Positions 1-64,000 of a DNA stretch of 64,000 nucleotides are shown here, piece by piece. The number at the start of each line of letters is the position of its first letter. Positions within the stretch are counted from its first letter, which is position 1. The stretch is from contig NZ_FMCQ01000006.1 of the NCBI RefSeq assembly GCF_900091605.1, forward strand, positions 47,940 to 111,939, written 5' to 3'. The stretch is from Micromonospora tulbaghiae. Its GTDB lineage: Bacteria > Actinomycetota > Actinomycetes > Mycobacteriales > Micromonosporaceae. Below the pieces are notes generated by a model. The model had not been told where the DNA came from and ran no database searches. It saw nothing but the letters and a program-made list of their open reading frames with translations. The position numbers and the translations under genes are program-made.

Positions 1-50
1 CCCCCGCCCCCACCCCCCGCCCTCCGCCCTCACCCACGCCCACTCTCCGT

Positions 51-117
51 GATCTTGCACTTGCGGCCCTGTCGATGTCGCAGATGTCCCATCTGACCGG
101 GCAGAAAGCGCAAGATC
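51..117. repeat. GATC-headed interrupted palindrome (copy A)
   Basis: The arms GATCTTGC (51-58) and GCAAGATC (110-117) pair perfectly. Pairing continues with gaps through ACTTGC, around a loop of about 40 bases. It is the GATCTTGC subtype of a repeat family seen eight times in this window. It lies near the left edge, beyond the 3' end of the minus-strand gene ending at 373. Function is unknown; an RNA hairpin acting as a terminator or 3' stabiliser is the simplest reading. Confidence 0.6.
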
Positions 118-275
118 GCCGACGAGGGCCCGCCCCGGCCGACCGGGTCCCCGCCTCGCCCGCGGGATCCCGGGCGCTCGGGTCGTCGGGACGGGGGAGG
201 GTGCGTGGGGCGGCTCGGGCCGGCGAACCGAGGAGTTCGGGGCGGGATCGGCCTCACGCCTTGCCCTTCCCGACG

Positions 276-340
276 CCGGTGATCAAGGAATTTGTGTCCT
301 CACGAGGGCCGGGTCAGTCCGCAAACTCCTTGATCACCGG
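276..340. repeat. GATC-headed interrupted palindrome (copy B), likely 3' hairpin
   Basis: 19-base arms (276-294 and 322-340) match at 18 positions around a 27-base loop; the core is TGATCAAGGA(A/G)TTTG. It lies about 30 bases past the stop of the minus-strand gene ending at 373, so it could terminate that transcript. The rest of the 372-base left margin holds copy A and otherwise nothing that I can recognise. Confidence 0.7.
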
Positions 341-372
341 GGAGAGGGGGAGGGAGAAGGGGAGAGGGTGGG

Positions 373-1101
373 CTACAGGCGGTGGCCCTGGGGGTCTCGG
401 GCGATGATGCCGTCCAGCGGGGTTCCCGGAGTGAGCGTCTCCGGATCGAACCAGAAGATCACCACCTCGGGGTCCTCGCTCCACCTGGCCAGCTTCGCCT
501 CGACCTGCCGGCCGTCGACTGTCCCGACGATGCGTGCCGCCGGGCCGACGAAATAGCCGAACGTCGGTATCGACGTGTCGGTGGGCACTCGCTGCTGGTC
601 GTACCCGATCTCGTGGAACCCGGCCCGGCGGTCGCTGCCGGACACGTCGTTGACCAGGAAGTCGGAGGTCAGGTGGCCGTCCGGCGCGCGCCGCCCGGCG
701 ACCAGGCCGATCGTCACGCGCGGCAGTTCCGGCACGTCGACCGGGACCATGAAGAACACGCGCGCGTCGGCGCCGTACCGGATGCCGCTGTCCACCACCG
801 TCCCGAGCGGCCGCAGCGGCGACTCGGTCGGGGCCGGCGCGGCGGTCGGCGTGGGTGGGGGAGTGCCGGTGGACGCGGTGGCGACCGGCTCCCCGGCCGG
901 GAGGTCCGGCGGGCCGGGCCGCGTCGCCACGGCGTCGACCCCGACGGCCACAGCGATGGTTGCCACCGCCGCCGCGACCCCGGCGCCGATCCGCCGGCGG
1001 CGGCGCAGCCGACGTCCCCGGCGCATGATGTCCGCGATGTCCAGGCCGTCGGCCCGCTCGGTCGCCCGCATCGCGCGGCGCAGTTCGTCCATCTCGGTCA
1101 C
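373..1101 (-). CDS. Membrane-anchored partner (putative anti-sigma) of the adjacent SigE-type sigma factor
   Basis: 242 aa. The first 25 residues are charged, followed by an Arg-rich stretch, one hydrophobic segment at about residues 35-57, a Pro/Thr/Ala-rich linker and a folded C-terminal region of about 150 residues. The GTG start overlaps the sigma-factor stop as GTGA, implying translational coupling; a GTG two codons earlier is the alternative. Position and topology suggest a sigma-factor regulator in the membrane. No zinc anti-sigma HxxxCxxC motif is visible in the N-terminal part, so that role is inferred only from context. The C-terminal domain was not recognised. Confidence 0.75.
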   Translation of the reverse strand: MTEMDELRRAMRATERADGLDIADIMRRGRRLRRRRRIGAGVAAAVATIAVAVGVDAVATRPGPPDLPAGEPVATASTGTPPPTPTAAPAPTESPLRPLGTVVDSGIRYGADARVFFMVPVDVPELPRVTIGLVAGRRAPDGHLTSDFLVNDVSGSDRRAGFHEIGYDQQRVPTDTSIPTFGYFVGPAARIVGTVDGRQVEAKLARWSEDPEVVIFWFDPETLTPGTPLDGIIARDPQGHRL

Positions 1102-1601
1102 CGGCACGTCTCCTGCGGTCGAGGCGCGGACAGACCGGCGGTACGCAGCTTCTCCAGCGCCCGGGACGAGGTGCTCTTGACGGTGCCGACGGACACGTCG
1201 AGTTCGCGGGCCACCTGGGCCTCCGGCAGGTCGAAGTAGTGGCGCAGGACGACGACGGCGCGTTCGCGCGCGGTGAGCGTGCCGAGCGCGGTGACCAGCC
1301 ACCGCCGCGTCGCCACCTCCTCGGCCATGTCGCCGCCGCGCCGCTCCGGGAGGTCGTCGCTCGGGTACTCGCGGATCGGCCGCCGCCAGGTGTCGACGAG
1401 GTGGTTCACCAGCACCGACCGGGCGTAGCCGTACGGGTCGCCGTTGCGGATCCGGGACCAGGACGCGTACGTGCGCACGAGCGCGGTCTGGGCGGCGTCC
1501 TCGGCGTGGTGGTGGTTGCCGGTCATGAGGAAGGCGGCGTGCGTCAGCCGCGCGGAGGACGCCCGCGCGAACTCGACGAACTCCGCGTCACCCCGGGCCA
1601 T
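1098..1601 (-). CDS. RNA polymerase sigma factor, SigE (sigma-70 ECF-like) family
   Basis: 167 aa, the usual size for SigE-family sigma factors. Region 2 covers about residues 5-75 and contains the helix with AEDAAQTALVRTYASW. Region 4 covers about 105-160 with a helix-turn-helix (ARELDVSVGTVKS). The family directs RNA polymerase to specific promoters and is usually controlled by a co-transcribed membrane protein, which matches the overlapping downstream gene. The ATG at 1601 was chosen because AGAGG lies 6 bases upstream; a GTG five codons earlier is possible. The target regulon cannot be read from this window. Confidence 0.9.
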   Translation of the reverse strand: MARGDAEFVEFARASSARLTHAAFLMTGNHHHAEDAAQTALVRTYASWSRIRNGDPYGYARSVLVNHLVDTWRRPIREYPSDDLPERRGGDMAEEVATRRWLVTALGTLTARERAVVVLRHYFDLPEAQVARELDVSVGTVKSTSSRALEKLRTAGLSAPRPQETCR

Positions 1602-1737
1602 GCCGGTCCTCTGCACCTCTCACCCCGGTAGGGACGTGCGAGACGCGGAAAAGGTTGAGTCCCCGCCGGACCAACTTTCGCGACGGGTCACCCGTCCTCA
1701 TCCCCGCGCCCCCGACCGGGCGCCGAGGGGAGACGAG

Positions 1738-2532
1738 ATGACCAGGACCGTGGAGCGGACAGGCGGCGGCGCGGCGGTGATCGCGCTGGCGGTGTCGCTG
1801 GCCGGCTGCACACCGGCGGTCGCCGACCAGCCCGCAGTCGCGCTGTCCGGGCCGACCGGGCCGTCCGCCGCCGCGCCGGCCGCGTCGGCGGCGGCGCCCG
1901 CCCGGTCCCGGCCGGCGCGGATCGGCTATCCCGCCGACGGCGGCAACCGATGGCGGTTCGCCGCCGCCGAGCCGGCCACCACAAGGGGTACGGGCCGGCT
2001 GCTGCGCTACCGGGTGGCGGTGGAGCGCGACATCACGGGTCTGCCACCGGCCGATTTCGCGGCGCAGGTCACCGGCATCCTCACCGGCCCGGGTGGCTGG
2101 ACGACGGACGGACGGATCGCCCTGCGTCGCGTCGGCACCGGCGGGCCCGCCGACTTCACCGTCTACCTCGCCACCCCCGGTACGCGCGACGACCTGTGCG
2201 GGGACGGGCCGGACCGGTACACGTCCTGCCGGCGCGGGGACCGGGTGGTGGTGAACGTGGCCCGCTGGGTGCGCGGCGCGCCCGCCTACGGGAGCGACAT
2301 CGCCGCGTACCGCCGGTATGTGGTCAACCACGAGGTCGGCCACCGCCTGGGTCACGGGCACGAGCGCTGCCCGGGGCGGGGACGTCCGGCGCCGGTGATG
2401 CAGCAGCAGACACTCGGCCTGCACGGCTGCACCCCGAACCCGCTGCCGTTCCTGCGCGGCGAGCGGTACGCGGGCCGGTCCGGCGTGTACGACGACCGCC
2501 TGCCCCCGCCCGAGGGCGGCCGGCCGGGCTGA
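1738..2532 (+). CDS. Secreted lipoprotein with metzincin-like zinc protease domain (DUF3152)
   Basis: 264 aa. The N-terminal signal ends in a lipobox (LAGC, Cys24), followed by an Ala/Pro-rich spacer and a C-terminal domain with HEVGHRLGHGH near residues 198-208. That fits the HExxHxxGxxH zinc-binding signature exactly. The rest resembles the actinobacterial DUF3152 family, for which I know no established substrate. It probably acts outside the cell, tethered to the membrane. GGGGAGACGAG precedes the ATG. It is divergent from the sigma factor gene, with 136 bases between starts, so shared control is possible but not shown. Confidence 0.85.
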   Translation: MTRTVERTGGGAAVIALAVSLAGCTPAVADQPAVALSGPTGPSAAAPAASAAAPARSRPARIGYPADGGNRWRFAAAEPATTRGTGRLLRYRVAVERDITGLPPADFAAQVTGILTGPGGWTTDGRIALRRVGTGGPADFTVYLATPGTRDDLCGDGPDRYTSCRRGDRVVVNVARWVRGAPAYGSDIAAYRRYVVNHEVGHRLGHGHERCPGRGRPAPVMQQQTLGLHGCTPNPLPFLRGERYAGRSGVYDDRLPPPEGGRPG

Positions 2533-2592
2533 GGTCCGGCGCCGGGTCTGCGGGGCCGGGCTGCGCGGGCCGTCCGGCCGGGTGCGCGTGTG

Positions 2593-2698
2593 CCCGGCCG
2601 GGCCGGCGATCCCACCCGGCGCTCAGCCCGGCCCGCGGTGTCCACGGCCCACGCCTCGACACAGCCCGGCCGCGCCGGCGATGCCACCCGGCGCTCAG
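2593..2698. repeat. 34-bp direct repeat, two copies (2593-2626 and 2665-2698)
   Basis: Two 34-base copies starting CCCGGCCG and ending CACCCGGCGCTCAG differ at two positions and are spaced 72 bases apart. They fill the gap between convergent genes. The second copy supplies the stop codon (TGA on the minus strand) of the DUF72 gene. This looks like a local duplication; no function is evident. Confidence 0.7.
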
Positions 2699-3555
2699 AA
2701 CAGCGTGGCCGGGCCGACCGGCGCCGGCTCCGGCAGCGGCGCGAGCCCGGGCACCCGCTCGCGGACCTGGTCGTGGAAGCGACGGGCCAGCTCGGGAGCG
2801 TCCGCGTTGTCCGGCGTGTGCACGAACACGGTCGGGGAGCGGCCCTCGCGCAGCCAGCCGGTGACCACGTCCAGCCACGGCTGCCAGCCCTCGACGGTGC
2901 GGGCCGGGTCGTCCCGGCCCAGGTAGCGCACGATCGGCCGGTCGGTCAGCGCCCGGGTACGCGGGGGCAGGCGAGGCTTGCGGGTCCACGCCTCCCGCTC
3001 CGCGTCGCTCGTCGGCGGCGTCCGGAAGAACGCTGTGGTGTCGAACGGGATCCACTCCGCTCCGTGCTGGTGCAGCGTGGCCTCCAGCGCGCGTACGGCA
3101 CCGGCCTCGGTGAAGAAGGCGGGATGGCGGACCTCGACGGCGTACCTGTGGGTGGCGGGCAGCGTGCGCAGGAACCGGTCCAGGTCGGGCACGTCACCGG
3201 GGCCGAACGAGCCGGGCAACTGGATCCAGAGCGCGTCCGCCCGGGGACCGAGCGGCTCCATCGCGTGCAGGAACGCCCGCAGTTCCGCCTCGCCGCCGGT
3301 GAGCCGGCGCTCGTGCGTGACCACCTTCGGCAGCTTCGGCAGGAAACGGAAACCCGGATCGGTCTGCTCGGCCCAGGACGCCACCGTCTCCCGGGCCGGG
3401 GTCGCGTAGAACGTGGTGTTGCCCTCCACGGCGTCGCACCACCCCGCGTACGCGCGCAGCCGCTCGTGCGCGGGCAGCGGGTGCGGCAGGAAGCGGCCGG
3501 ACCAGGACTTGTGCGTCCACATCGCACAGCCCACGTACAGGCGCAGCCCGGTCAC
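2695..3555 (-). CDS. DUF72 family protein (TIM-barrel fold)
   Basis: 286 aa, full length for DUF72. Recognisable blocks are YVGCAMWTHKSW at the start, GNTTFYATP at about 42-50, RFLPKLPKVVTH at about 70-81, WIQLPGSF, EVRHPAFF and VFVHTPDNADAPELA near the end. DUF72 proteins fold as a TIM barrel; their biochemical role is not settled, so none is assigned. The GTG start overlaps the stop of the upstream membrane-protein gene as GTGA. It is therefore the last gene of the minus-strand run. Confidence 0.9.
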   Translation of the reverse strand: MTGLRLYVGCAMWTHKSWSGRFLPHPLPAHERLRAYAGWCDAVEGNTTFYATPARETVASWAEQTDPGFRFLPKLPKVVTHERRLTGGEAELRAFLHAMEPLGPRADALWIQLPGSFGPGDVPDLDRFLRTLPATHRYAVEVRHPAFFTEAGAVRALEATLHQHGAEWIPFDTTAFFRTPPTSDAEREAWTRKPRLPPRTRALTDRPIVRYLGRDDPARTVEGWQPWLDVVTGWLREGRSPTVFVHTPDNADAPELARRFHDQVRERVPGLAPLPEPAPVGPATLF

Positions 3556-4181
3556 CGGTAGGGCCAACTCGTCGAGCCGCCGCGCAGCGCCGCCTCCCGG
3601 TTCCACTTCCGGGTGAGGTACAGCGCGAGGCAGCCGAGCCCGGCGAGCACCGGGGCGAGCAGCATGAGCAGCAGTCCGGCGCCGAGCCGGAACGTGTCGC
3701 TCTGGATGCCCTTGGCGGTGGTCAGCGCGAACGCCTCCGCACCGGCGCCGGTGCAGCTCACGAAGTCGGTCTCCATCCAGCCGGTGCCCTCGGTGGCCAG
3801 CACCGGAGTGAACTGCCGTGCGTCGCCGCGGTCGCGCATCACCGCCGCGGTCCCCTCGGGCCGGGCCCCGGTCAGCTCCCTGGACCGCTGCTCGCCGGTG
3901 GAGTAGACCCGGCTCTTCGCGGTGCACCGGACGGTGGCGGGATCGACTGTGGCGGGGGTGGCGAGGATCAGGATGTTGCCGGGGCGTACGCCGGTGTCCC
4001 GCACCTTGATCTCGGCGCCGGGGGCGAACTCGGCGGCGGCGGAGAAGGTCGACGCGGCCGCGAACGGACCCGTCTGGGTGAGCAGGGCGAGGCCGAGGAA
4101 CCCGGCCAGCAGGAACCCGCCCCAGCCGACGAAGATCCACATCGCGACCACGGCGCGGAAACGCTGCACGAGCGGGTTCAC
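3552..4181 (-). CDS. Membrane protein with two transmembrane segments, DUF3592-like architecture
   Basis: 209 aa. One hydrophobic segment lies at about residues 10-35 and another at about 167-190. Between them is an extracytoplasmic loop of about 130 residues with two cysteines that could form a disulfide. A basic C-terminal tail (LTRKWNREAALR) faces the cytoplasm. This resembles DUF3592-type proteins, but I did not confirm the family. The GTG start overlaps the upstream lipoprotein stop (GTGA) and its own stop overlaps the DUF72 start, so the three genes are probably one transcript. Confidence 0.75.
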   Translation of the reverse strand: MNPLVQRFRAVVAMWIFVGWGGFLLAGFLGLALLTQTGPFAAASTFSAAAEFAPGAEIKVRDTGVRPGNILILATPATVDPATVRCTAKSRVYSTGEQRSRELTGARPEGTAAVMRDRGDARQFTPVLATEGTGWMETDFVSCTGAGAEAFALTTAKGIQSDTFRLGAGLLLMLLAPVLAGLGCLALYLTRKWNREAALRGGSTSWPYR

Positions 4182-4519
4182 CGGACGCGGTCCATGTCGC
4201 AGGCGCCGTCGGCGACCTGTCCGGGGTCGGCGGAGTACACGCTGCGCTTGGCGTCCGGCACGGACAGCTGCACGCAGAGCGCGGACGCGTCGTTGTCGGT
4301 GACGAACGTGACGACGCCGACGCCGTCGTAGTCCCCGACCGACAGATCGCTCACGCCCCGGGGGAACTGCCCGGTCTCCTGCTTGACGGACACGGCCTCG
4401 CGCATCGCGTCGCGGAGGTAGGTCTCGGGATCGGTGCCGGCATCCCCGCCGCCGCAGGAGGCGAGCGAGAGGACCCCCGTCGCCAGCGCCGCCATCAGAC
4501 CGGTCCTTCTCCGTCGCAT
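4178..4519 (-). CDS. Small putative lipoprotein
   Basis: 113 aa. A basic N-terminus is followed by a hydrophobic stretch and a lipobox-like LASC at about residues 18-21, so the mature protein is probably lipid-anchored outside the membrane. The mature part is acidic with two further cysteines near the C-terminus. The ATG is preceded by GAGGAGGACGG. It starts 94 bases after the PrfH stop and overlaps the next membrane-protein gene. Function unknown. Confidence 0.75.
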   Translation of the reverse strand: MRRRRTGLMAALATGVLSLASCGGGDAGTDPETYLRDAMREAVSVKQETGQFPRGVSDLSVGDYDGVGVVTFVTDNDASALCVQLSVPDAKRSVYSADPGQVADGACDMDRVR

Positions 4520-4613
4520 CCGTCCTCCTCGCGCGCCACGTCGGCGGGCCGGGGCCGCCCGTCCGCCGCGCCCACGGTAGCCGGACCGGTCAGCGACGAC
4601 GGATCGGGCCGCG

Positions 4614-5219
4614 TCAGGGCCGCTCCACCCGTACCGGGTCGCCGCGCACCAGCTCGTCGTGGATCCGCCAGCGGGCGTCGACACCCGCGCGCCGGGCCGC
4701 CTCGTCGTCGGCGGCGATCCGCTGCCGCAGCAGCTCGACCGCGATACGGCGGTTGAGGTGCAGGTGCCGTTCGGTGTCGACCACCACGGTCCGCCCCGAC
4801 GGGCGGTGCGTGGCACGGACGGCGGTGCTGGCCTTGTTGCGGTGCTGGCCGCCCGGCCCGCCGGTGCGGCACGGCACGAACTCGACGTCGGCCTCGTCGA
4901 ACGGCGTGACCAGCACGTCGGTCCGGCACGTCCTCGCGGTGACGTACCAGTTCTTCCGTCCGTGGCCCGTCCGGTACGGGCTGGGCGCCTGCCAGCAGAG
5001 CGTGCCGGTCCACCCGGCCGCGAAGCCCTCCGCCCCGGCGCCGGTGATCCGGACCAGCACCGACCGGTAGGTGCCCGCCCGGTCGCCGGCCACCGTCTCG
5101 ACCCGGTCGGTACGCAGACCCCGCCGGGTCGCCTCGCCCTCCAGGCGGGACAGCAGCCGGGCCAGTGCCCACGCGCACTCGGCAGGTCCGCGCCCGGCGG
5201 ACAGCAGCAGCTCGGTCAC
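4614..5219 (-). CDS. prfH: Peptide chain release factor homologue PrfH
   Basis: 201 aa, typical for PrfH. It carries the class I release-factor catalytic loop GGPGGQHRNK at residues 120-129, the GGQ being the peptidyl-tRNA hydrolysis motif. It lacks the stop-codon recognition domain of RF1/RF2. In E. coli, PrfH is known to act on ribosomes cleaved in the 16S rRNA decoding centre, releasing the peptide so that the partner ligase RtcB can reseal the rRNA. The GTG start overlaps the rtcB stop as GTGA, so the two are translationally coupled in the order rtcB-prfH. The same job here is inferred from pairing and motif. Confidence 0.9.
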   Translation of the reverse strand: MTELLLSAGRGPAECAWALARLLSRLEGEATRRGLRTDRVETVAGDRAGTYRSVLVRITGAGAEGFAAGWTGTLCWQAPSPYRTGHGRKNWYVTARTCRTDVLVTPFDEADVEFVPCRTGGPGGQHRNKASTAVRATHRPSGRTVVVDTERHLHLNRRIAVELLRQRIAADDEAARRAGVDARWRIHDELVRGDPVRVERP

Positions 5220-6364
5220 CGGCGGCCCTTCCGGCGCTCGTCGCGGCGGCCCACGTCCGGCGTCTTGTACGTGACCAGCGGAATCGTGGTCGTGACCGGA
5301 GTGGCGAGGTCGTGTGCCACCAGGTCGCCGATCACCTGCTCGATGCGCTTGTACGCGGTGGGCGCCTCCTCGAACAGCAACTGCCGGTCGCCGCACACCA
5401 CTATCGAGCCGACCGGCGTACGCCGCAGCTCCTGGACGGTGTGCTTGGCCCGCCCTCGGCGCAGCGCGTCGGCGCGGGACATCTTGCGCCCGGCGCCGTG
5501 CGCCACCGAGTAGCCGGCGTCCGGGCCGGCGTGCGCCGCCACCAGGTAGGAGGGCGTACCACGGGTGCCGGCGATCAGCACGTCCCGGCCGTCGCCCGGC
5601 GCCGCGCCCTTGCGGTGCAGGTAGCGTCCGTCGCGGACCTCGACCAGGTTGTGGCACTGGTCGACGACCGGCTCGGCCGGTTCGGCGCCGAGCGCGTACG
5701 CGACCCGCGCGGCCAGCAGCCGCCGGTTGAGCGAACCCCACCGTACGGCGGCGTCGTGCCGGGCCAGGTAGGCGTCCGGGTCGGGCGCGGGACCGGCGCC
5801 GTGCGCCTCGGTGTGCTCGCGCAGGATCCGTTCGCCCAGCCCGCGCGAGCCGGAGTGCACGACGAGCACCAGGTCGCCGGCGGCCAGCCCGAGCCGCGCG
5901 GCGTGCTCCGCCGCGAGGACCGGCCCGACGCGGGCCAGCTCGACGAAGTGATTGCCGCGCCCGACCGTGCCGAGCCCGTCGAGGTGGCCGTCAGGGATGT
6001 CGCCGTCCAGCACCGACCAGGCCGGGTCGTCGGCGTCCGGGTCGAGCGCCCGGTCCAGGTCGGGGAACCGGGCCGCGAGCCGTTCGGGTACGACCCGGCG
6101 CAGCGCGATCGGGAACACCGCGATGCCGCACCCGATGTCGGAGCCGACCAGGAACGGGTAGAGCACCGTCGAGGACATCGCGGCGCCGATCGGCGCGCCC
6201 TTGCCGGGGTGCAGGTCCGGCATGGCGGCGACGTGTGCCATGCCGTCCAGGGCGGCGACCTGGCGGCACTGGTCGAGCGCGGCCGACTCGATCCAGCTGC
6301 CGGGGGAGGAGAAGACGGAGACGGTGGCGGGCACGACGGCCCGCCCGGAGGGGTACGCGGACAC
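5216..6364 (-). CDS. rtcB: RNA-splicing ligase RtcB
   Basis: 382 aa, matching the shorter RtcB form usually paired with PrfH. GTP-dependent RtcB joins 2',3'-cyclic phosphate (or 3'-phosphate) ends to 5'-OH ends. Metal- and guanylate-binding residues are visible: D76 and C79 in GSDIGCG, GRGNH at 135-139, HSGSRG at 170-175, H238 in DQCHN, and the guanylylated His289 in HGAGRKM. The start is a GTG with only a weak purine stretch (GAAACGAG) upstream. The gene leads the minus-strand run and is divergent from the cyclophilin gene. No archease or RtcA gene is in the window. Confidence 0.93.
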   Translation of the reverse strand: MSAYPSGRAVVPATVSVFSSPGSWIESAALDQCRQVAALDGMAHVAAMPDLHPGKGAPIGAAMSSTVLYPFLVGSDIGCGIAVFPIALRRVVPERLAARFPDLDRALDPDADDPAWSVLDGDIPDGHLDGLGTVGRGNHFVELARVGPVLAAEHAARLGLAAGDLVLVVHSGSRGLGERILREHTEAHGAGPAPDPDAYLARHDAAVRWGSLNRRLLAARVAYALGAEPAEPVVDQCHNLVEVRDGRYLHRKGAAPGDGRDVLIAGTRGTPSYLVAAHAGPDAGYSVAHGAGRKMSRADALRRGRAKHTVQELRRTPVGSIVVCGDRQLLFEEAPTAYKRIEQVIGDLVAHDLATPVTTTIPLVTYKTPDVGRRDERRKGRR

Positions 6365-6517
6365 AGACGCTCGTTTCTGCGGAAAGAGAGGCGGGGAACG
6401 GCAGGCGGCGAGGGCCTGCGGGCTGGGTGCGATCCGTCAGAACGTCATGCGGCTCAGCCTCCCGGAGGTGGCCCCGGCCGGCAACCGACTTTCCCGCCGA
6501 CCCGCCCCGCGTTCGCG

Positions 6518-6546
6518 TCGACATCGTCGCACCCGGTCCATAGACT
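6518..6546 (+). promoter_or_regulatory. Predicted housekeeping-type promoter of the cyclophilin gene
   Basis: TCGACA (6518-6523) and TAGACT (6541-6546) are separated by 17 bases, close to a principal-sigma -35/-10 pair. The transcript would begin near 6553, about 30 bases before the GTG at 6585. Confidence 0.55.
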
Positions 6547-6584
6547 CCGGTCGTTCTGGTACCACGAGTCCAGGGAGGACCACC

Positions 6585-7343
6585 GTGTCGAGCGAAACCC
6601 GAACGCACGCCGCCTTACCCCTGCTGGCCCGCCTCGCCGGGGTGAGCGTCGCCGCCGCGACGATCGTCGCCGCCGCAGGTGTCGCCGCGACGGCGGCACC
6701 GGCTGCCGATCCCGCGCCGACCAAGGGGCCGTGCGCGTACACGCCCACGCCGGACGAGCCGGCCGCCCGTCCGGTGCCGCTGCCGCCGGACCCGCGCCGG
6801 ACGCCGGACCGGGGCACCGTGCGGGTCACGCTGCGCACCAACCAGGGACCGATCGGGCTGACGCTGGACCGCGAGCAGGCGCCGTGCACGGTGCAGAGCT
6901 TCCTGCACCTGGTCCGCAAGCGCTTCTACGACCGGACGCCCTGCCACCGGCTCACCGCGTACCCGACGCTGACGGTCCTCCAGTGCGGCGACCCGTCCGG
7001 CACCGGCGAGGGCGGCCCGGGCTACCGCTACCGCGACGAGCTGCCCACCGACCTGCCGCCCGCGCCGACCGACCCGACCGGCGTACGCCGCCTGTACGCG
7101 CGCGGCACCCTCGCCATGGCCAACGCCGGCCCGGACACCAACGGCAGCCAGTTCTTCCTGGTCCAGGCCGACTCGGCGCTGCGCCCGAACTACACCGTCT
7201 TCGGCCAGGTCGACGCGGCCGGGCTGGCCACGCTGGACCGGATCTCGGCCGGCGGCATCGCGCCCACCCCGGAGGACCCGGCCCCGGTCGACGGCGCGCC
7301 GGCGGTGCCGGTGGAGATCTGCCGCGCCAAGCAGGGACGCTGA
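6585..7343 (+). CDS. Secreted peptidyl-prolyl cis-trans isomerase (cyclophilin type)
   Basis: 252 aa. A hydrophobic export segment at about residues 12-42 is followed by a Pro-rich spacer, then a cyclophilin domain from about residue 80. Family blocks present are FLHLVRKRFYDRTPCHRL, a divergent LTVLQCGDP, and the substrate-pocket region LAMANAGPDTNGSQFFLV. It should catalyse prolyl isomerisation of exported proteins outside the membrane. The GTG is preceded by AGGGAGG. A strong stem-loop follows the stop. Confidence 0.9.
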   Translation: MSSETRTHAALPLLARLAGVSVAAATIVAAAGVAATAAPAADPAPTKGPCAYTPTPDEPAARPVPLPPDPRRTPDRGTVRVTLRTNQGPIGLTLDREQAPCTVQSFLHLVRKRFYDRTPCHRLTAYPTLTVLQCGDPSGTGEGGPGYRYRDELPTDLPPAPTDPTGVRRLYARGTLAMANAGPDTNGSQFFLVQADSALRPNYTVFGQVDAAGLATLDRISAGGIAPTPEDPAPVDGAPAVPVEICRAKQGR

Positions 7344-7344
7344 C

Positions 7345-7392
7345 GCGACGGCCCGGCGGGACGGCCGCCCAGGCCGCCCGCCGGGCCGTCGC
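7345..7392 (+). terminator. Stem-loop after the cyclophilin gene
   Basis: A perfect 16-base stem (7345-7360 with 7377-7392, GCGACGGCCC...) with a 16-base loop starts one base after the stop codon. It has no U-tract, as is common in high-GC actinobacteria. Confidence 0.7.
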
Positions 7393-7401
7393 CGTCGTCG
7401 G

Positions 7402-7407
7402 TAGCCT
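7402..7407 (+). promoter_or_regulatory. -10 box predicting a leaderless start for the DUF2804 gene
   Basis: TAGCCT ends six bases before the ATG at 7414, and no ribosome binding site is seen. The spacing fits a transcript beginning at or within a base of the start codon. No clear -35 is present. Confidence 0.45.
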
Positions 7408-7413
7408 GCGGCG

Positions 7414-8391
7414 ATGACGCATGAGCGGGAGATCACCGAGCCGGTCGACCTGTGCCGGCCGGACGGGCGGCTGAACCCGGACGCGGTCGGCTGGAGCCGC
7501 CGGCCACTGCACCGGTCGAACCTGCGCGGCTGGGGCCGGGCCAAGCGGTGGGAGCACTGGGGCGTGGTCACGCCGACGCACATCCTCGGCCTGGTCGCGT
7601 CGTCGCTGGACTACGCCGGGGTGCAGAGCCTCTACCTGCTCGACCGGCGTACCGGCCGGGAGACGACGGCGGAGGCGGTGGTGCCGTTCGCCCGGGGCAC
7701 TGTGCTGCCGCCGGTCAGCGGCTCCGGTGCGGTCCGCGCCCGGGGCGGGAACCTCACCGTCGCGGTGGACCAGGGCCCGGACGGCAGTACGCTGCGGGCC
7801 GCCGCACCCGGCGTCGAGGTGGACCTGACCGTGCCGCTGCCGCCGGGGCACGAGTCGCTCGGCGTGGTGGTGCCGTGGAGCACCCGCCGGTTCCAGTACA
7901 CGGTCAAGGACATCGGCCGGCCGGTGCACGGCACGCTCACGGTGGACGGCACGGCGCACCCGGTGGGGGAGGGGTCGTACGCGGCGCTCGACCACGGCCG
8001 GGGCAAGTGGCGGTACGCGGTGCGGTGGAACTGGGCGGCCGGCAGCGGGCCGGGCCGGTCGATCCAGCTCGGCGGCAAGTGGACCGACGGCACCGGCTCG
8101 ACCGAGAACGCGGTGTTCGTCGACGGGCGGCTGCACAAGATCGGCGCGGACCTGACCTGGGAGTACGACCGCGCCGACTGGCTGCGGCCGTGGCGGATCA
8201 CCGGCGACCGGGTGGACGTGGCGTTCCACCCGTTCCACGAGCGGGTGGCGCGGACCAATCTGGTGGTCCTGGCCGGGGAGACGCACCAGTGCTTCGGGCA
8301 CTTCACCGGCTGGGCGGCGACCGACGACGGCGAGCGGGTGGATCTGGACGGCCTGGTCGGCTGGGCCGAGGAGGCCCGCAACCGCTGGTGA
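7414..8391 (+). CDS. DUF2804 family protein
   Basis: 325 aa, the usual length for DUF2804. The start EITEPVDLCRPDGRLNPDAVGWSRRPLH is typical of the family, and the later KWRYAVRWNW and GGKWTDGTGSTENAVFVDGRLHKI blocks support it. DUF2804 resembles lipocalin-like or hydroxyneurosporene-synthase-like beta folds, but no reaction is established. No signal peptide is visible, so it is predicted to be cytoplasmic. It may be translated from a leaderless mRNA. Confidence 0.85.
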   Translation: MTHEREITEPVDLCRPDGRLNPDAVGWSRRPLHRSNLRGWGRAKRWEHWGVVTPTHILGLVASSLDYAGVQSLYLLDRRTGRETTAEAVVPFARGTVLPPVSGSGAVRARGGNLTVAVDQGPDGSTLRAAAPGVEVDLTVPLPPGHESLGVVVPWSTRRFQYTVKDIGRPVHGTLTVDGTAHPVGEGSYAALDHGRGKWRYAVRWNWAAGSGPGRSIQLGGKWTDGTGSTENAVFVDGRLHKIGADLTWEYDRADWLRPWRITGDRVDVAFHPFHERVARTNLVVLAGETHQCFGHFTGWAATDDGERVDLDGLVGWAEEARNRW

Positions 8392-8398
8392 GGCCGGT

Positions 8399-8426
8399 CC
8401 CCGCCGGGCCGGGCGGCCCGGCGGGG
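8399..8426. terminator. Bidirectional stem-loop between convergent genes
   Basis: An 11-base perfect stem (CCCCGCCGGGC at 8399-8409 with its complement at 8416-8426) and 6-base loop sits between the DUF2804 gene and the chitinase gene, which converge. It could stop transcription from both sides. Confidence 0.6.
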
Positions 8427-8435
8427 AAGCCGCGG

Positions 8436-9809
8436 TCAGGCCGGCAGCCGCCAGACCTGGTTGGCGCCGCCGAAGCAGTCCCAGATCTGCAACCGGGTGC
8501 CGTTGGCGGAGCTGTTGCCGGTGGCGTCCAGGCACCGGCCCGACGCCGGGTTGCGCAGCGTGCCGTTGCTCTGCGCCTGCCACACCTGGGCGCCGGTGCC
8601 GTTGCAGTCCCAGAGCTGGATCGTGGTGCCGTTCGCGGTGCCGGCGCTCGTCACGTCCAGGCACTTGCCCAGCGCGCGCAGCGTGCCGTCGCCGCCGACG
8701 GTCCAGCTCTGCGCGGCGGTGCCGTTGCAGCCGTAGAGCTGGATCGCGGTGCCGTTCGCGGTGCTCGCGGCCGCCACGTCCACGCAGGCGCCGCCGATGC
8801 CGGTGATCGGCCCGGTACGCCCGGACGGAGGCGGCGTGCCACCGCCGGTGACGGTGTCGTAGATCGCGCTGACCAGCGACGTCGAACCGGTGGTGTCCTG
8901 CGACAGCTCCCAGTTCATCATCCCGCCGGCGTTCGCCATGGCCCACTGGGTCTTGCGCTTGACGGTCGGTACGCCGTTGTAGCACTGCTGCGCGCCGCCC
9001 ACAGTGGTGCAGTCCCGGTTGGCGTTCGCCGGGTCCATGCCGACCAGCGTCGAGTAGGTGTAGTAGCCGGGTCGGCTGTAGAAGGGCACGCCGAGCACCG
9101 CCTTGGCGGCGGGCAGGCCGCGTGACTTCCACCTGTTGATGCTGGCGATCGACCAGTCGTAGTTGGCGTGCGGGCTGCCGCCGTCGTACGCCATGATGTT
9201 CAGCCAGTCCACCGAGCCGAAGACGGCTGTGGGCACCCCGTCGACGTAGTAGCCCTCGGAGACCACGGCGGCGGTGAGCAGCTTGCCCCGGCTGTGCAGG
9301 GCGCTGCCGAGTTGCTGCATGAGGAGCGTGTAGTTGTTCGCCGAGGCGCCCGGGTCGGGGTACTCCCAGTCCATGTCCACGCCGTCGAGGTTGTACTGGC
9401 TGACGAACGCGATCAGGTTGTTGACGAACGCGCTGCGCGAGCCGGAGTTGGCGGCGAGCGCCTCGAACGCGGAGTCGTCGCCGTCGTTCCAGCCGCCCAC
9501 GGCGATGGAGACCTTGACGTTGTCGGCGTGCCCGAGCGACACGAGCGAGGAGAGCTTGGACGGGTTGTCCACCGGGCGCAGGCTGCCGTCGCCGTTGGGG
9601 AGCACGAACGCGTAGTTGATGTGGGTGAGCTTGCCGTACTGGATGGTGTTGACGTTGCCGCTCCAGGACGGCATGTAGCCGACGCTCTTGAAGTTGTTCG
9701 GCAGCACCGCCGCCTCGGCGGCGGTCGGGGTGAGGGTGAGCGTCGCGGCGGTGGTGGCCAGCGCGAGCGCTCCGGCGGCCAGGCGCCGCCGGAGGTGAGG
9801 TCTGGGCAT
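8436..9809 (-). CDS. Secreted chitinase, GH18 catalytic domain plus C-terminal ricin-type lectin domain
   Basis: 457 aa. A signal peptide covers about residues 1-33 and is followed by a GH18 domain with DGVDMDWE at 142-149 (Glu149 the proton donor) and SIAVGGWN at about 101-108. After a short Gly/Pro/Ser linker, residues of about 330-457 form a beta-trefoil with three QxW-type repeats (AQSW, AQVW, NQVW). GH18 enzymes cut chitin beta-1,4 bonds with a retaining, substrate-assisted mechanism; the lectin part should bind carbohydrate. A strong consensus promoter lies just upstream. No DasR-like site was noticed there. Confidence 0.93.
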   Translation of the reverse strand: MPRPHLRRRLAAGALALATTAATLTLTPTAAEAAVLPNNFKSVGYMPSWSGNVNTIQYGKLTHINYAFVLPNGDGSLRPVDNPSKLSSLVSLGHADNVKVSIAVGGWNDGDDSAFEALAANSGSRSAFVNNLIAFVSQYNLDGVDMDWEYPDPGASANNYTLLMQQLGSALHSRGKLLTAAVVSEGYYVDGVPTAVFGSVDWLNIMAYDGGSPHANYDWSIASINRWKSRGLPAAKAVLGVPFYSRPGYYTYSTLVGMDPANANRDCTTVGGAQQCYNGVPTVKRKTQWAMANAGGMMNWELSQDTTGSTSLVSAIYDTVTGGGTPPPSGRTGPITGIGGACVDVAAASTANGTAIQLYGCNGTAAQSWTVGGDGTLRALGKCLDVTSAGTANGTTIQLWDCNGTGAQVWQAQSNGTLRNPASGRCLDATGNSSANGTRLQIWDCFGGANQVWRLPA

Positions 9810-9864
9810 CGAGGGCCTTCCCGGGGGACGGGGGCGGATGGGGGTCTTCCTCGAGGTGGCCCAA

Positions 9865-9893
9865 ATATTAAAGAGTATTAACTAAGCCGTCAA
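9865..9893 (-). promoter_or_regulatory. Consensus promoter of the chitinase gene, with AT-rich possible operator
   Basis: Read on the minus strand, TTGACG (9893-9888) is followed after exactly 17 bases by TAATAT (9870-9865), close to the bacterial consensus. This AT-rich patch (about 9863-9886) stands out from the GC-rich background. It contains two TTAA-centred elements in the spacer and -10 that could serve as a repressor site. The predicted transcript starts near 9858, about 50 bases before the ATG. Confidence 0.65.
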
Positions 9894-9931
9894 CGACGCA
9901 CTTCGATACGTGACGCGTCGTGCGCCCTCGG

Positions 9932-11032
9932 TCAGCGCAGCAGCACCGGCCCGGCGCCGATCGGCACCCGGAACAGCGCGTACGGCTTGCGCCGCAGATC
10001 CCGTCCGCCCTGGTAGGTCGCCTGCCGGTGCAACTGGTTCGCGGTGACGTAGAGGTGGCCGTCGACGGCGACCGACATGGTGTCCGGCCAGAGCAGGCGC
10101 GGATCGTGCGCCACTGTCTCGAACTCGCCGTCCGGGCGGCGTCGCAGCACCGCGTCGTGCTCGTACGCGGTCAGGTAGAGCGCACCGGAGTCGTCGGTCT
10201 CCAGACCGTCGGAGCCGGTGCCCTTGTCACCCTCGTCCACCACCGTGGCGGCGACCTGGTCGTCGCCGAGTGACCGGTCGGCGAGCGCGTCGGTGGCCAC
10301 GCTGTACCAGCGGCGCGAGGCGAGCGGGCAGTAGTAGAGCCGGGCGCCGTCGGCGGAGATCGCGATGCCGTCCGCGCCCATCGACACCGGCTTCGCCGGC
10401 CCGTCGGCCGGGCGTTGCAGGAACGGGCGCCCCTCCACCACCGGCCGGAACGACGACAGCGGTTCGGCCTTGGTGGACGGGTGCTCGTGCAGCCGGCGCC
10501 AGGACTCCCCGGTGGCGAGGTCCACCACGACGAGACCGTTCGGACCGGAGTCGGAGGAGTCGGTGATGTAGGCCAGGCCCGCCTCGCCGCGGCGCAGGTC
10601 GAACCGGACGTCGTTGAGGTACGTCGTGGGCAGCGCCACGTCGGCCGGGAAGGTGATCACCTGTCCGACGGAGTCGGTGTCCAGGTCGACGCGGACCAGC
10701 TTCGGCCCGCCCGGCTTCGTGGGCTGGAACATCGGGCTGCCGGTGTCGAGCACCCAGAGGCGGTCGGACGGGTCGACCACGATGCTCTGCACCGAGACGA
10801 ACGCGCCCGCGTCGTCGTCGCCGGACGGGTCGTTCCAGTCCGCGTCCGGGAACGGGACCTCACGGCCGTCGCGCAGCTCCACGACGGTGGCCGGCACCTC
10901 GTCGCCCCACTTGGGGAAGTTCACGAAGATCCGGCCGGTGTGCGACACGCTCACCCCGGTCGGCATCGCCCCGGTGAAGGTGTGCACCAGCTCCAGCTCG
11001 CCGACCGGTTCGCCGGCCACAGGCCCGTTCAT
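9932..11032 (-). CDS. Major royal jelly-like / SMP-30-type beta-propeller protein
   Basis: 366 aa. Repeating strand motifs such as GRIFVNFPKW, RLWVLDTGSP, LAYITDSSDSGPNGLVVVDLATGESWR, ADGIAISADGARLYYCPL and GSDGLETDDSGALYLTAYEHDAV are typical of the MRJP/yellow and SMP-30 beta-propeller group. No signal peptide was seen with the chosen start. These proteins bind or convert small molecules; the substrate here is unknown. The ATG at 11032 was chosen because upstream in-frame starts lie inside the long palindrome that follows the catalase gene. Confidence 0.8.
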   Translation of the reverse strand: MNGPVAGEPVGELELVHTFTGAMPTGVSVSHTGRIFVNFPKWGDEVPATVVELRDGREVPFPDADWNDPSGDDDAGAFVSVQSIVVDPSDRLWVLDTGSPMFQPTKPGGPKLVRVDLDTDSVGQVITFPADVALPTTYLNDVRFDLRRGEAGLAYITDSSDSGPNGLVVVDLATGESWRRLHEHPSTKAEPLSSFRPVVEGRPFLQRPADGPAKPVSMGADGIAISADGARLYYCPLASRRWYSVATDALADRSLGDDQVAATVVDEGDKGTGSDGLETDDSGALYLTAYEHDAVLRRRPDGEFETVAHDPRLLWPDTMSVAVDGHLYVTANQLHRQATYQGGRDLRRKPYALFRVPIGAGPVLLR

Positions 11033-11070
11033 CCACTGCTCGTTCCCGGGCGGGGCCACGGCAAACGTGG

Positions 11071-11106
11071 GCGTGGGGCGGTCCCGGATCCGGGACCGCC
11101 CCACGC
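11071..11106. terminator. 36-base perfect palindrome after the catalase gene
   Basis: Bases 11071-11106 are a perfect inverted repeat of 18-base halves (GCGTGGGGCGGTCCCGGA...) with no spacer. It lies 11 bases past the catalase stop (minus strand). The RNA would form a long GC-rich hairpin, so termination is the likely role. A protein-binding site for the downstream gene is an alternative. Confidence 0.6.
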
Positions 11107-11117
11107 ACGGAACGAGA

Positions 11118-13379
11118 TCAGGCGACCGAGGCCGGGAACCTCTCCCAGACCCGGTGCGCCGCCATCAGCCGCTGTACCTCGGTGAGCACCTCGGCACCGG
11201 AGCCACCGGTCACCACACCGGGCGTGCCGGTGACACCGGCCTGGTGCAGCACCTCGGCGCCCGCGCCCCAGGCGCCGATCACCTTGGCGTGCCGCCACGC
11301 CTCCTCGACCAGCAGCAGCACCCGCGGGTCGACGGTGGGGGAGCCCGGCGCGCCGGCCTTGGCGTCGCGGGCCGGCAGCGCGTCCGGCGCCGGGGCCGGC
11401 GAGCCCGCCAGCAGCACCGCGTCGAACTCGACCGAGCGGCCGGTGGCGAACGTGCGCTGCACCGGCAGCCCGTCGACGGTGCCGCCGTGCGCGGCGATCA
11501 GCAGCGGCACCATGCCGGCGGCGAACACCGCCCGGCGTACCTCGTGCACGTCGCCCATGTCGCCCTGGGCGTCGACCACGATGCCGACCATCCGGCCGTC
11601 GGCCGGCCACTCCCGGCCCACCTGGGACAGCGCCGGGCTGGGCTGCACCTCCGCCGGCGGCACCGTGGGCCGGGGCACGGGCAGGCCCAGGCCGATCGCG
11701 ACCTGCTCGCACAGCACCGGGTCGACGTTGGCCAGGCACTGGAGCTGCCGCTCCTTGATCGCCTGGTGGTAGCACTTGCCCAGCTCGAACGTGTACGCCC
11801 GGATGATGTGCTCCTTCTCCACCGGCGACATGCTCTGCCAGAACAGGCGTACCTGGCTGTAGTGGTCGTCGAAGGAAGCCGGCGAGGCGCGCACCTTCGG
11901 CGCCTCGGCCACCGTCACCGGCGTGTCCACGAAGGCGTGCTCCCGGTCGCCGGCCGGGAACGGGTTGCCGCCGTCGAGCGAGTTCGGCCGGTACGGCGCC
12001 ACGCCCGCGTGGACCGCGTGCTGGTGGAAGCCGTCACGGAACATGTCGTTGACGTCGGCGTGCGGCCGGTTGATCGGGATCTGGGTGAAGTTCGGCCCGC
12101 CGAGGCGGGTGAGCTGCGTGTCCACGTACGAGAAGAGGCGGCCCTGCAACAGCGGGTCGTTGGTGACGTCGATGCCCGGCGGCAGGTGCCCGACGTGGAA
12201 CGCCACCTGCTCGGTCTCGGCGAAGAAGTTGCGCGGCGTCTTGTTCAGGGTGAGCTTGCCGATCGGCTGCACCGGCGCCAGTTCCTCCGGCACGATCTTC
12301 GTCGGGTCGAGCAGGTCGATCCCGGCGAACGTCTCCTCCGGCGTGTCCGGGAAGACCTGGATGCCCAGCTCCCACTCCGGGAACGCGCCGGCCTCGATCG
12401 CGTCGTACAGGTCGCGACGGTGGTAGTCCGGGTCGATGCCGCCGATGAGCTGCGCCTCCTCCCAGGTGAGGGAGTGCACGCCCAGCTTCGGCTTCCAGTG
12501 GAACTTGACCAGCACCGTCGCGCCGGCCTCGTCGACCAGGCGGAACGTGTGCACGCCGAAGCCCTCCATGGTCCGGTAGGACCGCGGGATGCCCCGGTCG
12601 GACATGTTCCACATAGTGTGGTGCTGTGCCTCGGTGTGCAGGGAGACGAAGTCCCAGAACGTGTCGTGGGCGCTCTGCGCCTGCGGGATCTCCCGGTCCG
12701 GGTGCGGCTTGCCGGCGTGGATGACGTCCGGGAACTTGATCGCGTCCTGGATGAAGAAGACCGGGATGTTGTTGGCGACCAGGTCGAACGTGCCCTCGTC
12801 GGTGTAGAACTTGGTGGCGAAGCCGCGGGTGTCGCGGACCGTGTCCGCCGAGCCGCGCGAGCCCAGCACGGTGGAGAAGCGGACGAAGACCGGCGTCTCG
12901 CGTCCCTTCTTCAGGAACCCGGCCCGGGTCACCTCCTCGGCGGTGCCGTACGCGACGAACGTGCCGTGCGCGCCCGCGCCCCGGGCGTGCACCACCCGCT
13001 CCGGGATCCGCTCGTGGTCGAAGTGGGTGATCTTCTCCCGCAGGTGGTGGTCCTGCAGCAGGACCGGGCCGCGCGGACCGGCCTTCAGCGAGTGGTCGGT
13101 GTCGCGCAGCCGGGCCCCGTTGGCGGTGGTGAGGTACGCGCCCTGCTGCCCCTTGGCGATCTTCGGCACGCCGGTCTCGGCGCCGGTCGGGGTCCGGGTG
13201 TCCGGCGCGCCCTGCTCGTCCTTGGGCGGCAGCGGCCCGTGCGGCGTGGTCGGCTCCTCCAGTGGTGGCGGTGCGCTGCCGGGTGCGCCCGGCACGTCCG
13301 GAGTCAGCGCGTCGCCGACCTTCTCCACGGCGGCTTCGACGACACCCTTGACGATCTGGGTGGGCTTGCTGGATTCCAT
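11118..13379 (-). CDS. katE: Large-subunit monofunctional catalase (KatE type)
   Basis: 753 aa, matching clade 2 large-subunit catalases. Order: a charged Pro-rich N-terminal extension (about 1-75), the catalase core with catalytic His131 in RVVHARG and the FDLVANNIPVFFIQDAIKFPD block, and a C-terminal class I glutamine amidotransferase-like (flavodoxin-fold) domain from about residue 600 (VGIVVDAQGD...). It decomposes hydrogen peroxide to water and oxygen using haem. The ATG is preceded by AGGAGGACA. No regulator is adjacent, although large-subunit catalases are often stationary-phase or stress induced. Confidence 0.95.
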   Translation of the reverse strand: MESSKPTQIVKGVVEAAVEKVGDALTPDVPGAPGSAPPPLEEPTTPHGPLPPKDEQGAPDTRTPTGAETGVPKIAKGQQGAYLTTANGARLRDTDHSLKAGPRGPVLLQDHHLREKITHFDHERIPERVVHARGAGAHGTFVAYGTAEEVTRAGFLKKGRETPVFVRFSTVLGSRGSADTVRDTRGFATKFYTDEGTFDLVANNIPVFFIQDAIKFPDVIHAGKPHPDREIPQAQSAHDTFWDFVSLHTEAQHHTMWNMSDRGIPRSYRTMEGFGVHTFRLVDEAGATVLVKFHWKPKLGVHSLTWEEAQLIGGIDPDYHRRDLYDAIEAGAFPEWELGIQVFPDTPEETFAGIDLLDPTKIVPEELAPVQPIGKLTLNKTPRNFFAETEQVAFHVGHLPPGIDVTNDPLLQGRLFSYVDTQLTRLGGPNFTQIPINRPHADVNDMFRDGFHQHAVHAGVAPYRPNSLDGGNPFPAGDREHAFVDTPVTVAEAPKVRASPASFDDHYSQVRLFWQSMSPVEKEHIIRAYTFELGKCYHQAIKERQLQCLANVDPVLCEQVAIGLGLPVPRPTVPPAEVQPSPALSQVGREWPADGRMVGIVVDAQGDMGDVHEVRRAVFAAGMVPLLIAAHGGTVDGLPVQRTFATGRSVEFDAVLLAGSPAPAPDALPARDAKAGAPGSPTVDPRVLLLVEEAWRHAKVIGAWGAGAEVLHQAGVTGTPGVVTGGSGAEVLTEVQRLMAAHRVWERFPASVA

Positions 13380-13471
13380 CAGGACGTGTCCTCCTACAGC
13401 GAAATGTCCAGGCCCCTTCGGCCCTACCCCAGGTCGGGGCGGGCAAACCGGAACAATCGCGGTATCGCCGG

Positions 13472-14134
13472 TCAGGGTCGGTGCGGCACGGCCACGGCGG
13501 TGAGCAGCAGCCCGCCGGCGACCAGCCAGCGGCCGTCCAGGACGTCCAGCGGCGGGCCGCCGTCGGTGCGGGTGCCGTCGACCAGGATCCGGGCGGTGAA
13601 CCGGCCGGACCGGTCGAACGTCAACTCCGCCTCCTCGAACCCGAGCCAGCGTCCGGTCAGCGGGTACCACGCCTTGTAGACCGACTCCTTGGCGCTGAAC
13701 AGCAGCCGGTCCCAGTGCGTCGCCGGGTCGACGGCACGCAGCGCGGCCAGCCGCTCCGGCTCGCCGGCGGTGAGAACCACGCCCGCCACCCCGTCGGGCA
13801 GCGGCTCGTGCGGCTCCGCGTCGATGCCCAGCCCGGCCAGCGTCCCGGCCCGGGCCAACGCCGCCGCCCGGTAGCCGGTGCAGTGCGTGATGCTGCCCAC
13901 CACGCCGGCCGGCCAGACCGGCTCCCGCCGGGGACCGGGACGGATCGGCGCCGGGGCGTACCCGAGGCGGGCCAGCGCCTCCCGCGCGCAGCGGCGGGCC
14001 GTGACGAACTCCTGGCGGCGGCCCGCGACGGCGCGCGCCACCAGGTCCTCCTCGCCCGGGTACGGCGCCTCGTCCGGCACGTCGGCGAACGCCTCGACGG
14101 CCAGCGCCCCGGCCGGCAGCAGCGCCCCGATCAT
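13472..14134 (-). CDS. 4'-phosphopantetheinyl transferase (Sfp/EntD type)
   Basis: 220 aa. It carries the family magnesium and CoA motifs: GVVGSITHC at about 77-85, GIDAEP at about 102-107, and FSAKESVYKAWYP at about 146-158. It transfers 4'-phosphopantetheine from CoA to carrier-protein domains of polyketide or non-ribosomal peptide synthases. No such synthase is in the window, so it probably serves clusters elsewhere. Its ATG overlaps the stop of the upstream phosphoesterase gene as ATGA. Confidence 0.93.
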   Translation of the reverse strand: MIGALLPAGALAVEAFADVPDEAPYPGEEDLVARAVAGRRQEFVTARRCAREALARLGYAPAPIRPGPRREPVWPAGVVGSITHCTGYRAAALARAGTLAGLGIDAEPHEPLPDGVAGVVLTAGEPERLAALRAVDPATHWDRLLFSAKESVYKAWYPLTGRWLGFEEAELTFDRSGRFTARILVDGTRTDGGPPLDVLDGRWLVAGGLLLTAVAVPHRP

Positions 14135-14955
14135 CCGAGGATCCGCTTCATCGGCGCCGGCTCACCGCCGCGGCGTCGCCACTCGCGCGGGTAACCCAGC
14201 GACACCTCCTCGAACCGCACCCCGTCGTAGTGGGTGGTGCGCGGGATGTGCAGGTGGCCGTAGACCGCGACGGCGGCGCGGTGGCGCACGTGCCAGTCGG
14301 CGGTGCGGTCGGTGCCGCACCACTGCGCGAACTCCGGGAACCAGAGCACCTCGGTGGGCTGGCGTACCAGCGGCCAGTGGCTGGCCAGCACGGTGGGCAG
14401 CGCCGGGTCGGTGGCCTCCAGGCGCAGCCGCGTCTGCTCCAGCCGGGCCGCGCACCAGGACTCCCGGTCCGGGTACGGGTCGGGGTGCAGCAGCATCTCG
14501 TCGGTGCACACCACGCCGGCGTCGTACGCCGCGCGCAGCGACTCCTCCTTCGTCGTGGTGCCGGGTGCCCGGAACGAGTAGTCGTAGAGCAGGAACAGCG
14601 GCGCGACGGTGACCGGCCCGCCCGCGCCCCGCCACACCGGATAGTCGTCCTCCGGGGTCAGCACGCCCAGCTCACGGCACATCGCCACCAGTGCGTCGTA
14701 GCGGGCCACCCCGCGCAACGTCACCGGGTCGTTGGGATGGGTCCACAGCTCGTGGTTGCCCGGCGCCCACACCACACGTGCGAACCGGTCGCGCAGCAGC
14801 CGCAGCGTCCGTTCGATGTCGGCGAAGACCTCGCCGACGTCGCCGGCCACGATCAGCCAGTCGTCCGCCGTCTCCGGCCGCAGGCCGTCCACCACCGCGC
14901 GGTTCTCCGCGTACGACACGTGGAGGTCACTTACCGCGTACAGCGCACCCGTCAC
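14131..14955 (-). CDS. Calcineurin-like metallophosphoesterase
   Basis: 274 aa. The metal-binding motifs are in order: SDLHV at about 9-13, AGDVGE at about 37-42, APGNHELW at about 64-71, ASHWPLVR in the second half and YGHLHI near the end. No signal peptide. It should hydrolyse a phosphoester with a two-metal centre; the substrate is unknown. It is translationally coupled to the phosphopantetheinyl transferase, a pairing I have seen in other actinomycetes, which hints at a role in CoA or carrier-protein metabolism. The GTG start is preceded by GGATCGGCCG. Confidence 0.88.
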   Translation of the reverse strand: MTGALYAVSDLHVSYAENRAVVDGLRPETADDWLIVAGDVGEVFADIERTLRLLRDRFARVVWAPGNHELWTHPNDPVTLRGVARYDALVAMCRELGVLTPEDDYPVWRGAGGPVTVAPLFLLYDYSFRAPGTTTKEESLRAAYDAGVVCTDEMLLHPDPYPDRESWCAARLEQTRLRLEATDPALPTVLASHWPLVRQPTEVLWFPEFAQWCGTDRTADWHVRHRAAVAVYGHLHIPRTTHYDGVRFEEVSLGYPREWRRRGGEPAPMKRILG

Positions 14956-15020
14956 CCGGCCGATCCTGCCAGCGACGGTCGCCGATGACCAGGCGCGGAC
15001 CGGTGGGGGTCCGGCGCCGG

Positions 15021-15971
15021 TCAGCCGACCCTCGCGGTCACCTCGTCCAGGGCGCGCAGCACCTCCCGGGTCACGCCCGGCTCGGCGGCGGAGTGCCCGG
15101 CGTCCGGCACGATCCGCAGCGTCGCCTCCGGCCACCGGCGGGCCAGGTCGTACGCGGACACCGGCGGGCAGCACAGGTCGTAGCGGCCGTTGACGATCAC
15201 GGCGGGCAGGTGCCGGATCCGGTCCACGCCGTCGAGCAACTGGCCCTCGGTGAGGAAGCCGCCGTGCACCGCGTAGTGCGACAGGATCCGGGCCACAGGC
15301 AGCGCCTGGTCGTCGGCGGTGAAGTGGGCGAGCAGCTCCGGGTCGGGCCGCAGCGACGAGTTGACCGCCTCCCACCGCCCCCAGGCCCGCGCGTACTCCC
15401 GGGCCTGCGCCTCGTCCGGGCCGTGCAGCCGCCTGTGGTACGCGGCCAGCACGTCGTCGCGCTCGTCGGGCGGGACCGGCGCGACGAACCGCTCCCACTC
15501 CTCGGGCTGGAGGTGGCGCAGTCCGCCCTGGTAGAACCAGTTCCGCTCACTGCGCCGCAGCAGCAGCACGCCGCGCAGGACCAGGCCGGTCACCCGCTCC
15601 GGGTGCGTCTGGGCGTACGCCAGGCCGAGCGTGGTGCCCCACGAGCCGCCGAACACCAGCCAGGAGCCGATGCCCAGCCGCTGCCGGATGGTCTCCACGT
15701 CGGCCACCAGATGCCAGGTGGTGTTGGCGCGCACCTCGCCGTGCGGGGTGCTGCGCCCGGCACCACGCTGGTCGAACAGCACGGCCCGATGGCGCGCGGG
15801 GTCGAAGAACCGGCGGGCCGCCGGCACCAGGCCGCCGCCGGGCCCGCCGTGCAGGAACACCACGGGCACGCCGTCCGGCCGGCCGACCTCCTCGACGTAG
15901 AGGACGTGGCCGTCACCGACCGGGATCCGGTGGGTGGCGTACGGCTCGACGGGCGGGTGCAGGCCGTTCAT
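15021..15971 (-). CDS. pip: Proline iminopeptidase
   Basis: 316 aa, normal for this alpha/beta-hydrolase peptidase (family S33). Visible features: the oxyanion region HGGPGGG at about 41-47, FDQRGAGRS at about 66-74, the nucleophile elbow GGSWG at about 108-112, and the catalytic His in VPDAGHS near the C-terminus. It removes N-terminal proline from peptides in the cytoplasm. It stands as a single gene between the phosphoesterase and a small secreted protein, all on the minus strand. Confidence 0.95.
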   Translation of the reverse strand: MNGLHPPVEPYATHRIPVGDGHVLYVEEVGRPDGVPVVFLHGGPGGGLVPAARRFFDPARHRAVLFDQRGAGRSTPHGEVRANTTWHLVADVETIRQRLGIGSWLVFGGSWGTTLGLAYAQTHPERVTGLVLRGVLLLRRSERNWFYQGGLRHLQPEEWERFVAPVPPDERDDVLAAYHRRLHGPDEAQAREYARAWGRWEAVNSSLRPDPELLAHFTADDQALPVARILSHYAVHGGFLTEGQLLDGVDRIRHLPAVIVNGRYDLCCPPVSAYDLARRWPEATLRIVPDAGHSAAEPGVTREVLRALDEVTARVG

Positions 15972-16014
15972 GCCCGGTCATTCTGCCCGCTCCGGGCACG
16001 CCGGGTGGTCCCGG

Positions 16015-16389
16015 TCAGCAGGCGACGTTGCCGCCGAGGTTGTCCAGCAGCGCGTCGGCGACCCAGCCGGAGACGCCGGTGGTGACGTCCCGCAGGTACG
16101 TCCACGTGTAGGTGGTGTGGCCGTTGGCGCTGACCCGGTCGCCGCTGGCGAAGCAGTGGAAGTCGACAGTGTGACTGAGCTGCCCGTAGCCCAGCGAGGC
16201 GCAGGTGGTGTGCGGGCCGGTACGGATGTTGACGTTCGTGGCGTTGAACAGCTGGCCGAACTTGCCGTCCACGTTGGAGTGCGAGTGGCTGCACCCGGCG
16301 CTCGCCGGTCCGGCCGTACCGGCCACCACGGCGCCCGCCGCGGCGACGGTCAGGACGACGGCGGCGCCGATCGAGGAAATCTTCCGCAT
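16015..16389 (-). CDS. Small secreted SH3-like domain protein
   Basis: 124 aa. A signal peptide (about residues 1-31, ending ASAG) is followed by one domain resembling bacterial SH3 (SH3b): NVNIRTGPHTTCASLGYGQL, then GDRVSANGHTTYTWTYLRD and VSGWVADALLDN. Four mature cysteines could form two disulfides. SH3b domains commonly bind cell-wall peptides. The promoter region just upstream (about 16430-16455) is unusually AT-rich. No catalytic domain is present, so the protein may be a binding module only. Confidence 0.8.
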   Translation of the reverse strand: MRKISSIGAAVVLTVAAAGAVVAGTAGPASAGCSHSHSNVDGKFGQLFNATNVNIRTGPHTTCASLGYGQLSHTVDFHCFASGDRVSANGHTTYTWTYLRDVTTGVSGWVADALLDNLGGNVAC

Positions 16390-16513
16390 ACCCGTCAACC
16401 CCCGAATAAGGATCGAGACGCACCAGCAGATCGATCCAAATATTTGCATATAGCAAGGTCGATGGGCAAGATGCGACGCCGCCGGCCCGGCCCGGACCGG
16501 CGGCGCCGGTCGC

Positions 16514-17983
16514 TCAGGCGGTAGCCGGCACGCCGTTGTCCGTACCCGTGGTCTCCGCCTCGGGCACCCCGCGCGGGGCCGGCGTGCGAACAGCGAACGC
16601 GTCGAAGCTCGGCCCGTCCAGCCGCTCGACGATCGGCTCCACCGCGGGCGGCTCCGACCGGTCCGGCTCGATCGCGTCCGGCTCAATCCGCCCGTCCACG
16701 GCCCGGGGCGTCACCTCGGCCGGGACGGTGATCGGAGGGCGCACCGCCACCTGCGGATACTCGGCGGTCTCCCCGCCGCCCGCCGCGGCCGCCATGACCG
16801 CCGCCGCGGCCAGGTCGGCGACCCGCTTGGCCTCCCGCTGCACCCGGGCCCGGGTGTCCTTGGCGTGCTGCTCGGCCAGGTCCGCCGCGCGCCGCGCCTC
16901 GTCGAGCCGCTTGCTCTCCGTGGTCAGCTCCCGGCGTACGCCGACCAGCCGCTCCTCCAGCTCCGCGCCGGTCCGCTCGATGGTGTCGATCTCCCGGCGG
17001 GTGTCCTCCAGCTGCCGGGAGACCGTCTCCAGCTCCGCCTTGAGCCCGGTCAGCGTCTCCTGCCGCTGCTGGATCTCCCGCTGCACGCCGGCGAGCTGCT
17101 CCTGGTGCGCCGCCGTCTCCTCGTCGGCCCGCTCCCGGACCTCGGTGGCGTACTGCTGCGCCTCGGCGACCAGAGCGGCGATGTCCTTCTCGGCGGCGGC
17201 GGCCCGATCGGCCAGCTCCTGCTCCGCGGCGGCCCGCCGCTCGTCCAGTTCCTTGGCCATCGTGGCCTGCCACTGGGCCAGCTCCTGCTGGGCCTTGCTG
17301 CGGTTGGCCTGGACCTCCTGCTGGATCTGCGTCCGCGCCGCCTTCACCAGCGCCTCGGACGCCGAGCGCGCCTGCTCGACCTGCTGCGCGCTCTGCTCGC
17401 TGATCCGCTTCGCCTCCTGCTGGGCCCGGTCGTGCACGGCCTGGCCCTCGACGCGCAGCTTCTCCGCCAGCTCCCGCACCGCGGTCAGCTCCGCCTGCGC
17501 GGCGGCCCGCCGCTCCTCGTCCACCCGCTCCTGCTCGGCCCGGCGGGCGGACAGCTCCTCGTCCAGCTCACGCCGCTCCCGCGCGGCCTGCTCCTGCGCC
17601 GCCGCGAGCAGCTTCTCCGCCTGCCCCTGGACGTCCTCCGCGCGCCGGTTGGCCAGGTCGGTGATCTGGCCGGCCTGCTTCTCGGCCAGGTCCAGGATCT
17701 GGTCGACCATCGGGCCGAGGTCGCGGAAGGACGCCCGGTCCACCGCCGTCGGACGGTCGCGCAGCTCCACCGCCTCGGCCTGCGCCCGCTGCACCTGCGC
17801 GGTCAGGTCACGCACCTGCGCGTACGCCCGGTCCCGCGCGGCGGTCAGCGCACCGACCTCGGCGTCGACCTGCTCGACGTACCGGTCCACCTGACGTTTG
17901 TCGTAGCCGCGCAACGCCGGATCGAACCGCGGTCGCGCGGACAGGTCGTCGTGGGATGCGAACGGCTCGGCACCGTTGGACAT
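16514..17983 (-). CDS. DivIVA-like polar/cytoskeletal coiled-coil protein
   Basis: 489 aa. Residues of about 18-50 (RFDPALRGYDKRQVDRYVEQVDAEV) match the DivIVA N-terminal signature. Residues of about 45-390 are an almost uninterrupted Ala/Glu/Arg/Gln-rich coiled coil, and the last 95 residues are low-complexity. In actinobacteria, DivIVA-type proteins and relatives such as Scy or FilP mark the growing pole and scaffold the wall machinery. This is longer than the classic DivIVA, so it is called a relative and not Wag31 itself. No cell-division genes lie beside it. Confidence 0.8.
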   Translation of the reverse strand: MSNGAEPFASHDDLSARPRFDPALRGYDKRQVDRYVEQVDAEVGALTAARDRAYAQVRDLTAQVQRAQAEAVELRDRPTAVDRASFRDLGPMVDQILDLAEKQAGQITDLANRRAEDVQGQAEKLLAAAQEQAARERRELDEELSARRAEQERVDEERRAAAQAELTAVRELAEKLRVEGQAVHDRAQQEAKRISEQSAQQVEQARSASEALVKAARTQIQQEVQANRSKAQQELAQWQATMAKELDERRAAAEQELADRAAAAEKDIAALVAEAQQYATEVRERADEETAAHQEQLAGVQREIQQRQETLTGLKAELETVSRQLEDTRREIDTIERTGAELEERLVGVRRELTTESKRLDEARRAADLAEQHAKDTRARVQREAKRVADLAAAAVMAAAAGGGETAEYPQVAVRPPITVPAEVTPRAVDGRIEPDAIEPDRSEPPAVEPIVERLDGPSFDAFAVRTPAPRGVPEAETTGTDNGVPATA

Positions 17984-18119
17984 GCGCCATCCTCCGTCGG
18001 TTCGCCAGCGCCAGGCCGGCGGATGACCGCCCCGCAGGGCACGATGAGGCGCTACGGTACCGCGTCCGCGCGCGGGGCTCGCCCCGCCCCGCCCCGCTGC
18101 CCGCCGACCGGCGGCGCGG

Positions 18120-19082
18120 TCAGACCGGGAAGTGCGGGTTGCCCGCCGTCAGGCGGATGGTGAAGCCGCCCGCGTCCCGGTGGTACGTCACGTGGTCGCA
18201 ACTCTGGTGGCTGATCCACAGGCCCAGCCCGCCTTCGGAACCGTCGCCCGCCGGCAGCAGCCCGGCGTACGGGTCCTTGGGGCCGCTGCCCCGGTCGTGG
18301 ACGGTCACCACGATCCGGTCCGGCGCGCGCCACAGCCGCAGGGACACCGGCGGCTCACCGTGGCGCAGCGCGTTGCTCACCACCTCGCTGACGGCGATGA
18401 CCAGGCCGTCGAGGCCGTCCGGCGTCAGCAGGCCGCGGTCGGCGGCGCGTACCTCCGCGCGGGCGCGGGCCGGCGTCGGGTCGGTCAGCTCGACGAGCGG
18501 CGCGGTCCGCTGCACCGGGTCCGCCGGCGCCGGCCGGAGCTCGGTCAGGTAGCTCGTCGGCTCGGTGTAGAGACCCGCCGCCTCGTGCCCGCCGTCCGGC
18601 CGCGCCACCAGCGGATGGGTACGCGCCACGTCGGCGAGCACGTGCGCGGGCGTGTCCCGGCGGTCGTAGGCGCAGATGCCCCAGAGCGGGAAGTCGTCGT
18701 AGGCGTGGTTGATCGCCGACTCGTAGCGCGCCCACCAGTCCCAGGTCGCGCCGAGCAGCACCGGTGGCAGTTCGCCGACCACCCGGATCTGCGCCGCTCC
18801 CGCCGCCACGTACGAGGCCAGCAGCTCCCGATAGACGCGCAGCGCGACACTGGGCCGGCCGTAGAGGTCGCCGACCGGCAGGAACGTGACCTCGGCGCCC
18901 GGCGGCAGCGCCCGGCGCACCAGCTCGGCGTTGCGCTCGTCCAGGTTCACCGCCGTCGGCTCGCCGGCCGCGACCCCGTCCAGCAGGAACGGCAGCGCCA
19001 CCGCCAGCAGCTCCTCGTCGGAGTCGTAGACGAACGCCTCGTGGAAGTAGCCCACGTGGCCGGAGGCCGCGCCGCTCCTCAT
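18120..19082 (-). CDS. MEDS-domain protein with RsbW-type anti-sigma ATPase domain
   Basis: 320 aa. Residues of about 10-170 form a MEDS sensory domain (HEAFVYDSDEELLAVALPFLLDGVAAGEPT at the start, LWGICAYDRR at about 152-161). Residues of about 190-320 form a serine-kinase-type HATPase with the N-box SEVVSNALRHG and the G-box region HDRGSGP / GGLGLWISHQ. Such proteins usually phosphorylate or sequester a partner in a sigma-factor switch. The ATG overlaps the stop of the upstream MEDS-STAS gene as ATGA. Together they look like a self-contained partner-switch pair; the target is not in view. Confidence 0.85.
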   Translation of the reverse strand: MRSGAASGHVGYFHEAFVYDSDEELLAVALPFLLDGVAAGEPTAVNLDERNAELVRRALPPGAEVTFLPVGDLYGRPSVALRVYRELLASYVAAGAAQIRVVGELPPVLLGATWDWWARYESAINHAYDDFPLWGICAYDRRDTPAHVLADVARTHPLVARPDGGHEAAGLYTEPTSYLTELRPAPADPVQRTAPLVELTDPTPARARAEVRAADRGLLTPDGLDGLVIAVSEVVSNALRHGEPPVSLRLWRAPDRIVVTVHDRGSGPKDPYAGLLPAGDGSEGGLGLWISHQSCDHVTYHRDAGGFTIRLTAGNPHFPV

Positions 19083-19906
19083 CGGACGACCTCCACCCGT
19101 ACCTCGGACAGACCGAGCAGGTCGACCAGCCGGGCCGGGGCGCGGCTCGGCGTGCGCAGCACCGCGACGGCGTCGTGCCGGCGGGCGTGGTCCCGCAGGT
19201 GCAACAGGCTGCGGTGGTCGACGAAACGCAGCTCGGCGGCGTCGAACACGAGCCGGCCCGCCACCGGGCGCGGGTCGGCCCGCTCCAGCGCGGCGGCGAA
19301 GTCCCGGTGGTTGGACGGGTCCAGCTCGCCGGCCAGCGCCACCACCGAGTCGCCGCCGCCGGCGTGCAGCCGGAACAGCACGTCGGCGTTGGTCTCCGGG
19401 TGGAGGCAGGCCAGCTCGGCGATCGCCGCGTCGTCCAGTTGCCGGCGGTCGTAGGCGCAGACCGCCGACATCGGCCGGTGCCGCATCCAGTGGTCGATGC
19501 GGTGCTCGTAGCGGGCGAAGGCGTCCCGCTGGGCGGTCGTGCGGACCAGGCTGGTCGCCTCGGCCAGCACCCGCAGGCCGGTGTGCCCGGCGGTCAGCGC
19601 CTCGGTGGTGGCCCGCACGTACGCCCGGACCTGCCGCTCCGGGTCGACGACCTCGCCGTGCCGGTACGCCTCGCCGACGGGAACCAGCCGGAGCGCGTCC
19701 CGCCGGCGTGCGGCGTCGATCCCGGGGACCGAGGCCAGCCAGCCGGTGACCGTGGCGCGATCCTCCGGACAGACCACCCAGACCTGCTCACCGGCGGCCA
19801 GACCGGCGGTTACCTGCGCGACCGCCAGCGCGCGCAGCGTGGCCGGGTCGTCGTAGGCGAGGCAGCCATGGGTGTAGCCCGGGTGCGTCACGCTCCCGCT
19901 GGTCAC
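19079..19906 (-). CDS. MEDS-domain protein with C-terminal STAS (anti-anti-sigma) domain
   Basis: 275 aa with the chosen start. The MEDS domain runs from THGCLAYDDPATLRALAVAQ to SAVCAYDRRQ. The C-terminal STAS domain includes VVALAGELDPSNHRDFAAALE and LVFDAAELRFVDHRSLLHL; the phospho-acceptor position of classical SpoIIAA-type STAS domains appears to be the DHRS serine. A longer reading frame begins at 20026, but that ATG would lie only 26 bases from the divergent acetyltransferase start and its extra 40 residues look unstructured, so the GTG at 19906 was preferred. The start is uncertain. Confidence 0.8.
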   Translation of the reverse strand: MTSGSVTHPGYTHGCLAYDDPATLRALAVAQVTAGLAAGEQVWVVCPEDRATVTGWLASVPGIDAARRRDALRLVPVGEAYRHGEVVDPERQVRAYVRATTEALTAGHTGLRVLAEATSLVRTTAQRDAFARYEHRIDHWMRHRPMSAVCAYDRRQLDDAAIAELACLHPETNADVLFRLHAGGGDSVVALAGELDPSNHRDFAAALERADPRPVAGRLVFDAAELRFVDHRSLLHLRDHARRHDAVAVLRTPSRAPARLVDLLGLSEVRVEVVR

Positions 19907-20052
19907 CGGCTCCGCCCCATGGGCCCAGTCTATGCCCAGCCCAGCGAGGGGCCGCGCCAGGCCATGGCCGCCCGGCGACGGGTCACCCGGGGCCGGGCCG
20001 GCGGTGCGAAACCCGATCGCGGCCATGCCGGCTCCGCGCGCACCCTGGACCG

Positions 20053-20532
20053 ATGTCGATCACCGTACGAGAACTGCGTGTTCCGGACTGGCCGGCGCTC
20101 TGGCCGATGTTGGCGGACATGGGCGTCGGCGACGACCCGCCGGAAGCCCACCGGCTCCGGTTCGCCGCGCTGCTGGCTGATCCCCGCTGGGCGCTGCTCG
20201 GCGCTAGCGACGCGGGCGGGTTGATCGGGTACGCCGCCGCCCAGGACCACGGGCCGCACCTGCGTTCCGGCGACGCGCACCGCACCGTACGCCTGCACGA
20301 CCTGTACGTCCGGGCGGACCGCCGCCGGGACGGGGTGGGCCGTTCGTTGTTCACCGCGGTCCACCGCTGGGCCGGCGGGCGGGCCCGGCACCTGGAGTGG
20401 CAGGCCCACCACGAGCGGGCGGCGCCGTTCTACGAGCGGCTCGGCCATCGGGGTGACCCGTGCCCCGCAGCCGGACTACCCGACCTTCCTGCTCGAGCTC
20501 ACCCGCACCGACCCCGCCTCCCCCTGACGTGA
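20053..20532 (+). CDS. GNAT-family N-acetyltransferase, C-terminus frameshifted
   Basis: 159 aa as read. The GNAT core is clear: VRELRVPDW near the start, and motif A LHDLYVRADRRRDGVGRSLF at about 79-98. After FYERLGHRGDPC the frame turns into a low-complexity tail. Dropping one C from the CCCC run at 20463-20466 restores PQPDYPTFLLELTRTDPASP and a stop at 20525-20527. That ending is typical of this family. A real frameshift or a homopolymer sequencing error is therefore likely. GNAT enzymes transfer acetyl groups from acetyl-CoA to amines; the substrate is unknown. Confidence 0.8.
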   Translation: MSITVRELRVPDWPALWPMLADMGVGDDPPEAHRLRFAALLADPRWALLGASDAGGLIGYAAAQDHGPHLRSGDAHRTVRLHDLYVRADRRRDGVGRSLFTAVHRWAGGRARHLEWQAHHERAAPFYERLGHRGDPCPAAGLPDLPARAHPHRPRLPLT

Positions 20533-20548
20533 CCGGCTCACTGCCCCT

Positions 20549-20629
20549 CATGATCGACACCGGTTCGGGGAGGTGGCGGCATCGGCGGGGGTCTGATGTC
20601 ACCGTTTCCCCGACCTGGTGTCGATCATG
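20549..20629. repeat. GATC-headed interrupted palindrome (copy H)
   Basis: Perfect 13-base arms CATGATCGACACC (20549-20561) and its complement (20617-20629) flank a 55-base loop. The loop contains a further pairing of CGGGGA with TCCCCG. It lies in the 111-base gap between two convergent genes, where a bidirectional terminator would be expected. Confidence 0.65.
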
Positions 20630-20643
20630 GGGTGGGAAGGGTG

Positions 20644-21159
20644 TCAGGGGAGGGGGTGGGAGATGTCGCGGGCGTGGTCGGCCACCGCCGCGCCGACCAC
20701 CGTCGCGGTCAGCGGCAGCACCTCCAGGCACCGGCGTACCGCCGCGCCCATCAGCGGGTTCGGCACCCGCATCGACAGCGTGCAGTGCGGCACCCAGCGG
20801 CCCGGCCGGTAGTGCTCCACCACCTCGACGCCGGCCCGCGCCAGCCGCTCGTGCACCCCGGCGTGGTGCGCCAGCAGCTCGGACGTCGGCGCCGGCCCCA
20901 GCCAGAGCACCCGCCCGAGGAACTGCCCGGCGTGCTGGAACTCCAGCCGCAGCGGCGCGGCCACCACGGTTCCGGCGAGCGCCTCGGCGACGCGGTGCGG
21001 GTCCAGGCGGGGCGCGACCGCCAGCGAGACGTGCGGGCGGTGCCGCTGCGCCAGCAGGGACCGCATGCTCGGCACCCCGTCGGACTCCAGCAGTTCCCAC
21101 AGCACCCGGATCCGCCGGGTGGCGTCGGTGTCCAGATACAGCTCCAGCGCCGCGACCAC
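20644..21159 (-). CDS. 2H phosphoesterase / 2'-5' RNA ligase-like protein
   Basis: 171 aa. The two active-site HxT/S motifs are RPHVSLAV at about 42-49 and VPHCTLSM at about 124-131, spaced as in 2H phosphoesterases. Family members act on RNA ends or 2',3'-cyclic nucleotides; which reaction applies here cannot be read. The start is a GTG. It converges on the acetyltransferase gene, with palindrome H between them. It is 14 kb from rtcB, so a shared role in RNA repair is only speculation. Confidence 0.85.
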   Translation of the reverse strand: MVAALELYLDTDATRRIRVLWELLESDGVPSMRSLLAQRHRPHVSLAVAPRLDPHRVAEALAGTVVAAPLRLEFQHAGQFLGRVLWLGPAPTSELLAHHAGVHERLARAGVEVVEHYRPGRWVPHCTLSMRVPNPLMGAAVRRCLEVLPLTATVVGAAVADHARDISHPLP

Positions 21160-21260
21160 GCGATCACCCTAGATGTGCGGCCCCGCGGCGAGGTTTGCCG
21201 GGCACGCTGGGCGGTACTGCCCGAGTGAACTGCAGCAGACGGTGAGGGAGTGAGGCGCAC

Positions 21261-21767
21261 GTGGACGCGACGGACGTGCTGACCGAGGCGTACGGGCGGC
21301 TGCCCGATCTGGTCGCCGGGGCGCTCGACGGGCTCGACGCGGCCCAGCTGCGGCGGGCGCCGGCCGACGGGGCGAACCCGGTCGGCTGGCTGGTCTGGCA
21401 CCTGACCCGGATCCAGGACGACCACGTCGCCGACGTGATGGGGGAGCCGCAGCTCTGGGCCACCGGCGAGTGGGCGGAGCGGTGCGGCCTGCGGCCCGAC
21501 CCCGCCGACACCGGCTTCGGGCACGGCCCGGAGCAGATCGCCGCGGTACGCCCCGAGGACGGCGACGTGCTGCTGGACTACCACCGGGCGGTGGTGGACC
21601 GGAGCCTCGCGTACCTGCGCGGGCTGCGCCCGGCCGACCTGGACCGGGTGGTCGACGAGAACTGGGATCCGCCGGTCACGCTCGGGGTGCGGCTGGTGAG
21701 CGTGCTCGACGACGACTTCCAGCACGTCGGCCAGGCCGCGTACGTGCGCGGGCTCATCCTGCGCTGA
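21261..21767 (+). CDS. DinB-superfamily protein (DUF664)
   Basis: 168 aa. The sequence is a DinB-like four-helix bundle with metal-ligand histidines at WHLTRIQDDH (about 46-55) and FQHVGQAAYVRGL near the end. This matches the mycothiol- or bacillithiol-dependent S-transferase-like DUF664 group found in actinobacteria. The exact substrate is unknown. A GAGGGAGTGAGG stretch precedes the GTG start. Its 3' end overlaps the convergent glycoside hydrolase gene by 14 bases. Confidence 0.85.
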   Translation: MDATDVLTEAYGRLPDLVAGALDGLDAAQLRRAPADGANPVGWLVWHLTRIQDDHVADVMGEPQLWATGEWAERCGLRPDPADTGFGHGPEQIAAVRPEDGDVLLDYHRAVVDRSLAYLRGLRPADLDRVVDENWDPPVTLGVRLVSVLDDDFQHVGQAAYVRGLILR

Positions 21768-22731
21768 GCGCCGCACCGGCCCGGCGCAGCGCGGCGAGCC
21801 CGAGCAGGTGACACGCCTGCGCCTCGGGCGAGGTGCCGGGGCGCTCGAAGTCCGGCGCCCCGCTGACCCCTGTCACCCGGCCGTACGCGTCGACGCGCCG
21901 GGCGGCGGCGGCCAGCAGGTCCGCTCCCACGTCGTACCAGGACCGGGACAGCCACCCGCCGGCCACTCCGGTGAGGGCCGCGTACCCGAGCAGCTGGGCG
22001 GTGTTGGCCTCGCGGAACGCGCCCGGCTCGTCCAGCACGTCGGGGAAGAGCCCGTCCGCGCCCCGGTACGCGAGGCAGGCGGTCAGCACCTCCTCGACGT
22101 GCCCGGCCAGCTCGGCGCGGAGGTCGCCCGGCCGGTCCGGCGCGAGGCGCAGCGCGCGGGCGATCCCGGCGACCACCCAGCCGTTGCCGGTGCCCCAGTG
22201 CCCGGGCCGGTCCAGTTCACCCCGGTCCTCGTCCCAGCGGGCGGCGTACAGGCCGGTGCGCGTGTCGTACAGCCGTCGCCGGTGCCCCGCGACCTGCGCG
22301 GCGGCCGCCTCGGTCCGGCCGGTCAGCGCCAGCAGCGGCACCACCATGTAGACCGTGTCCGCCCACACCTGGCGGCCGTCGAGCAGGTGGAACAGCGTGC
22401 CGTCGGCGGCCCTCGGCGCCCGCCGGGTCAGCCAGTCGAGCTGGGCGTCCAGCGCCGCGGCGTACCGCCGGCCGCCGGTGCTCCGCGCGGCGTGCCGGAC
22501 CACCTCGCCGCACGCGGCGCCGTTCACCGCGCCCACCGAGCCGGCCGGCTCCCCGAGCCGCCCGTCCGGCCGCTGCCGGGTCACCACGGCGTCGGCGACC
22601 AGCACGGCGGCCTCGTCCAGGCCCAGGTCGAGCAGCGCCTGACCGAGGATCCCCTGCTCCCAGGACTCGCGCTGCATGGTCAGCAGCGCGAGCAGCACCC
22701 GGTCGGCGGTGGCGTCCCCGGTCGTCGGCAC
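21754..22731 (-). CDS. Glycoside hydrolase family 88/105-like protein
   Basis: 325 aa. Family blocks of unsaturated-uronyl hydrolases (YteR/GH105-like) are visible: QRESWEQGILGQALLDLG near the start, GQVWADTVYMVVPLLAL-like core at about 118-135, and GHWGTGNGWVVAGIARAL at about 177-194. The WADT aspartate is the likely catalytic residue. These (alpha/alpha)6-barrel enzymes hydrolyse delta-4,5-unsaturated sugars left by polysaccharide lyases. No signal peptide, so it is predicted to be intracellular. No lyase or pectin gene is nearby. Confidence 0.82.
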   Translation of the reverse strand: MPTTGDATADRVLLALLTMQRESWEQGILGQALLDLGLDEAAVLVADAVVTRQRPDGRLGEPAGSVGAVNGAACGEVVRHAARSTGGRRYAAALDAQLDWLTRRAPRAADGTLFHLLDGRQVWADTVYMVVPLLALTGRTEAAAAQVAGHRRRLYDTRTGLYAARWDEDRGELDRPGHWGTGNGWVVAGIARALRLAPDRPGDLRAELAGHVEEVLTACLAYRGADGLFPDVLDEPGAFREANTAQLLGYAALTGVAGGWLSRSWYDVGADLLAAAARRVDAYGRVTGVSGAPDFERPGTSPEAQACHLLGLAALRRAGAALSAG

Positions 22732-22853
22732 GGCTCAGGGATACCCGCCGGGCAGCCGCGGCTCACCCGGACCGGGTGAGTTCGCCTCACCCGCGGCGCG
22801 GGGACGCTGCGGGACGAGCGGCGCCGGCCGCGACCACCGACGAGGAGGGCCCG

Positions 22854-23231
22854 ATGAGCGTCTCGGCCGTGGAACACCTGGCCCGCGGGACCGCCGGCCG
22901 GCACCCGGAGCTGCCCGAGACCACCTCCGGCACCATCCGCCTGGACCTGCGCGACGACGGACACACCGAGCACTGGTACCTGACCATCGACCGGCAGGAC
23001 GTCCGGGTGGAGCGCCTGGCCGAGGAGGCCGACCTGGTGGTCGGCGCGAACCGGGAGGTGTTCGACCGGATCGCGGCGGGGCGCCTGCACCCGGCCGCCG
23101 CGCTGCTGCGCAACGACCTCGCCGCGCGGGGCGAACTGAAGCTGCTGATGACGCTGCGCCGGATCTTCCCCGGCCCGCCGGACGCCCGCGATCCCCGCGA
23201 CGTGCCCTGCGAGCGGGCGGCGGCCCGATGA
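22854..23231 (+). CDS. SCP2 sterol-binding-domain-like small protein
   Basis: 125 aa. The pattern TSGTIRLDLRDDG, HWYLTIDRQDVRV, ADLVVGANREVFDRIAAGRLHPAAALLRNDLAARGELKLLMTLRRIFPGP is typical of SCP2-fold lipid-binding proteins. These bind hydrophobic ligands and have no catalytic residues. CGAGGAGGG lies 4-5 bases before the ATG. The stop overlaps the ATG of the following debranching-enzyme-like gene as ATGA, so the two are coupled. Confidence 0.8.
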   Translation: MSVSAVEHLARGTAGRHPELPETTSGTIRLDLRDDGHTEHWYLTIDRQDVRVERLAEEADLVVGANREVFDRIAAGRLHPAAALLRNDLAARGELKLLMTLRRIFPGPPDARDPRDVPCERAAAR

Positions 23232-25504
23232 GGCAGGAACTGGTCCACGTCCTGGCCGGCAACGCGTTCGCGTTGAGCGACGCGCAGGGCGACATGGAAC
23301 GCGACCCGTCCGCCCCGATCGGCCTGTTCTCGTTCGACACCCGGTTCCTGTCCCACTGGGTGCTCACGATCGACGGCGAGCGGCTGCACGCGTTGTCCCG
23401 CGACGACCTGACCTACTTCGAGACCCGTTTCGTGCTGGTGCCGGGCGCGGCCAGCCACTACGTGGACGCCGACGTCTCGGTGATCCGGCACCGCTCGATC
23501 GACGAGGCGTACCACGAGAGCATCACGGTGCTGAACCACTCGGCCGAACCCGCCGAGTACACGGTGCGGATGGAGATGGCGGCCGACTTCGCCGACACCT
23601 CCGAGATCCTGCGTCCCGGCCCGCGCCGCCCCACTGTCGTCCCCGACCCGGAGGGGCGGCGGTTGCGGATCCGGTACGAGCGCGGGCGGTTCGCCCGGGA
23701 GACGTGCGTCTCCAGCTCCGCCCCGGCCGACGTGGACGCGCGCGGGATGACCTTCCGGATCCGCGTCGAGCCGCAGGGCGAGTGGCACGTCGACCTGCAC
23801 GTCGCCATGATCATTCAGGGTGCGGGAGGGCGGGACCTGCGGGCCGACATCGAGTCGCACCGGCAGCACGTCCGCCAGGACATGCGGGACGACCTCGAAC
23901 GGTGGCTCGACCGGGCGCCGCACCTGGTCTCCGACCGGCCCGGGCTCACCGCCGTGTACCGGCAGGCACTGACCGACCTGGCCGCCCTGCGCTACATGCC
24001 GCTGGCCTACACCGACCGCGTGCCGGTGGGCGGGATGCCCTGGGCGATGACGCTGTACGGGCGCGACGCGCTGATCACCTGCCTCCAGACGCTTCCGTTC
24101 ACGCCCGAGCTGACCTCGGCCACGCTGCACATGCTGGCGATGTTGCAGGGCGGCCGGCTCGACGACTACCACGAGGAGGAGCCCGGCAAGATCGTCGCCG
24201 AGCTGCGGTACGGCGAGGCGGCCGCGTTCGACGAGCAGCCCACCGCGCTCTACTACGGCGCCGCCGACACCACGCCGCTGTTCGTGATCCTGCTCGACGA
24301 GTACGAGCGCTGGACCGGTGACGCCGACCTGGTCCACGAGTTGCGGCACCCGGCCCGGATGGCGCTGGACTGGCTGACCCGCTACGGCGACCAGTGCGGC
24401 GACGGCTACCTGCGCTACCGGCCGCGCAACACCGACAGCGGGGTCGCCAACCAGACCTGGCGCAACTCCCCGGAGGCGATCGTCGACCGGTACGGCGGGG
24501 AGCCGCCGTACCCGCGCGCCACGTGCGAGCTCCAGGGGTACGCGTACGACGCGCGGATCCGGGGCGCCCGCCTGGCCCGGGAGTTCTGGGGCGACCCGGG
24601 CTACGCCGAGCGCCTGGAGGCCGACGCGGCGCGGCTGCGGGAGCGGTTCGACAGGGACTTCTGGCTGCCGCAGCGCGGCTACTACGCGCTGGCGCTCACC
24701 CCGGACGGCGAGCCGGTCGACGCGCTCACCTCGCACCTGGGGCACCTGCTGTGGAGCGGCATCGTGGAGCCCGGCCGGGCCGACGCGGTGGCCGGGCACC
24801 TGTGCGGGCCGGACCTGTTCTCCGGCTGGGGTGTGCGCACCTACGCGCAGGGGCAGCGGCCGTACAACCCGGTCGGCGCGCACCTCGGCGCGGTCTGGCC
24901 GTCGGACAACGCGATCGTCGCGGCGGGCCTGCGGCGGTACGGCCCTGCGGGAGCACGACCTCGGGTACGCCTGTGTGGACATGCCGCAGGGGCATGTCTC
25001 CTCGGTCCCGCCGATCCTGGTCGCCACCACCGACCTGGCCGTGATCCGGTTCCACGGGCACAGCACGGCCTGGGAGAGCGGGGACAAGCAGGAGCGGTTC
25101 CGCTACGCCTACGGCGAGCGGGAGCTGCGGCACTGGTCGGTGCTGCTGCGCGAGCTGGCCGACCAGTGCGCCGAGCTGCACGTGCTGATGAACAACTGCT
25201 GCGGAGACCAGGCCCAGCGCGACGCCGCCCACCTGGCCGACCTGCTCGGGGTCGCGCCCGCCGCCGCGCGCGCCTGACGTTTCCTCAGCCGTCGTCCGGG
25301 TACCGCCGGGTGCATGGACGAGCGCGAAGGGGGATCTGTGGAGAAGCGGCGCGGCGAGGACGAGCGGAACCCGCGAGCGACCCGGGAGGCCGAGGAGGCG
25401 CACGGCGGCAGCATGGCGCCGGGTCTGGTCGACGACACCGGGCACCCGGTGGCCGAGTCACCGGTGCCGGACAACGAGCCGTCGGCGCCGGGCCGGCCGG
25501 GTGA
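23228..25504 (+). pseudogene. Glycogen-debranching-type glucosidase, 3' end lost and fused out of frame to a DUF72 remnant
   Basis: Residues 1-572 (to about 24943) read as an intact glycogen debranching N-terminal domain plus the (alpha/alpha)6 glucosidase region: GLFSFDTRFLSHW, PWAMTLYGRDALIT, EEPGKIVAELRYGE, RYRPRNTDSGVANQTWRNSPE, and finally WPSDNAIVAAGLRRYG. Homologues continue about 130 residues further. Here the sequence switches abruptly to a DUF72 C-terminus in another frame. The first frame stays open by chance to 25504 (758 aa) and its last 185 residues look like noise. The deletion shares CTGCGG with both sides. Loss of function is likely but unproven. Confidence 0.75.
24945..25277 (+). 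pseudogene. DUF72 family protein, C-terminal remnant
   Basis: Codons from 24945 give 110 residues beginning LREHDLGYACVDMPQGH. They continue with IRFHGHSTAWE, RFRYAYGERELRHW and HVLMNNCCGDQAQRDA, the C-terminal blocks of DUF72 proteins. The N-terminal half (about 150 residues) and start codon are missing. It directly abuts the truncated glucosidase, consistent with one deletion removing the end of one gene and the start of the next. It is distinct from the complete DUF72 gene at 2.7-3.6 kb. Confidence 0.75.
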
Positions 25505-25523
25505 GGACGGCACCGGCTCCTGA
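25314..25523 (+). CDS. Small hydrophilic hypothetical protein
   Basis: 69 aa, highly charged and rich in Glu, Pro, Gly and Asp, with no hydrophobic segment; probably disordered. The ATG at 25314 lacks a good ribosome binding site. A GTG at 25338, with AAGGGGG four bases upstream, would give 61 aa and is a serious alternative start. It overlaps the spurious tail of the glucosidase frame. It is convergent with another disordered protein gene 4 bases away. No family recognised. Confidence 0.5.
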   Translation: MDEREGGSVEKRRGEDERNPRATREAEEAHGGSMAPGLVDDTGHPVAESPVPDNEPSAPGRPGEDGTGS

Positions 25524-25527
25524 GCTG

Positions 25528-25911
25528 TCAGGGACGCGTCTCCGGGTGCATGCCGGTAGCCTCCTCCAGCGCGTTGTCGCCGAGGTCGCCGTCCGCGCTG
25601 TCGTCCGGGAACGTCCGCCCCGACGGGGCCGGATCGGGCGGCGCGCCCGGCCCGGCCTCGGGCGTCCGGGTCGGTTCCACGGATCCGAACCCGTGCCGGC
25701 CCGCCTTCGGCCCGCCCGGCCCGGCGCCGGCCGCCCGGCGTTCGCCGAGTCGCCCCTCGGGCACGGCGGTCTCCTCGCTGCCCTCGTCCATCGGGTCGCT
25801 GTCGCCGGCGCCCCACGGCGGGTCGGCGTCGAAGCCGTCGGTGGTGCCCCACGGCGCGGCCGACTCCGGCCCGCGCCCGTCACCCGTACCCGGCCGGTTC
25901 CTGCTGGTCAT
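25528..25911 (-). CDS. Disordered acidic hypothetical protein
   Basis: 127 aa, dominated by Gly, Pro, Asp, Glu and Arg, with no predicted fold or membrane segment. GGCGAGG lies just before the ATG at 25911. It is similar in composition to the convergent small protein at 25314-25523. No function can be assigned. Confidence 0.5.
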   Translation of the reverse strand: MTSRNRPGTGDGRGPESAAPWGTTDGFDADPPWGAGDSDPMDEGSEETAVPEGRLGERRAAGAGPGGPKAGRHGFGSVEPTRTPEAGPGAPPDPAPSGRTFPDDSADGDLGDNALEEATGMHPETRP

Positions 25912-26022
25912 GGTCACCTCGCCTGGCTGCTGATGTCCGTGCCGTCCGACGGCGGACGGCCTGTCCCGGTGCACCGCGCGGCCGGTGGCCCACCCCGATG
26001 TGGGTCGCCGGCCGCGCGGTGG

Positions 26023-26652
26023 TCAACGGGCCGCCCCGACCAGGGAACGTCCGGCGGCGCCCACGGCGGCCACCTTGCCGATGTGCTTCGGCGCGGACAT
26101 GATGCCGCCCGCGCGGTCCAGCATGCCCCGGAACACCTGGCCCGGTTTCTGCTGCTCGCCCATGTACGCCGACACCACGACCAGCGCGCCGGTCAGTGCC
26201 GGGACCGCCCACTGGAGCAGCTTCATCTGCCGCTGGCTGGCGGCGACGTTCGCCGGGGTGTGGTGGCTGGGCTCGGTGGTCCCCTCGACCGGCGGCCCGC
26301 CGGCCTTCTCCAGCCGCATGCCGACCAGCCGGCTGTAGCCAGTCACCGCCAGGGCGCCGACCGTCAGCGCGGTCTTCACCGCGCTGATCCGTCCCACGCC
26401 CGCCTGGCGGGCCATCCGCGGGCTCTCGGTGACCAGTTCACCGACCGCGCCGGCCAGGTGCGCGCCGATCGCCGCCGCGTTGACGGGCGTCCACCGCGCC
26501 CAGCCGGCCGAGGCCACCGGCAGCCGCTCCGTCGTGTCGTTGATCCGTGCCGCCGCGCCGTTGACGCCCAGCGCCCCCATCAGGGAACCGCCGAACCAGG
26601 CCGCCAGGCCCAGGTCGTGCATCGAGCGCAGCGTGGTGTGCCGTTCTGACAT
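26023..26652 (-). CDS. Multi-spanning hypothetical membrane protein
   Basis: 209 aa. Hydrophobic segments fall at about residues 13-32, 50-70, 86-106 and 147-168, suggesting four transmembrane helices with short loops and a basic C-terminus. The ATG at 26652 has an excellent GGAGGGGGA upstream; an earlier in-frame ATG (26709) has none. I recognise this as a conserved actinobacterial hypothetical but know no function for it. Confidence 0.75.
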   Translation of the reverse strand: MSERHTTLRSMHDLGLAAWFGGSLMGALGVNGAAARINDTTERLPVASAGWARWTPVNAAAIGAHLAGAVGELVTESPRMARQAGVGRISAVKTALTVGALAVTGYSRLVGMRLEKAGGPPVEGTTEPSHHTPANVAASQRQMKLLQWAVPALTGALVVVSAYMGEQQKPGQVFRGMLDRAGGIMSAPKHIGKVAAVGAAGRSLVGAAR

Positions 26653-26736
26653 CAGATCCCCCTCCGCCGTGTTCGGGCGGTGCGGCATACCCACGATCGG
26701 GCGATTCACGCCCGGCGTGGCGGGGAGGGGGAGGGT

Positions 26737-27594
26737 TCAGCGCCGGGGGAGCGTGCCGGCGAACGCGGCGATGCGGGCGGCCAGTGGAACCGACGCGCGT
26801 ACCCAGGTGAAGTGGTCCAGCGGCGCGCCCGCCTCGGCGACCGTGTAACGGTGCCGCGTCACCGTCGCCGCGGTCAGCTTCTCGCAGAGGTGGTCGAGCG
26901 TCTCGTGCGGCGTGTACTGGTCGTCGTCGACGCTGACCGCGAGCACCGGTGTCCGGATCCGCCGCACGGCGGCCTCCGCGTCCACCCCGTCCAGCGCGGG
27001 GAACCGGCCGGTGCGGGCGGTGTGCGCCCAGTCCCGGATCACGCCGGCGGCCTGCCGGCCGCCGAACCCCCAGCCGGGCCAGACACCGAGGAGCCGGGCC
27101 GTCGCCGCGATCGCCTGGGTGTACGGCAGCACGCCCCACCCACGCAGGCCCGGGTACCGCCGCCACCACGGCAGCCCCACCGCCACCAGGGCCAGCCCGT
27201 CCACCCGGCCGTCGTCGTGCAGCGCCTGGTGCAGCACCGCCACCTGACCGCCGAGGGAGTGCCCGAGCAGCAGCCGGGCGCGGCCGTCCAGCCGGGGCTT
27301 GAGCGCGTCGAGGACGGCGCCGATGTCGGCGGCCATCTCCTGGTAGCCGTAGCGGCAGGCGCGCGACGGCGCGGGCGTGCTCTCGCCGGTGCCGCGCAGG
27401 TCGGCCACGATCACCGCGAGCCCGGCGTCGCGCAGCGCGGCGGCGAACGGCCGGTAGTAGCGGGCGCGCACGCCCATGGCCGGCCAGATCAGCACCACCG
27501 GCGCGCCGGGCGGACCGGCCGGCTCCGGGTAGATCTGCACGCCGATGCGCGCGCCGTCGACGTCCACGTACTCCTGGGTGTAGTCCCCGCTCAC
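26737..27594 (-). CDS. Alpha/beta hydrolase
   Basis: 285 aa. The oxyanion region is VVLIWPAMG at about 33-41, strand and loop ADLRGTGES at about 64-72, nucleophile elbow GHSLGG at about 113-118, and a candidate catalytic His in PLDHFTW near the end. It resembles the YheT/esterase-like group with an HFTW ending. Substrate unknown, cytoplasmic. The GTG start lies 135 bases from the end of the upstream glycosyltransferase gene, so it may have its own promoter. Confidence 0.85.
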   Translation of the reverse strand: MSGDYTQEYVDVDGARIGVQIYPEPAGPPGAPVVLIWPAMGVRARYYRPFAAALRDAGLAVIVADLRGTGESTPAPSRACRYGYQEMAADIGAVLDALKPRLDGRARLLLGHSLGGQVAVLHQALHDDGRVDGLALVAVGLPWWRRYPGLRGWGVLPYTQAIAATARLLGVWPGWGFGGRQAAGVIRDWAHTARTGRFPALDGVDAEAAVRRIRTPVLAVSVDDDQYTPHETLDHLCEKLTAATVTRHRYTVAEAGAPLDHFTWVRASVPLAARIAAFAGTLPRR

Positions 27595-27729
27595 CCGGAT
27601 CAGCGTACGGCCCGAACCTACCGGCGGGTAGTAAGGGGTGTCCGCGTCTGCTGCACCGGCACGCGGTCCGGCAGCGGGGCCGCGGCCAGCCCGGTCAGGT
27701 GCGGGTTTCGAGCGGGCCGGGACCGGCCA

Positions 27730-28947
27730 TCACGCCACCGCCGGTGTGGGCCGGGCCGCGCTGGTCAGCGCGTCGTAGACCGCGCCGAGCTGCTCGGCGC
27801 ACCGCTTCCAGGAGTACCGGCTGCGGATGCGGTCGAGCGCCGCGGTCGCGTACGTGAACCGGCGCACGTTGTCGCCGAGCAGCCGGCGCAGCGCGGTACC
27901 GAGCGCGCGGGGATCACGCGGCGGCACCAGGTCGCCGGTGAGTCCGTCCACCACGCTGTCGGCGATGCCGCCCACGTTCGTGCCGATCACCGGTACGCCG
28001 CAGGCCATGCCCTCCAGCGGGGCCAGCCCGAACGGCTCGTACCAGGGGGCGGCCACGAGCACGTCCGCCGACCGGTACCAGGCGCCCATCTCCTCGCGCG
28101 GCACGCCGCCGAGCAGCCGTACCCGGTCGGCCACGCCGCACGAGTCGGCGAGCGCGGACAGCCGGCGGGCGAACGTGTCGGCGGGCAGCAGATGAGGCGG
28201 CGGGCCGCCGACCACCACGCACTCCGCGTCCGGCACCGCGGGCAGCGCCCGGACCACATCCAGGAAGCCCTTGCGCTCGACCATCCGCCCGACGGTGAGG
28301 ATGCGCGGGCGTGCCGGGTCGCGGGGCGCGACCGGGCCGTCCGGGCGGAACACCGCCTCGTTGACGCCGGGCGGGACGAGCGCCATCCGGGACCGGGGTA
28401 CGCCCATCCGGACCAGCTCGGCGACCTCGTCCGAGCACTGCACGACGACCCGGTCAACGGCCCGGCCGAGCGCGCGCTCGTAGCCGGCGCGCCCTGGCGG
28501 ACTGGTGTCCCGGGCGCCCTGGTGGCGGCGCTTGACGGTGCCGAGCGCGTGGTACGTCAGCACTGTCGGGACGCCGGTGCGGCGGCTCGCGTGCACGGTG
28601 GCCAGTCCGCTCATCCAGAAGTGCGCGTGCGCCACATCCGGGGTCCAGCCGCCGTGCCGCCAGGTGTCGGCCAGCCAGCTGCCGAATTCGCTCATGTACG
28701 GCAGCAGTTCGTCCTTCGGCACCCGCCGGTCGGGACCGGCCGGCACGTGGCACACCTGGTAGCCGTCCGGCGCGCTGACCGTCTCCGGCAGTGCGGGGGA
28801 GTCGCGGCGGGTGTAGACGCGGACGTCGTGACCCGCGCCGGTGAGCGCGGACGCGAGTTCCGCCACGTGCGTGTTCTGGCCGCCGGCGTCCTCCTCGCCG
28901 AGGGCGGCGAGTGGGCTGGCGTGCCCGGAAATCATCGCGATGCGCAT
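27730..28947 (-). CDS. GT4-family glycosyltransferase
   Basis: 405 aa, a full GT-B enzyme. The N-terminal domain has GGQNTHVAELASALTGAGHDV at about 22-42, and HAHFWMSG at about 108-115. The C-terminal domain has the nucleotide-sugar-binding region ILTVGRMVERKGFLDV, and the EPFGLAPLEGMACGVPVIGT block with the retaining-type glutamates. It is closest in pattern to MshA-like retaining glycosyltransferases. It lies immediately downstream of remnants of a second glycosyltransferase and a carbamoyltransferase, probably a former operon. The acceptor is unknown. Confidence 0.88.
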   Translation of the reverse strand: MRIAMISGHASPLAALGEEDAGGQNTHVAELASALTGAGHDVRVYTRRDSPALPETVSAPDGYQVCHVPAGPDRRVPKDELLPYMSEFGSWLADTWRHGGWTPDVAHAHFWMSGLATVHASRRTGVPTVLTYHALGTVKRRHQGARDTSPPGRAGYERALGRAVDRVVVQCSDEVAELVRMGVPRSRMALVPPGVNEAVFRPDGPVAPRDPARPRILTVGRMVERKGFLDVVRALPAVPDAECVVVGGPPPHLLPADTFARRLSALADSCGVADRVRLLGGVPREEMGAWYRSADVLVAAPWYEPFGLAPLEGMACGVPVIGTNVGGIADSVVDGLTGDLVPPRDPRALGTALRRLLGDNVRRFTYATAALDRIRSRYSWKRCAEQLGAVYDALTSAARPTPAVA

Positions 28948-29209
28948 GTCTTCTCCTCCAGGATCCGGTCCCAGTCGGCGAGGTAGCGGTCCAGACCGAA
29001 CCGTTCCTTCGCCACCTCGCGTGCCCGTGCGCCGAGCCGGTACGCGGCGTCGGCGTCCTCGGTCAGCCAGCGCGCCGCCTCCACGAGCGTGTCGACGCGG
29101 GTGGACAGCACCCCGGCGTCCGGTGGGACGGCGTCCACCGCTTCCGTGGTGGCCGGTGCTCGACGTAGATCGCGGGCACGTCGCGGCCGGGTCGGCGGCC
29201 GAACCACTC
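28932..29209 (-). pseudogene. Glycosyltransferase remnant: two fragments joined by a deletion
   Basis: Minus-strand codons 29209-29156 give EWFGRRPGRDVPAIYVEH, a mid-N-terminal block of an actinobacterial glycosyltransferase. After a frame change at about 29153, codons down to 28932 give ATTEAVDAVPPDAGVLSTRV and the remaining C-terminus of the same type of enzyme (ending EEKTCASR). The region between (most of the protein) and the N-terminus are missing. Its stop overlaps the start of the intact glycosyltransferase downstream. It cannot encode a working enzyme. Confidence 0.7.
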
Positions 29210-29443
29210 GGCCAGGCCCGCCCAGTCGATCGGCTCGGCCCGGACGCCGCCGTTGTCAATGGCCTGGACCAGCTCGCGCAGTACGTCCAGGTGCTTCGGC
29301 GTGCCGGACGAGGCCAGCGCCATCACCTTGTACTCGTCGCGGCGGCTGAATCGCTCCTCGTCGGCGGCGGCCACCACCCGGCCGTCGACCACCGGGGCGG
29401 CGGCCGGGTCGTGGAAGATCGCGTTGATGCCGAGGACGCGCAT
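29210..29443 (-). pseudogene. NodU/CmcH-type carbamoyltransferase remnant with internal deletion
   Basis: The ATG at 29443 (AGGGG upstream) opens with MRVLGINAIFHDPAAA and EERFSRR, the usual carbamoyltransferase N-terminus. It then jumps at about 29338 to DEYKVMALASSGTPKHLDVL, a block that lies far downstream in full-length proteins, so a large internal stretch is gone. After about 43 further residues the frame runs into the glycosyltransferase remnant. Full-length relatives exceed 500 residues. The stub is open to 29063 but is almost certainly non-functional. Confidence 0.72.
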
Positions 29444-29604
29444 GGGTGGACCCCTACCCTCGGGTTCCGCCCCTAACCAGTAGATCACCGACTTCTCCGC
29501 GGGCCCGCCGCCTCCGCTGTGGAGGCTCCGGGCCCTGGCCAGGGCATCGACGCGCGTCCCCGTACCGAAAACGGGTCTGTGAAGTCCTGTTTCGCGGCGG
29601 GGCG

Positions 29605-30816
29605 TCAGCCCGGCAGAATGCCGGGGCCGAACACCTCGTAGGCGATCCGATCGGCCGGCACACCCCGGCGCAGCAGGTTGGCCCGGACCAGGTTCATGAA
29701 CGCGACCGGGCCGCACAGGTGCGCGGCGACCGCGGCGGGCAGCGGGAGCCGGTCGGGGTCGATCAGCCCGGCGGACACCTCCGCCTTCAGGCCGGGCAGG
29801 TCGGCGCCGGCGGCGTCGAGATACCAGAGGTGGACGGCCAGGTTCGGCAACCGCTGCTGGAGCGCTGGGAGTTCCGCGCGCAGCGCGTGCGCCTCGGCGT
29901 CCCGGTCGGCGTGCGCCAGCGTCACCTGGCGTCCGGGATCGCGGTCGGCCAGGTGAGCCAGCGCCGCCATCGCCGGGGTGAGCCCGATACCGGCGCTGAC
30001 CAGCAGCAGCGGCCCGTCGCCGCCGGTGGCGTCGACCTCGCCGAACGCCGGGCTGAGCCGCAGCGTGTCGCCGACCGCCACCCGGTCGTGCAGGTGACCG
30101 GAGACCATGCCGTCGGGCGCGCCGCCCTCCCCGCGTACCCGCTTCACAGTGATCCGCCACTGGTCGGCGCCGGGGCGGCCGGAGAGGCTGTACTGGCGGA
30201 TCTGCTGCCCCCGGCCGCCGTCCAGGTCGACGGCGACCGAGACGTACCGGCCGGGGGTGAAGCCGGGCGCGGCATCCCCGCCGGCCGGCGCGAGGGTGAG
30301 CGAGACGACGTCGGCGCTCTCCCTGGTGCGGGCGGTCACCCGCCAGTCCCGCCACACCGGGCGGCCCTCGGGCACGCCGGCGCCGGCGTAGAGCCGCGCC
30401 TCGCGGGCGATCAGCTCGCAGGCCAGCAGCCAGTAGACCTCGTCCCAGGCGGCGGCCACCTCCGGGGTGACCGCGTCGCCGAGCACCTCGCCGACCGCGG
30501 CGAGCAGGTGCCGCCCGACGATCGGGTACTGGGTGGCGGTGATGCCGAGCGAGGCGTGCTTGTGCGCGATGCGGTCCAGGACCGGCCCCCACGGCATGCC
30601 GGTGTCGCCGGTCAGGTGCGCCGCGTACGCGACCACCGCGGAGGCGAGCGCGGCCTTCTGCGCCCCGGTTGCCTGGTTGCCCCGGTTGAACAGGTCCAGC
30701 AGGTCCGGGTGGGCGTCGAACATCCGCTGGTAGAAGCAGCCGGTGATGGCCTCACCGTGCGCCCGCACGACGGGCAGGGTGGCGGTCACGACCGATGCTG
30801 AGGATTCCGAGAGCAC
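29605..30816 (-). CDS. hmp: Flavohemoprotein, nitric oxide dioxygenase
   Basis: 403 aa. The globin domain (about 1-140) has the proximal haem ligand at His87 in HKHASLGI. The FAD-binding domain (about 150-260) has RQYSLSG at 207-213, and the NAD-binding domain (about 265-400) has LLLVSAGIGLTPA and ends YEVFGPG. The enzyme oxidises nitric oxide to nitrate using oxygen and NAD(P)H. The GTG start follows AAGGAGA. A perfect palindrome resembling an NsrR operator sits about 45-65 bases upstream, and the nsrR-like gene is divergent. Confidence 0.95.
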   Translation of the reverse strand: MLSESSASVVTATLPVVRAHGEAITGCFYQRMFDAHPDLLDLFNRGNQATGAQKAALASAVVAYAAHLTGDTGMPWGPVLDRIAHKHASLGITATQYPIVGRHLLAAVGEVLGDAVTPEVAAAWDEVYWLLACELIAREARLYAGAGVPEGRPVWRDWRVTARTRESADVVSLTLAPAGGDAAPGFTPGRYVSVAVDLDGGRGQQIRQYSLSGRPGADQWRITVKRVRGEGGAPDGMVSGHLHDRVAVGDTLRLSPAFGEVDATGGDGPLLLVSAGIGLTPAMAALAHLADRDPGRQVTLAHADRDAEAHALRAELPALQQRLPNLAVHLWYLDAAGADLPGLKAEVSAGLIDPDRLPLPAAVAAHLCGPVAFMNLVRANLLRRGVPADRIAYEVFGPGILPG

Positions 30817-30858
30817 GACCGAATCTCCTTCCGGGGCTCGAACAGGTCGATCCTTACG

Positions 30859-30883
30859 AAACAGGAATAAGCAATTCCTGTTT
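30859..30883. promoter_or_regulatory. Palindromic operator, probable NsrR binding site for hmp
   Basis: Perfect 10-base arms AAACAGGAAT and ATTCCTGTTT are separated by AAGCA. The site is AT-rich against its surroundings and lies between the divergent hmp and Rrf2-family genes, 43 bases upstream of the hmp start. Overall form (11-1-11-like, AT-rich, beside a NO-detoxifying enzyme) fits an NsrR site; the exact actinobacterial consensus was not checked. Confidence 0.7.
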
Positions 30884-30959
30884 TAGGGTCGAAAGTCCCG
30901 GTGCCGTGGTGGCATGGGTCACCGTGAATCTGCCGGTGTGCTGGACGGCACCGAGTGGC

Positions 30960-30965
30960 TAGGGT
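30960..30965 (+). promoter_or_regulatory. -10 box predicting a leaderless start for nsrR
   Basis: TAGGGT ends six bases before the GTG at 30972, giving a transcript that would start at the codon itself. No ribosome binding site is present. It lies about 75 bases from the operator, so that site may control hmp only. Confidence 0.45.
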
Positions 30966-30971
30966 CGGTGC

Positions 30972-31409
30972 GTGAGGCTCAACCGGTCGACCGACATGGC
31001 GCTGCGGATCGCCATGCTGACCGCCGCGTCCCCGGTCCGGGCCACGGTCGACGAACTCGCCACCCGGCTCGCGCTGCCCCGCAGCCACGTCGCCAAGGTG
31101 GTGCAGCGGCTGCAACGCATCGGGGTCCTGGTGACCATCCGGGGCCGCTCCGGCGGCGTGGCCTTCGCCGAGCACGCAGCGGACATCACCGTCGGTCAGG
31201 TGGTCCGCGCCTTCGAGGGCGACGGCGAGGTGGTCGACTGCGCGCAGCCGGTCTGCCCGCTGATTGCGGAGTGCCGGCTGCGCGGTGAGCTGCGCCGCGC
31301 GCAGGCCGCCTTCCTCGCCGTGCTCGACGGGGTACGCCTCGGCGACCTGGTCGACGGATCCGCCGGCCCGCTCCTGCTCAGCCTCGGCGCGCCACCGGCC
31401 GGTCGCTGA
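30972..31409 (+). CDS. nsrR: Rrf2-family transcriptional regulator, NsrR type
   Basis: 145 aa. The winged helix-turn-helix covers about residues 8-70, including the family pattern [28 protein letters not shown]. Three cysteines, C90, C95 and C101, have the spacing of the Fe-S cluster ligands of NsrR and IscR-like proteins. NsrR senses nitric oxide through its Fe-S cluster and derepresses NO-detoxification genes. Its position divergent from hmp, with an intervening palindrome, supports the NsrR call over other Rrf2 members. The stop shares a base with the next start (TGATG). Confidence 0.88.
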
Positions 31410-32041
31410 TGGCCGTCTCCCACCCGATCTTCTCCCGGCTGTTCGCCCGCGCCAGCGTCGCGATGGACCAGGCCGGCATGGCCGAGCACCGTCGCCGCCT
31501 GGTCGCCGGGCTGCGCGGCCGGGTGGTCGAGGTCGGCGCCGGCAACGGGCGCAACCTCGCCCACTACCCACCGGGGGTGAGCCGGGTGGTCGCCGTCGAA
31601 CCGGAACCACGCCTGCGTGCCCTGGCCCGCGCCGCAGCGCCCGGCGCCCCGGTCCCGGTGACCGTCGCCGCCGGTCTCGCCGAGGCGCTGCCGGTCGCCG
31701 ACGGCGCCGCCGACGCGGTGGTGCTGTCGCTCGTGCTCTGCTCGGTGCCGGACCAGGCGGTCGCGCTGCGCGAGGCGCGCCGGGTGCTGCGGCCCGGCGG
31801 CGACCTGCGCTTCTACGAACACGTGGTGGCCGAGACCCCCGGCCTGCGCCGGGCCCAGCGCCTGGCCGACGCCACGCTCTGGCCGCTGTTCTGCGCCGGC
31901 TGCCACACCGCCCGGGACACGGTGGCCGCGATCCGGGCCGCCGGTTTCGAGGTGACCGAACTGGACCGGTTCCGCTTCCCGCCGACCGGCCTGCCGGCCC
32001 CGGCCTCGCCCCACGCACTGGGCGCCGCGATCCGGGCCTGA
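31409..32041 (+). CDS. Class I SAM-dependent methyltransferase
   Basis: 210 aa. The SAM-binding motif [11 protein letters not shown] is at about 39-49, followed by [14 protein letters not shown] and the motif II/III region [14 protein letters not shown] and [19 protein letters not shown]. This resembles the UbiE/phospholipid methyltransferase-like group. The acceptor is unknown. The ATG overlaps the nsrR stop by one base, so it is translationally coupled to the NO regulator. No link to NO metabolism is established. A strong bidirectional terminator follows the stop directly. Confidence 0.88.
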
Positions 32042-32079
32042 CGCCGGACCGGGCCGGTCCTTCCCGGCCCGGTCCGGCG
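32042..32079. terminator. Bidirectional terminator between convergent genes
   Basis: A perfect 16-base stem (32042-32057 with 32064-32079, CGCCGGACCG...) and a TCCTTC loop starts one base after the methyltransferase stop and ends four bases before the stop of the convergent SGNH hydrolase gene. Confidence 0.8.
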
Positions 32080-32082
32080 CGC

Positions 32083-33339
32083 TCAGCTCACATTCACCGT
32101 GCCGTCCGGGGCGCGGACGCAGGAGACGGTACGGGCGCCGGTCGCCGCCGCCCCGGCCAGACACCGGCCGAGCACCTTGTGCCCGGCGGCGCTCGGGTGC
32201 CACGACTCCTGGCAGGTCTGGAAGTACGTGCCGCAGGCGTTGGCGATCCGCTGGATGTCGAGCTTGTCGTACCCGGAGAGGCTGGTGACGAACGTGCCGG
32301 TCGGGCCGTCCATCAGCCGGATCGGCGTGGCGAGGGCGTTGCCCGGGCTGCCGGTCGACTCGCAGAGCCGGGCGCCGTCGAACGCGCGCTGCACGTTCAG
32401 GTAGACCAGGTCGTCCTGCGGGAACTCGGCGGCGAGCGTGCCGCGTACCGAGCTGACGAGCGTGCCGAGCCCCTGCGAGAAGCGGTGTCCGGGCGCCAGG
32501 CTGGCCCGGTGGATCGGGCAGCCGGCCGCGTACCGCTCGGCGCCCAGTGCGCGGAACTTGTCCCGGGTGTCGTCGCGGCTGTCCTCGGTCCAGTAGCTCT
32601 GGTCCAGCTCGAACGGCAGCGGGTTGGTGTAGTCCTGGAAGACGACCCGGTGCTGGCCGTCGGCGTCGATCTCGTCCAGCGTGGACAGCAGCCGCCGCAG
32701 CGCCGTGGTGGTCTCCGCGGTGGCGGCGGTGAACTGCGCGGCCGTGCCCAGGTCGGCGTCGGTGCACGGCTTCTGCTCCACCGGCCCGCCCAGGTACGCC
32801 CAGAACTCCCACCAGCCGGTCCAGGCGTCGGCGATGAACCGGTTGGCGCACTTCTCCGCCACGCTGCCGAAGGTGAACGAGCTGTTGTTCGAGCCGAGGC
32901 CGACGAGCACCAGGTCGATGTCGTGGGTCCGGGCCACCGTCCGGAGCTGGTCGAGCTGGGCGGCCACCTGCCGTCCCTTGGCCCGCGTCGACGAGGCGTT
33001 CGCGATGTCGTACGGCTGGCCACCCGAGCAGGCCAGGTTGAACCGGGCGGAGATGCCCGGCAGGTTCGCCTGGAACAGCGAGGCGTTCGGCGAGCGGTGG
33101 CAGAAGTAGGCGTTGGCGTTGGCGGCGGACCAGCCGGGGAACCCCTGCGCCACCCCGTTGACGTCCACCACCGGCGCGTACGCTCCGGCGCCCTCACCGC
33201 TGATGAAGCTGTCTCCCAGCGCCACCGCGGCGGTGGGCAGCGCGGCGGCGGCCGGCCGGGCGGGCGCCGCGGCGGCGGGTAACGCCACCGTGGCGAACGC
33301 CAGCGCCGCCGCGAGCACGGAACGACGGAACACGGACAT
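32083..33339 (-). CDS. Secreted SGNH/GDSL-family hydrolase
   Basis: 418 aa. A signal peptide covers about residues 1-34. Block I GDSFISGEG (Ser44) and the C-terminal catalytic block SWHPSAAGHKVLG (with Asp replaced by Glu-Ser before Trp-His) mark the SGNH lipase/esterase fold; block III is GLGSNNSSF. At least eight cysteines in the mature protein suggest disulfides, as expected outside the cell. It probably hydrolyses an ester in the envelope or medium; the substrate is not known. GAGGGAGG precedes the ATG. Confidence 0.88.
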   Translation of the reverse strand: MSVFRRSVLAAALAFATVALPAAAAPARPAAAALPTAAVALGDSFISGEGAGAYAPVVDVNGVAQGFPGWSAANANAYFCHRSPNASLFQANLPGISARFNLACSGGQPYDIANASSTRAKGRQVAAQLDQLRTVARTHDIDLVLVGLGSNNSSFTFGSVAEKCANRFIADAWTGWWEFWAYLGGPVEQKPCTDADLGTAAQFTAATAETTTALRRLLSTLDEIDADGQHRVVFQDYTNPLPFELDQSYWTEDSRDDTRDKFRALGAERYAAGCPIHRASLAPGHRFSQGLGTLVSSVRGTLAAEFPQDDLVYLNVQRAFDGARLCESTGSPGNALATPIRLMDGPTGTFVTSLSGYDKLDIQRIANACGTYFQTCQESWHPSAAGHKVLGRCLAGAAATGARTVSCVRAPDGTVNVS

Positions 33340-33693
33340 GCCCGACCTCCCTCTTTCCCAGACATCGAAATGTGAAAGATTCTTCAGGGTGGCGATCAGA
33401 TCACGCGCGTGTGACGGGCGTCAATGCCTGGACATCGGCGATCCCTCGCCGGGGAAGACATCCGGTTCACCCGTCGTTGTGCCGCCTGGACACCCCGTCC
33501 GCCCGCCGGGCCGCCGTACGCGGCCCCGGCGGGCACCCGCACGTGAGGTCGATCGCGCAACGCACCGCACCGGTGCCGCCGACCTGTCAGGGCACCCGGC
33601 TAGGCTCGCTCCGGCGCGCCGCGCCCGGCGATCATCGTGGGGGAGTCACACGGTGAACGGCACCACACCGCCGAGACCTGGGAGTACGACCAG
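33340..33693. promoter_or_regulatory. Divergent intergenic region between SGNH hydrolase and parE-type genes
   Basis: This 354-base gap must hold promoters for both directions. A TAGGCT at 33601-33606 could be a -10 box for the topoisomerase gene, without a good -35. A stem-loop with arms GCCCGCCGGG (33501-33510) and its complement (33525-33534) lies in the middle. Nothing else is recognisable. Confidence 0.35.
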
Positions 33694-35751
33694 TTGACCG
33701 CACAGCCTGACACCCTCTACGGGGCCGACGACCTGACGCATCTGGAGGGCCTCGACGCCGTCCGCAAGCGCCCGGGCATGTACATCGGCTCGACCGACAG
33801 CCGTGGCGTGGGTCACCTCGTCAACGAGATCCTCGACAACTCGACCGACGAGGGTGTCGCCGGTCACGCCACCAGAGTCGACGTGATCCTGCACGCCGAC
33901 GGCTCGGTCCAGGTCGACGACGACGGCCGGGGCATCCCCACCGACGTGCACGCCAAGTCCGGCATCTCCGGCGTCGAGCTGGTGCTCACCCGCCTGCACG
34001 CGGGCGGCAAGTTCGGCGGCTCCGGCTACAAGACCTCCGGTGGCCTGCACGGCGTCGGCGCGTCGGCGGTCAACGCGCTGTCCCGCCGCTTCGACGTCAC
34101 CGTCCGGCGCGGCGGCAAGGTCCATGCCATGTCGTTCCGCCACGGCGCGCCGGGCGTCTTCGACGGCGACGGCCCGGACGCGCCGTTCACCCCCGGCCCC
34201 GGTCTTCAGATCGTCGGCGCGATGAAGCGCGGCCAGCGCACCGGCACCTCGATCCGCTGGTGGCACGACCCCCGCTACTTCGAGACCGGCGCCGCGCTCG
34301 ACACCGAGACGGTCCGGCTCAAGCTGCGCAACACCGCGTTCCTCGTCCCCGGCGTGGCCTACCGGCTGCGCGACGAGACCGGCGAGGAACCCGTCGAGGA
34401 GAGCTTCCACTTCCCCGACGGCCTCACCGACATGGTGGAGTTCCTCGCCCCGGCCGGCGACCGGGCGGTCTCCGGCACGCTGCTGGTCACCGGCGAGGGC
34501 ACCTACCGGGAGAACGCCGCCGACGCCAACGGCGTCATGCAGTCCAACGTGCAGCGCCGCGCCGAGGTCGAGGTGGCCTTCCGCTGGGGCACCGGCTACG
34601 AGCGCACAGTCGAGTGCTTCACCAACACCATCCGCAACGCCCACGGCGGCACCCACCGCAAGGGCTTCGAGCGGGCGCTGGCCCGCACGCTCGCCGAGGC
34701 CGCCCGCAACGCCCGTGGCCTGCTCAAGCCCAAGGAGGACGCGCCCACCCTGGACGACGTCCTGGAGGGCATGACCGCCGTGGTGCACGTGCGCATCCCC
34801 GAGCCGCAGTTCACCTCGCAGACCAAGGACGAGCTGTCCACCGCCGGCATCACCAAGGTGCTCCAGGGCCTGGTCGAGGCGCACCTCAAGAGCTGGCTGG
34901 ACGACCGCCGGACCAAGGCCGAGGCCCGTACGGTGCTCCAGAAGATCGTCGACGCGGCCCGCGTCCGGCTCACCCAGAAGCAGCAGAAGGACGCCGCCCG
35001 CCGCAAGACCGCGCTGGAGGGCGCGGCCATGCCGGCCAAGCTCGTCGACTGCCGGGCCACCGGCGTGGAGCGCAGCGAACTGTTCATCGTGGAGGGCGAC
35101 AGCGCGCTGGGCACGAGCCGCATGGCCCGCTCGTCGGAATACCAGGCGCTGCTGCCGATCCGCGGCAAGATCCTCAACGTGCAGAAGGCCAACCTCCAGC
35201 AGGTGCTGGACAACGCCGAGTGCGCCGCGATCGTGCAGGTGCTCGGTGCCGGCTCGGGCCGGACGTTCGACCTGTCCGCCCTGCGCTACGGCCGGGTGCT
35301 CATCATGGCCGACGCGGACGTCGACGGCGCGCACATCCGTACCCTGCTGATCACGCTGTTCGCCCGCTACATGCGGCCGCTGATCGAGGCCGGGCGGCTA
35401 TACGCGGCGATGCCGCCCCTGCACAAGATCACCACGAAGGGGCGCAACCCGCAGACCGTCTACACCTACACCCAGGCGGAGATGGAGGCGACCGTCCGCA
35501 AGCTGGAAAAGGCCGGCAAGCAGATCGTCACGCCGATCCCGCGTTTCAAGGGCCTCGGTGAGATGGACGCCGACGAGCTGTGGGAGACCACCATGAACCC
35601 GGCCACCCGGGCGGTCCGCCGGATCACGCTCGACGACGTCGAGGCCGCCGAGCGGATCCTCGAACTGCTCATGGGGGAGAAGGTCGAGCCCCGCCGCAAC
35701 TGGCTGATCGACTCCGCCGACCGGGTCGACCGCGACGCCATCGACGCCTGA
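33694..35751 (+). CDS. parE: DNA topoisomerase IV subunit B (ParE/GyrB-type)
   Basis: 685 aa with the chosen start. The GHKL ATPase motifs are EILDNSTDEG at 45-54, DDDGRGIP at 75-82, and GGLHGVGASAVNALS. The TOPRIM domain has EGDSA at about 467-471 and DADVDGAHI at about 539. With ParC it forms an ATP-driven type IIA topoisomerase that decatenates chromosomes. Actinobacterial ParE is close to GyrB, and a gyrA/gyrB pair is expected elsewhere. The TTG at 33694 was chosen because GGGAG lies 9 bases upstream and the homologous sequence begins there; a GTG at 33637 is the alternative. Confidence 0.88.
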   Translation: MTAQPDTLYGADDLTHLEGLDAVRKRPGMYIGSTDSRGVGHLVNEILDNSTDEGVAGHATRVDVILHADGSVQVDDDGRGIPTDVHAKSGISGVELVLTRLHAGGKFGGSGYKTSGGLHGVGASAVNALSRRFDVTVRRGGKVHAMSFRHGAPGVFDGDGPDAPFTPGPGLQIVGAMKRGQRTGTSIRWWHDPRYFETGAALDTETVRLKLRNTAFLVPGVAYRLRDETGEEPVEESFHFPDGLTDMVEFLAPAGDRAVSGTLLVTGEGTYRENAADANGVMQSNVQRRAEVEVAFRWGTGYERTVECFTNTIRNAHGGTHRKGFERALARTLAEAARNARGLLKPKEDAPTLDDVLEGMTAVVHVRIPEPQFTSQTKDELSTAGITKVLQGLVEAHLKSWLDDRRTKAEARTVLQKIVDAARVRLTQKQQKDAARRKTALEGAAMPAKLVDCRATGVERSELFIVEGDSALGTSRMARSSEYQALLPIRGKILNVQKANLQQVLDNAECAAIVQVLGAGSGRTFDLSALRYGRVLIMADADVDGAHIRTLLITLFARYMRPLIEAGRLYAAMPPLHKITTKGRNPQTVYTYTQAEMEATVRKLEKAGKQIVTPIPRFKGLGEMDADELWETTMNPATRAVRRITLDDVEAAERILELLMGEKVEPRRNWLIDSADRVDRDAIDA

Positions 35752-35785
35752 CCAACGGGTTCGTCTCGGAAGGAAACCGCACACC

Positions 35786-38275
35786 ATGGCACGCCGCAAG
35801 GACGACCGCGCGAAGGCGGACCTGGCCGCCTTCGACCAGGCCGGCGCCCGCGTCTTCGACAACCCGCTGGTCACCGAGGTCTCGGACTCCTACCTGGAGT
35901 ACGCGTTCTCGGTCATCCACTCCCGCGCCCTGCCCGACGCGCGCGACGGGCTCAAGCCGGTGCACCGGCGCATCCTCTGGTCCATGCACGAGCAGGGCCA
36001 CCGCCCGGACCGCGGCCACGTCAAGAGCGCCCGGATCGTCGGCGACGTGATGGGCAAGTACCACCCGCACGGCGACACCGCGATCTACGACGCGATGGTG
36101 CGGCTGGCGCAGGACTTCTCGCTCAACGTCCCGCTCATCGACGGGCACGGCAACTTCGGCAGTCCGGACGACGGCCCGGCCGCGGCCCGCTACACCGAGG
36201 CCCGGATGTCCCGGGAGGCGATGCTGCTCACCGGCGAGCTGGGTGAGGACACCGTCGACGTCGAGCCGAACTACGACGGCTCGCTGACCCAGCCCACGGT
36301 GCTGCCGGCGGCGTTCCCGAACCTGCTGGTCAACGGCGCTTCCGGGATCGCGGTCGGCATGGCCACCAACATGATCCCGCACAACCTCGGCGAGGTGGTT
36401 CAGGCCGCCCGGTGGCTGATCAACCACCCGGACGCCACACTCGACAGACTCATGGAGTTCGTGCCCGGCCCCGACCTGCCGACCGGCGGGCTGCTGCTCG
36501 GCCTGGACGAGGTGCGCCGCGCGTACGAGACCGGGCGCGGCGTGGTGCGCATGCGCGGCCGGGTGGAGATCGGCCCGCTGGAGGGCAGCCGCGGCCGGCA
36601 GGCCATCACCGTCACCGAGCTGCCGTACGGCGTCGGCGCCGAGAAGGTCATCGCGGCCATCACCAACGAGGTCAACAAGACCAAGCGGCTCACCGGCATC
36701 GCCGACGTCAAGGACCTCACCGACCGGGAGAACGGCACCCGCCTCGTGGTGGAGTGCAAGGTCGGCGTGAACCCGCAGGCGCTGCTGGCCGACCTCTACC
36801 GGCTCACCCCGCTGGAGCAGTCCTTCGGCGTGAACAACCTGGTGCTCGTCGACGGCCAGCCCCGCACGCTCGGGCTCAAGGAACTGCTCGACGTGTTCCT
36901 GGCACACCGGTACGAGGTGGTGACCCGGCGCAGCGCGTACCGCAAGCGCAAGCGGGAGGAGCGCCTGCACCTGGTCGACGGACTGCTGATCGCCCTGCTC
37001 GACATCGACCGGGTGGTCAAGCTGATCCGGGCCAGCGAGGACGCCCAGGCCGCAAAGGACGGCCTGATGCAGAAGTTCAAGCTCTCCGAGATCCAGGCGG
37101 CCTACATCCTGGACACTCCGCTGCGCCGGCTGACCAGGTACGACCGGCTGGAGCTGGAGGCCGAGCAGGAGAAGCTGCGCGGTGAGATCGCCGAGCTGTC
37201 GAAGATCCTGGACGATGAGAAGGTACTGCGGAAGGTGGTCTCCGACGAGCTGGCCGCCGTGGTCAAGCAGTTCGGCGCGCCGCGGCGTACCACGCTCGTC
37301 GACGGCGACCTCAAGGAGGTGCTCGCCGCCTCGGTGCCCGCCGGTCCGCTGGAGGTCGCCGACGACCCGTGCCAGGTGATCCTCTCCGCCACCGGGCTGG
37401 TCGCGCGGACCGCGGCCGAGTCGGAGGAGGCCGCCGAGGCGCGCCGGCGCAGCGGCCGGGTCAAGCACGACGCGGTACGCGCGATCGTGCACTCCACCGC
37501 CCGCGGCCGGGTGCTGCTGGTGACCAGCGCCGGCCGCGCGTTCAAGATCGACGTGTTGCCGTTGCCGGTGCTGCCCGAGCAGTCCGGCACGGTGTCGCTG
37601 CGCGGCGGCATGTCGGCGGCGGAACTGGTGCCGCTGGAGCCGGGCGAGACGGTGGTCGGGCTGGCTCCGCTGGGGCCGTCCGCGCAGGGGTCGCCCGGTC
37701 TTGCCCTCGGTACCCGGGCGGGCGTGGTGAAGGTGTGCGCCCCGGACTGGCCGGTCCGCTCCGACGAGTTCGAGGTGATCTCGCTGCGCGACGGCGACGA
37801 GGTGGTCGGCGCGACCTGGCTGACCGACGGCGCCGAGACGCTGGCGTTCGTCTCCTCGGAGGCGTCGCTGCTGCGCTTCGCCGCGACCGTCGTGCGACCG
37901 CAAGGACTCAAGGGCGGCGGCATGTCCGGCATCAACCTGCCCGACGGGGCGCGGGCGGTCTTCTTCGGCGCGATCCGCACCGACGACGCGAAGCACGGTG
38001 AGCCGATGGTGGTCACCTCGACCGGCGCCACTGTGAAGGTGACGCCGTTCAAGGCGTACCCGGCGAAGGGCAGGGCGACCGGCGGCGTGCGCGCGCAGCG
38101 GTTCCTCAAGGGCGAGGTGGAGCTGTCGGTGGCCTGGATCGGCCCGCGGCCGGTGGGCGCGACCGCCACCGGCGACCCGGTGGACCTGCCCCCGGCCGAT
38201 CCGCGCCGAGACGGCTCCGGTTTCGCCGTGATGCTCGGCCCCACCGTCGTAGGCCACCACATCGACCGCGACTGA
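35786..38275 (+). CDS. parC: DNA topoisomerase IV subunit A (ParC/GyrA-type)
   Basis: 829 aa. The winged-helix active site has RYTEARM with catalytic Tyr136. The quinolone-determining region reads [17 protein letters not shown], with Thr98 and Asp102 at the positions of E. coli GyrA Ser83 and Asp87. The C-terminal third is a beta-pinwheel with repeats such as [15 protein letters not shown] and GVVKVCAP. No perfect GyrA box (QRRGGKG) is visible, favouring ParC over GyrA. It starts 34 bases after parE, so the two form an operon. AAGGA precedes the ATG. Confidence 0.92.
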
Positions 38276-38338
38276 CAACCGGCTGGGGAGCGGGCGGCGG
38301 TAGACCGCCCCCTCCCGCCTGCCCGCCCCCCGACACGT

Positions 38339-38394
38339 TGATCAAGGAGTTTGCGGACTTCTCGCGCCTCTTCAGACCCCAAACTCCTTGATCA
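38339..38394. repeat. GATC-headed interrupted palindrome (copy C)
   Basis: Perfect 15-base arms TGATCAAGGAGTTTG (38339-38353) and complement (38380-38394) with a 26-base loop. It lies 64 bases past the parC stop, the first of four in the 637-base gap (38276-38912) before the convergent permease gene. No open reading frame with coding character was found in that gap. Confidence 0.75.
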
Positions 38395-38480
38395 CGAGGT
38401 GAGCGCGTCAGCGGACCGGGCACCCGGAGCTGCTGACAGGATCCGTGCGCTCGTGTGCCCGTCTACCCCCTGTCGCGCGT

Positions 38481-38537
38481 TGATCAAGGAGTTAGCGGCC
38501 TTTTCGCGCCCTCCGCAGGCCCTAAACTCCTTGATCA
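38481..38537. repeat. GATC-headed interrupted palindrome (copy D)
   Basis: Arms TGATCAAGGAGTT (38481-38493) and complement (38525-38537), perfect over 13 bases, with GGCC/GGCC pairing further in. Nearly the same arm sequence as copies B and C but a different loop. Confidence 0.72.
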
Positions 38538-38625
38538 CCGCGCCAGGGGCACCCCGGGGGCAGGGCTGCCTGCGGTTGCTGGGGCACATTCCGGGCTTTT
38601 GGGCAGACCCGCACGGCCCTGCACG

Positions 38626-38686
38626 GTCGATCATGAGGTTAGCGGCGACAAAACGGACACCGAACGCCGTCAACCTCATGATCGAC
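38626..38686. repeat. GATC-headed interrupted palindrome (copy E)
   Basis: Perfect 15-base arms GTCGATCATGAGGTT (38626-38640) and complement (38672-38686), with the inner CGGCG/CGCCG also paired. Compared with copy C the arm has changed from AAGGAG to ATGAGG, and the opposite arm has changed to match. Confidence 0.75.
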
Positions 38687-38742
38687 GCAGTTGGGCGGGG
38701 CTGGCCCTGGCGGCGAGAGCGTCGCGCCGCTGGGCCCACCGC

Positions 38743-38799
38743 GATCTTGCAGTTCGGGCCTTTGGGGTGTCCCGCTCACGTGGGCCCGCACGATCGCGC
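38743..38799. repeat. Degenerate GATC palindrome (half-copy)
   Basis: GATCTTGCAGTT (about 38743-38754) equals the left arm of the 46.6-kb copy, but the expected right arm is absent. Only short outer (GCGATC/GATCGC) and inner (GGGCC/GGCCC) pairings remain. It may be a decaying member of the same family. Confidence 0.4.
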
Positions 38800-38811
38800 C
38801 CCCTGAGCCAC

Positions 38812-38872
38812 GTTGATCATGAAGTTAGCGGGCATGAATCGGACAATTTGTGCCGCTAACTTCATGATCAAC
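38812..38872. repeat. GATC-headed interrupted palindrome (copy F)
   Basis: The best copy: 20-base perfect arms GTTGATCATGAAGTTAGCGG (38812-38831) and complement (38853-38872) with a 21-base loop. It ends 40 bases before the stop of the convergent NCS2 permease gene. Confidence 0.8.
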
Positions 38873-38912
38873 AGGGCGGGGCGGGGCCTGGCGGGTCCGA
38901 GGGGCGGTGGGG

Positions 38913-40253
38913 TCAGAGTTCGGGGGTGGGGGACTGGCGGGACTCGGGGGTCGTGCCGCGTAGGCGGGCGATCAGGCGCATGCCGTGGTAGATGACCAGG
39001 GCGGCGGCGGTGCCCAGGGCGATGCCGTTGAACGACAGGTCGCCCGCGGTCAGCGTGTAGTTGGCGGCGCCGATGATCACCGCTACCGCGGCGGTGAACA
39101 GGTTGATCGGGTCGTGGAAGTCGACCCGGCTCTCGATCCAGATCCGGGCGCCCAGGATGGCGATCAGGCCGTACAGGGCGGTCGTGGCGCCACCGAGCAC
39201 GCCGGCCGGGACGGTCAGGATCAGCGCGCCGAACTTCGGGCAGAGCCCGAGCAGGATCGCCGTGCCGCCGGCCACCCAGTACGCGGCGGTGGAGTAGACG
39301 CGGGTCGCCGCCATCACGCCGATGTTCTCCGCGTACGTGGTGGTGCCGGAACCGCCGCCGGAGCCGGCCAGCACTGTGGCGACGCCGTCGCCGAGCAGCG
39401 CCCGGCCCATGTCGCGGTCCAGGTTGCGGCCGGTCATCGCGGCGACCGCCTTGACGTGCCCGGCGTTCTCCGCGATCAGCACCAGGATCACCGGGATGAC
39501 CAGCACGACGGCGCGCGCGTCGAAGCTCGGCGTGTGGAACTCGGGGAAGCCGACCCAGGCCGCCTGGCGCAGGCCGCTGACCGCCTGCTGGTCGAGGTTG
39601 CCGGTCAGCGCGGCGAGCACCCAGCCGACCACCACGCCGATGAGGATCGACAGACGCGCCACGAAGCCGCGGAAGAGCACAGTGGTGAGCAGGATCGCGA
39701 CGAGCGTGACCACGGCGATCAGCGGCTGGGCCTTCACGCCGGTGCCGGAGCCGTCGCCGTCCCAGGCCACCGGCGCGAGGTTGAGGCCGATCAGCATGAC
39801 GATCGCGCCGGTGACCACCGGCGGCATCAGCGCGTCGATCCAGCGGGAACCGGCCACCTGCACCACCACGCCGACGATCGCGAGCGCGACACCCGCGACG
39901 ACGATGCCGCCGAGGGCCGCGCCGATGCCGCCGTCGGTCTTCGCGGCCAGCACCGGCGCGATGAACGCGAACGACGAGCCGAGGTACGAGGGCAGCCGGT
40001 TGCCGGTGATCAGCAGGAACAGCAGCGTGCCGAGCCCGGAGAACAACAGCGTCGTGGCGGGCGGGAACCCGGTGATCAGCGGGACGGTGAAGGTGGCGCC
40101 GAACATGGCGACCACGTGCTGCACGCCCACGCCGACGGTGCGCGGCCAGGAGAGCCGTTCGTCCGGCTGGACCACGTCGCCGGGGCGTACCTGGCGGCCG
40201 TCGCCGTGCACGGTCCACGGGGACCAGCGGGAGGAGGTGGGGGACTGGGTCAT
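38913..40253 (-). CDS. NCS2-family uracil/xanthine permease
   Basis: 446 aa with about 12-14 transmembrane segments. It follows the NCS2 layout: QHVVAMFGATFTVPLITGFPP near the start, GLGTLLFLLITGNRLPSYLGSSFAF, and the signature-like region IAENAGHVKAVAAMTGRNLD at about 265-284. UraA-type members import uracil with protons, while XanQ/UacT relatives carry xanthine or urate; the substrate cannot be fixed from sequence alone, although the overall pattern is nearest UraA. The ATG at 40253 follows GAAGGGCGG. It stands alone. Confidence 0.9.
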   Translation of the reverse strand: MTQSPTSSRWSPWTVHGDGRQVRPGDVVQPDERLSWPRTVGVGVQHVVAMFGATFTVPLITGFPPATTLLFSGLGTLLFLLITGNRLPSYLGSSFAFIAPVLAAKTDGGIGAALGGIVVAGVALAIVGVVVQVAGSRWIDALMPPVVTGAIVMLIGLNLAPVAWDGDGSGTGVKAQPLIAVVTLVAILLTTVLFRGFVARLSILIGVVVGWVLAALTGNLDQQAVSGLRQAAWVGFPEFHTPSFDARAVVLVIPVILVLIAENAGHVKAVAAMTGRNLDRDMGRALLGDGVATVLAGSGGGSGTTTYAENIGVMAATRVYSTAAYWVAGGTAILLGLCPKFGALILTVPAGVLGGATTALYGLIAILGARIWIESRVDFHDPINLFTAAVAVIIGAANYTLTAGDLSFNGIALGTAAALVIYHGMRLIARLRGTTPESRQSPTPEL

Positions 40254-40347
40254 GGCCGCCCTTCGCGTCATCGGGTGACGGGGGCGTGATCGACCCTGGG
40301 GGTTGTTTCTAGCACGTGCCCTGCCCGGATGTGGGCCCGGCCCGGGC

Positions 40348-40983
40348 TCAGGCGACGCCGGTGGGACGGAACTGGACGCTGACCCGGGGGCCGACCGGGC
40401 GGGTGGTCTTCGGCACGGCGTGCTCCCAGGTGCGCTGGCAGGAGCCGCCCATGACCACGAGGTCGCCGTGGCCGAGCGGGAACCGAAGGCTGCCGCCGCC
40501 TCCGCCGCGGGGGCGCAGCAGCAGCGCGCGGGGGGAGCCGAACGAGACGATCGCGACCATCGTGTCGGTGTGCGCGGAGCGGCCCAGGGTGTCGCCGTGC
40601 CAGGCCACGCTGTCGCGTCCGTCGCGGTAGAGGCACATGCCGGCGGTGACGAACGGCTCGCCCAGCTCGGACGCGTAGTGCCGGGTGAGCGCGTCCCGGG
40701 CCGCGCTGAGCACCGGGTGCGGCAGCGGCCGGCCGGCGGCGTACCAGCAGAGCAGCCGGGGCACGTCGACCTCGGCGTCGTACATGGTGCGGCGCTCGGC
40801 CCGCCAGGGCACGTCGTGGCGCAGCGTGTCGAGCACCTCGTCGGAGCCGCGTACCCAGCCGGGCAGGTGGTCGACCCAGGCGCCCCGGCTCAGCTCGTGC
40901 CGGCGCAGTCGACCGGCGAGCGGGCCCAGGGTCGGGCCCTGCTCGGCCAGGTCGAGCATCGAGGGCTGGTACGCGTCGGACAC
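40348..40983 (-). CDS. alkB: AlkB-like 2-oxoglutarate/Fe(II) dioxygenase, DNA alkylation repair
   Basis: 211 aa. The iron ligands are WHGD (about 127-130) and the distal His in WEHAVPK, followed by the 2-oxoglutarate arginines in RVSVQFR. The N-terminal lid includes the RRTMYDAEVDVPRL block typical of the AlkB family. AlkB enzymes remove methyl groups from 1-methyladenine and 3-methylcytosine by oxidation. The start is a GTG. It is flanked by a permease gene and a pyruvyl transferase gene on the same strand, with 94 and 40 bases between. Confidence 0.9.
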   Translation of the reverse strand: MSDAYQPSMLDLAEQGPTLGPLAGRLRRHELSRGAWVDHLPGWVRGSDEVLDTLRHDVPWRAERRTMYDAEVDVPRLLCWYAAGRPLPHPVLSAARDALTRHYASELGEPFVTAGMCLYRDGRDSVAWHGDTLGRSAHTDTMVAIVSFGSPRALLLRPRGGGGGSLRFPLGHGDLVVMGGSCQRTWEHAVPKTTRPVGPRVSVQFRPTGVA

Positions 40984-41023
40984 GCAGCCGATCGTACCGC
41001 GCTCTCGAACAGGCGTACGACGG

Positions 41024-42349
41024 TCAGCGTCGCAGCATCCGGCGGACCTTGCCCGGGACGGCCTGCTTGATCCGCTCGCGGAGCTGCTGCGAGCGCAGCG
41101 CGTCGATGGTCCCGGTGAGCTTGGCGTTCTCGTCGCGCAGCCGCTCGATGCGGGTCAGCAGTTCGGCCGGCGTGGTGGCGGCGGCGGGCCGGACGGCCGG
41201 CGGGAAGACCGTCTCGCTCACCTGGCGGTCGAAGCGGGCCGCGCTGTCGCCGTCGGCGAACGAGGTGCCGAGGTCGTGCTTGGCCAGGAACGCCGTGATG
41301 GTCTCGAAGCGGGCCTTGTGGCCGTCGTTGAGCGCGGTGTAGTCGGCCTCCGCGTAGAGGTCGGCGGCGTCGACGTCGGCCGGCACGTCCCGCATGATCC
41401 GGTGCGGGATGCCGAAGTAGCGGGCCAGTTCCAGCGTGCGCGAGTCGTGGGCGAACAGGTAGCCGGGCGTGCCGGCGACGAGCGCCGTGATGGTGCCGTG
41501 GATGCGGGTGCCGAACGCGAAGTCGTACCCGGACAGGTGCGACATCCAGGTCCACGGGTCGACGAACATGCGCACCTTGTCCTCGGCGAACAGCGGGTGC
41601 GAGGTGTGCAGCGGGATGTCGCTGCTCTGGCCCCGGTGCTCGGGCGCGTCGCCGTAGAGCAGGGTGCCGAGCGTCCGCAGGTCCTGCGGCACGTAGCAGA
41701 GGTTCGGGTAGCGCTCCTGGTGGTGGCGGACCACCGAGGCCATCGAGCGGACGTACGGGGAGATGGTGAGCGCGACCTTCGAGTCGGCGGTCAGCTCCGG
41801 GCGGGTCTTCTCCAGCTGGAACGTGTCGCCGTGCAGGAACATCGACGGGCAGCCGATCTGCTCCACGGCGGAGAAGCCCAGCGCGTTGAGGTAGCTCTCG
41901 GTCACCTCGCCGCGTACGCCGATGCTGTGCGACCGGTCCAGCACGGCCTTGCAGAACGCGCGGACCGGCTCGTCGATCGGCCGCAGGTACTCGCGGTCGC
42001 CGTCGACGTTCGTCTGCACGCCGACGCCGAGCACCACCACCGGGATCTTCAGCCGTTCGATCAGCCGGGTCAGCGGGGTCAGGCGGTGAATGAAGCTGCG
42101 CCGGAACGCGTTGGCCAGGGGTACGACGAAGACGTCGTGCCGCTCGTTGATCTCGTCGGCGAGACGCGGGTCGGCCGGGGTGCGGGTCGGTGTGATCTCG
42201 GCCGTGGAGGTGGCGAGCAGCTTGTGCGCGGCGTGGCTGAAGACCAGGTTGCCGCTGTTGTCCCCGATCCAGTTGCCGGCGAACGTCTCCTCGGGCGTGA
42301 GGACGTCGAACGGGCCCTTGCGGGCGCGGAGCAGGATCCGCTGGTGCAT
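41024..42349 (-). CDS. Polysaccharide pyruvyl transferase family protein
   Basis: 441 aa. The fold pattern GNWIGDNSGNLVFSHAAHKLL, VVVLGVGVQT, SIGVRGEVTESYL, and FAFGTRIHGTITALVAGTPGYLFAHDSRTLELARYFGIPH is that of the CsaB/WcaK pyruvyl transferase family. These add a pyruvate ketal from phosphoenolpyruvate to sugars of cell-surface polymers. The last 50 residues form a short coiled coil (RIERLRDENAKLTGTIDALRSQQLRERI). It probably belongs with the envelope glycopolymer genes that follow. The ATG at 42349 has only a weak upstream purine stretch. Confidence 0.87.
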   Translation of the reverse strand: MHQRILLRARKGPFDVLTPEETFAGNWIGDNSGNLVFSHAAHKLLATSTAEITPTRTPADPRLADEINERHDVFVVPLANAFRRSFIHRLTPLTRLIERLKIPVVVLGVGVQTNVDGDREYLRPIDEPVRAFCKAVLDRSHSIGVRGEVTESYLNALGFSAVEQIGCPSMFLHGDTFQLEKTRPELTADSKVALTISPYVRSMASVVRHHQERYPNLCYVPQDLRTLGTLLYGDAPEHRGQSSDIPLHTSHPLFAEDKVRMFVDPWTWMSHLSGYDFAFGTRIHGTITALVAGTPGYLFAHDSRTLELARYFGIPHRIMRDVPADVDAADLYAEADYTALNDGHKARFETITAFLAKHDLGTSFADGDSAARFDRQVSETVFPPAVRPAAATTPAELLTRIERLRDENAKLTGTIDALRSQQLRERIKQAVPGKVRRMLRR

Positions 42350-42495
42350 CCGGTTTCGCTCACCTTCCGTACGGCACGGCGTGCGGGCGGGAGCCGTGGT
42401 GGGGTGCCCGCGCGTGCAGGAACGGAATCCTATCCGCCGCTCCTGGGAGACCCGGCGGACGTCGGCTCGCCGGGAACGTCCCGGTTCCCCGGGGG

Positions 42496-42501
42496 TAGGG
42501 T
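42496..42501 (+). promoter_or_regulatory. -10 box predicting a leaderless start for the acyltransferase gene
   Basis: TAGGGT ends seven bases before the ATG at 42509 and no ribosome binding site is present, a pattern shared with several other starts in this window. Confidence 0.4.
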
Positions 42502-42508
42502 GCCCGGA

Positions 42509-43738
42509 ATGACCAGCGCGCCGACCGTCACCCGTGCCCCACGACTGCCGTCGCTGACCGGATTGCGGTGGGTCGCCGCGCTGCTCGTCTTCGGCTTCCA
42601 CGCCGGGACCATGGGGATCGTCGCCGAGCCGCACCTGAAGCCCTTGATCGACAAGGCGTTCAGCCTGGGCCTGTCCGGCGTCGAGTTCTTCTTCATCCTC
42701 AGCGGGTTCGTGCTGGTCTGGTCGTACCGGGACGGGGAACGCGCGTGGACGTTCCTGCGCCGCCGGTTCGCCAAGATCTACCCGAACCACGTGGTGACGT
42801 TCGTCGCGGCGGTGGCGATCGCCGCCTGGTTCGCCGACCCGATCGTGCCGTGGGCCGCGATCGCCAACTTCTTCCTGGTCCAGGCGTGGATCCCGCTGGG
42901 CGGCTACTTCTACAGCGTCAACAACGTGAGCTGGTCGCTCTCCTGCGAGCTGGCCTTCTACCTGTGCCTGCCGCTCGTGGTGCCGTGGCTGCGCCGGGCC
43001 CGTACCGGCGTGCTGCGGACCGTGCTGGTCGCGGCGCCGCTGCTCATCCTGGCGCTGTGGCCCGGCCAGCAGTTCGTGCCGGAGGAACAGCGGTGGTGGT
43101 TCACCCAGATCTTCCCGGTGACCCGGTCGCTGGAGTTCTGGATGGGCGTGGCCGCCGCCGAACTGATGCGCCGGCACCGCTGGCGCGGCCCGAACCTCAC
43201 CGTCGCCACCGGCGTCTTCGTCACCACCTGGGTCGTCGCCGCGCTGTGGATCCCGGCCGAGTTCTGGGCGGCGCTGCTCGCGGTCGCGTACCTGCTGGTC
43301 ATCGCCGCCGCGGCGGACGCCGACGTGCGCGGCCGGCCCACCCCCTGGCGGTCCCGCGCGATGGTCTGGCTCGGTGAGGTCTCGTTCGCCTTCTACCTGG
43401 TCCACGTGCTGGTCATGGTCACCGTGTTGCGGCTGACCGGGCACTGGGGGACCGGGCTGCCCGGCTGGCGCGGCCCGCTCGCGGTGCTCGGCTTCCTGGT
43501 GGTCACGCTCGCGCTGGCCGCCGCGCTGCACCGCTGGGTGGAGGTGCCGATGATGCGCCTGCTCGGCCCGTCCCGCCGGGCCCGCGCGGCGTCGCGCGTG
43601 CCGGCCCCCGCGCCGGCGGTGCCGGCTCCGCGCGGGGCCGCCGACGACGCCGCCACCCCGGCCGCCGACGGCGGCGCGACGTCCGTCGCCGGTCCGGGCG
43701 AGGGCATCGAGTACGCCGGGCGGCGTCGCCCGGACTGA
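42509..43738 (+). CDS. Membrane acyltransferase, OafA/YrhL (acyltransferase 3) family
   Basis: 409 aa with about ten transmembrane helices. The family start LPSLTGLRWVAALLVFGFHAG carries the conserved active-site His in HAG. VEFFFILSGFVLVWSYRDG, RRFAKIYPNH and SWSLSCELAFYL follow in order. Such enzymes O-acylate surface polysaccharides or antibiotics across the membrane. The last 45 residues are Pro/Ala-rich and disordered. Divergent from the pyruvyl transferase gene, it may decorate the same polymer. Confidence 0.9.
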   Translation: MTSAPTVTRAPRLPSLTGLRWVAALLVFGFHAGTMGIVAEPHLKPLIDKAFSLGLSGVEFFFILSGFVLVWSYRDGERAWTFLRRRFAKIYPNHVVTFVAAVAIAAWFADPIVPWAAIANFFLVQAWIPLGGYFYSVNNVSWSLSCELAFYLCLPLVVPWLRRARTGVLRTVLVAAPLLILALWPGQQFVPEEQRWWFTQIFPVTRSLEFWMGVAAAELMRRHRWRGPNLTVATGVFVTTWVVAALWIPAEFWAALLAVAYLLVIAAAADADVRGRPTPWRSRAMVWLGEVSFAFYLVHVLVMVTVLRLTGHWGTGLPGWRGPLAVLGFLVVTLALAAALHRWVEVPMMRLLGPSRRARAASRVPAPAPAVPAPRGAADDAATPAADGGATSVAGPGEGIEYAGRRRPD

Positions 43739-43817
43739 CACGCGCACCCGTCGGCCGGTCGATCGCGACACGCCGTGCGGCGGTGCGTTCGTGGGGGATC
43801 GGCGGTAATTTGTACCC

Positions 43818-44162
43818 GTGCTTCCGATCGCGCTCACCTGCCCCGTGTGGTGGGTGGCGCGCTGGACCGCCCGGATGCTCGCCAGTCTCGCCGTGGTCGT
43901 CGCCTGTTCGTTCGGCGCCGCCACGCTGCCGTCGGGTGTGGCCGCTGCCGCCCCGGCCCCGGCGGCGGCCGTCTCGGCGTACCCCGTCGCCGGTGCCTCG
44001 GCCACCGCGCGGCCGGAGGCCGACCGCGCGGCCGAGCGGCAGGCCCTTCCCGCCGGTGTCCCGGCGCCCGCTCCCCGGGCCGTCGAGGCGGCCGCACCGC
44101 AGCCGGTCCCGGCCGGCCGGGTCGCCGCGCCGGCCGGCCCGCGGGCCCCGCCCGCCCGCTGA
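43818..44162 (+). CDS. Small Ala/Pro-rich secreted or membrane-anchored hypothetical protein
   Basis: 114 aa. One hydrophobic segment at about residues 18-43 (MLASLAVVVACSFGAATL) precedes a low-complexity Ala/Pro/Arg tail. The GTG start lies six bases after a TAATTT -10-like box, suggesting a leaderless transcript and supporting the start. No family recognised. Low complexity makes it possible that the frame is open by chance. Confidence 0.4.
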   Translation: MLPIALTCPVWWVARWTARMLASLAVVVACSFGAATLPSGVAAAAPAPAAAVSAYPVAGASATARPEADRAAERQALPAGVPAPAPRAVEAAAPQPVPAGRVAAPAGPRAPPAR

Positions 44163-44299
44163 TCCGCCCACGGGCCGCGCCCGTTCACCGCACCCACCGA
44201 ACGTCATCCCCGCACCCGCCCCGGCGGCCCGTTCCACCGGCCCGCCCCGGCGAGGTCGTGCGGGTCCTCCCGCCAGGTTCTTCCCGTGAGGTGCCGACC

Positions 44300-45064
44300 A
44301 TGTCGCAGACCGCTCTGTACCACTTCCTCACCGCGGTGCCCGAGGCCGCCGCCATCTGGTCCTTCCTGCTGCTGCTCGCCCTGGGCCTGCTCGCCGCGCT
44401 CGTCGCCCGGCCGGAACGCGACCCCGAGCCGGAGGCCGCCCCCGAACCGGCCGACGCCGACGCCGTCCGCCGCGACGATCTGGTCCGCTACGCCGAGGAG
44501 GTGGCGGTGGCCGCGGCCGGGGCCGCCCAGACGGCCCGTCGCCGCCGGGAGCAGTGGATTGCCGCGCAGGACGAGGCGGACCGGGCCTGGACCGCGTACG
44601 ACGAGGCGGACAGCGCCGCCCGCCGCCTGGCCGGCGCCGCCGCGCTGGGCGCCCCGCGCACCCCGCGCACCCCGGGCGAGTACGCGGCCCGGGAGCGCTG
44701 GCTGCACCACGCCGCCATGTCGGCGCACTGGCGGGGCGACCTGACCGCCCGTCAGCTCGCCGACGTGCTGGCGCACCGCAACGGGTGGGATCCGCGCCGG
44801 CACCCGGCCGAGCAGGAGATCGTGCTGGCCCGCACGGTCAGGGACGGGCGACGGGCCGGATGGGAGCGCGCCGCCGCGCGGGAACGGACGGCCTGGCGGG
44901 ACGCGGAACTGGCCGCCGAGGCCGCCCGGACGCTCGCCGCCGAGGCGTACGCGGCAACCGTGGCCCTGCGGCCCGCTCTGCCGTACCGGAGTGCGACGAC
45001 GAGCGCCCTGCCGGTGCCCGCTGCGGTCCGGAACGCGCGGTGGCGCCCGGCCCGGGTCGGCTGA
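44300..45064 (+). CDS. Membrane-anchored coiled-coil hypothetical protein
   Basis: 254 aa. A single transmembrane segment at about residues 17-37 (IWSFLLLLALGLLAALV) is followed by an acidic patch and a long Ala/Arg/Glu-rich helical region to about 225. It is probably anchored by its N-terminus with a cytoplasmic coiled-coil body. GTGAGG lies 8 bases before the ATG. Family not recognised. It ends 658 bases before the riboswitch-controlled peptidase gene. Confidence 0.7.
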   Translation: MSQTALYHFLTAVPEAAAIWSFLLLLALGLLAALVARPERDPEPEAAPEPADADAVRRDDLVRYAEEVAVAAAGAAQTARRRREQWIAAQDEADRAWTAYDEADSAARRLAGAAALGAPRTPRTPGEYAARERWLHHAAMSAHWRGDLTARQLADVLAHRNGWDPRRHPAEQEIVLARTVRDGRRAGWERAAARERTAWRDAELAAEAARTLAAEAYAATVALRPALPYRSATTSALPVPAAVRNARWRPARVG

Positions 45065-45304
45065 CACGCCTCGTCTCGACCGAATCGTTACCCGGAATAT
45101 GGTGAGCCCGGTCACCCGGGTCACCGAATCGGGCGCGGGGCGCAGAACGGGTCATCGAGTCGCGCAATTGCCGGTCGGCTGCTCGCCGTCTGTCCTGTTT
45201 CCGCCGCCGGGCGCCGTCGAAACTGCTTGTCCCATTGAGTGAAGTCAGTAACCGGGTGTTCCGAAATCTGTTACCGCGGATCACGTTTACGCAGGTGGGA
45301 GCGC
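45065..45304. other. Non-coding upstream region of the riboswitch gene
   Basis: This part of the 657-base gap has no coding frame of note. It holds several GTTACC/GTAACC-like words (about 45249-45295, ending GTTACC...GTTTACG). These resemble the spaced repeats bound by MtrA-type regulators upstream of wall-hydrolase genes; this is a weak visual match only. Confidence 0.3.
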
Positions 45305-45333
45305 TTGGCATGGGACATACCCACCGGTAGTGT
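45305..45333 (+). promoter_or_regulatory. Promoter of the riboswitch-peptidase transcript
   Basis: TTGGCA (45305-45310) and TAGTGT (45328-45333) are separated by exactly 17 bases. Transcription would begin near 45340, shortly before the riboswitch aptamer and about 380 bases before the coding start. Confidence 0.65.
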
Positions 45334-45354
45334 CGGCGCGTCCGATGCGGTAAT

Positions 45355-45520
45355 CGATCGCCGACGGCGACGCCGCACCGACCCGCCTAATCGAGCTCCA
45401 CGAACCGGGGACCCATGAGCAACATCGGGGTGAATCCGCGAGCCCACGGCCCGCGGTAGGGCGTACTTCCCGCCCGAATCCGTCAGCTAACCCGGTCGGC
45501 GGCCACGGAAGGAGTTACCC
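45355..45520 (+). ncRNA. c-di-AMP riboswitch (ydaO/yuaA leader)
   Basis: The conserved ydaO blocks occur in order: CCTAATCGAGCTCCACGAAC, CGGGGACCCA, CGGGGTGAATCCGCG, GTAGGG, TTCCCGCCCGAATCCGTCAG, and CTAACCCGGTCGGCGG before GGAAGGAG. The closing stem pairs CGCCGAC (45360-45366) with GTCGGCG (45495-45501). This class binds cyclic di-AMP, and in actinobacteria it typically precedes genes for wall hydrolases and resuscitation factors. About 200 bases separate it from the peptidase start; CGCCCG/CGGGCG (45610-45627) may form part of an expression platform. Edges are approximate. Confidence 0.9.
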
Positions 45521-45721
45521 CTCTTGCCCACCCCTCGATCGTCCCCCCGCCTCCACGGCACCGCGGTGCCCGCGCTCGCCTGACGCGCGACCGGCAACCG
45601 CCCCCTGGGCGCCCGGCATCACGGGCGTTCCCGATCCCCCGGCCATCCGGCCCCGCCAGCACGTGTGAGTTCCTCCGCGTGCCGGGCCGGCGTGTGCCGC
45701 TCACGCCCCGTGGAGGATTTC

Positions 45722-46561
45722 GTGAAGCACCACCTGAAGCGTCAGCTGCGACGGATCGTCACCGAACGCCCGTACCAGATCATCGCCGGATCGGCCGCCG
45801 CGCTCGTGCTGGCCGCCGGTGCCGGCACCGTCGCCGCCGCCGGTGACGACGCCCCGGTCCAGGAGAACACCGCGGCGGTCGCCGATCTCGGCGCCGCCCG
45901 CCTCGGCGAGCAGCCCGCCAGCCGCGGCGAGGCCCGTGTCGCCGTACCGCAGGCGTCGCCCAGCGCCTCCGCCGCGCCCAGCGCGTCGCCGAGCGCCTCC
46001 CCGTCGAAGAAGGCGGCCGACCCGGACACCACGGCGAAGGCCAAGCCGAAGCCGCCGTCGAGCAAGTCGCTCGACTACGACTACCAGGCGCAGATCAACT
46101 ACTTCTACTGCGGTCCGGCTGCCGTGCGCAACGCGCTCAGCGCCGCCGGCATCGAGCGCAGCCAGGACGCGCTCGCCGGCCCTCTCGGCACCACCGAGAT
46201 GGGCACCAACTCGGCCGAGGACACCACCCGGGTGCTCAACCAGCAGGTCAAGGGCAACCCGTACCGGACCCGCATGATTCCCGGCACTGCCACCCCGGCC
46301 CAGATGGACCGGCTCCAGGCCGACGTGGTCGAGGCGATCAGCAACGGCCGTGGGGTCGTCGCGAACGTCGCCGGTACCGCCACCGACACCAACGGCGGCT
46401 GGCACTCGTTCCCGGGCGGCCACTACGTCGCGGTGGTCGGCTACAAGAACGACGGCCGGACCGTACGCATCGCCGACTCGGCCGACCCGTCGCTGCCCTC
46501 GTACTGGGTCACCACGATCGACCTGGCGCACTGGGTCTCCACGCGCGGCTACTCCGCCTGA
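45722..46561 (+). CDS. Secreted C39-like peptidase under c-di-AMP riboswitch control
   Basis: 279 aa. An N-terminal membrane/export segment (about 19-40) precedes a Ser/Ala/Pro/Lys-rich linker to about residue 117. A papain-like C39 domain then carries Cys130 in NYFYCGPAA, His234 in GGHYVAVVGY and Asp252 in IADSAD. It may cleave peptides or peptidoglycan cross-bridges outside the membrane; no ABC transporter domain is attached, unlike bacteriocin-processing C39 enzymes. The start is a GTG preceded by GTGGAGGA. The upstream riboswitch implies that expression follows cyclic di-AMP, a wall-stress and osmotic signal. Confidence 0.88.
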   Translation: MKHHLKRQLRRIVTERPYQIIAGSAAALVLAAGAGTVAAAGDDAPVQENTAAVADLGAARLGEQPASRGEARVAVPQASPSASAAPSASPSASPSKKAADPDTTAKAKPKPPSSKSLDYDYQAQINYFYCGPAAVRNALSAAGIERSQDALAGPLGTTEMGTNSAEDTTRVLNQQVKGNPYRTRMIPGTATPAQMDRLQADVVEAISNGRGVVANVAGTATDTNGGWHSFPGGHYVAVVGYKNDGRTVRIADSADPSLPSYWVTTIDLAHWVSTRGYSA

Positions 46562-46582
46562 GTCCCGCCCGCCCGCCCCGCT

Positions 46583-46649
46583 GATCTTGTAGTTGTGGCC
46601 CCGTTACAACGGGCAATCGGGGCATCCCGAGGGCCGTAACTGCAAGATC
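46583..46649. repeat. GATC-headed interrupted palindrome (copy G)
   Basis: 18-base arms (46583-46600 and 46632-46649; GATCTTG(T/C)AGTTG...GGCC) pair at 15 positions around a 31-base loop. It begins 21 bases past the C39 peptidase stop, in position to end that transcript before the next plus-strand gene. Confidence 0.68.
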
Positions 46650-46722
46650 GACGGGCTGGTGGGGCGCCGGCTCGGTGGGTTCGGTCTCGCGTGTCGTGTG
46701 CGGGCGGTGGCAGACTGCGCCA

Positions 46723-47469
46723 ATGGGCGACGCGACGGGGAAGCGGCATCTGATTCTCCTGCACGGCATGGGTGCCACCGGCGAGGTGTGGCTGCCCTGG
46801 GCGCCGCTGCTGGAACGCCGCTGGCCCGGCCGCTGGCTCGCCCCCGACCTGGCGGGACACGGCTGGTCGCCGCCGCTCGACGGCTACTCGTTCGAGGCCG
46901 TGGCGCAGCGCGTGGTGGACGGACTCGGCCCGGTCCGGCTCGGCCCCGACGACCGGCTGGTGCTGCTCGGGCACTCGCTCGGCGGGGTGGTGGCGCTGGC
47001 GCTGGCCGCCCGGCGGCGAGGGCTTCCGGTCGACGGGGTGGTCGGACTCGGCATCAAGGCGGTCTGGTCCCCGGCCGAACTGGCCAAGTCGGAGGAGCTG
47101 GCCGCCCGGCCGGTCACCTGGTTCGCCACCCGCGACGAGGCGGCCCGCCGCTACCTGCGCGTGTCCGGGCTCGCCGGGCTGTTCGCCCCGGACCACCCGG
47201 TGGTGGAGGCGGGGCTGCGCCGGGTGGACGGTCGCTGGCGGCTCGCGATGGACCCGGCCGCGTTCGCCGTCGGGGAACCCCGGCTGCCGTCCCTGCTGGC
47301 CGCCACCGATGTGCCCGTGCTGCTGGCCCGGGGCGAGACGGACCCGATGGTGACCGACGCGCAGCTCAAGGAACTGGGCGTGCCGGTGGCCACGCTGCCG
47401 GGGCTGGGCCACAACGCGCACGTCGAGGATCCGGAGGCGGTGCTCGCCCTGCTCGACCCGTACCTCTGA
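46723..47469 (+). CDS. Alpha/beta hydrolase
   Basis: 248 aa. It has LLHGMGATGEVW at about 12-23 (oxyanion), DLAGHGWSPP at about 43-52, nucleophile elbow GHSLGG at about 84-89, the acid region LLARGETDPMV and the catalytic His in LGHNAHVEDPE. It is compact with a small cap, so probably an esterase or lipase-like enzyme of the cytoplasm. Substrate unknown. It converges with the glycerophosphotransferase gene, leaving 6 bases between stops. Confidence 0.87.
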   Translation: MGDATGKRHLILLHGMGATGEVWLPWAPLLERRWPGRWLAPDLAGHGWSPPLDGYSFEAVAQRVVDGLGPVRLGPDDRLVLLGHSLGGVVALALAARRRGLPVDGVVGLGIKAVWSPAELAKSEELAARPVTWFATRDEAARRYLRVSGLAGLFAPDHPVVEAGLRRVDGRWRLAMDPAAFAVGEPRLPSLLAATDVPVLLARGETDPMVTDAQLKELGVPVATLPGLGHNAHVEDPEAVLALLDPYL

Positions 47470-47475
47470 GCGGGC

Positions 47476-49152
47476 CTACACCTCGGCGCGCGGCGCCGGG
47501 ACCGCCCAGTCGGGTTCCAGTTCGCGGCGGGCGGCGGTGAGGAACGCCTCGGCGTACCCGTCGGCGGGGAAGTCGCCCAGGTAGCGGGTCCGGGCCGCCC
47601 AGCGCTGTGCCGCCTTCGGGTCGGCGTCGAGCAGGTCGGTGAGCACCTCGTCCACGTTGGACATGTCACGCCGCAGCACGTAGCCGGACGCCGCCAGCGG
47701 GAACCGCTCCACGAAGTGCTCGCCGTCGGCGCCGGTGTCGGTGACCGCGTACGGCTTGCCGGAGTAGAGCCAGTCGGAGATGACCCCGGAGACGTCGGAG
47801 ACCAGCGCGTCGGCGCGGTTGACGCACTCGGTGAGCGTCAGCTCGCGGCTCGCGGCGGCGCCCCACAGGTGCGGCCGGCCGGTCTTCGCCCGGTCGGCGG
47901 CGAGCAGTTCGGTGAGCCGGGCGAGCTGGCGGGCCGAGGCCGGGTTCTTGCCGGTGTACGGGTGGGCGCGCAGGACCACCGCGGCGCCCCGGTCGATCAG
48001 CCGGCGGATCAGCGTCTCGGCCACCGGCAGCGAGCAGTAGTTGGCGTCGGCGTGGTGCCCGGTCCAGGTCGGGGTGTAGAGGACCGTGGGGTGCGCCGGT
48101 GCGGTGACCGGCTCCCGGCGTACCTCGATGGCCTCGACCTGGGGGCGGCCGACCACGACGAACTTGTCGGCGGGGATCTCCACGCCGGCGCGGGCGTACC
48201 TGTCGATCGCGGCCTGCCCGGCCACGAAGATCTTGTCGAAGATGGCCGAGACCGGGTTGGCGCTCGGGGCCTTGTCGCTGTCGCCGTGGTGCAGCTGCAC
48301 GTGGGTGAGCTGGTTGAACCGGATCACGTGGGCGTTCTTCGCGCCGTGGTTGACGTAGAACGCCACCCGCAGGCTCGGCACCAGCGCCTCGTCGAGCGCC
48401 TTCAGCGTGGGGCAGAGGACGACCGGGGCGCGGGTGGCGGCGGCCACCGCGGGCAGGAGCTCCGGTTCGCGCAGCACCACCACGAACGGGCGGCCGATCC
48501 GCTCCAGGTACGGCAGCCACATGGTGACCTGGTACTCGGAGCCGGGCGGGGCGGAGAAGTGCAGCACGAACTCGGGCTGGTGACGGCGCAGCGCGCGGCC
48601 GACCGGGCCACCTCCGGCGGGCGGGCGGAACCGGCGCCGGGCGAGGTCCAGCGCGACCGCCCCGCAGCCGGCGCCGACGAGCAGCGCGGCGACGAGCGCC
48701 GTCCAGGCGGGCAGCGCCAGGGCGGCGGCGAGCGCCACCACGGCGAGCAGCACCAGCAGCGCGTCGCCGAGCCGGGCGGCGACGACCGGTGTCCACGTGC
48801 GGACCGGAAGGTTCGCCGCCCGGATCTCCAGCGCGCCGGCCTGCCGCAGCGGCCCGACCAGCAGCACCAGCCCGAGCAGGACCAGCGCGGTGGCGGCCAG
48901 CGCCGGGTCGAAGCCGTCGTCGAGCCGCCGCGCGTAGCCGACGAGGATGCCGGCGGCGACGAGCACCGTCTCGGCGAGGCCGTCGGCGGACGGCCGGACC
49001 CGGCGCTCCCAGGCGGTGGCGGCGAGCGCCGCGACGGCCAGGGCCAGGCCCCAGCCGGTCGCCCCGGTGAGCGCCACGACGAGGAAGGCCAGCACCGCCA
49101 GCCCGGTGGTCAGCACCCGGGCGAGCAGCTTGCGGACCAGGTCACCACGCAT
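47476..49152 (-). CDS. CDP-glycerol glycerophosphotransferase-family protein with N-terminal membrane domain
   Basis: 558 aa. The N-terminal third contains about five hydrophobic helices (residues of about 12-175). The C-terminal 380 residues form a GT-B-like TagF/TagB domain with YTPTWTGHHADANY, VVLRAHPYTGKN and DALVSDVSGVISDWLYSGKPYAV. Members polymerise or prime glycerol- or ribitol-phosphate teichoic acids. Fused membrane helices in place of the usual amphipathic anchor are notable. It lies 19 bases downstream of the IspD-SDR gene, which would supply the CDP-alditol. Confidence 0.9.
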   Translation of the reverse strand: MRGDLVRKLLARVLTTGLAVLAFLVVALTGATGWGLALAVAALAATAWERRVRPSADGLAETVLVAAGILVGYARRLDDGFDPALAATALVLLGLVLLVGPLRQAGALEIRAANLPVRTWTPVVAARLGDALLVLLAVVALAAALALPAWTALVAALLVGAGCGAVALDLARRRFRPPAGGGPVGRALRRHQPEFVLHFSAPPGSEYQVTMWLPYLERIGRPFVVVLREPELLPAVAAATRAPVVLCPTLKALDEALVPSLRVAFYVNHGAKNAHVIRFNQLTHVQLHHGDSDKAPSANPVSAIFDKIFVAGQAAIDRYARAGVEIPADKFVVVGRPQVEAIEVRREPVTAPAHPTVLYTPTWTGHHADANYCSLPVAETLIRRLIDRGAAVVLRAHPYTGKNPASARQLARLTELLAADRAKTGRPHLWGAAASRELTLTECVNRADALVSDVSGVISDWLYSGKPYAVTDTGADGEHFVERFPLAASGYVLRRDMSNVDEVLTDLLDADPKAAQRWAARTRYLGDFPADGYAEAFLTAARRELEPDWAVPAPRAEV

Positions 49153-49171
49153 CTGGTACGTCCCGTCGGGT

Positions 49172-50674
49172 TCAGGCGTCGGCGGACAGCTCGGACCGGT
49201 GCGGGCCCGGCTGGGCCGGTACGGCGGCCACCTGCTCGCCGGGGGACCGGCGCACGTCGACCACCTGACCGGTCAGTTCGGAGATCAGCACGTCCAGGGA
49301 TGCCTGCGCGACCGCCTCGGAGGAGAGCAGCGTGTGCTCCGGCTCCTCGCCGAACGCCCGCGTCCGCATGGGGGTGGCGGTGCGTTCCGGGTTGACGCAG
49401 TTGACCCGTACGCCGAACTCGGCCCACTCGTCGGCGAGCGCCTGGGTCAGGTTGACCAGCGCGGCCTTGGTGGCCGAGTAGAGCGCGTAGCGGGCCCGGC
49501 CCCGGGTGTACGAGCTGGACGTGTAGAGCAGCAGCTGGCCCTTGGTCTGCTGCAGGTACGGCAGGGACTGGCGCGCGATGGTGACCGGGCCGACGAAGTT
49601 GACGTGCAGGAGACGGTCCATCGTCTCCGAGTCCATCTCGGCGAGCGCGCCCTTCTCCAGGATGCCGGCGGTGACCACCACGTGGTCGATCCGGCCGGTC
49701 GCCTCGAACGCGGTCTTCAGCGCGGCGGTCACGTCCTCGGCGCGCTCGACGTGCGTGCCGGTGGTGGAGCGGCTGAACGGGAAGACCTGGGCGCCGTAGC
49801 CGCGGGCCAGCTCGGCCAGGTCGTGGCCGATGCCGTAGCTGCCGCCGAAGACCACGATGGTCCGGCCGGTCAGCTCCTCGGCGTAGCTGCGGTGGTCGGT
49901 CAGGCGGGGCGCCTGGGCGGCGGCGAGCTGGAACAGCTTGTCGGCCAGGTGCACGTCGACCGGGTGAGTGACCTTGATGTTCTCGTCCGAGCCGTCGATC
50001 ACCTTGATCGGCGTGCCGGGCAGGTAGCGCAGCACCACGCCGCAGTCGTCGGTGGCGGCGAAGTCGGGATCGCCCTCGGCGCGGCGGTACGCCTCGCGGA
50101 TGGTGCCGGAGCGGAACGCCTGCGGGGTCTGGCCGCGGCGCAGCCGGGAGCGGACCGGGATGTCGGTGATGCAGTCGTCCGCGTCCACCTGGACGATCGT
50201 GTCGGCGGACGGGATGGCCACGTCCACGGCCGAGTACGTCCAGAGCGCGTTCACGCACTCGCGCACGATCCGGGCGCTGACCAGCGGGCGGACCGCGTCG
50301 TGGAAGAGGATGTTGACGTCGCCCTCGCCGACCGCGTCGAGCGCGATCCGGGTGGTGTCGTTGCGGGTCTCGCCACCCTCGATCACCTTGGTGACCTTGC
50401 GGAAGCCGGCGCCGGCGACGATGCGCCGCGCGTCGTCGACGTGACCGGTGGCCATCAGCACGATGATCTCGTCGATCTCCGGCGCGGCCTCGAAGACGGC
50501 GAGGGTGTGCTCGATGATCGGCTTACCGGCGATCTTGAGGAGCTGCTTCGGGATGCCCAGCCCGAGGCGCGTGCCGGTCCCCCCGGCGAGGATCACGGCC
50601 ACCGTACGCGCGGGGCGCCAGGGTGCCGGGCTCGCCGGCGCGGCGTCCGGTGCGGTGGTGTGGTCCTGCGTCAT
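49172..50674 (-). CDS. Bifunctional alditol-phosphate cytidylyltransferase / SDR reductase (TarI-TarJ-like, Bcs1-like)
   Basis: 500 aa, a fusion. Residues of about 22-260 form an IspD-like cytidylyltransferase with AGGTGTRLGLGIPKQL at 30-45 and HDAVRPLV. Residues of about 265-480 form a short-chain dehydrogenase with VVFGGSYGIG and the YSATK active-site motif. This domain order matches the bifunctional enzymes that reduce ribulose 5-phosphate and then make CDP-ribitol for capsule or teichoic acid. The product here is inferred to be CDP-ribitol or a related CDP-alditol. A terminator and the ABC exporter genes lie upstream. Confidence 0.9.
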   Translation of the reverse strand: MTQDHTTAPDAAPASPAPWRPARTVAVILAGGTGTRLGLGIPKQLLKIAGKPIIEHTLAVFEAAPEIDEIIVLMATGHVDDARRIVAGAGFRKVTKVIEGGETRNDTTRIALDAVGEGDVNILFHDAVRPLVSARIVRECVNALWTYSAVDVAIPSADTIVQVDADDCITDIPVRSRLRRGQTPQAFRSGTIREAYRRAEGDPDFAATDDCGVVLRYLPGTPIKVIDGSDENIKVTHPVDVHLADKLFQLAAAQAPRLTDHRSYAEELTGRTIVVFGGSYGIGHDLAELARGYGAQVFPFSRSTTGTHVERAEDVTAALKTAFEATGRIDHVVVTAGILEKGALAEMDSETMDRLLHVNFVGPVTIARQSLPYLQQTKGQLLLYTSSSYTRGRARYALYSATKAALVNLTQALADEWAEFGVRVNCVNPERTATPMRTRAFGEEPEHTLLSSEAVAQASLDVLISELTGQVVDVRRSPGEQVAAVPAQPGPHRSELSADA

Positions 50675-50731
50675 TGCCGTACCTCACTCTGGGTGAAAGG
50701 GGATGGATCCGAAAACCTTAACGCGTACGCG

Positions 50732-50772
50732 GGAGCGCACCGCTCCGGGCGGAACCCGGTGCGGTGCGCTCC
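50732..50772 (-). terminator. Stem-loop after the ABC ATPase gene
   Basis: A perfect 12-base stem (GGAGCGCACCGC at 50732-50743 with 50761-50772) contains a second CCGGG/CCCGG stem in its loop. It begins 8 bases past the ATPase stop on the minus strand and separates the exporter genes from the IspD-SDR gene. Confidence 0.65.
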
Positions 50773-50779
50773 AGAAGCG

Positions 50780-51580
50780 CTACTTCTGGTTCTCGTACGC
50801 GTCGCAGACCTCCTTGGTGGGGCCGTCCATCTTCAGGACGCCGCTCTCCAGCCAGATGGTCCGCTCGCAGGTGTCCCGGATCGAGCCGATCGAGTGGCTG
50901 ACCAGGAAGACCGTGCCGGCACTGTCGCGCAGTTCCCGGACCCGCTGCTCGCTGCGGACCCGGAACTTGCGGTCGCCGGTGGCCAGCGCCTCGTCGATGA
51001 GCAGCACGTCGTGCTTCTTCGCCGAGGAGATCGCGAAGCGCAGCCGCGCGCCCATGCCGGAGGAGTAGGTGCGCATCGGCAGCGAGGCGAAGTCACCGCG
51101 CTCGTTGATCCCGGAGAACTCGATGATCTCCGGGGCGATCTTCTTGACCTCGTCCGGGTGCATGCCCATGGCCAGGCAGCCGAGCACCACGTTGCGCTCG
51201 CCGGACAGGTCGTTGAGCAGCGCGGCGTTCACGCCGAGCAGCGACGGCTGGCCCTGGGTGTAGACGGCGCCGCGGGCCGGCGGGAGCAGCCCGGCGATGG
51301 CGCGCAGCAGTGTGGACTTGCCGGAGCCGTTGCTGCCGATCAGGCCGATCGCCTCACCCTCGTACGCGGTGAAGCTCACGCCCTTGACCGCGTGCACCTC
51401 GCGGATGTTCGGCGCCTTGGTGCGGGAGACGATCCGCTTGAGCGCGGAGACCGGGGTGGTGCCGCCGCTCGCGCCCTTGTGGATCCGGTAGATCACGTGC
51501 ACGTCGTCCACCACCACTGTGGGGACGCGACCCGAGTCGGTCACCGGGCCGGCGTTCAGCGGCAGGGTCTGCTCAGCCAC
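50780..51580 (-). CDS. ABC transporter ATPase for polysaccharide/teichoic acid export (TagH-like)
   Basis: 266 aa. Walker A GSNGSGKST at 82-90, signature YSSGMGARL at 172-180 and Walker B DVLLIDEAL at about 191-199. The insertion before Walker A (KGASGG...KRIVSRTKAPNIREVHAVKGVSF) and the YSSGM signature are typical of the TagH/RfbE/Wzt export subfamily. It lacks the C-terminal carbohydrate-binding extension. The GTG start overlaps the permease stop by 8 bases, so the two subunits are co-expressed. They should export a lipid-linked glycopolymer across the membrane. Confidence 0.92.
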   Translation of the reverse strand: MAEQTLPLNAGPVTDSGRVPTVVVDDVHVIYRIHKGASGGTTPVSALKRIVSRTKAPNIREVHAVKGVSFTAYEGEAIGLIGSNGSGKSTLLRAIAGLLPPARGAVYTQGQPSLLGVNAALLNDLSGERNVVLGCLAMGMHPDEVKKIAPEIIEFSGINERGDFASLPMRTYSSGMGARLRFAISSAKKHDVLLIDEALATGDRKFRVRSEQRVRELRDSAGTVFLVSHSIGSIRDTCERTIWLESGVLKMDGPTKEVCDAYENQK

Positions 51581-52475
51581 GGCCGTACTCCTTCTCTCCG
51601 CGCCAGAAGTAGACGAACCCGCCGATGCCCATCACGACCGCCCAGAACAGGCCCATCGCCCACAGCTTCAGCGGGGAGCTGATCAGGTTGGGCTGGTGCG
51701 AGTCGAGCAGCGCGTAGCGGGCCAGCTCGATGAAGACCAGCGGGGGGTTCCACTCCAGGATGTTCGCCGCCCAGTTCGGCAGGTGCTCGCGGATGAGCGC
51801 CACCGGGTAGAGCACGCCCGAGGCGTACAGCCAGGTGCGCATCACGAACGGCATGACCTGCTTGAGGTCGGTGGCCTTGGAGCCGAGGCGGGCCATCACC
51901 ATGCTCAGCCCGACGTTGAAGATCGTCTGGAGCAGCAGCATGGGGACGATCAGCACCCAGCGGAAGGTGATCGGCTCGCCGGTCAGCAGCACGATCGCGG
52001 CCAGCACGACCATCGACATGAGCAGCTGCTGGAGCTGGACCAGCGTCACGGTGATCGGCAGCGCGGCCCGCGGGAACTGGAGCGCCCGGATCAGGCCCAG
52101 GTTTCCGGTGATCGCGCTGGTGCCGTTGGACGCCGCGGTCTGGGTGAAGATGAAGATGAAGATGCCGGTGCACAGGTACGCGATGAAGTTCGGCACGTTC
52201 CGGTGCTGGGCCAGGATCACGCCGAAGATCAGGAAGTAGACCGCCGCGTTGGTGAGCGGTGTCAGCACCTGCCAGAGCTGACCGAGCTGGGTGTTGCTCA
52301 GCGAGGAGGCGACCTTCGCCCGCGAGTACGCGGTCATGAAGTGCCGGTACGCCCACAACCTGCGGGCGTACTCACCCAGGGCGGGTCGTTCCCCGGCCAC
52401 CCGTAGCCCGTACCGCTGGGCCAGCTGGGCCCGGGTCAGTCCGGATTCGGGGTCGGCCACCGCGGTGTTGGCCAT
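51573..52475 (-). CDS. ABC transporter permease for polysaccharide/teichoic acid export (TagG-like)
   Basis: 300 aa with six transmembrane helices between about residues 75 and 290. It follows the ABC-2/TagG/Wzm layout with a long cytoplasmic N-terminus (about 70 residues), LGQLWQVLTPLTNAAVYFLIF, and WNPPLVFIELARYALL. GGAGCG precedes the ATG at 52475; an ORF extension upstream lacks a binding site. It pairs with the overlapping ATPase gene. A TetR-family regulator gene is divergent, 158 bases away, and may control the exporter. Confidence 0.9.
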   Translation of the reverse strand: MANTAVADPESGLTRAQLAQRYGLRVAGERPALGEYARRLWAYRHFMTAYSRAKVASSLSNTQLGQLWQVLTPLTNAAVYFLIFGVILAQHRNVPNFIAYLCTGIFIFIFTQTAASNGTSAITGNLGLIRALQFPRAALPITVTLVQLQQLLMSMVVLAAIVLLTGEPITFRWVLIVPMLLLQTIFNVGLSMVMARLGSKATDLKQVMPFVMRTWLYASGVLYPVALIREHLPNWAANILEWNPPLVFIELARYALLDSHQPNLISSPLKLWAMGLFWAVVMGIGGFVYFWRGEKEYGRG

Positions 52476-52633
52476 GTTCAGGCGCTCCGATCTTTCGTGC
52501 TGATGGGGAGCAGTGCGGTGAAAGAGATCCAGCGTGGCCGGGCGGGGAGGAGCCGCCTCGCTGCTGCATGGAAGGTAGTCCACCGAACGTCGGGACGCAA
52601 CCGTACCGTCGTTGCGCTACATTGTTCCACGTG

Positions 52634-53263
52634 ATGACCGAGAAGAGGCGTGCCCCGGCCGGCGCGGCGGTGCTGCGCGGGGAGATCACCAGTGCCATTC
52701 GCGCCGCCGTGATGCAGGAATTGGCCGAGGTGGGCTACGGTCGCCTCTCCATCGAGGCGGTGGCCCGCCGGGCCGGTGTGAGCAAGACCGCCATCTACCG
52801 CCGTTGGCGTTCCAAGCTCGACCTGGTGCTGGACATGGTCTCGGCGGTGGCGGGGCGGAACATCCCGCTGCTGGACACCGGCAGCCTCCTCGGTGACCTG
52901 GAGATCCTGCTGCACGTGATGGCGCGCGCGTTGCGTCACCGGCTGGCCGCGCAGATCATCCCGGACCTGCTGGCCGAGGCCGCCCGCAACCCGCAGATCG
53001 CGGAGAAGTTGCAGGCCGCCCTGGACGACTACCAGCAGGCCATCGGGCGGATCCTGATCGGCCGGGCGGTCGAGCGCGGTGAGCTGTCCCCGGACACCGA
53101 CCGGCGCGCCGCCGTCGATCTCATCGTCGGTCCGGTCTACTGGCGGATGGCGATCTCCCGGGCCCCGCTGGAGTCCACCGAGGTGCCCCGGATGGCGGCC
53201 GCGATCGTCGCCGCGCTGCGGGTAGCATGCGTGGGGCCTGTACGCGACGAGGTGGAAGTCTGA
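52634..53263 (+). CDS. TetR-family transcriptional regulator
   Basis: 209 aa. The N-terminal helix-turn-helix spans about residues 18-62, with the TetR pattern GYGRLSIEAVARRAGVSKTAIYRRWRSKLDLV. The remaining 140 residues form the ligand-binding/dimer domain; the ligand is unknown. A TACATT -10-like box lies seven bases before a GTG at 52631 that is adjacent to the ATG used here. The mRNA may therefore be leaderless and the start one codon earlier. It is divergent from the ABC exporter permease. Confidence 0.88.
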   Translation: MTEKRRAPAGAAVLRGEITSAIRAAVMQELAEVGYGRLSIEAVARRAGVSKTAIYRRWRSKLDLVLDMVSAVAGRNIPLLDTGSLLGDLEILLHVMARALRHRLAAQIIPDLLAEAARNPQIAEKLQAALDDYQQAIGRILIGRAVERGELSPDTDRRAAVDLIVGPVYWRMAISRAPLESTEVPRMAAAIVAALRVACVGPVRDEVEV

Positions 53264-53414
53264 ACCCCGGGCCGCCCCCGGAGGGCCGTCGTCGATCATG
53301 AACAGAAGGTCACATCCGGTCGGACAATCAGTGCAACCGGCTGGTTTTCCCGACAGACCGGTACCATCCCCCGAAATGTCTCTCATGAACCACGCGTCGA
53401 CAGGAGGAAGCCCC

Positions 53415-54524
53415 ATGGCCGGGCCGCATCCAGAGTTCATTCCCCCCGCACGGCCGATCATCGGCGAAGCCGAGATCGAGGCGGCCGTCCGGGTGCTGCG
53501 GAGCGGCCGGGTCGTGCAGGGCCCCGAGGTCGCCGCGTTCGAGGAGGAGTTCGGCGACGTCGTCGGCGGCCGGCACTGCGTCGCTGTCAACTCCGGCACC
53601 TCCGCGCTCCAGCTGACGCTGATGGCGCTCGGCTTCGGCCCGGGCGACGAGGTCATCGTCCCGTCGTTCTCGTTCGCCGCCAGCGGCAACGCGGTCCGGC
53701 TGGTCGGCGCCGAGCCGGTCTTCGTGGACATCGAGCCGGGCAGCTTCTGCGTCGACCCGGAGGCGGTCGCCGCCGCCATCACGCCGAAGACCGTCGCGAT
53801 CATGCCGGTGCACCTCTACGGCCACCCGGCCGCGATGGACCGGATCATGGAGATCGCGCAGCAGCACGGCCTCGCCGTGGTCGAGGACGCCGCGCAGGCG
53901 CACGGCGCCGAGCGCAACGGCACCCCGGTCGGCGCGTTCGGCACCGCCGGTTGCTTCAGCTTCTACCCCACGAAGAACATGCACTCCCTCGAGGGCGGCA
54001 TGATCAGCACCGCCGACGCGGACCTCGCCCGCACCCTGCGGCTGCTGCGCAACCAGGGCATGGAGCAGCGGTACGCCAACGAGATCGTCGGCGCCAACAT
54101 GCGCATGACCGACGTGGCCGCCGCGATCGGCCGGGTGCAGCTCACCCAGCTCGCCGAGTGGACCGAGCAGCGCCGCGCCAACGCCAAGTTCCTCGACTCG
54201 GCGATCACCGGCATGGTGACCCCGCCGGTCGCCGACGGCGCCAAGCACGTCTACCACCAGTACACAGTGCGGGTGCGGGGCGACCGCGACGCCGCCCAGG
54301 CCCGCCTCACCGAGCTGGGCATCGGCAACGCGGTCTACTACCCGACCCCGATCCACCGGCTCAAGCCGTACCTCACCGCCGACGGCAAGCCCGGCCCCTG
54401 GGATCTGCCGGAGACCGAGCGGGCCGCCGCCGAGGTGGTCTCGCTGCCGGTGCACCCGTCGCTGAGCCAGGCCGAGCTGGAGCGGATCGCCGAGGGCGCG
54501 AACCTGGCCGGCGGTGCTCGGTGA
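53415..54524 (+). CDS. DegT/DnrJ/EryC1/StrS-family sugar aminotransferase
   Basis: 369 aa. The PLP-binding Lys is in FYPTKNMHSLEGG at about residue 186, and VEDAAQAHGA carries the conserved Asp. Other family blocks are NSGTSALQLTLMALGFGPGDEVIVPSFSF and YHQYTVRV. It transfers an amino group to a keto-sugar nucleotide. AGGAGGAAGC upstream fixes the ATG at 53415 over several earlier in-frame starts. With the following oxidoreductase gene it resembles the 3-keto/3-amino steps of UDP-2,3-diaminosugar pathways, but no matching N-acetyltransferase is present nearby. Confidence 0.92.
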   Translation: MAGPHPEFIPPARPIIGEAEIEAAVRVLRSGRVVQGPEVAAFEEEFGDVVGGRHCVAVNSGTSALQLTLMALGFGPGDEVIVPSFSFAASGNAVRLVGAEPVFVDIEPGSFCVDPEAVAAAITPKTVAIMPVHLYGHPAAMDRIMEIAQQHGLAVVEDAAQAHGAERNGTPVGAFGTAGCFSFYPTKNMHSLEGGMISTADADLARTLRLLRNQGMEQRYANEIVGANMRMTDVAAAIGRVQLTQLAEWTEQRRANAKFLDSAITGMVTPPVADGAKHVYHQYTVRVRGDRDAAQARLTELGIGNAVYYPTPIHRLKPYLTADGKPGPWDLPETERAAAEVVSLPVHPSLSQAELERIAEGANLAGGAR

Positions 54525-54580
54525 GCGCGAGGAGTGAGCCGGGTCTGCGAGCCCCGCAGTCGCGAACGAAGGAGAGCTCA

Positions 54581-55612
54581 GTGAGCGACGGCGGACGGAA
54601 GCTGCGGGCCGGCCTGATCGGCCTCGGCGCGATGGGCCGTAACCACGCCCGCGTGCTGTCCAACCTGGACGGCGTCGAGCTGGTCGGCGTGGTCGACCCG
54701 GCCGGCGACGTGACCGGCACGCTGCGCGCGCCCGTCGTACCCGAGCTGAGCGACCTGCTCGCCCTCGGCGTCGACTACGCGGTGGTGGCCTGCCCGACGG
54801 CGCTGCACGAGCCGATCGGCATGGAGCTGGCCGCCAACGGGGTCTGCGCGCTCATCGAGAAGCCGCTCGCCCAGTCCGTCGACGCCGCCACCCGTCTGGT
54901 TGAGGCGTTCGAGAACGCCGGCCTGGTCGCCGGCGTCGGTCACATCGAGCGCTACAACCCGGCGCTGCAGAGCCTGCGTACCCGCCTGGAGGCGGGCGAG
55001 CTGGGCGAGGTGTTCCAGGTCGTGACCCGGCGCCAGGGCCCGTTCCCGCACCGGATCGCCGACGTCGGCGTGGTGATGGACCTGGCCACCCACGACATCG
55101 ACCTGACCGCCTGGGTGACCGGCCAGCAGTACAGCTCGGTCGCTGCCCGCACCGTCTCGCGCAGCGGCCGGCTGCACGAGGACATGGTCGCCGTGGTCGG
55201 CCAGCTCGCCGACGGCACCATGGTCAACCACCTGGTGAACTGGCTCAGCCCGCTCAAGGAGCGGTCGACCGTGGTCACCGGTGACAAGGGCTGCTTCGTG
55301 GCCGACACGCTCACCGCCGACCTGACGTTCTACGCCAACGCCGCCATCGACACCGAGTGGGAGGCGCTGCGCGCGTTCCGCGGCGTGGCCGAGGGCGACA
55401 TGGTTCGCTACGCCATCCCGAAGCGGGAGCCGCTGCTGGTCGAGCACGAGCGCTTCCGGGACGCGGTGGAGGGCAAGCAGAGCGACATCGTCACGCTGCG
55501 GCAGGGTCTGCGTACCGTGCAGGTCGCGGCCGCCCTGCTGGAGTCGTCCGCCGACGGCAAGGTCGTGTCCGTCGCGGCCAGCGGCAGCGACGCGGAGCCG
55601 GCACTGCGATGA
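54581..55612 (+). CDS. Gfo/Idh/MocA-family sugar-nucleotide dehydrogenase
   Basis: 343 aa. The Rossmann motif GLIGLGAMGRNHARV is at about 11-25, and the conserved EKPLAQS at about 93-99. GHIERYNPALQSL and the substrate-binding histidine in MDLATHDIDL follow. It oxidises a sugar hydroxyl with NAD(P), most likely on a nucleotide sugar given its neighbour. GGAGAGCTCA precedes the GTG start. The stop overlaps the next glycosyltransferase start as ATGA, so the pathway and transferase genes are in one operon. Confidence 0.9.
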   Translation: MSDGGRKLRAGLIGLGAMGRNHARVLSNLDGVELVGVVDPAGDVTGTLRAPVVPELSDLLALGVDYAVVACPTALHEPIGMELAANGVCALIEKPLAQSVDAATRLVEAFENAGLVAGVGHIERYNPALQSLRTRLEAGELGEVFQVVTRRQGPFPHRIADVGVVMDLATHDIDLTAWVTGQQYSSVAARTVSRSGRLHEDMVAVVGQLADGTMVNHLVNWLSPLKERSTVVTGDKGCFVADTLTADLTFYANAAIDTEWEALRAFRGVAEGDMVRYAIPKREPLLVEHERFRDAVEGKQSDIVTLRQGLRTVQVAAALLESSADGKVVSVAASGSDAEPALR

Positions 55613-57291
55613 GCCCGGCGCCGGTGCGGCGGACGGTCACCGCGGTACGGCGGCGGATTCCCCGGCGGTGGCGCATCGCGCTCCGCCGGGCCGCCGCCGG
55701 CGCGCGGCCCTGGCAGACCCCTTCGGTACGCGAACTGTGTGAACTCCCCGCCGGCACGCCGCTGCTGGTGCACGCCGGCGGGATCACCGGCGACCGGGCG
55801 CTGGACGGCGTGCTGCGCGCGCTGGCCCGGCTGCCCGAGTTCCACCTGGCGCTGGTCTGCGACGCGGCGGAGCAGGCGGCCGCCCAGGACCTGGTCCGCC
55901 GCGCCGGCAAGGCGCGCCGCCGGGTCCACGTGGTGCCGCGCCCGCGTACCGTGACGGCCGCGTTCCTCGCCCCGGCGGACGTGGCGGTGTTCGGGTTCGA
56001 CCCGGACGCCGGCCTCGACCTGCTGGACACCTTCCTCGCCGCCGGGCTGCGGGTGGTCGCCGCCGACAGCCGGGCGGCGCGCGAGCACCTGGCCCGGCAC
56101 GGCGGCGGCGACCTCTTCGCGCCCGGCTCGCTGCCCTCGTTCACCAGGGCGGTGGAGCGGGCCCGGCAGCGCGGCGGCGACGAGACGCCGCCGACGCAGG
56201 AGCCGCCGGTCGCGCCGATCGAGGCCGGCACACCCGGCCCCTGGCGTCCGCTCGGCGCCGGGCCGATCCGGCTGGGGCTCGGCACGGCGAACTACGCCGG
56301 GCAGCTCTCCGCCCTGGCGGTGGCGATCACCGCCGCCCGCGCCGACGTCGGCGTGGAGCTGGTGATGGCCAAGCCACCGGCCACCTACCGCTACCCGGCC
56401 GACCGCTACCTGAACTACCCCGGCGAACACCGGCTCGACGTGCAGATCGCGCGGGCCGAGCGGGTACTCGGCTGGTACACCCACCTGATCGTGGACGCGT
56501 TCCGCCCGGTGCTCGGCCGGGCCAACGGCGACGACATCGCCGCGGACCTGCCCGCGCTGCGCCGGGCCCGGCTCAAGGTCGCGCTGCTGGCGCACGGCAG
56601 CGAGATCCGCCACCCGGGCGCGCACCTGGAGCGGCACGCCGAGTCCGCGTTCCGGGACGCCCCGGAGGACCTGATCGGGCAGCTCACCACCGTGGCCGAG
56701 CGGAACCGGCGCACCGCCGAGGAGAGCGGCCTGCCGTTCTTCGTGACCACGCCCGACCTGCTGGACGACGTGCCGTCCGCCACCTGGGCGCCGCTGATCG
56801 TCGACGTGGACGCCTGGGCGTGCGACCGCCCGGTGCTGGAACGCGCCCGGCCGGTGGTGCTGCACGCGCCGTCGAAGCGGTGGACCAAGGGCACCGACCG
56901 GCTCCTGCCCCGGTTGCAGGAGCTGCACGATCGACGGATCATCGAACTGCGCCTGGTGGAAGGGCTGCCGCACCACGAGATGCGGCGCCAGGTGCAGGAG
57001 TGCGACATCGTGGTCGACCAGCTGGTGATGGGCAGCTACGGCACCTTCTCCTGCGAGGGGATGGCCGCCGGCCGGGTCGTTGTGGCATACCTCACCGAGG
57101 GGCCGCACCGGGCCGCCGGGGTCCAGCCGCCGATCGCCAACGCCACCCCCGGCACGCTCGTCAAGACCATCGAGTCGCTGCTCGACGACAGGCCCGCCGC
57201 TGTCGCACTGGCCGCGGAGGGCACCCGTTACGTCCGTGACCACCACGACGGGCGACGCACCGCCGAGGTCTTCGACGCCTTCCTCCGGTGA
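55609..57291 (+). CDS. Glycosyltransferase with an additional N-terminal glycosyltransferase-like domain
   Basis: 560 aa. Residues of about 35-190 look like half of a GT-B fold (PLLVHAGGITGDRALDGVLRALARLPEF, HVVPRPRTVTAAFLAPADVAVF). The C-terminal 330 residues form a second, separate glycosyltransferase-like unit with LLAHGSEIRHPGAH, VLHAPSKRWTKGTDRLLPRL and SYGTFSCEGMAAGRVVVAYL. The linker is Pro-rich. Sugar and acceptor unknown. The ATG overlaps the upstream dehydrogenase stop. Confidence 0.8.
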   Translation: MSPAPVRRTVTAVRRRIPRRWRIALRRAAAGARPWQTPSVRELCELPAGTPLLVHAGGITGDRALDGVLRALARLPEFHLALVCDAAEQAAAQDLVRRAGKARRRVHVVPRPRTVTAAFLAPADVAVFGFDPDAGLDLLDTFLAAGLRVVAADSRAAREHLARHGGGDLFAPGSLPSFTRAVERARQRGGDETPPTQEPPVAPIEAGTPGPWRPLGAGPIRLGLGTANYAGQLSALAVAITAARADVGVELVMAKPPATYRYPADRYLNYPGEHRLDVQIARAERVLGWYTHLIVDAFRPVLGRANGDDIAADLPALRRARLKVALLAHGSEIRHPGAHLERHAESAFRDAPEDLIGQLTTVAERNRRTAEESGLPFFVTTPDLLDDVPSATWAPLIVDVDAWACDRPVLERARPVVLHAPSKRWTKGTDRLLPRLQELHDRRIIELRLVEGLPHHEMRRQVQECDIVVDQLVMGSYGTFSCEGMAAGRVVVAYLTEGPHRAAGVQPPIANATPGTLVKTIESLLDDRPAAVALAAEGTRYVRDHHDGRRTAEVFDAFLR

Positions 57292-57340
57292 CCAGCCCAC
57301 CCACCACCCACGCCGCACCGTCAACGAGGAGAAACACCCG

Positions 57341-58960
57341 ATGCAAGCTGGCGCTAACAGCGATGCCCGACCGACCCGGGGCCGGGTGGTGATGCTGGTC
57401 GACAACGGCGTCCACGGCGACTCCCGGGTGCAGAAGGCAGCGCGTTCGGCCGCCGACGCCGGCTGGGAGGTCTTCCTCCTCGGCATCCGCAACGCCCGCT
57501 CCGACGTCGACACCTGGCGCATCGGCGGCGCCGAGGTGCGGCTGCTGCGGGTGCCCAAGCCGCTGCACCGGCTGCCCCGGGAGTACAGCCGGTCGCTGCG
57601 CCGGCCGCTGGCGTACGCCTCGACCACCAAGGCCGCCTACCGGGTCCAGGAGATCAAGGCGTGGCAGGCCGATCTGTACGAGCGCCGCGTCCGCGCCCAG
57701 GCGCTGGGCGGAGGGCTTCCGGCCGCCGTGGGACGGGCGGCCCAGCTGCCGTCCCGCGCCGCCGCCACCGCGCTCGCCCGCTGGGTGCGCTTCCGCAGCG
57801 GCGAGACCCGCCGCCTGCGCAAGGCGCAGACCGACCCGGCGGCGCTGTTCAGCCGCCTGCCCGTGCGGTTCTGGCAAGGGCTGCTGGGCGACCGCGCCTG
57901 GCGCCGGCTGGACCCGGGCCTGTGGGACTTCGAACTGGCCTTCCGCAGGACGCTCGACGAACTCAAGCCGGACATCATCCACGCCAACGACTTCCGGATG
58001 CTCGGCATCGGGGCGCGGGCGACGCTGCGGGCCCGGGCCGCCGGCCGTCGGACCAAGCTGGTCTGGGACGCCCACGAGTTCGTCGGCGGCATCACCGGCC
58101 GGGCCGACAACCCGCGCTGGCTGCCGGCCCAGATCGCCTACACGGCCGAGTACGCCGCCTACCCGGACGCCGTGGTGACCGTCTCCGACACGCTCGCCGA
58201 CCTGCTCCAGGAGACCCACGGCCTGCCCGACCGGCCGGCCGTGGTGCTCAACGCGCCGATGGCGCCGCCGGCCGAGGCCGACGGCGACGTGCCGGACCTG
58301 CGGGCGCTGTGCGGCGTGGACGACGGTACGCCGGTGCTCGTCTACTCCGGCGCGGTGAACCCGAGCCGCGGCTGCCAGATCATGGTGGAGGCGCTGCCGG
58401 AGCTGCCCGAGGTGCACGTCGCGTTCGTGACCATGAACCCGAACGGCGACAACCAGTTCTCCGAGGCGCTGCGGGAGCGCGCCGCCGAACTCGGCGTCGC
58501 GGACCGCGTGCACCTGCTGCCGTACGTGGCGCACTGGCAGGTGGTGCCGTTCCTGTCCGGCGCGGACGCCGGGGTCATCCCGATCCACCACAAGCCCAAC
58601 CACGAGCTGGCGCTGATCACGAAGTTCCTGGAGTACTCGCACGCCCGGCTGCCCATCGTGGTCAGCGACGTGAAGACCATGGCGCAGACCGCGCGGGCCA
58701 CCGGGCAGGGCGAGGTGTTCACCGCCGAGGATCTGGCCGACTACGTCCGGGCCGTCCGGGCCGTGCTCGCCGACCCGGAGCGCTACCGGGCCGCCTACGA
58801 CAAGCCCGGCCTGCTGGAGGGCTGGACCTGGGAGGCCCAGGCCCGGATCCTCGACGAGTTGTACGGCTCGCTGCTGGGCACTTCCGCCGCGAGCGGGGCG
58901 CGTCCGCCGGCGTCCCGGCGCCCCGGCGACGAGCGGGAGTACGCGGCCACCTCGCGCTGA
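57341..58960 (+). CDS. GT4-family glycosyltransferase
   Basis: 539 aa. The N-terminal GT-B domain begins RVVMLVDNGVHGDSRVQKAARSAADAGWEV. It has an insertion of about 130 residues before DIIHANDFRMLGIGARA, then VWDAHEFVGG. The C-terminal domain has VLVYSGAVNPSRGCQIMVEALPEL and GVIPIHHKPNHELALITKFLEYSHARLPIVVSD, the donor-binding region. GAGGAGAAA precedes the ATG. It is 49 bases after the previous glycosyltransferase and ends the plus-strand operon at a strong terminator. Likely adds a sugar to the envelope polymer. Confidence 0.88.
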   Translation: MQAGANSDARPTRGRVVMLVDNGVHGDSRVQKAARSAADAGWEVFLLGIRNARSDVDTWRIGGAEVRLLRVPKPLHRLPREYSRSLRRPLAYASTTKAAYRVQEIKAWQADLYERRVRAQALGGGLPAAVGRAAQLPSRAAATALARWVRFRSGETRRLRKAQTDPAALFSRLPVRFWQGLLGDRAWRRLDPGLWDFELAFRRTLDELKPDIIHANDFRMLGIGARATLRARAAGRRTKLVWDAHEFVGGITGRADNPRWLPAQIAYTAEYAAYPDAVVTVSDTLADLLQETHGLPDRPAVVLNAPMAPPAEADGDVPDLRALCGVDDGTPVLVYSGAVNPSRGCQIMVEALPELPEVHVAFVTMNPNGDNQFSEALRERAAELGVADRVHLLPYVAHWQVVPFLSGADAGVIPIHHKPNHELALITKFLEYSHARLPIVVSDVKTMAQTARATGQGEVFTAEDLADYVRAVRAVLADPERYRAAYDKPGLLEGWTWEAQARILDELYGSLLGTSAASGARPPASRRPGDEREYAATSR

Positions 58961-58979
58961 CCGCCGGCACGAAACGGTT

Positions 58980-59010
58980 CGGCCGGCTCCCCGTGCGGGG
59001 GAGCCGGCCG
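58980..59010. terminator. Bidirectional terminator between convergent glycosyltransferase genes
   Basis: A perfect 13-base stem (CGGCCGGCTCCCC at 58980-58992 with 58998-59010) and 5-base loop sits midway between two convergent genes, 19 and 16 bases from their stops. Confidence 0.78.
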
Positions 59011-59026
59011 ATCACGTGTACGGCGG

Positions 59027-61177
59027 TCAGGCGGACGTGGCCGGCGGCTCGAGCAGCAGCCGGTCGAAGTCCTTCTGCGTCACCGACCAGTCCCAGGTGC
59101 TCAGCACGTGCGATGCCGCGGCCCGGCCCGCCTCACGCCAGACCTCCTCGGCGGCGGTGAGGGCCAGGATCCGCTCGGCGGCCTCCTGCGGCGTACCCAC
59201 CACCCAGTCGCTCGGGAACAGGCTCCGGGCGCTGTGCGGGCGGCCGGCGAAGAACGGCCAGTCGCGCACGACGGGCACCGCGCCGCTGGCCGCGCCCTCG
59301 ACGAGCGCACAGTGGAAGCTCTCCCGCAGCGAGGTGCTGAGGATGACCCCGACGTCGGTGAGCGCACCGGGCACGTCGTCGGTACGGCCGGTCCGCACCA
59401 CCGCGCCGGACGGCTCCAGCTCGGCCAGCTCGGCGTCGAGTTCCCGGACGTAGGCCGCGACGGCCGGGCTGAGCTCCGGGTTGAGGTCGTCGCCGACCAG
59501 CTTGAGGCGGTACCTCTCGTCGTGCCGGCGCAGCTCCCGCAGCACCGCCAGGGCCCAGCGCGGGTCCTTCGCCAGCGAACTCAACCCGACCAGCCCGAGC
59601 GTGAACCGGCTGTCGGCGGAGACCTTCGGCGCCACGTACCGGTGCAGGTCCATCGCGTTGCTGATCATGTGGGTCCGGGGCCCCTGCGGCGCGCGCAGCC
59701 GCGGAACCGCGGCCAGCGCCAGGTCGCGCAGGTGCTCGGAGACGAAGACCACGTCGTCCACACGCGACCAGTCGGTCAGGTGCGGCCACCAGCTGAACGC
59801 CTCGAAGCTGTGCAGGCGGACGATCACCCGGGTGGTGCCCGGGTCGATCATCGTCAGCATCGCGGCCCCGAGGTTGCACCAGTCCACGAAGACCGTGTCC
59901 GCCCACTCCAGGTGAGGGCCCCAGGCCTCCTGGACCTCCCCGGCCCGCTTGGAGGCCCCGGCGAGCATGTGGAGCGCCACGTTGGTGCGGCCGTTGCTGA
60001 GCACCGGGAGGATCGACTCCTCCATCAGGTTCAGCCGGCGGACCTCCACCCCGGGCATCGCCTCGTAGCGCTCCAGGATCGGCCCGAGGAAGTTGTCGTT
60101 CAGCCCGGTGAAGAAGAGCATCCGGTGCGGCCGGCCGGCGGGCGGGAACGCCGCCGGGCTCTGCCGCCCGCGCGGCGTCGCCATCGCCCGGCCGGCCTCG
60201 CTGTTGTGCAGCGGCGCGAGGAACTTCTCCGGGTCTTCGGCCAGCGGCGAGGTGGTTCCGTCGAACTGCACGATCCGGTGGAACATCAGGTTGAACGCGC
60301 GCAGCACGTGCGGAGCGGCCTTGCCCGGGTTGCGCTTCTTGAGGAAACCGTCGGCCAGCTTGAGCTGACCCCGCACCACTGTCATCAGGTGCTCGGGCAC
60401 CTTGCCCTGGCCCAGCTCCGCGTCCACGATCGGGCCGAGGAGCTGCCCCTTGGTCGCCGGGCTCTTCAGCCGGCCCTGCGCCGCCAGCGCCAGCCGTTTC
60501 GCGCTGGCGCCGTGCCCGGTCTTGAGCATGTTGCCGGTGACCCGCCGGGCGATCTTGCCGCGGTGCCGCTCCGGCAGGCCGGGCGCCGTGACGGCGCCCT
60601 GCCAGAACCAGCGCACCGGGCCGAGCTTCATGGCCCGCTTGCCGGTGCTCATCTCGAACACCCGCTTCGCCAGGTCGACGGTCTGGTTGCGGGTGGCGCT
60701 CGCCAACACGGTCGGGGCCGGGCCGACGGTGTTCAGCCGGGGCCGGCGGTAGCGCGCCGGGTCGGCGGACCGCTTCTCCACCGCCCGCAGCGCCGGGGCG
60801 ATGCCGTAGACGGCGTCGGCCCGCCGGTAGCGCTGCGCGAGCTGCCAGACGGTGTGCAGGGCCTGCGCGTCGAGCGCGACCAGGACGTCGGCCCGCTTGG
60901 CGTGCCGGCGTACCCACGGGTCGCGCTGGGCGCGCAGCCACGGGCGCCGTGCCGGGGCCGCCCGCTTGACCGCCCGGCCGAAGCGGGGGCCCAGCTCGGT
61001 GGCGGTGGGCAGCAGGTGCACCTCGGCCAGCTCGGTCGCCGCCGGGATCTTCTCCACCGGATCGAAGGTGGTGGCCACCCGTACGGTGACGCCCCGGTCG
61101 CGGAACTGCTGGAGCGCGTCGGTCAGGACCGCCACCCGCCCGGGGACGGTGCCCATAACCATCAGGACCTCGATCAT
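59027..61177 (-). CDS. Large glycosyltransferase with two GT-B-like halves
   Basis: 716 aa, much longer than a single GT-B enzyme. Residues of about 1-330 begin like a glycosyltransferase N-domain (MIEVLMVMGTVPGRVAVL) but lose clear motifs. Residues of about 350-716 read as a full second unit: RMLFFTGLNDNFLGPILERYEAM, VFVDWCNLGAAML, FVSEHLRDLAL, LGLVGLSSLAKDPRWAL and RESFHCALVEGAASGAVPVV. Substrates unknown. The ATG overlaps the stop of the upstream GT4 gene (ATGA), so the two are coupled. Confidence 0.82.
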   Translation of the reverse strand: MIEVLMVMGTVPGRVAVLTDALQQFRDRGVTVRVATTFDPVEKIPAATELAEVHLLPTATELGPRFGRAVKRAAPARRPWLRAQRDPWVRRHAKRADVLVALDAQALHTVWQLAQRYRRADAVYGIAPALRAVEKRSADPARYRRPRLNTVGPAPTVLASATRNQTVDLAKRVFEMSTGKRAMKLGPVRWFWQGAVTAPGLPERHRGKIARRVTGNMLKTGHGASAKRLALAAQGRLKSPATKGQLLGPIVDAELGQGKVPEHLMTVVRGQLKLADGFLKKRNPGKAAPHVLRAFNLMFHRIVQFDGTTSPLAEDPEKFLAPLHNSEAGRAMATPRGRQSPAAFPPAGRPHRMLFFTGLNDNFLGPILERYEAMPGVEVRRLNLMEESILPVLSNGRTNVALHMLAGASKRAGEVQEAWGPHLEWADTVFVDWCNLGAAMLTMIDPGTTRVIVRLHSFEAFSWWPHLTDWSRVDDVVFVSEHLRDLALAAVPRLRAPQGPRTHMISNAMDLHRYVAPKVSADSRFTLGLVGLSSLAKDPRWALAVLRELRRHDERYRLKLVGDDLNPELSPAVAAYVRELDAELAELEPSGAVVRTGRTDDVPGALTDVGVILSTSLRESFHCALVEGAASGAVPVVRDWPFFAGRPHSARSLFPSDWVVGTPQEAAERILALTAAEEVWREAGRAAASHVLSTWDWSVTQKDFDRLLLEPPATSA

Positions 61178-62616
61178 GACCTACCTTCTCGGGCCAGGAC
61201 GCGCGCGCCGGCGGGGGAGGGCTGTGGGGCGCCGGCCGGACCGCCGGCGCCCAGCACCAGCTCGGTCACCTCCCGGACGGCGGGGATGAGCTGCCCCTCG
61301 CGGGCGTACTGCCGTGCCTCGGCGCGGGCCTTCTCCCGCTCCGCCGCGTCGGCGGTACGGGCCATCGCGGCGGCCCGCCGGAAGGCGCCGGTCAGCTCGG
61401 CCGGGTCCAGCCCGACCGCGCCGGTCCAGAGGGGATAGGTGGACAGCACAGTGGAGGCGTCGTGGTCGGCCTCGTGAGCGGAGACCACCGGCAGGCCGGT
61501 CGCCATGTACTCGTAGACCTTGCCGGAGGTCATGTACCGGCCACCGGTCACCATCAGCACCACCGCGTCCCAGCGGGAGTAGAGGTCGACCACCTCGGCC
61601 TTGGGCACCGAGCCGCCGACCAGCACGCCGTCGACGGCGGCGGCCTTGAGCAGCTCGGCGTGCGCGTTGTCGCCGCGCGCCCAGGCGGCGCCGATGTGGC
61701 CCCGCACCTCGAAGCGGGCGTCGGCCAGCGCCGGGTCCTGGGCGCGTGCCGTGCGCCAGCCCTCGAGCACGGCGCTCAGCAGCGGTACGGGGAGGTTCAG
61801 CGCGCCGAGGTAGCCGAAGGTCAGCGGCCGGTCCGGCGGGGCGGGGCGGACCTGGGCCGGGATGCTCGCCGCGTCGTAGCCGTTGCGCACGATCCGCATC
61901 TTGTGCGCCAGCTCGGGGTAGCGCTCGCGGTACCAGCGGGAGATCGGCTCGTTGACGTTCCAGATGGCGACGGCGTTGGTGAGCAGCTTGATCTCCCACT
62001 GCCCGGAGACCGACTCCCGGGTGAACGCCTCACCGTTGTTGATCACGTCGACCGACCAGCCGTCGCGGAAGTCCACCACGTACGGCACCCGGTGCGTCTC
62101 CCACAGCTTCCAGGTCGCGGACAGGTTGACGTACGGCGCGCAGGTGGTCACCAGCAGGTCGACGGGCCGCTCCCGGTGGATCCGGAGCAGGGCCTTCTCC
62201 AGCGCCGGACGCCAGCCGCCGAAGACCGGTTCGGGGAAGACCTTGAGGTTCTGCTTGCGCAGGTCGGCCAGGTAGTCCTTGTGCGCCAGGGCACGCTGCT
62301 CGGTGAACGTGCGGATGTCGGTCTCGAGGTCGTCCCGGAACAGCGGCAGCTTCACCACGCGCACGCTGGGGTCCACCCCCTGGGAGAGGGTGTGGTCGAG
62401 TCCGTACTCCCGTTCCCAGGCCTCGTCGGCGATGGTGACCGCGGTCACGTCCCAGCCCGCGGCGGCGAACTGGTTGGCGGTCTCCCGCATGCGGTAGGCG
62501 CAGCTCTTGGCCGCCGGTGGGAAGCCGATCGCGAGGTAGACCATGTGCGGCCGGGACCCGGACCGTCGCGGCCGGGGGAGTTTCAACGAGTCCCAGAGAG
62601 TTCGCCCGTTGTTCAT
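61174..62616 (-). CDS. GT4-family glycosyltransferase
   Basis: 480 aa. N-terminal domain: MVYLAIGFPPAAKSCAYRMRETANQFAAAGWDVTAVTI, then TTCAPYVNLSATWKLWETHRVPYVVDFRDGW. C-terminal domain: LTFGYLGALNLPVPLLSAVLEGW and VVDLYSRWDAVVLMVTGGRYMTSGKVYEYMATGLPVVSAHE, with the usual donor-binding glutamate. The ATG at 62616 follows CAGGATCGGAA. The frame extends upstream without a binding site. The gene is divergent from the membrane protein at 62892 and coupled to the large glycosyltransferase. Confidence 0.88.
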   Translation of the reverse strand: MNNGRTLWDSLKLPRPRRSGSRPHMVYLAIGFPPAAKSCAYRMRETANQFAAAGWDVTAVTIADEAWEREYGLDHTLSQGVDPSVRVVKLPLFRDDLETDIRTFTEQRALAHKDYLADLRKQNLKVFPEPVFGGWRPALEKALLRIHRERPVDLLVTTCAPYVNLSATWKLWETHRVPYVVDFRDGWSVDVINNGEAFTRESVSGQWEIKLLTNAVAIWNVNEPISRWYRERYPELAHKMRIVRNGYDAASIPAQVRPAPPDRPLTFGYLGALNLPVPLLSAVLEGWRTARAQDPALADARFEVRGHIGAAWARGDNAHAELLKAAAVDGVLVGGSVPKAEVVDLYSRWDAVVLMVTGGRYMTSGKVYEYMATGLPVVSAHEADHDASTVLSTYPLWTGAVGLDPAELTGAFRRAAAMARTADAAEREKARAEARQYAREGQLIPAVREVTELVLGAGGPAGAPQPSPAGARVLAREGRS

Positions 62617-62855
62617 CGATTCCGATCCTGGGGAGGTGGGGAGATGCCGTGTCGCGGCCTGGACGGCTCGGCCGGACGCGGTACCTGCTGTGCCGGTGGC
62701 CGCGTAACGACCGCCGGAGCGCGTGCGGACACTACAATAACGCCGTTCCGCGCGCCGGACCTGCCGCCGCCGGGCGGCCGGCGGGTGCGCCGTGCCCCGG
62801 ATCACCGGGTCCGTCACCGGCGCCGGCCGGCCGAACACGCCGTCTCGGCCGGTCC

Positions 62856-62883
62856 TCGACCGCGGCCTCCGCTTTCGTAGACT
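62856..62883 (+). promoter_or_regulatory. Promoter giving a near-leaderless start for the membrane protein at 62892
   Basis: TCGACC (62856-62861) and TAGACT (62878-62883) are 16 bases apart; the -10 ends eight bases before the ATG. No ribosome binding site is seen. The rest of the 275-base divergent gap contains an isolated AT-rich patch (about 62738-62749) that may belong to the promoter of the minus-strand gene. Confidence 0.5.
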
Positions 62884-62891
62884 CCTACGCC

Positions 62892-64000
62892 ATGACCGCG
62901 CCTGCGCCCGACACCCGCGACCGTGAGCCCGCCCCCACCGGCGGCGACGGGTCCGCGGCCGACGACTCGTCCGATCCGGGGTCGTCCACCCCGAGCCCGA
63001 CGACGACCACGGCCCCGGAGCAGCCGGAGCAGCCAGAGAAGCCGGACACCGCGGCCGAAAAGCGGCGCGGCGGCCGGTGGCGGCGGGCTGACGCGCTGGT
63101 GGCGCTGATCTACCTCGCCGGGGCGTTCTGGGTCACCGCCCGCGGCTGGCGCGACTACGACGGCCGGCTGCTCGGCAGCCGCCCGAACGACCAGGGCTTC
63201 AACGAGTGGATGCTGGCGTACGCGGCGCACGCGGTCACCAACCTGGAGAACCCGTTCTTCACCACGCTCCAGAACGCCCCGGCCGGCGTGAACCTGATGA
63301 CGAACGTCGGGATGCAGCTGCCCGGCCTGGTGCTCACCCCGGTCACCCTGCTCTTCGGCGCGTCCTTCTCCTATCTGCTGTTCATCACGCTGAACCTGGC
63401 CGGCACCGGGTACGCCTGGTACCACGTGCTGTCCCGGCACGTGGTCGACTCCCGGGCCGCCGCGTTCGTCGGCGGCCTGTTCTGCGCCTTCGCGCCCGCG
63501 CTGATCTCGCACAGCAACGGCCACCCGCACATCACCGCGCAGTGGCTGGTGCCGTTCATCGTCTGGCGGGTGGTCGCGCTGTCCCGCGGCGAGCGGGTGA
63601 TCCGCGACGGCCTCATCCTGGGCGGGCTGGTGGTGGCCCAGTTCTTCATCAGCCTGGAGATCCTCTTCCTGACCGCGCTCGGCTGCCTGATGCTGGTCCT
63701 GGCCTACCTCGCCTTCCGGCCCCGCGACGCGGTACGCCGGCTGCGCCCGCTGCTGTCCGGTCTGGCGATCACCGGCGTGCTCGTGTCCGCAGCGGCGGCG
63801 TACCCGCTGTGGATGCAGTTCGCCGGCCCGCAGCACCGGGTCGGCCACCCCGGCACCCCGGACATCTACGCCCTCAAGCTCGGCTCGTTCGTCGAGTTCG
63901 CCACCAAGTCGATCGCCGGTGGCCCGACCAGCGCGATCGGCTGGGCGCCGAACACCACCGAACAGGCCAGCTTCTACGGCTGGTCCCTGGTGGTGCTCGC
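62892..64000 (+). CDS. Polytopic membrane protein, probable GT-C-type glycosyltransferase (cut by window end)
   Basis: At least 369 codons, open at the right edge. The first 65 residues are a disordered Pro/Thr/Glu-rich cytoplasmic tail. Then ADALVALIYLAGAFWVTARGW starts a series of at least six transmembrane helices. The first large loop holds NDQGFNEWMLAYAAHAVTNLENPFF, placed like the acidic loop of GT-C enzymes that use polyprenyl-phosphate sugars. HSNGHPHITAQWLVPFIVWR follows. The family is not certain. It probably belongs to the same envelope cluster. Confidence 0.75.
   Translation, partial: MTAPAPDTRDREPAPTGGDGSAADDSSDPGSSTPSPTTTTAPEQPEQPEKPDTAAEKRRGGRWRRADALVALIYLAGAFWVTARGWRDYDGRLLGSRPNDQGFNEWMLAYAAHAVTNLENPFFTTLQNAPAGVNLMTNVGMQLPGLVLTPVTLLFGASFSYLLFITLNLAGTGYAWYHVLSRHVVDSRAAAFVGGLFCAFAPALISHSNGHPHITAQWLVPFIVWRVVALSRGERVIRDGLILGGLVVAQFFISLEILFLTALGCLMLVLAYLAFRPRDAVRRLRPLLSGLAITGVLVSAAAAYPLWMQFAGPQHRVGHPGTPDIYALKLGSFVEFATKSIAGGPTSAIGWAPNTTEQASFYGWSLVVL

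Follow-up and report, generated by a model that had tools for sequence, protein, structure and literature searches.

The locus raises the question of how a c-di-AMP riboswitch could reach a peptidase gene that starts 205 nt past the end of the aptamer match and carries an SD (GGAGG) of its own. The first-pass annotation of the window, by which we mean the whole 64 kb stretch of DNA analysed, had described an aptamer that precedes and controls a secreted C39 peptidase. The order of aptamer, promoter and C39 gene was indeed found to be conserved, but the aptamer adjoins the SD of a short uORF and not the ribosome site of the peptidase, and thus the aptamer-side SD in the window serves a 19-codon uORF rather than C39. 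Since this uORF also contains a segment complementary to the C39 SD, the picture of direct control needs a relay in between, and we consider it likely that the c-di-AMP riboswitch controls the C39-like peptidase via a uORF relay. The elements of the locus are the following.

45305-45333, + strand: promoter, with TTGGCA at 45305-45310, 17 nt, and TAGTGT at 45328-45333
45374-45516, + strand: c-di-AMP aptamer RF00379, covariance-model match
45466-45470, + strand: aptamer hairpin loop CTTCC, complementary to GGAAG at the uORF SD, a possible pseudoknot partner
45509-45514, + strand: uORF SD AAGGAG, directly after the aptamer
45524-45583, + strand: uORF, 19 codons from TTG, translated as MPTPRSSPRLHGTAVPALA and stop
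45550-45558, + strand: anti-SD arm CCTCCACGG, inside the uORF at codons 9-12
45584-45707, + strand: GC-rich leader (spacer) from the uORF stop to the C39 ribosome site
45708-45716, + strand: second helix arm CCGTGGAGG, containing the C39 SD
45722-46561, + strand: Peptidase_C39_2 (PF13529) gene, 279 aa, a likely coding sequence with GTG after GTGGAGG

The ydaO/yuaA aptamer was borne out by an Rfam covariance-model scan, the check that had been proposed for it: RF00379 was matched over its full length (model positions 1-134 of 134) at 84.8 bits (E 2.6e-18) against a gathering score of 38, and was the sole Rfam family to reach its gathering score within the window. The source genome holds five RF00379 aptamers (60.4-88.9 bits), and at the other four, namely L001, L002 (NlpC/P60-like), L005 (transglycosylase-like with LysM) and L004, with gene labels assigned by eye, an ORF opens shortly after the aptamer-side SD. 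Pairing of a hairpin loop with the 3′ tail is a feature of RF00379 riboswitches. When the CTTCC/GGAAG loop-SD pairing was evaluated in 34 of 35 loci (L239 was unparsable and left out), permuted partners were as good in 44 of 500 permutations, and the loop-SD pseudoknot appears a weak candidate that is not supported above permutation.

The separate promoter that had been claimed was missed by a strict consensus scan, which did not report TTGGCA-17-TAGTGT, yet it gains support from comparison: at 9 of the 12 hexamer positions, 98% or more of 109 genus loci share the base of the window. The two hexamers are spaced by 17 nt in 83 of these loci, by 18 nt in 9 and by 16 nt in 1, and a matching pair was not found in the remaining 16 of 109. 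Two further conserved stretches were observed nearby. Upstream of the −35 box, at a distance of 10 nt, GTTTACGCAG (45285-45294) has the base of the window in at least 98% of the 109 loci at 7 of 10 positions and is a possible activator site. Between the −10 box and the aptamer (45334-45383), runs conserved at 98% or more, such as GCGACGCCG at 45367-45375, fall outside the aptamer match or at its very start, and may extend P1 or compete with it. No intrinsic terminator was found on the + strand of 45060-46750, which includes the aptamer-C39 interval.

The predicted peptidase matched the PF13529 profile at 70.6 bits (cut-off 24) over positions 1-143 of 143. Alignment of its orthologues found C130 and Q124 kept in all 105, and H234 and D252 in 104 of 105; C130, H234 and D252 (and Q124) are what we take to be the catalytic residues of Peptidase_C39_2. 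The earlier description of a C39 peptidase with an intact Cys-His-Asp triad is therefore upheld, and secretion, the other half of that description, is probable from the look of the N-terminus alone, in which a signal-like segment followed by a Ser/Ala/Pro/Lys-rich linker was recognised by eye. An NCBIfam search of the protein gave no match above cut-off, and phmmer against solved structures gave a sole match, to a low-complexity stretch, with no solved relative found. Its 23 named relatives comprise 21 Micromonospora records, one Micromonosporaceae isolate and Salinispora oceanensis. On the 3′ side of the gene, an inverted repeat at 46583-46649 (GATCTTGTAGTT ... AACTGCAAGATC) was noticed by eye, which is either terminator-like or a dispersed repeat.

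To see how widely this arrangement is held, 121 genomes of the genus were compared, all of which have a C39 match and a DNA match to the aptamer leader. An aptamer precedes the C39 orthologue in 118 of the 121, and a separate uORF lies between them in 116; these 116 genomes provide 118 uORF loci, G034 and G044 contributing two apiece. The two genomes lacking a separate uORF are G059, in which the uORF is fused in frame to C39 and the same arms form a local hairpin (L132), and G081, in which both uORF and spacer are gone and the aptamer-side SD leads into C39 itself (L141); both loci were left out of the 118-locus uORF set. The three remaining genomes are G009, whose contig breaks off close to the uORF, together with G052 and G070, which have weaker C39 matches alone (E 2.7e-54 and 1.6e-59). 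As to the locus set, 128 loci were taken in, of which L068 (G009) has no C39 on its contig and 12 are duplicate sequences, leaving 115; the C39 start was at first unplaced in L037, L053, L064, L142 and L146, which were added later with L276-L280. In G034 (L101/L102) and in G044 (L023/L056), both C39 copies come with an aptamer, a uORF and arms of their own, and the whole module therefore appears to have been duplicated or transferred. No aptamer match was found at L281, the second C39 copy of G091.

A riboswitch-adjacent SD with a short-ORF start codon precedes C39 at all 118 loci in the 116 genomes, and the columns around this SD (45506-45513) have a mean consensus of 99.2% over 108 loci. Under a start-calling rule that admits ATG, GTG and TTG alone, the start codon is GTG at 112 loci, TTG at 3 and ATG at 3, and the called starts have independent support in the middle T of the start column, which is conserved at 98% or more in the 108-locus alignment; the stop codon is TGA at 114 loci and TAG at 4. 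In the window, 138 nt lie between the uORF stop and the C39 start, which do not overlap. The entropies at the three codon positions are 0.58/0.68/0.69 in one set of 45 loci and 0.38/0.50/0.40 in another of 15, and this similarity means that there is no sign of amino-acid selection on the uORF peptide. The uORF as a conserved small protein was rejected on these codon-phase entropies together with the loci that hold the arm in another frame. Judged from the alignments, what is conserved in the uORF is the start codon, the stop codon and the anti-SD arm. The spacer that follows has a mean consensus of 70.1%; within it, 3′ of the uORF stop, a hairpin-like CGCCCG...CGGGCG (45610-45627) has stems of about 80% consensus or more, fairly conserved against the poorly conserved rest.

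The arm in the uORF, CCTCCACGG, is the exact reverse complement of CCGTGGAGG at the C39 SD. Both the MFE and the centroid structure from RNAfold pair 45550-45558 with 45708-45716, whether the leader is folded alone or with the aptamer, and the pairing probability of the C39 GGAGG with the uORF averages 0.93 across the genus, exceeding 0.5 in 103 of 109 loci. Mean consensus is 96.4% in the arm compared with 79.8% in the uORF before it and 78.6% after it, and reaches 98.9% in the second arm. We defined a helix as at least 9 contiguous pairs including at least 3 nt of GGAGG. Such a helix was found with the uORF at 97 of 108 loci, compared with 6.5% of 2160 dinucleotide-shuffled uORFs from the same 108 loci and with 24 of 108 spacers, which are longer than the uORFs. 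Once ten loci had been added, the count for the uORFs became 104 of 118, the other 14 of 118 having no 9-pair contiguous helix. Among the named C39 relatives a helix of at least 9 pairs was found in 17 of 23 loci, which overlap the main locus set and give no independent support; one of the six without it, L247, was mis-scored through a wrongly picked C39 ribosome site.

Natural variation in the arms was then compared locus by locus. Several register variants still pair, namely CCTCCACGG/CCGTGGAGG, TGTTCCTCCAC/GTGGAGGAACA, CCTTCACGGTGC/GTACCGTGGAGG and GGTTCCTCCACGG/CCGTGGAGGAATC. At 97 of 108 loci the uORF frame translates the arm as L-H, and at 7 of 108 (L042, L135-L138, L140 and L144) CCTCCAC is kept in another frame in which the RLHG peptide is gone. 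In L137-L140, L144 and L147, of which L139 and L147 stay in the main frame, pairs on the 5′ side stand in for lost 3′ pairs, (TG)TTCCTCCAC with GTGGAGGAA(CA); L122 and L123 reach 12 pairs via another extension, and L146 has 13 pairs between the uORF and the C39 SD region. Elsewhere the pairing is reduced or displaced: at L148 it has slid to CCACGGTGCCG/CGGCACCGTGG and takes in no more of the SD than its first GG; at L110 a G is lost from the C39 arm, leaving 8 pairs of GTTCCTCC/GGAGGAAC; at L276 the anti-SD arm is lost; and in L032, L034 and L133 no CCTCCAC-type stretch was found in the uORF. In 199 of 200 permutations the arms scored higher with their own partners than with exchanged ones, the margin being small (24.08 versus 23.80) because the arms vary little. 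In a C39-protein tree, which like the C39 alignment holds 105 of 109 rows (4 were left out through a wrongly chosen start), single groups with unusual arms are well supported and five fall together in one weakly supported cluster; some of the register shifts may therefore share an origin.

Plain duplex energy was rejected as proof of the helix, for the GC-rich spacer does equally well. By RNAduplex, the uORF-C39 ribosome-site duplex has a modest median z of −2.0 relative to shuffles, and at most 1 of 100 shuffles is as good in 37 of 108 loci; the mean energies are −24.4 kcal/mol for the uORF and −24.2 kcal/mol for the spacer, with the uORF better in 61 of 108. As this measure fails to set the uORF apart from the spacer, the case for the helix was built on contiguous pairing versus shuffles, conservation, the partition function and the register shifts. 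The consequence of occupying the arm was also modelled. In the window, opening GGAGG costs 7.8 kcal/mol with nothing blocked, 3.5 kcal/mol with a 30-nt block on the arm and 6.7 kcal/mol with a mid-spacer block. Over the 108 loci, the modelled mean is 8.83 kcal/mol unblocked, 6.35 with the arm blocked and 8.03 with the control block; a drop of 2 kcal/mol or more follows the arm block in 58 of 108 loci, compared with 22 for the control block, and one of 4 kcal/mol or more in 31, compared with 2. Since the mean cost is still 6.35 kcal/mol with the arm blocked, other leader structure also hides the C39 SD.

The survey of aptamer leaders before C39 genes suggested in the first-pass annotation thus gave a near-constant association within the genus, and it was extended beyond the genus to 43 genomes, each from a different genus of the family. 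Of these 43 genomes, 24 have a C39 match and 38 have RF00379, and reading the two match tables by hand put aptamer and C39 on the same strand and no more than about 600 nt apart at least 14 times, spread over 10 genera. At 11 of 30 C39 loci in other genera, the aptamer is followed by an SD with a short ORF and then by C39 about 160-440 nt on. One of these 11 (L189) has a uORF-C39 SD helix of at least 9 pairs, in fact of 10, GTACCTCGAC/GTCGAGGTAC; another, L184, has a 9-pair helix over the uORF start-codon region, and at the remaining nine no 9-pair uORF helix was found among the best three helices. At L218, likewise outside the genus, C39 starts straight at the aptamer-side SD. Pattern matches to the CCTCCACGG arm outside the genus were set aside by eye, being CAGCTCACC or CAGCTGACC and not CAGCTAACC; backward-pattern controls also score in this search, and as the matches look like chance, the exact arm looks limited to the genus. 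From these comparisons, the aptamer-C39 link seems to span part of the family, where a short ORF after the aptamer appears common, while the CCTCCAC arm looks like a genus feature and the helix does not look general beyond it. When 101 genomes of the order were searched, C39 matches turned up in 12 from outside the family; 8 of the 12 have no RF00379 match, and in the other 4 no aptamer was found near C39 among the matches listed, which comprised all but one aptamer match in each.

How the parts could work together may be pictured in three steps. By analogy with C. glutamicum nlpC, from which we infer both the ligand response and its direction, c-di-AMP would stabilise the aptamer and lower initiation at the adjacent uORF SD. 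With the uORF untranslated, 45550-45558 would pair across about 150 nt with 45708-45716 and keep the peptidase silent; here complementarity and conservation are observed, and the function is what we infer from them. At low c-di-AMP, ribosomes on the uORF would break the helix and make the C39 SD accessible. What counts would then be that the uORF is translated, not which peptide it encodes, and Rho-dependent termination of the untranslated leader may add to the effect. In MS2-type coat-replicase coupling, a stretch within the upstream coding region pairs at a distance with the downstream ribosome site, and translation opens the pairing; the proposed relay would work in the same way, although MS2 is a phage RNA, has no ligand and is not homologous. 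The c-di-AMP signal probably reaches the peptidase through translation of the uORF.

Among known systems, the C. glutamicum nlpC riboswitch, reported as a translational OFF switch in which the authors suggest that an aptamer CTCC blocks the RBS, is a close one, sharing the aptamer class, the lack of a canonical terminator and a cell-envelope peptidase as target (PMC9960051). It likewise has its SD directly after the aptamer, which in the window is that of the uORF, whereas in C. glutamicum the regulated ORF is nlpC itself, and the portion of PMC9960051 cited here describes no uORF relay. Two M. tuberculosis systems have a uORF. The ppe2 B12 riboswitch masks the SD before a uORF, uPPE2, through which it can drive its gene, ppe2 depending on uORF translation as far as the cited part of PMC11260477 describes it; unlike in the window, the ligand is another and the coupling is mostly termination-reinitiation at an AUGA overlap, in place of 138 nt between stop and start and a proposed long-range helix. 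The pe20 Mbox combines a riboswitch, short uORFs, an anti-SD able to hide a later SD and a Rho part, according to the cited part of PMC12810186, but it has another ligand and the uORF2 under its control encodes a highly conserved small protein, compared with an unconstrained peptide and a large peptidase gene as target in the window. For S. lividans, PMC8079986 already names secreted hydrolases, peptidases and a transglycosylase as targets of its six ydaO leaders, which weakens the first-pass suggestion that a C39 peptidase gives c-di-AMP a different way to tune the envelope; in the portion cited, no uORF and no C39 is named for S. lividans. In searches of the literature, with subscription journals mostly outside them, we found no c-di-AMP precedent for a uORF relay, nothing on a ydaO riboswitch in Micromonospora, and no c-di-AMP riboswitch with a C39 peptidase.

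Several other explanations account for part of these observations. For S. coelicolor, PMC9960051 recounts a c-di-AMP riboswitch that attenuates transcription independently of Rho, a mechanism other than the first step proposed here and one that counts against it, while in the portion cited of PMC8079986 the S. coelicolor riboswitch seems to act on translation initiation. The aptamer in the window might respond to its ligand in that style, by attenuating transcription of the entire leader, with uORF and helix secondary, but no terminator-like site was seen on the + strand, and the conserved SD and start codon beside the aptamer and the conserved arm to the C39 SD would be without a role; we regard this as improbable. 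The same lack of an intrinsic terminator over 45060-46750 is in favour of termination by Rho, in which the untranslated C-rich leader would be ended before C39, translation of the uORF would protect it, and the CCTCC-rich arm would belong to a Rho site instead of acting as an anti-SD. This we rate unlikely, if the least so of the alternatives, for it leaves unexplained why register and frame shifts have not cost the arm its complementarity to the C39 SD region.

The 205 nt between aptamer match and C39, together with a uORF peptide free of constraint, would also fit a riboswitch that controls the uORF alone or nothing, with C39 driven by a separate promoter within the spacer and its linkage to the aptamer surviving from an earlier target. 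Against this stand the linkage itself (118 of 121 genus genomes and 10 other genera), the conserved helix to the C39 SD, the spacer being the least conserved part among those compared, and the loci L141 and L218 with C39 directly at the aptamer-side SD, exceptions which suggest that the aptamer can control C39 directly; such an independent promoter is hardly more credible than attenuation. Least probable of all, and very much so, is a leader peptide acting as sensor or effector, by stalling at Pro/Arg-rich codons or as a product. An RLHG.AVP core does recur in many loci, but RLHG is the translation of the anti-SD arm in that frame, the loci with the other frame keep the arm and lose the peptide, and entropy is alike at the three codon positions.

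The uORF relay thus stays our preferred reading. With somewhat less assurance, though still leaning in its favour, we read the locus as a second-messenger riboswitch acting at a distance, which would gate a disposable uORF conserved only in its start, its stop and its target anti-SD, in a relay kept almost throughout Micromonospora (Salinispora L260 included) with register and frame shifts and two collapsed lineages (L132, L141). If this is true, a c-di-AMP riboswitch would work via a uORF relay in which, by the comparative evidence, the message lies in translation and not in the peptide, and the natural deletions would be ready-made controls for how a translational riboswitch governs a gene whose ribosome site is about 200 nt off. 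Annotation easily misses a short ORF of this kind, which makes the peptidase seem beyond the reach of the riboswitch; with the relay recognised, the C39-like peptidase would join the probable c-di-AMP targets in actinobacteria.
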